Shown one piece after another: positions 1-11,294 of a stretch of 11,294 bases of DNA; positions within the stretch are counted from its first letter, which is position 1, and every line of letters begins with the position of its first letter. The translations under genes were made by a program, and so were the position numbers. The notes below the pieces were generated by a model that was not told where the DNA came from, ran no database searches, and saw only the letters and a program-made list of their open reading frames with translations. Source of the DNA: Methanobacteriota archaeon (lineage in GTDB: Archaea; Hydrothermarchaeota; Hydrothermarchaeia; Hydrothermarchaeales; JACRDW01); NCBI GenBank assembly GCA_016212785.1, contig JACRDW010000141.1, forward strand, positions 1 to 11,294, given 5' to 3'.

Positions 1-338
1 GCATTCTCCGGGCAGACGCAGCCCTCGCCGCCCTTTTCCACAGTCCCCATAACAATCAGCTTTACGTTATCTTTATTGGAGGCATATTTTTCTGGAATGT
101 CCTCTACCTTCGGGTTGAAGTTGTATATGCCGGGAGAAATTACAGTGCGCCCCGTTATTATGTCCCTAAGCTTTGAAACAGGCGTTGGACTTGCAGTACC
201 TATAGAAGTGTGCAGATTCATTGAAGGGTCTCCATCCACTGCCAGAACTTTATATCCCTCTTCAGAGAATATTCTGGCAAGCGTTCCAGAAACAGTTGTC
301 TTGCCGGTTCCGCCCTTTCCAGAAATAGCTATCTTCAT
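1..338 (-). CDS. cooC: CODH nickel-insertion accessory ATPase CooC (N-terminal part; runs off the left edge)
   Basis: The first 112 residues of a MinD/ParA-type P-loop ATPase. A deviant Walker A, GKGGTGKTT, lies at residues 7-15 with the signature lysine K8, and the switch region reads AVDGDPSMNL at about 33-42. Residues 99-112 read TVEKGGEGCVCPEN and contain the CxC motif (C107, C109) that in the CooC family holds a dimer-bridging metal; this motif separates CooC from ordinary MinD/ParA proteins. CooC uses ATP to mature the nickel-iron C-cluster of CO dehydrogenase in the cytoplasm, which fits the cdhA gene at the other end of the window. The ATG at 338 is preceded by a good Shine-Dalgarno, GGAGTG, 6 nt upstream. 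The leader shares sequence with that of the next gene upstream. The C-terminal half is outside the window, so full length and integrity cannot be judged. Confidence 0.9.
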   Translation of the reverse strand, partial: MKIAISGKGGTGKTTVSGTLARIFSEEGYKVLAVDGDPSMNLHTSIGTASPTPVSKLRDIITGRTVISPGIYNFNPKVEDIPEKYASNKDNVKLIVMGTVEKGGEGCVCPEN

Positions 339-394
339 TTCGAGCACTCCTTCGGTCGCTCATTTCATTCGCTCCCTCAGTCGTTCTCGACCGA
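339..394 (-). repeat. 5' leader repeat, copy 1 (before cooC)
   Basis: Read on the minus strand, this 56 bp leader begins with TCGGTCGAGAACGACTGAG and ends with GAAGGAGTGCTCGAA directly before the cooC ATG. The same 19 bp beginning and, with one mismatch, the same 15 bp end bound the leader of the next gene upstream (860-914), while the middle 21-22 bp differ. The first block can fold as GTCG-AGAA-CGAC, and the second holds the ribosome binding site. Just upstream, TGAGC-TTCG-CTCA at about 400-412 (plus-strand reading) is a further small hairpin. Confidence 0.7.
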
Positions 395-415
395 GAAAGC
401 TGAGCTTCGCTCATC

Positions 416-859
416 TCAAGCCCTGCCGGCTATGATTTCCTTCAATTTTTTAACGTTATAACTGGCATCCTGCACAATATATTCTACGGGAATATCCACA
501 TGCCCGTCAAAGCCTGCAATCGCCTCAATGTAGTTCTCGCCGAGCATGACATACACTTTTGAAATGCTGTTCTTTCGTACGTAGTCGAGGAGGAATTCCA
601 CGGCGTCCTGCCTCAGCTCCCGGGCTCTCTCCAGCGTCATTCTTTCCCTGTAAAGCCCAATTTTATCGTTCAGTTTTTTGAAGCCGTAGCGCGAAGTCAA
701 AATTAGTACATCGAGGTCGAATGGAAATTTTCCCTCCGCTTTGCTTCTCCTTATCTCCTCGTAGAGAGCCCCTTCATAGGCTTCGAGTGCTGGTAAATTC
801 CTTACCTTCAGCGCATTGCTCACGTTTGCAGAGTCAGGAATAATTATAAGCCTACGCAT
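416..859 (-). CDS. YaaA/DUF6884-like protein
   Basis: A 147 aa cytoplasmic protein resembling the DUF6884 / YaaA-like group. Counting from the chosen ATG, it has an N-terminal strand (RRLIIIPDS), a helix containing ALYEEIR at about 31-37, LTSRYGF at 54-60 in the position where this group has its conserved LSAKYG-type motif, and a late strand VYVMLGENY at about 102-110. Members are linked to DNA or nucleotide handling and stress, but no reaction is established for this type and I assign none. I chose the ATG at 859 rather than the in-frame GTG at 868. GGAG ends 8 nt before the ATG, the leader matches that of cooC base for base in this part, and the GTG would overlap the ribosome binding site. 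It lies between moaE and cooC on the same strand, with a 60 nt gap upstream and a 77 nt gap downstream. Co-transcription is plausible but not shown. Confidence 0.7.
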   Translation of the reverse strand: MRRLIIIPDSANVSNALKVRNLPALEAYEGALYEEIRRSKAEGKFPFDLDVLILTSRYGFKKLNDKIGLYRERMTLERARELRQDAVEFLLDYVRKNSISKVYVMLGENYIEAIAGFDGHVDIPVEYIVQDASYNVKKLKEIIAGRA

Positions 860-914
860 TTCGAACACTCCTTCGAACTTCGACTTCGTCTCGTTCTCAG
901 TCGTTCTCGACCGA
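860..914 (-). repeat. 5' leader repeat, copy 2 (before the YaaA-like gene)
   Basis: This 55 bp leader starts on the minus strand with the same 19 bases as copy 1 (TCGGTCGAGAACGACTGAG) and ends with GAAGGAGTGTTCGAA before the ATG. Here the Shine-Dalgarno GGAGTG sits between two TTCGAA palindromes, so it could lie in the loop of a small hairpin. The middle of the leader is unlike copy 1. Confidence 0.7.
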
Positions 915-919
915 TAAAT

Positions 920-1336
920 TCATGCATGCTCCTCGACCCAGACCTCGCCGTCGCTCGTAACCTCTTTCTTCCATATCGGAACTGCTCTCTTGAGCTCGTC
1001 TATGCACCACTCGCACGCTTTGAAAGCTTCTCTCCTGTGCTCCGCCGCAGCGATTATTAAAACTATGTTCTCGCCGATTTTAATTTCTCCGGTGCGGTGG
1101 ATTATTGCCACCTCAAGCACATCAAAATTTTTCAGAGCTCTTTCCCTGAGTTCTTCCAATTTTTTATGCGCCATCCCGGCGTAGTGCTCGTACTGCAATT
1201 TCTTAATATCTTTGCCCCTCGAAAATTCTCTGGCAGTTCCGAGAAACGCTACGATGCCGCCTATTCTCGCAGACTTCGCTTTGACTTTTTTGATTTCTTC
1301 CTCGACTGAAAAATCTTCTTTTTGGATTTTAATCAT
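920..1336 (-). CDS. moaE: Molybdopterin synthase catalytic subunit MoaE
   Basis: A complete 138 aa MoaE, the large subunit that transfers two sulfurs from the MoaD thiocarboxylate to cyclic pyranopterin monophosphate to give molybdopterin. Family landmarks are in order: GGIVAFLGTARE at 26-37, LQYEHYAGMA at 47-56, HRTGEIKIGE at 80-89, EHRREAF at 99-105, and PIWKKE at 120-125 with the catalytic lysine region, then the WVEEHA end. Length is normal for the family. The ATG overlaps the 3' end of moaD by 8 nt, and a GGGTG stretch inside moaD can serve as ribosome binding site, so translation is probably coupled. The cofactor would be needed for the tungsten or molybdenum enzymes of a Wood-Ljungdahl archaeon, such as formylmethanofuran dehydrogenase; that link is inference. 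Confidence 0.95.
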   Translation of the reverse strand: MIKIQKEDFSVEEEIKKVKAKSARIGGIVAFLGTAREFSRGKDIKKLQYEHYAGMAHKKLEELRERALKNFDVLEVAIIHRTGEIKIGENIVLIIAAAEHRREAFKACEWCIDELKRAVPIWKKEVTSDGEVWVEEHA

Positions 1337-1595
1337 GTCTGCACCCGCCGGAAACAGGGGGAAATATCGCTATCTCGTCACCTTCTTTTACGACAGCATC
1401 TTCGGCAGCTACTTCCTCGTTCAGGGCTACTACTGCATTCCCTTCGGCTATCAATTTTTTCAGTCCAGGAATTTTTTTTTCCAGCGCTTCAATCACGTTT
1501 TCAACAGTAGTCTCTCCACCGGTGCTCAATTTTATTTCGGATTTTCCAATTTTTTCCCTAAAACTTGCAAAAAATTTTACAGTCACCATAGTCAC
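1329..1595 (-). CDS. moaD: Molybdopterin synthase sulfur carrier MoaD, with a four-residue tail after Gly-Gly
   Basis: An 88 aa beta-grasp protein of the MoaD/ThiS/SAMP group: VTVKFFASFREKIG at the N-terminus, VENVIEAL in the middle, and GDEIAIFPPVSGG near the end. MoaD normally ends at Gly-Gly, whose last carboxylate becomes the thiocarboxylate sulfur donor. Here G83-G84 is followed by CRHD before the stop. The codon after GG is TGC, one base away from the stop TGA, so the tail may be a lost stop; it would have to be clipped, or be tolerated, for the carrier to work. The start is GTG at 1595, overlapping the hxlB stop, or ATG at 1589 two codons later. It sits between hxlB and moaE with overlaps on both sides, which is clear operon structure. 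Confidence 0.9.
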   Translation of the reverse strand: MTMVTVKFFASFREKIGKSEIKLSTGGETTVENVIEALEKKIPGLKKLIAEGNAVVALNEEVAAEDAVVKEGDEIAIFPPVSGGCRHD

Positions 1596-2179
1596 TCTAT
1601 CGTTGCGTGCCGCATGCGCATGTAATCCTCACTTTTTTTGAGGCGTGCCATCAGCTCGGCTACCAGGCTGTCGAGAAAAATCAAAACAGAAATCTCGAAA
1701 AGCGTTCCCAGAGGCGCAAGCGAGTAGTGCTCCCCCTTGATTTGCCTCATTAAAAAATCCTTGTCTCCTCGAAGCTTTGTCCTGCCCTTTACTACCACAA
1801 TGCAATCCGCGAGCTTGCCTGTTGAGGAGTCTGGATAAGAAGTTATCAAAGCTACCTTAGCCTTGACGTTCCTTGCTATTTTAGCTGCGCTGACCACTGA
1901 AGTAGTTTCTCCAGAACCGGAGATCGTTATCAGAAGGTCGCCTTCTTCTATCGCAGGAGTAACGGTCTCCCCTATCACGAATACGTTTATCCCGAGGTGC
2001 ATCAAGCGCATTGCAAACGCTCTCGCTACTAAACCAGATCTGCCTGCGCCGTAAACAAAAACTTTATTTGCTTTTTCCAGGGAATTTATCAGAGCACTTA
2101 CCTGCTTTTTATCCAGAGAATCTGCAACATTTTCTACGTGCTGCGCGATGCTGGACATGGCTTCCTTCAGAACGTCCAT
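1592..2179 (-). CDS. hxlB: 6-phospho-3-hexuloisomerase (SIS domain), HxlB
   Basis: A 195 aa single-SIS-domain isomerase. It has a phosphosugar-binding loop GAGRSG at 44-49, ETVTPAI at 71-77, SGSGET at 87-92, GRTKL at 132-136 and a C-terminal RHATIE matching the RHANLE-type ending of the PHI/HxlB family. The enzyme interconverts D-arabino-3-hexulose 6-phosphate and fructose 6-phosphate. With hexulose-phosphate synthase (not in this window) it forms the ribulose-monophosphate route. In many archaea without an oxidative pentose phosphate pathway this route runs backwards to supply ribulose 5-phosphate, releasing formaldehyde. The ATG at 2179 has AGGAAGG upstream. The upstream gene ends 22 nt away and the downstream moaD overlaps its stop. 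Length is normal. Confidence 0.9.
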   Translation of the reverse strand: MDVLKEAMSSIAQHVENVADSLDKKQVSALINSLEKANKVFVYGAGRSGLVARAFAMRLMHLGINVFVIGETVTPAIEEGDLLITISGSGETTSVVSAAKIARNVKAKVALITSYPDSSTGKLADCIVVVKGRTKLRGDKDFLMRQIKGEHYSLAPLGTLFEISVLIFLDSLVAELMARLKKSEDYMRMRHATIE

Positions 2180-2201
2180 GGAAGTACCTTCCTATTCCTT
2201 T

Positions 2202-3005
2202 CTATATATCTTTTTTGTTTAACGGGCAGTAGGTATAGACGCAGGTTGCGCAGTCCCCTCTCAGCGCCTTTATCTCCTTCTCACCTTTTATCGATTCTAC
2301 GATCTCGATTGCTTTTCTGACTTTTTTCTCCTCGCCCTCAACGAGGAAAGTCCTGCAGGCAGAGTTTCCTATGCTTCCGGAGCCTATGGAAACTGCGCTG
2401 ACGCCTGCGAGAATCTCGAACGCCTCGATTTCGGTGATTACCTTCCCAGAAACCGGCATTATGCCGACCGGTATGCCGGTTGAATAGCTGACCTCGTAGA
2501 TGCCGGCTGCTTTAGAAATTTCATCCACAGAGTTTGGAATCAGCTTTTCCAATCCGACAGGAATAATCAGCTTTATCCCTCTCGCCTTTATCACGCCCAG
2601 CACGCTCGCAATCGTGCCGCCTGTGAGGCTTGCCATCATCACTCCCGCCGTGCCCCCAAAATCAAGCGCATTGGCGCCTTTTATAAAGACATCGTCATTC
2701 TTCATCCTCTTTACAGCTTCTTCTATATTCTCCTCTATTACCCTGCCTTTTTCAAGAACAATGCTCTTCAATCTCTCGGAGGCAGGCACGACGCAGGTGC
2801 CGTGCTCGTCCACAAAACCAGCGATGTATTTCTCCTTCTCTATTTTTCTTCCGAGTATTTCCTCTGCAACAAACGCGTTTGTCGAACCTAAGGCTATGGC
2901 TACGATGCCGTTCTTCAGGGCTTTTTTGACCCACTCGTGCTCTCTAACAGCCCTACCAATCAGCCTTTTTGATTCCGGAGCAGCAAGGGTAAACTGAGCC
3001 TTCAT
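2202..3005 (-). CDS. Conserved archaeal protein of unknown function with C-terminal cysteine cluster
   Basis: A 267 aa soluble protein that I cannot name with confidence. It is rich in glycine loops: VAIALGSTNAFVAEEI at 35-50, VFIKGANALDFGGTAGVM at 106-123, and AVSIGSGSIGNSACR at 204-218. The first two are reminiscent of the Rossmann-like NagB/RpiA/CoA-transferase fold, in which a phosphosugar or acyl substrate is held at such loops, but this is a weak resemblance only. The C-terminal tail carries CATCVYTYCP (C252, C255, C260), which could hold a metal or iron-sulfur cluster together with C71 or C217. Its ATG overlaps the stop of the smaller gene upstream (ATGA), so the two are translationally coupled and probably act together. 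It precedes hxlB by 22 nt, which suggests, without proof, a role in sugar phosphate or one-carbon metabolism. Confidence 0.75.
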   Translation of the reverse strand: MKAQFTLAAPESKRLIGRAVREHEWVKKALKNGIVAIALGSTNAFVAEEILGRKIEKEKYIAGFVDEHGTCVVPASERLKSIVLEKGRVIEENIEEAVKRMKNDDVFIKGANALDFGGTAGVMMASLTGGTIASVLGVIKARGIKLIIPVGLEKLIPNSVDEISKAAGIYEVSYSTGIPVGIMPVSGKVITEIEAFEILAGVSAVSIGSGSIGNSACRTFLVEGEEKKVRKAIEIVESIKGEKEIKALRGDCATCVYTYCPLNKKDI

Positions 3006-3286
3006 CAGCCGGTTCTCTCCCTGATGTAGTCTATCCTGCAGTCTGTATCCTTTGCGAGCTTCTCAATTTTCTGGACTGCCTTTTCTCTATCTTTTTTAGA
3101 GCCCACCAGATAGAACCTCATAACAGAGGGCATCTTTTCTTCTATCCCAGATTTCAGGGCTGCGAATGAGACCTCGCAGTGCATCACTTCCACGTCTATG
3201 TCTTCCAAAGCCTTGGAAAGCTTGAATATTATCTCCCTTTCCAGAATGTGTCCGACCATTCTTACCTCGGTTTTCGCCTCGAGCAA
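3005..3286 (-). CDS. Small conserved-type protein of unknown function, coupled to the 267 aa protein
   Basis: About 93 aa. It reads as an alternating strand and helix protein (VRMVGHILEREIIFKLSKALEDIDVEVMHCEVSF, then MRFYLVGSKKDREKAVQKIEKLAK), a pattern resembling small ferredoxin-like alpha/beta regulatory domains such as NIL or ACT. I do not recognise the family. The frame stays open from a TTG at 3343, but that start falls inside a perfect inverted repeat. I prefer the TTG at 3286, which has AGAGGTGA 5 nt upstream. An ATG at 3259 with GAGG 5 nt upstream is a third option. The stop overlaps the ATG of the 267 aa gene, and this pair heads the hxlB-moaD-moaE run. Confidence 0.65.
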   Translation of the reverse strand: MLEAKTEVRMVGHILEREIIFKLSKALEDIDVEVMHCEVSFAALKSGIEEKMPSVMRFYLVGSKKDREKAVQKIEKLAKDTDCRIDYIRERTG

Positions 3287-3311
3287 AAAATCACCTCTTT
3301 CAACGTAGAAA

Positions 3312-3361
3312 TTTTCAACGTCTGAAAATTTTGCCGAAGGCAAAATTTTCTATGTTGAAAA
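3312..3361. repeat. 50 bp nested inverted repeat between divergent genes
   Basis: An inner perfect 12 bp inverted repeat (GAAAATTTTGCC at 3324-3335, loop GAA, GGCAAAATTTTC at 3339-3350) sits inside an outer perfect 8 bp pair (TTTTCAAC at 3312-3319, GTTGAAAA at 3354-3361) with a 4/3 nt internal loop. It fills the space between the minus-strand 93 aa gene and the plus-strand metallophosphoesterase and ends exactly at the latter's ATG. It could be a shared operator, an RNA hairpin made on either strand, or a small inserted palindrome. Confidence 0.8.
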
Positions 3362-4099
3362 ATGCAGCCGATTTACAGCGAGAAAGCCCTGGTGCTCGGA
3401 GAGCATATGATTATAGCTGACCTGCACCTCGGCGTAGAACATGAATTTTCTGAGAGAGGAATGCTCATTCAGTCGCAGTTAAAGAAAATGAAAGACAAAA
3501 TAGCAGAGCTCCTGAAGATTTCAGGGGCTAAAAAACTCATAATTCTCGGAGACCTGAAGCACAACATACCGAAGATATCCTGGCAGGAGTATGCAGAAAT
3601 TCCCAGGTTTATCGACAGCCTATCCAAGCGTGCAGAGTTAATCTTAATAAAAGGAAACCATGACGGAAACTTGGAAAAATTGCTGCCGGAATTTAAAATA
3701 CTGAAGAAATTTTCAATCGGCAGAGAGGCTCTGCTGATGCACGGCCATGCCGGCGAGAATGAGCTGGATTACAATTACATAATCATGGGGCACAACCATC
3801 CCTGCATAGACTTCAAAGACGAATTCGGGCGCAGCATCAGAGAGAGCGCCTGGATAAGAGCCAAGTTCGCACAAAAAGCCAGAAAACTCTACAAACTCAA
3901 GAAAAATCCGGATATAATAATAATGCCTGCGTTCAACGACCTGCTGTACGGCACTCCATTCAATGCAAAAGCCAATCTTCTTGGTCCTTTCTTCAAGAGA
4001 GGGCTGATAGACCTGGAGAATGCCAAAGCCTATCTCCTCGACGGAACCTTTTTAGGGAAGATAAAAGAATTAGAGGCCCCCGGCAAGGAAAGCTACTAA
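3362..4099 (+). CDS. Calcineurin-like metallophosphoesterase (archaeal COG1407-like type)
   Basis: A 245 aa dinuclear metallophosphoesterase with all the metal-binding motifs in order: DLHLG at 20-24, GDLKHN at 63-68, GNHDG at 98-102, HGH at 127-129 and GHNHP at 143-147. The C-terminal third (PAFNDLLYGTPFN at about 194-206) resembles the archaeal ICC-like phosphoesterase group COG1407, whose substrate is not established. A nuclease or phosphodiesterase role is possible; a helicase is found beside bacterial relatives but not here. The ATG at 3362 has no Shine-Dalgarno and abuts an inverted repeat, so a leaderless transcript is likely. Its end overlaps the convergent prenyltransferase gene by 30 bp, tail to tail. 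Confidence 0.85.
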   Translation: MQPIYSEKALVLGEHMIIADLHLGVEHEFSERGMLIQSQLKKMKDKIAELLKISGAKKLIILGDLKHNIPKISWQEYAEIPRFIDSLSKRAELILIKGNHDGNLEKLLPEFKILKKFSIGREALLMHGHAGENELDYNYIIMGHNHPCIDFKDEFGRSIRESAWIRAKFAQKARKLYKLKKNPDIIIMPAFNDLLYGTPFNAKANLLGPFFKRGLIDLENAKAYLLDGTFLGKIKELEAPGKESY

Positions 4100-4897
4100 T
4101 CCAAACAGCATTCCGAGCTTTACCAGCTTCTGCGTTTCCCGTGCTCTCTTGCTTCTCAGCTTCAGAGCAGCGTAAACAAAAATTGCATCTGCCAAAGCAA
4201 CTGCTGCGAGATAATTTATGCTCAAAATTCCGAGTATATATGGCAGGGGGCTGATAATAACTGCCGCCAGTATAAAAGTACTCGCAAGCGTTGCAGATTT
4301 TTCAATCCCTATTTCTACTGGCAGAGTTTTTATAACTTTTCTGTCCCCCTCTAAATCTTCTATGTCCTTGATTATTTCCCGTCCGGTATTCGCCAAGCCT
4401 GCCAGCAGTGCTAGAAGAAGGGTAACCAGCGCATTTCCAACCACAACGCCTCCAAAAAGAAATGGCGAGGCTGCTAAATAGCTGACCGTAAAATTTTTAC
4501 TAATGCCGCCGCTTTTCTTTATTCTCCATGCATACGCATAGAGCAGCACAGAATTAAAGGCAGCAATTAACAGCGCAGCTCTATTTATAAAAATCGAAAC
4601 CAAAACGCCAACAGCAAACACGCCCAGAGCATACAAATGCGCGGCACCGAGCGAAATTTTCCCGGACGGCAGCGGTCGGCTTGGATTGTTTATCCCGTCA
4701 ATTTCGAAATCGAAATAATCGTTTATAACATTTCCAGCGCCGCACACGAGAAAAGCTACCAGAAATGCGAGATAAACATCTGTTGTAAAAAATGTTTCAG
4801 ACGCTACGGCAGCGCCTACTATGACAGCTGTGCCTGCCATAAAACAATTAAACGGTCTCAGAATATTAATATACTGGAGCAAACAACATCCCAGCAT
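4070..4897 (-). CDS. UbiA-family prenyltransferase, probably digeranylgeranylglyceryl phosphate synthase
   Basis: A 275 aa polytopic membrane protein with about eight to nine hydrophobic segments. The first Asp-rich motif is NDYFDFEID at 59-67 and the second is DIEDLEGD at 178-185; between them they bind the diphosphate through Mg2+. RPLPSG at 74-79 is also typical. LRPFNCFMAG near the N-terminus and the overall length match archaeal DGGGP synthase, which adds the second geranylgeranyl chain to GGGP in ether-lipid synthesis. Other UbiA enzymes (chlorophyll or quinone type) are less likely in this setting, but the substrate cannot be read from motifs alone. The ATG at 4897 lacks a Shine-Dalgarno and has a TATA-like element about 22 nt upstream, consistent with leaderless translation. 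It diverges from tRNA-Gln and overlaps the phosphoesterase gene at its end. Confidence 0.88.
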   Translation of the reverse strand: MLGCCLLQYINILRPFNCFMAGTAVIVGAAVASETFFTTDVYLAFLVAFLVCGAGNVINDYFDFEIDGINNPSRPLPSGKISLGAAHLYALGVFAVGVLVSIFINRAALLIAAFNSVLLYAYAWRIKKSGGISKNFTVSYLAASPFLFGGVVVGNALVTLLLALLAGLANTGREIIKDIEDLEGDRKVIKTLPVEIGIEKSATLASTFILAAVIISPLPYILGILSINYLAAVALADAIFVYAALKLRSKRARETQKLVKLGMLFGLVAFLAGGL

Positions 4898-4911
4898 TTA
4901 CTCATAAGCCA

Positions 4912-4926
4912 GATATTTAAATTTAA
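4912..4926. promoter_or_regulatory. Shared TATA-box region for the prenyltransferase gene and tRNA-Gln
   Basis: The near-palindromic AT tract GATATTTAAATTTAA lies about 22 nt before the ATG of the minus-strand prenyltransferase gene and about 26 nt before the 5' end of the plus-strand tRNA-Gln. It is therefore suitably placed to serve as archaeal TATA box in both directions. The 46 bp between the two genes holds no other obvious element. Confidence 0.6.
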
Positions 4927-4943
4927 TCATCGATTATCATCAA

Positions 4944-5016
4944 AGCCCGGTAGTGTAGCGGTCAATCATGCGGGACTCTGGATCCTGCGACAGAGGTTCG
5001 AATCCTCTCCGGGCTA
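4944..5016 (+). tRNA. tRNA-Gln (anticodon CTG)
   Basis: A 73 nt intronless tRNA. The acceptor stem AGCCCGG (4944-4950) pairs with CCGGGCT (5009-5015), and the discriminator is A5016. The anticodon stem CGGGA/TCCTG closes the loop CTCTGGA, giving anticodon CTG at 4978-4980. The T arm is AGAGG-TTCGAAT-CCTCT. No CCA is encoded. The last 17 bases, plus one base beyond the gene, are repeated exactly at 5112-5129. Confidence 0.95.
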
Positions 5017-5017
5017 T

Positions 5018-5111
5018 AACCCTTTCTTTTAAAAAGAAAGGTCTATCACCCCAAAGAAAATAGAGTCAATATTTATTTTCCGCCAGCGCTTTTATTAAAA
5101 GGGCTGGTTCT
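5018..5111 (+). mobile_element. Short hairpin-capped insertion downstream of tRNA-Gln
   Basis: A 94 bp block bounded by exact 18 bp direct repeats GAATCCTCTCCGGGCTAT at 5000-5017 (inside tRNA-Gln) and 5112-5129. One end has a hairpin with 9 bp arms CCTTTCTTT/AAAGAAAGG (5021-5041) followed by TCTATCACCCC. The other has a two-part hairpin CCAGC-G-CTTTT / AAAAG-G-GCTGG (5083-5107). There is no coding potential. The TAACCC...AAAGGTCTATCACCCC end recurs in inverted orientation between top6B and top6A (6464-6494), and the other end, GGCTGGTTCTGAATCC (5102-5117), recurs beside tRNA-Lys. I read it as a tiny non-autonomous insertion; an integrase-type att scar is the alternative. Confidence 0.6.
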
Positions 5112-5128
5112 GAATCCTCTCCGGGCTA
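5107..5128 (+). pseudogene. Partial tRNA-Gln 3' end (T arm and acceptor strand)
   Basis: GGTTCTGAATCC followed by TCTCCGGGCTA matches the T loop, T-stem and acceptor 3' strand of the intact tRNA-Gln at 4944-5016, except for one inserted T in the loop (GGTTCTGAATCC against GGTTCGAATCC). There is no 5' half. It is best explained as the far side of a duplication made when DNA inserted at the tRNA 3' end. Confidence 0.75.
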
Positions 5129-5129
5129 T

Positions 5130-5227
5130 TCTCAGCATTCGTCGCATTCGCTCCTCTGCCGAGACCCAAATTTGCACTACACCAAAGGTGTAGTGCGAAA
5201 TGATGGTCAACCTTTCAGAAGGTTGCT
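5130..5227 (-). repeat. Partial copy of the insertion family, with two hairpins, behind top6A
   Basis: This 98 bp spacer between the tRNA fragment and the top6A stop has no gene. It carries a perfect 10 bp hairpin, GCACTACACC-AAA-GGTGTAGTGC (5174-5196), and a second hairpin, CAACCTT-TCAG-AAGGTTG (5208-5225). The sequence GCGAAATGATGGTC plus the second hairpin matches, in inverted orientation, one end of the block between top6B and top6A (6334-6363), with paired changes in the stem (AACCTT/AAGGTT against AGCCTT/AAGGCT). The rest (5130-5165) shows only an ATTCGTCGCATTCGCTC simple-repeat flavour. Confidence 0.55.
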
Positions 5228-6319
5228 TTATATCCAGTCCCCGCTTTCCAGCTTCGTCGGTATGTAAACGTCTGTCATGAAGGTAATACCGTGCTTTGCT
5301 AAAGCCTGGAGCTCAGCTTTTTCTCTGCGGTCTATCATTAACTTGAGCTCGCTGTACCAGCGCTTGTTGTTTTTTATCCAGGGATACTCGAGCATGGTCT
5401 GCGCCTTTTTAATATCCCACTCGGTCATCTCGAGGCGTGCTGCCTTTGGAACTTTGAATTTGTCGAGGTCGCTCGGCAGCAGGCCGAGGAAGCGCGCGCT
5501 CGGAACTGCGAGATATGCGCTCTCGAAGCTCAGCGAGATGCTGCCCCTCTTGTAAGAAGAGCATATCTGCATTCCGTAGCTGTCGCTGTCCGTAAGGACG
5601 TAAACAGGCAGCTTCCACTCCTTGTTCAGCCTCCTGATTAACCGCCTCGTAGCAATGTCAGGCTGCCCCTTGCCCGTGATGAGCAGGCATTTATTCTTCT
5701 TGTGGAAATCTTCTTCGACCAGTCGAATCAGCGCGGCATCCTTCTCCACCACGAGCACGTAGTCAGCGCCGCAGTCAACGATGTCGACTTCGTCTATGAA
5801 GGGGCTCACAGACCAGCCGCCTCTGCCCAGGCCGCTGCAGTTGAATTTATCTTTCCCTTCTCTCAGCGTTAAGTCGCCTATGCACACGCCCTTGGCTGTC
5901 GCAACGACGCGCAGGCAGGGTCTCGTGACGCCCATGGTAACTGCAATGTCCTCGATTAGATTGTCGCTCGCATCCTGGTCTTTATTGAATAGCTCAGGGT
6001 CCTGATAGTATATTTCTCTCTTCGTGAGGTGCTTCTTCTTCTCCGCAGTCTCCTGAAGAACGCTCAGGACGAACAGCATTTGAGTAAATGCAGTCGTGGT
6101 TGCAACGCTGTGAAAAGTCCTGCTCGATTTTTTGCTGCCCAGATATATGACGTCGCTTTTTTCGTCATAGAAAAAATTGCCTGCGCCGCGGTTAGGCACC
6201 TCGAAGCCAGGATTTTTTCTCCTCTCTATATCCTTCAAAACATTTTCTGCAATGCTGCATATACTCTTCAGCAGTTCCTTCGCGGGCAGTTCTTCCTTTA
6301 CAATCGTTTTGGACCTCAT
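5228..6319 (-). CDS. top6A: DNA topoisomerase VI subunit A (Spo11-like)
   Basis: A complete 363 aa DNA-cleaving subunit of the type IIB topoisomerase, which relaxes and decatenates DNA as an A2B2 tetramer with Top6B. The winged-helix (CAP) domain carries REIYYQ at 101-106 with the catalytic tyrosine at Y105. The Toprim domain has the acidic residue E192 (VVEKDA) and the Asp pair D244/D246 in TDSDSYG, which holds Mg2+ at the cleavage site. Many relatives have DxDPxG, so the serine at 247 is unusual but not expected to be disabling. Length is usual. The ATG at 6319 has GAGGTGA upstream within a 16 bp sequence that also forms the end of top6B. It is the last gene of the RHH-top6B-top6A operon. 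Confidence 0.95.
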   Translation of the reverse strand: MRSKTIVKEELPAKELLKSICSIAENVLKDIERRKNPGFEVPNRGAGNFFYDEKSDVIYLGSKKSSRTFHSVATTTAFTQMLFVLSVLQETAEKKKHLTKREIYYQDPELFNKDQDASDNLIEDIAVTMGVTRPCLRVVATAKGVCIGDLTLREGKDKFNCSGLGRGGWSVSPFIDEVDIVDCGADYVLVVEKDAALIRLVEEDFHKKNKCLLITGKGQPDIATRRLIRRLNKEWKLPVYVLTDSDSYGMQICSSYKRGSISLSFESAYLAVPSARFLGLLPSDLDKFKVPKAARLEMTEWDIKKAQTMLEYPWIKNNKRWYSELKLMIDRREKAELQALAKHGITFMTDVYIPTKLESGDWI

Positions 6320-6331
6320 TTCATTTCACCT
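6316..6331. repeat. 16 bp direct repeat, copy at the top6A start
   Basis: TCATTTCATTTCACCT here equals 6495-6510. On the minus strand it reads AGGTGAAATGAAATGA and supplies the Shine-Dalgarno and start codon of top6A; the other copy supplies the last codons and stop of top6B. Removing one copy and the block between would restore a classic ATGA stop-start overlap. Confidence 0.85.
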
Positions 6332-6494
6332 CACAGCCTTCAGAAAGGCTGGCTATCATTTCGTGGTATTTCGCTCCAGCGTAAAGCTGGTGCGTTAGAC
6401 TCTCGCTCTTGCTCACGCAAGCGCTCAATACCACAAATCCTATGACGTTGCTTTCGGGTTTTTGGGGTGATAGACCTTTTTCCAAAAAGGGTTA
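6332..6494 (-). mobile_element. 163 bp hairpin-capped insertion between top6B and top6A
   Basis: A non-coding block bounded exactly by the 16 bp direct repeats 6316-6331 and 6495-6510. Read on the minus strand, it opens with TAACCC and the hairpin CCTTTTT/AAAAAGG (6475-6490), followed by TCTATCACCCC, as in the tRNA-Gln insertion. It closes with ACGAAATGATAGCC and the hairpin CAGCCTT/AAGGCTG (6334-6351). Inside are CTTGC-TCAC-GCAAG (6408-6421) and a CCAGC/GCTGG hairpin near 6376-6391, within a GTGGTATT...AATACCAC pair (6363-6370 with about 6426-6433). There is no open frame of note. Such a gap is unusual because top6B and top6A are normally adjacent or overlapping. Confidence 0.7.
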
Positions 6495-6510
6495 TCATTT
6501 CATTTCACCT
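6495..6510. repeat. 16 bp direct repeat, copy at the top6B stop
   Basis: Identical to 6316-6331. It encodes the last residues of top6B (GEMK) and its TGA stop on the minus strand. Confidence 0.85.
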
Positions 6511-8411
6511 ACTACAGGTCTTCTTTTCCTTATTTCAGCTGCAAGCAGGTCGTACACTTTGTCTTTTTTCACTTTCAGCATTTTGGAGAGCGTCAGCGCA
6601 ACGACCTCTGCATGCTTCTCTAAAAATTCCCTCGCTTTGCTAAACTGCTCGCTCCTCTCCATTAAGCTTACATGCTGCCTGAGCTTTCGAGATGCCGCTT
6701 GGAGCGCAAGCTTTATTTCGTCTGCTATGACGTCGTCTGCGCCCACAGCTTGCTTCGCAACGCCCAGGTATTTTAGCTGGGGCGAAGTAACGTGCACTAC
6801 AAAGATAACAGGGAGAACCGGCAGCTCTCCTTTCTTTCCCAGCTTGTATATGCTCCAGTCTATGTCCCTTGCGGTCTGCGTTATTATGTCGCTGCCGAAT
6901 TCGTACAGCAGAGGAGTGCAGTTTGCAACTCTGATGAGCTTATCATGGTCTTTCAGATTGTCCGGAATCTCGCCGCCGTACATCGCAAGCACCTGCACCT
7001 GAACAGGCCTTCCCTTGGTGCTCGTGGGATTCCTCTTTACGTAAGTGTACTTTTCAGGCTTGTATATCGTAACAAATCCCTCGACAAACGTTTCGTCCGG
7101 AACCGGCATGAGCGAATCAACCGGCGGCGATGGAAAAGACATGCTGCGAAGCGTTTCCGCAAGAAGGCGGACTTTATTATCGTCGCTCAGAATCATATTT
7201 ACTGTTGTTTTTTCTGTAAAGATATTCTTCGGCAGCGCATCTCCGCTGAGCTTGAAAAATTTCTTGAGCTCCTCGTTGTCTAGAGCTCTTATATTCAGAT
7301 TAGAATTAAACTTCCCCTTCGAAACGAGCTGTGCTGCATACTCGTAGTCTATCTCGACCTCGTGCACGAGGGTTTTCAGGTAGGCGACTAATTTGCTCGG
7401 GTCGTTTTTAAGCTCCTGCACCTTTGAGCTCTGGGCTACCCTCTTTATTATATCGCCGGCAAAGAGATTGCGCTCGTCGAAATACAGAAGTATCGAAGAC
7501 CTCTCCAGTAAATCCTTAACTCCCTTCTCGCCGATTCTGCAGAAATTGCGCTTCAGAAATCCTGCGAGACTTATGCTCCTTATTCTCGACTGAAGCGCGA
7601 GCATGTCCTTCAGCTGCCCTATGTCAACGCTGTTTGGATGCGGCGGAACAGGCTTTGGTATCGGTATTCCTGCGCCGCTCCGCTTCGGATACTCTATCGC
7701 AGTGCCGTTTTCTTTTAAAACAAATGATATATAGGGATGAATTGCGGCCATTCTCTTTATGAATTCCAGAATGTTCGCTCTGGCTCTTGAGTAATCACCT
7801 ATCATGTTTATGCTCATTCCCGTGCCGTGCTTAAGGAATTCGCTCTCGTACGTTTCTTCAGCTAGCTTGGTCACCTTTCCCTTTCCATAGTCATACACAT
7901 GCCGGTGAGCCTGCTTTTCAGAAAAAGTCTTGCTTATTATTTCCAGGGGTTTGCCGGTGCTCTGGCTTGCGTATATAGCAGCTGCAGTCCAACCAACGCC
8001 CTGCTGGGAGCGGGAAGCCTTGTACTCTATGGTTCCTGTCCCGCCTGCCCTCACGATGATTTGCACCTTGCTGCGAGGTATTCCGATTCCGTTGTCCTGT
8101 ATGGTGAGCTGCAGTTCATCTCTTGACCTGTCAACAACGCTTATAGAAACTTCGATTCTCGCATCATAGTCGTCACTGCCTGTCGATTTGAGCAACGCTT
8201 CCCTCGCCTTGTCAATCGCATCTGTAGAATTCTGCACTCCCTCCGCGACTGCCTGAAATGGTGCTCTAGCTTTTTGTCCAAAGCCTGTGTCAACGCGCTT
8301 CAGAAGTTCTTCTGCACTCTGCAGGCGGATGTGTTTATGTATCTCATCTTCTGCTTTTCTTCTAGAAATTTTTTGTTTTCCTGCGATGTCAGTAAGCAAC
8401 AGCTGCTCCAT
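6495..8411 (-). CDS. top6B: DNA topoisomerase VI subunit B (GHKL ATPase), divergent
   Basis: A complete 638 aa ATPase subunit of topoisomerase VI. Its GHKL Bergerat fold reads AEGVQNSTDA at 56-65 (catalytic E57, Mg-binding N61), DNGIGIP at 106-112 and SQQGVGWTAAAIYASQSTGKP at 135-155 as the ATP lid. The transducer domain includes GRPVQVQVLAMYGGEIP, matching the conserved AYGG region. ATP binding closes the dimer gate during strand passage. Several motifs depart from common archaeal Top6B: E-G-V-Q-N-S-T-D-A replaces the usual E-L-V-x-N-S-L-D-A, and there is an insertion after it (KAREALLKSTGSDDYDA). It is clearly a Top6B by order of motifs and by neighbouring top6A. The ATG at 8411 has GGAGAGGT upstream and lies inside the 3' end of the small RHH gene (23 nt overlap). 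Confidence 0.93.
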   Translation of the reverse strand: MEQLLLTDIAGKQKISRRKAEDEIHKHIRLQSAEELLKRVDTGFGQKARAPFQAVAEGVQNSTDAIDKAREALLKSTGSDDYDARIEVSISVVDRSRDELQLTIQDNGIGIPRSKVQIIVRAGGTGTIEYKASRSQQGVGWTAAAIYASQSTGKPLEIISKTFSEKQAHRHVYDYGKGKVTKLAEETYESEFLKHGTGMSINMIGDYSRARANILEFIKRMAAIHPYISFVLKENGTAIEYPKRSGAGIPIPKPVPPHPNSVDIGQLKDMLALQSRIRSISLAGFLKRNFCRIGEKGVKDLLERSSILLYFDERNLFAGDIIKRVAQSSKVQELKNDPSKLVAYLKTLVHEVEIDYEYAAQLVSKGKFNSNLNIRALDNEELKKFFKLSGDALPKNIFTEKTTVNMILSDDNKVRLLAETLRSMSFPSPPVDSLMPVPDETFVEGFVTIYKPEKYTYVKRNPTSTKGRPVQVQVLAMYGGEIPDNLKDHDKLIRVANCTPLLYEFGSDIITQTARDIDWSIYKLGKKGELPVLPVIFVVHVTSPQLKYLGVAKQAVGADDVIADEIKLALQAASRKLRQHVSLMERSEQFSKAREFLEKHAEVVALTLSKMLKVKKDKVYDLLAAEIRKRRPVVGEMK

Positions 8412-8553
8412 GTTGCGACCTCTCCTTTCTTGCTTTTAAATAAAAATCAATCAGCCTGTTAATCAAGTCGTCATAAGTCTCTTTTTTCATTCCTATCTCC
8501 AACAGGCGTTCTCTAGTCTTTTTCTCCAGCTGTATAGTTGTTATATTCTGCAT
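8389..8553 (-). CDS. Small ribbon-helix-helix-like protein upstream of top6B
   Basis: A 54 aa protein: strand ITTIQLEKKT, helix RERLLEIG, turn MKKETYDDLIN, helix RLIDFYLKARKE, then a short tail. This pattern and length match the VapB/CopG-like ribbon-helix-helix group of archaeal DNA-binding or antitoxin-type proteins (DUF7557-like). No toxin gene is next to it; instead it overlaps top6B by 23 nt and heads the topoisomerase VI operon. The frame is open further upstream into the tRNA-Phe gene, but the ATG at 8553 with a TATA box about 29 nt upstream is the sensible start, probably on a leaderless or very short-leader transcript. Inference: it may repress its own operon by binding the repeat at 8561-8578. 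Confidence 0.75.
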   Translation of the reverse strand: MQNITTIQLEKKTRERLLEIGMKKETYDDLINRLIDFYLKARKERSQHGAAVAY

Positions 8554-8560
8554 ATATTTT

Positions 8561-8588
8561 CTATTTGAAACTATTTGATATATATAGG
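8561..8588 (-). promoter_or_regulatory. TATA box and tandem repeat (possible operator) of the RHH-top6BA operon
   Basis: On the minus strand, CCTATATATATC (about 8577-8588) is a strong TATA box centred about 29 nt before the RHH ATG. Between it and the ATG, TCAAATAG occurs twice with a period of exactly 10 bp (8571-8578 and 8561-8568), one helical turn apart. This is the arrangement expected for a ribbon-helix-helix dimer-of-dimers site covering the transcription start. Confidence 0.55.
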
Positions 8589-8651
8589 TTTCGGTATATA
8601 TAATTTTCCTGAGAGCATGCGAAAAGTAATGTTTATGGGTGTCGGCACAAA

Positions 8652-8779
8652 TGGAGTGGGGGGGATTTGAACCCCCGACATCCAGATTTCTGACACTTGC
8701 GACAGCAAGGCGCAATGCTTCTCTACTTGCTCACGCAAGGTCTTCAGTCTGGCGCTCTCCCAGTCTGAGCTACCACTCC
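8652..8779 (-). tRNA. tRNA-Phe (anticodon GAA) with a 54 nt intron
   Basis: The acceptor stem GGAGTGG (8773-8779) pairs with CCACTCC (8653-8659), and the discriminator is A at 8652. The D arm reads GCTCAGACTGGGAGAGC. The anticodon stem CCAGA/TCTGG closes the mature loop CTGAAGA, with anticodon GAA at complement 8743-8745. The T arm is GGGGG-TTCAAAT-CCCCC. The intron sits after position 37. Mature length is 74 nt and no CCA is encoded. Confidence 0.95.
8688..8741 (-). other. tRNA-Phe intron with bulge-helix-bulge splice sites
   Basis: The canonical position 37/38 intron. Loop bases 32-35 (CTGA) pair with intron TCAG to form the 4 bp central helix. The two 3 nt bulges are AG|A and AA|A, cut as marked. 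The 54 nt intron holds two copies of the mini-hairpin CTTGC-NNNN-GCAAG (plus-strand 8696-8709 and 8726-8739). The left arm of one and the right arm of the other could also pair to extend the splice helix. Confidence 0.88.
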
Positions 8780-8836
8780 GGTGTATTCTGGGAGTAGTTT
8801 TTACGTTGGTAGTAAATAAAGTTTTTCTTATTGAAA

Positions 8837-8863
8837 ACAAACGGGCCGACGGGATTCAGAACC
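8837..8863 (-). pseudogene. Partial tRNA-Lys 3' end
   Basis: The plus-strand sequences ACAAACGGGCC and GACGGGATT (8837-8856), then GAACC, match the T arm, acceptor 3' strand and 5 bp beyond the end of the intact tRNA-Lys (9074-9099). There is one deleted C in the acceptor strand and small changes in the T loop (GGTTCTGAATCC read on the minus strand). There is no 5' half. Confidence 0.75.
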
Positions 8864-9073
8864 AGCCTTTTCTTTGAAAAAGAAAACCCTTGCGTAAGCA
8901 AGACTTGCGCCCAGCTGACGCTTGCGAGAGCAAGACGCTATGCCTTTGCACCCAGCTGATGCTGGGGAAAAGAAAGTATGCCATGGGTGTCGGCGGAAGT
9001 CTGGCATTCGAGAAGACAGACGTAGGAACAATCCCTACGTCAAGTTGTTTGAAAAGCTTGCCAGACAACGCTG
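8857..9073 (-). mobile_element. 217 bp structured block between the tRNA-Lys fragment and tRNA-Lys
   Basis: Non-coding DNA bounded by the tRNA-Lys 3' end (9074-9094) and its near-copy (8837-8856). It is packed with hairpins in plus-strand order: TTTTCTTT/AAAGAAAA (8868-8886), CTTGC-GTAA-GCAAG (8889-8902), CTTGC-GAGA-GCAAG (8921-8934), CCCAGC-TGAT-GCTGGG (8951-8966), and a two-level structure with outer arms GTCTGGCA/TGCCAGAC (8999-9006, 9059-9066) and inner arms GACGTAGG/CCTACGTC (9019-9026, 9034-9041). An imperfect 17 bp direct repeat, TTGCRCCCAGCTGAYGC, lies at 8905-8921 and 8946-8962. The left end shares 16 bp with the tRNA-Gln insertion (8852-8867). Open frames crossing it run into tRNA sequence and are not believable genes. 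Confidence 0.6.
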
Positions 9074-9078
9074 ACAAA

Positions 9079-9185
9079 CGGGCCCGACGGGATTTGAACC
9101 CGCGACTAACTGGTCGCCCTCACGTGCGCCTCTTGCACGCAAGTGTTAAGAGCCAGCCACTCTAGCCAGACTGAGTTACGGGCCC
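9079..9185 (-). tRNA. tRNA-Lys (anticodon CTT) with a 32 nt intron
   Basis: The acceptor stem GGGCCCG (9179-9185) pairs with CGGGCCC (9080-9086), and the discriminator is G at 9079. The D arm reads ACTCAGTCTGGCTAGAGT. The anticodon stem GCTGG/CCAGT (one G-T pair) closes the mature loop CTCTTAA, with anticodon CTT at complement 9148-9150. The T arm is GCGGG-TTCAAAT-CCCGT. Mature length is 75 nt and no CCA is encoded. Confidence 0.95.
9115..9146 (-). other. tRNA-Lys intron with bulge-helix-bulge splice sites
   Basis: The canonical position 37/38 intron. Loop bases CTCT pair with intron AGGG (one G-T pair), with bulges TA|A and CG|A cut as marked. The 32 nt intron contains a shorter relative of the repeated mini-hairpin, CTTGC-AC-GCAAG (plus-strand 9132-9143), which would fold as CTTG/CAAG with a 4 nt loop. 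Confidence 0.85.
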
Positions 9186-9190
9186 ATAGC

Positions 9191-9240
9191 CCTTTTGGAA
9201 TTCATCCCAAAAACCCAAGGGTAACGTCATAAGTATTTTC
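9191..9240 (+). repeat. Partial copy of the insertion family between tRNA-Lys and the FrhB-like gene
   Basis: CCCAAAAACCC (9206-9216) and AACGTCATA (9223-9231) occur in the same order and spacing in the block between top6B and top6A (reverse strand, 6456-6466 and 6441-6449). They are preceded in both by CCCTTTT-GGAA and an ATCA(C/T)CCC join. The tRNA-Gln insertion shows a weaker match (GTCAATATTTATTTTCC against GTCATAAGTATTTTCC). The copy lies in the divergent upstream region of tRNA-Lys and the FrhB-like gene. Confidence 0.55.
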
Positions 9241-9280
9241 CCAGAATAGATTCATTGATTTATATTTTTTATCGTTACCT

Positions 9281-9318
9281 TTATATATTTTATAAAAATC
9301 ATTATTAATCGTGATAAA
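9281..9318 (+). promoter_or_regulatory. Promoter and leader of the FrhB-cdhA operon
   Basis: TTTATATATTTTAT at 9281-9294 is a good archaeal TATA box within an AT-rich stretch, and would place the transcript start near 9310-9315. The leader contains only GTGAT a few bases before the ATG at 9319, a weak ribosome binding site, so a very short leader is likely. Confidence 0.55.
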
Positions 9319-10428
9319 ATGATAGCGAAAGATGATATACTCCAGTACAACTGGCAGGCAAGGGAGGAAGGCTACACGGCGCTTGAGCACGAAATAATTT
9401 TCAGAGATTTGTGCTGCGGATGCGGTGTTTGTGCGGCTGTTTGTCCTGAGAAAGTGATAGAGGTGCAGGAATTTCCAAAGCTCACTGGCAAGTGCACGAA
9501 TTGCGGCTATTGCTTGATGCAGTGCCCAAGAAGCTTCTTCTTTTCTGAAGAAGCGGAGAGCAAGATTTTTGGAACTCTCTCGCAAGAGCTGCTGGGACGC
9601 ATGGAAACCAAGCTCGCTGCAAGAACAAAAGATGCTTCTATAAAGGGGCAGGACGGCGGCTTCGTAACAGCGCTTCTCAAGTACGCGCTTGAAAAGAAAA
9701 TAATAGACGGAGCGATCGTTTCAGCCTTTGACAAGGAAACCTGGATGCCGAGAGCAAAGCTCGCAACCTCTGTTAAAGACCTAGAAGGAACTTCTGGCAC
9801 GCGCTACTCGAACAGCCCAAATCTCGTTGCTCTCCTAGATGCGAAGGAAAAAAATCTAAAGGCTTTAGCAGTTGTTGGCTTGCCCTGCCAGATAGAGGCT
9901 GTGAGGAAAATCCAGAACTATCAAATAGAGGAAGTGAACCTTGCAAACAGGATAAAGCTTGCAATTGCAATTTTCTGCTCGAGCAATTTCCTGTACGACG
10001 GGCTGATGAAAAAGCTCGTGGAAGGAAAGTACAACGTGAAAATTAAAGACATAAAAAAAATAGACATAAAGGGAAAGAATCTGCTCGTTTACACAGACAA
10101 GGGAAAAACCGAGATTCCGCTAAAAGAGGCATACAAGGAAAAAAGAGAGGGCTGCAAGGTTTGCACAGATTTTCCAGGCAAGCTCGCTGACGTTTCAGTC
10201 GGAGCGGTAGATTCCCAGGGCGGCTTTTCAACCGTTTTTGCAAGAACGAAGTTCGGCGCCGAGCTTTTGAATAGAATTATTAAAGACGGCAAGTTCGAAA
10301 CCGCTGAGATAAAAGAGCTAAGAGTTGCGGAGGCGCTGCAAACAAAAAAGGCAGAAAATGCAGTAAAGGAAATCAGAGCGAGGATAATGAAGGAGCTACC
10401 TCTGCCTTTCAAGAGCCTGAAGTGGTGA
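9319..10428 (+). CDS. F420 hydrogenase/dehydrogenase beta-subunit family protein (FrhB-like)
   Basis: A 369 aa iron-sulfur flavoprotein of the FrhB/FdhB/FpoF family, which moves electrons between reduced F420 and iron-sulfur partners through FAD. The N-terminus has two ferredoxin-type cluster motifs: C32-x2-C35-x2-C38-x3-C42-P and C59-x2-C62-x2-C65-x3-C69-P. Then come KGQDGGFVTALLKYAL at 109-124, GTRYSNSPNL at 160-169 and VGLPCQIEAV at 186-195, all typical of the catalytic domain, and GCKVCTDFPGKLADVSVGA (C279, C282) near the end. The gene lies 3 nt upstream of cdhA and clearly shares its operon. The likely role is passing electrons between F420 and the CO dehydrogenase complex or a ferredoxin that serves it. 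The partner is inferred from position only; sulfite reductase or glutamate synthase partners known for this family are not present here. Confidence 0.9.
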   Translation: MIAKDDILQYNWQAREEGYTALEHEIIFRDLCCGCGVCAAVCPEKVIEVQEFPKLTGKCTNCGYCLMQCPRSFFFSEEAESKIFGTLSQELLGRMETKLAARTKDASIKGQDGGFVTALLKYALEKKIIDGAIVSAFDKETWMPRAKLATSVKDLEGTSGTRYSNSPNLVALLDAKEKNLKALAVVGLPCQIEAVRKIQNYQIEEVNLANRIKLAIAIFCSSNFLYDGLMKKLVEGKYNVKIKDIKKIDIKGKNLLVYTDKGKTEIPLKEAYKEKREGCKVCTDFPGKLADVSVGAVDSQGGFSTVFARTKFGAELLNRIIKDGKFETAEIKELRVAEALQTKKAENAVKEIRARIMKELPLPFKSLKW

Positions 10429-10431
10429 AAA

Positions 10432-11294
10432 ATGAAAGAGAAACTGAAAATAAAAAAACTGGAGTCTCCAAGCCTAAAAATGGGCGACGTTGAGATAGAG
10501 TTCGGCGAGGTGGAGCCTTACTGGGAAGAACCCTTAGGTCCCACGCCCAAGCCGACTTTAGCAGACCTGAGAGAATGGGACATGAAGCTGCTCAACAGAT
10601 ATGAGCCTTTCTATTCTCCAATTTGCGACATGTGCTGCCACTGCGCCTATGGAAAGTGCGACTTGACGCACGGAAAGAAAGGCGCGTGCGGCATAGACAT
10701 AAAATCGCAGCAGGCAAGGATGATAGTTTTAGAGTCTGCGATTGGTGCAGCGTGCCACGGCGCTCATGCGAGGCACATGCTTGAGCACCAGATAAAGCGC
10801 CTGGGGAGGGACTACAAAATCGACATGGGCATGGACATAGCTACTGAGGCGCCTATTTACAGGACTATAATAGGAAAAAAACCAGAAACGCTGGGCGACC
10901 TGGAAGAAGGAATGGAGTACGCAGAGAGGGAAGTCCAGAACGTGCTCTCTTCTGTGCACGCAGGTCAGGAGAGCAGCAACAGGGATTTTGAGTCCAAGGC
11001 GCTGCACATAGGCATGATAGACAATCTCGTGAAAGAAATTGGTGATATAGCACAAATCGTGGGCTACGGCTTTCCGAGAGGAGACCCGGATGCCCCTCTC
11101 GTTGAGATAGGCGCAGGTACCATAGATGCTAAAAAGCCCGTAATTCTCATGATAGGTCACAACGTTGCCGCAGGAGCAGAGGTCATTACCTACGCAGAAG
11201 CCTTCAAAAAGCTCGACTCCATAGAAGTCGCCGGCATATGCTGCACTGCGCATGATTTGGCAAGGCGCAGCAGCAAGGCAAAGATAGTAGGACC
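10432..11294 (+). CDS. cdhA: CO dehydrogenase/acetyl-CoA synthase alpha subunit CdhA (N-terminal part; runs off the right edge)
   Basis: The first 287 residues of the archaeal CODH/ACS alpha subunit, which interconverts CO and CO2 at a nickel-iron C-cluster. The family-typical beginning is present: GDVEIEFGEVEPYWEEP at 18-34, then the cysteine cluster PICDMCCHCAYGKCDLT at 63-79 (C65, C68, C69, C71, C76) with GACGI at 84-88, which hold the B- and D-type iron-sulfur clusters. IGAACHGAHARHM at 104-116 and IGHNVAAGAE near 243-252 supply histidines near the active site. The full protein is normally around 800 residues, so the C-cluster ligands and the ferredoxin-like domain lie outside. The ATG at 10432 follows the upstream stop by 3 nt, with GGTGA in that stop region as ribosome binding site. 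The remaining cdh genes probably follow to the right. Confidence 0.95.
   Translation, partial: MKEKLKIKKLESPSLKMGDVEIEFGEVEPYWEEPLGPTPKPTLADLREWDMKLLNRYEPFYSPICDMCCHCAYGKCDLTHGKKGACGIDIKSQQARMIVLESAIGAACHGAHARHMLEHQIKRLGRDYKIDMGMDIATEAPIYRTIIGKKPETLGDLEEGMEYAEREVQNVLSSVHAGQESSNRDFESKALHIGMIDNLVKEIGDIAQIVGYGFPRGDPDAPLVEIGAGTIDAKKPVILMIGHNVAAGAEVITYAEAFKKLDSIEVAGICCTAHDLARRSSKAKIVG

What the first reader, a model, noticed from the sequence alone, without database searches (positions are those of the whole stretch)
5017..9240. Dispersed family of short non-coding elements with conserved ends and variable middles
TAACCCTTT...AAAGGTCTATCACCCCAAA opens the tRNA-Gln block and, inverted, the top6B/top6A block. 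CGAAATGAT(A/G)G(C/T)C plus an ARCCTT/AAGGYT hairpin closes the latter and recurs inverted at 5197-5225. CCCAAAAACCC with AACGTCATA is shared between the top6 block and 9191-9240. Stems differ by paired changes (AACCTT/AAGGTT against AGCCTT/AAGGCT), which suggests the hairpins matter. I know of no named archaeal element with these ends, though I cannot search.
Basis: partly seen in the sequence, partly recalled or inferred. Interest (0 to 1): 0.8.

Follow-up and report, generated by a model that had tools for sequence, protein, structure and literature searches.

The report
tRNA-seeking elements with three-strand ends
Two groups of uncultured archaea carry a family of short DNA insertions that often land in or beside tRNA genes, duplicate the DNA they land in, and end in hairpins with a third strand that changes in step with them, as a triple helix would require; what moves them is unknown.

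Summary
The window's genome (Hydrothermarchaeota-like) holds 23 left ends at E<=0.001, while 22 order/class relatives and 36 other archaeal genomes have none. 18 of 29 Altiarchaeota-phylum genomes have hits. Copies are insertions: 26 of 81 are flanked by direct repeats, against 3 of 76 controls, of variable length (11-59 nt aligned). In the window, a 16-bp repeat carries the top6B stop on one side and the top6A start on the other, so both genes stay intact. 29 of 81 copies lie just behind a tRNA T-arm (shifted controls 0-3 of 50-72); some interrupt tRNA genes like introns. The left hairpin is followed by a third strand mirroring its purine arm in 48 of 51 informative copies, directly copying it in none; 0 of 20,000 shuffles match. 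This is the signature of an intrastrand triple helix; right ends show it less strictly. Reverse transcriptase, Cas1, DDE_Tnp_1 and Y1_Tnp do not track the element over 12 genomes. Triplex formation, mobiliser and splicing remain inferred.

The parts
5000..5017 (+). left direct repeat, 18 bp, 3' end of tRNA-Gln (T-loop to discriminator plus T)
   Evidence: sequence; alignment (L002 +)
5018..5111 (+). element copy at the tRNA-Gln 3' end
   Evidence: R1 69.2 bits at 5016-5060 (this copy is in the model); flanked by the two direct repeats
5016..5046 (+). left terminal hairpin of the tRNA-Gln copy (TTTCTTTT / AAAAGAAA arms)
5053..5060 (+). third strand AAAGAAAA, mirror image of the purine arm
5082..5107 (+). 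right terminal hairpin of the tRNA-Gln copy, with a T-rich stretch 5075-5080 in front
5112..5129 (+). right direct repeat, second copy of the tRNA-Gln 3' end
5174..5225 (+). middle hairpin plus right-end hairpin without a left end, just behind the top6A stop codon
   Evidence: (I2)
6316..6331 (-). direct repeat carrying a ribosome-binding-site-like AGGTG and the start codon of top6A
   Evidence: L002 -; ORF 5228-6319
6332..6494 (-). element copy between top6B and top6A
   Evidence: R1 53.1 bits at 6456-6495 (this copy is in the model); direct repeats on both sides
6334..6351 (-). right terminal hairpin of the top6 copy
6363..6434 (-). middle hairpin of the top6 copy with smaller palindromes nested in its loop
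   Evidence: sequence
6456..6495 (-). left terminal hairpin and third strand of the top6 copy
6495..6510 (-). direct repeat carrying the stop codon of top6B
   Evidence: ORF 6495-8411
9186..9240 (+). degenerate left end at the 5' end of the tRNA gene 9079-9185 (- strand)
   Evidence: 9.8 bits, E=0.57, 9199-9216; I3; tRNA
8837..8889 (-). right-end type hairpin (8866-8889) followed by a copy of the 3' end of the tRNA at 9079-9185: scar of a further insertion lacking a recognisable left hairpin
   Evidence: D1 8837-8866 / 9074-9103, 70%; sequence

Best explanation
A family of short (about 90-200 bp) non-autonomous mobile DNA elements. SHOWN by sequence: many copies are flanked by a direct repeat of the target, of variable length; they sit preferentially at tRNA genes (3' end, 5' end, inside) and also at starts or ends of protein genes; the left terminus is a hairpin with a pyrimidine arm, a purine arm and a third strand that mirrors the purine arm, and some right termini show the same layout. 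INFERRED: at each such end the strand whose 3' end is the terminus folds, when single-stranded, into an intrastrand triple helix (T.A-T, C+.G-C and, in the G-run at the left end, G.G-C). A recombinase supplied in trans recognises this folded end and joins it to widely and variably staggered nicks; repair gives the long direct repeats. Because the repeat is long, a tRNA gene or a stop/start overlap hit by the element is restored on one side, so the element can live inside essential genes of a compact genome; copies in anticodon loops survive if they are removed as introns.
For: Insertion: 26 of 81 copies have a flanking repeat (alignment score >=10) against 3 of 76 controls; window top6 repeat 16 bp, tRNA-Gln 18 bp; L142 about 45, L141 about 50. 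The top6B/top6A junction is tight in the 3 of 6 relatives in which my script read it, L051-L053. Targeting: 29 of 81 behind a T-arm vs 0-3 of 50-72; tRNA model matches over the full model length span the element in L090, L091, L092, L098, L104, L182, 6 of 20 loci given. Third strand: 48 of 51 informative copies exact mirror, 0 direct copy; 38 of 40 among copies not used to build the model; C-run 3 goes with 3 in 55 of 58, 4 with 4 in 21 of 22 (third-strand C-run counted less its first pyrimidine), Fisher 8e-17; 48 of 55 distinct rows vs shuffled mean 14.1, max 25. Strand: bottom-strand stem pairs 271 of 291, top 262 of 291. DNA rather than RNA (weak): in the middle and right hairpins of 7 copies 17 cells change on both sides and none on one side. 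Right ends with the inverted layout: L186, L014, L149.
Against: 55 of 81 copies show no clear flanking repeat; of the 26, L189 is a neighbouring paralogous tRNA and L088 (11 nt) and L106 (13 nt) score no better than the best control (13). Repeat length varies more than most transposases allow (recalled). Right ends mirror less well: by my reading about half of some dozen distinct right ends keep the exact T-run length, and type-a right ends have no third strand. Short-armed left ends are uninformative. Beyond the stem the third strand matches the loop in only 30 of 74. 8 of 21 left stems have G.U at one base pair on the bottom strand, which RNA would also tolerate. On the left stem two measures do not exceed shuffles (pairs changed on both sides 279/500, pair types 497/500). 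No autonomous relative was found; no biophysical test exists.
Confidence: 0.6

Rival explanations
1. Retro-like spread: an RNA read from the bottom strand ends in a MALAT1-like triple helix and is copied into nicks by target-primed reverse transcription, giving a conserved 3' end, a variable 5' end and variable direct repeats.
For: Left end conserved, right end variable (but copies were found by their left end); long variable repeats; G.U at the stem base on the bottom strand; a triple helix with the poly(A) tail protects a plant retrotransposon RNA (PMC12501189, seen only as a listing with the start of its abstract).
Against: RVT_1 found in 1 of 12 element-bearing genomes and in neither G000, G055 nor single-contig G066. 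Middle and right hairpins of 7 copies change without G.U intermediates. Some elements carry the same layout at the other end on the other strand.
Confidence: 0.1
2. Casposon-derived miniature elements moved by a Cas1-type integrase.
For: Casposons hit tRNA 3' ends and have direct repeats of 1-27 nt, median 15 (PMC4046053, passages), like the 15-18 bp of several G000 copies.
Against: Cas_Cas1 in 2 of 12 genomes: G000 (that hit's frame carries one TAG) and G071; none in G055 or G066. Direct repeats of about 45-57 nt lie outside the casposon range.
Confidence: 0.08
3. Miniature elements of a DDE transposase that makes long variable repeats, as IS1549/IS1634 do (a special case of the best explanation; the odds overlap).
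For: Those two elements give repeats of 8-514 bp (PMC2266710, passages); DDE_Tnp_1 hits in 6 of 12 genomes, 5 over the cut-off, 8 places in G066.
Against: None in G000 or G055, whose copies score best (they also made the model); tRNA targeting and three-strand ends were not seen in the passages I read on that family. Other DDE families were not searched.
Confidence: 0.15
4. No enzyme of its own: palindromes spread by replication template switching, with the backward jump making the direct repeat.
For: Explains variable repeat length, nested palindromes, perfect hairpins and why G000 lacks the searched families apart from one Cas1.
Against: Does not explain the left boundary at AT/ARCCC, the tRNA 3'-end preference or a mirrored third strand kept over 17 different arms.
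Confidence: 0.12
5. Not mobile but functional: transcription-end, tRNA-processing or intergenic control elements kept in place.
For: Many copies lie directly behind stop codons or tRNA 3' ends; several IMC4 copies are followed by a recurring TTATAAG-like stretch before a start codon.
Against: Duplicated target flanks, insertion inside tRNA genes and at a stop/start overlap, apparent re-insertion (L004, L191), and absence from 22 order/class relatives.
Confidence: 0.05

Closest known systems
Intrastrand triplex motifs of bacteria (PIT / TMECO, ITxF survey, PMC4666352: abstract, section 15, first part of section 20 and passages read)
   Same: Three consecutive blocks on one strand able to form an intrastrand triple helix; dispersed; linked there to genome instability.
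   Different: The motif studied in depth there is G/C-rich and highly conserved, always intergenic, with no link to mobile elements found; tRNA occurs 0 times in the text. The survey also counts A/T-rich motifs (section 16, not read). Here arms are A/T-rich and differ between copies while the third strand follows, copies carry direct repeats, and they target tRNA genes in archaea.
Casposons (PMC4046053, passages)
   Same: tRNA 3'-end targets, target left intact, repeats near 15 bp as in several G000 copies.
   Different: Casposons are large and carry Cas1 and PolB; here about 90-200 bp, no Cas1 in 10 of 12 hosts, repeats up to about 57 nt, and insertion inside tRNA genes as well.
Mobile-element disruption of tRNA-Thr in Caldiarchaeum (PMC3293823, abstract and passages)
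   Same: An inserted element beside a tRNA gene, with a tRNA fragment as direct repeat and intron gain.
   Different: There a 1.8-kb sequence predicted to encode a recombinase and present in six regions; here a short non-coding family at many tRNA genes in two phyla.
IS1549/IS1634 (PMC2266710, passages)
   Same: Long direct repeats of variable length.
   Different: They encode a DDE transposase; no triplex ends or tRNA preference seen in the passages read.
REPINs/RAYT and IS200/IS605 palindromic elements (recalled)
   Same: Inverted pair of hairpins around a variable middle.
   Different: Recalled as leaving no target duplication; Y1_Tnp absent from G000 and G055.

Membership tests
Classical MITE of a DDE transposase | short, non-coding, dispersed copies | tested here: met
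   no ORF of 80 aa or more is confined to the window copies
Classical MITE of a DDE transposase | terminal inverted repeats | tested here: inconclusive
   Both ends are hairpins, often with an ATCA-like motif, but not simple inverted repeats; right ends fall into several types (by reading)
Classical MITE of a DDE transposase | short target duplication of fixed length (recalled) | tested here: not met
   aligned repeats 11-59 nt among 26 of 81 copies
Classical MITE of a DDE transposase | related autonomous element | tested here: inconclusive
   DDE_Tnp_1 absent from G000 and G055, present in 6 of 12; other DDE families not searched
Casposon derivative | Cas1 homologue in the host | tested here: not met
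   absent in 10 of 12 genomes incl. G055 and G066
Casposon derivative | tRNA 3'-end target with 1-27 nt repeat | tested here: inconclusive
   fits G000 copies, exceeded in other genomes
Tyrosine-integrase element at a tRNA attachment site | one fixed attachment sequence per element and an integrase | tested here: not met
   different tRNAs and non-tRNA targets in G000; PF00589 absent from G000, G073, G082, G083, present in 8 of 12
REP/REPIN, IS200/IS605 | Y1 transposase in the host | tested here: not met
   absent in G000 and G055, present in 3 of 12
REP/REPIN, IS200/IS605 | no target duplication (recalled) | tested here: not met
   duplications
Intrastrand triplex motif | pyrimidine arm, purine arm and matching third strand on one strand | tested here: met
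   48 of 51 informative left ends
Intrastrand triplex motif | stem 6-15 nt and loops of 1-6 nt (survey definition) | tested here: inconclusive
   stems as called are mostly 6-15 nt with hairpin loops of 2-7 nt; the linker from stem to third-strand C-run is about 5-9 nt in the rows kept, so some fit and some do not
Intrastrand triplex motif | triplex in solution | not testable with these tools
   needs CD, NMR or melting
Archaeal tRNA intron | interrupts a tRNA that is otherwise complete | tested here: met
   tRNA model hits over model positions 1-71 spanning the element in 6 of 20 loci given; the other 14 not shown by this test
Archaeal tRNA intron | bulge-helix-bulge splice sites | not tested
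   joins exons by brute force without a control and does not fix the splice sites
Any Rfam family | match to a covariance model | tested here: not met
   window: only three tRNAs up to E=1

The most novel reading that the evidence does not exclude
A new class of mobile element whose termini are defined by a fold, not a sequence: an intrastrand DNA triple helix at the 3' end of each strand, recognised by an unknown recombinase that acts at loops of tRNA genes, makes long variable duplications, and is a source of new archaeal tRNA introns (an archaeal counterpart of introners).
Probability: 0.3. Interest if true: 0.95.

Novelty: new variant of a known kind. Interest (0 to 1): 0.8.

Why it matters
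Intrastrand triplex motifs have been counted in bacterial genomes, but triplex formation in the cell was not shown in the survey I read (PMC4666352). Here evolution has run the test: 17 different arms, each with its own matching third strand. The family also gives a copy-rich system in which to watch how archaeal tRNA genes gain introns and fragments, and it points to an unidentified mobiliser shared by two archaeal phyla.

Tried and rejected
Rejected: (1) a known RNA family. (2) RNA-only reading of the hairpins: no one-sided changes in 7 type-a copies; the left stem does have one-sided cells, 1 each at two pairs, so this is weak. (3) Third strand as a direct copy of the purine arm: 0 of 51. 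(4) Third strand explained only by pairing with the opposite end: type-a copies lack such a partner and still mirror (second L004 copy, L007). (5) A virus carrying the ends: five pattern scans of viral contigs gave one hit, L222; it lies inside a long ORF of a phage-like contig, R1 scores it 17.8 bits, E=0.009 in that contig, and by my reading it lacks the CCC/GGG hairpin. Plasmid collections were not searched. (6) Pattern hits elsewhere: L041, L046, L047 and L026, L027 have no such hairpin by my reading; L025 was not examined. (7) An IMC4 stretch (L143) with an ORF between an element end and a tRNA-Ser 3'-end copy: reads as a small membrane-like protein, not searched in any library; not followed. 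(8) Splice sites by brute force: 17 of 18 copies gave some tRNA call, but with many alternatives and no control, so not used as evidence.

Rows dropped: the scan gave 86 rows; I dropped 5 (L062, L161, L167, L196 and one of two L087 rows) because their linker or arms are unlike the family. Three of them would be informative and do not mirror, giving 48 of 54. The scan itself requires a C-run and an A at the start of the third strand. The three incomplete mirrors among the 51 are L014 (one copy), L015 (third strand follows the purine arm, which differs in length from the pyrimidine arm) and L098 (8 of 11 matched). R1 scored only 102-150 candidates per genome, so copy counts are lower bounds.

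Paper searches: 10 used. Altiarchaeota+transposable+tRNA and Altiarchaeum+tRNA+intron each gave 0 papers; Altiarchaeota+mobile genetic elements+repeat gave 4, seen only as listings. The library holds open-licence PubMed Central papers only, so absence there is weak.
Full report
OBSERVATION. Two of the 15 (ends of contigs C136 and C139) look like one locus seen twice. The host is a Hydrothermarchaeota-like archaeon: the best named Top6B relative, P0002, is 90% identical and called Candidatus Hydrothermarchaeota. Pfam confirms top6A and top6B and other ordinary neighbours.

DISTRIBUTION. A covariance model (R1) built from 21 left ends, 13 of this genome and 8 of Altiarchaeota MAG G055, finds 23 left ends at E<=0.001 in the window's genome and 48 hits at E<=1, several of them the same hairpin read from the other strand. 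Among 61 genomes searched as relatives only 3 have a hit at E<=0.001: the window's own and two of one foreign family (G033, G055); 22 same-order or same-class genomes and 36 other archaeal genomes have none (with Infernal's stricter filters). In the phylum of G055, 18 of 29 genomes have hits. So the family is widespread in Altiarchaeota and present in one Hydrothermarchaeota-like genome whose held kin lack it: horizontal spread is likely (inference). Bin contamination is unlikely for this window, because its Top6B is 75% identical to an order relative but at most 29% to G055's.

ANATOMY. Left end: AT/ARCCC, a pyrimidine run, a short loop (2-7 nt as called), the purine run, a linker such as GGTCTATCA or GTGCTTCA, a C-run, then a third strand. 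Then often a middle hairpin of variable sequence, and one of several right ends. In 7 type-a copies (those without nested inserts) the middle and right hairpins pair in 98% of cells, 9 of 15 pairs change on both sides and none on one side only; 0 of 500 shuffles reach the covariation score, though 411 of 500 reach the number of pair types, and slid structures fall to 36-46% paired. The left stem also covaries by cells changed on both sides (15) and by score, 0 of 500 shuffles each, but not by number of pairs changed (279 of 500) or of pair types (497 of 500).

THIRD STRAND. I scanned all loci fetched by then and kept 81 copies of 86 rows (dropped rows are told under Tried and rejected). If the 5' arm is C^n T^m C T^k, the third strand is, after one further pyrimidine, C^n A^m G A^k: over the A/G part the mirror image of the purine arm, not an inverted and not a direct copy. 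Of 51 copies with an asymmetric arm, 48 are exact mirrors, 0 direct copies; among copies not used for the model 38 of 40, with 16 different arms; the C-run follows too (3 with 3 in 55 of 58; 4 with 4 in 21 of 22; Fisher 8e-17). Among 55 distinct rows 48 mirror fully, against a shuffled mean of 14.1 and maximum of 25 in 20,000 shuffles. Beyond the stem, the third strand matches the first loop base in only 30 of 74. Simple duplication does not make mirror repeats (established knowledge); a triple helix needs them. Read on the bottom strand the third strand lies parallel to the purine arm with T.A-T, C+.G-C and, in the G-run, G.G-C triads; read on the top strand the C-run would not fit. Stem pairs also favour the bottom strand (271 of 291 against 262 of 291). 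Some right ends show the same layout on the other strand (L186, L014, L149 among others), but less strictly. That triads form is inference from covariation.

INSERTION. Comparing 61 nt of left flank with the DNA downstream, 26 of 81 copies score >=10 against 3 of 76 controls whose flank was taken 200 nt further up; maximum control 13. Of the 26, L189 is two neighbouring tRNA-Ser genes, and L088 and L106 (11 and 13 nt) score within the control range. Lengths in the window genome are 15-18 nt where exact (top6 16, L015 15, tRNA-Gln 18, L014 18) and up to 24 when gapped into the T-loop; others reach 45-59 nt (L142, L100, L185, L166, L191), close to the 61-nt flank examined. In the window the 16-bp repeat AGGTGAAATGAAATGA holds the stop codon of top6B on one side and the start codon of top6A on the other, so what reads as an ATGA stop/start overlap was split without harm to either gene. 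In the relatives that could be read (3 of 6) the junction is tight (L052: stop, one base, start; L053 overlapping; L051 about 30 nt). L004 and L191 look like second insertions at an earlier one.

TARGETS. 29 of 81 copies have a tRNA T-arm motif (up to one substitution) 8-26 nt upstream, against 0-3 of 50-72 at seven shifted positions; for exact T-arms the distance is 14-16 nt in 13 of 19, that is, the element starts one or two bases behind the tRNA. A looser heuristic, without a control and with some doubtful calls, puts another 16 inside tRNA genes. By my reading, 15 of the 23 copies in the window's genome touch a tRNA gene, two of these at a duplicated tRNA fragment. In other Altiarchaeota the element interrupts the tRNA, by my reading in the anticodon loop: tRNA model matches over model positions 1-71 span it in L090, L091, L092, L098, L104 and L182, 6 of 20 loci given. 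Others lie in the D-loop with the 5' part of the tRNA duplicated (L100, L165, L166, L179, by reading). Splicing was not shown.

WHAT MOVES IT. In 12 element-bearing genomes, RVT_1 is found in 1, Cas1 in 2, DDE_Tnp_1 in 6, Y1_Tnp in 3, tyrosine integrase in 8. Of these the window's genome has only the Cas1; G055 has one integrase and none of the others. The drafts are incomplete, so a mobiliser may be missed, and many families were not searched. I therefore name no mobiliser.

COMPARISON. The end structure is of the kind called intrastrand triplex motif, surveyed in bacteria and archaea by Holder et al. 2015 (PMC4666352; abstract, section 15, first part of section 20, and passages read): there the motif studied was not associated with mobile elements, and tRNA does not occur in the text. 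tRNA 3'-end targeting and repeats near 15 bp recall casposons (PMC4046053, passages); long variable repeats recall IS1549/IS1634 (PMC2266710, passages); element-linked tRNA disruption was proposed for Caldiarchaeum (PMC3293823, abstract and passages). None of these, in what I read, combines the features found here.

VERDICT. A real, mobile, tRNA-seeking family with three-strand ends; family and insertion are well supported (about 0.9 in my judgement), the three-strand constraint strongly so, triplex as the physical cause likely (about 0.75), mechanism of movement open.

Noticed in passing
alignments of L002, L014, L004, L024 (two), L033, L188, L149: In tRNA 3'-end insertions the second copy of the tRNA end differs from the first in or next to the T-loop (one or two bases inserted, deleted or changed) in 7 of the 8 listed; the alignment of the eighth, L149, starts just behind the T-loop. 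Junction filler, or loss of a re-insertion target; unexplained.
   Followed up: partly
window 8652-8779 and 9079-9185 (- strand tRNAs), 6380-6430: Small palindromes of the types CTTGCG..AGCAAG and CCAGC..GCTGG recur inside tRNA introns and nested in element loops; perhaps a second class of tiny palindromic inserts.
   Followed up: no
L143 about 5170-5900 (- strand): A membrane-like ORF of about 155 aa (by reading from an internal start) sits between an element end at tRNA-Ser and a duplicated tRNA-Ser 3' end in IMC4: possible cargo-bearing copy.
   Followed up: partly
L137, L138, L140, L141 (IMC4): Near-identical copies followed by a recurring stretch like AGGATATACGTTATAAGACAATAAAAA shortly before a start codon: the element may supply a promoter.
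   Followed up: no
L191 (G083): Apparent tandem array of partial tRNA plus element in front of another tRNA with an insertion.
   Followed up: no
G001-G022: Top6B has no match in the 10 genomes of family f2 and in 6 other genomes of the window's class, while 6 others keep a form 66-75% identical to the window's; possible loss or replacement of topoisomerase VI (several drafts incomplete).
   Followed up: no
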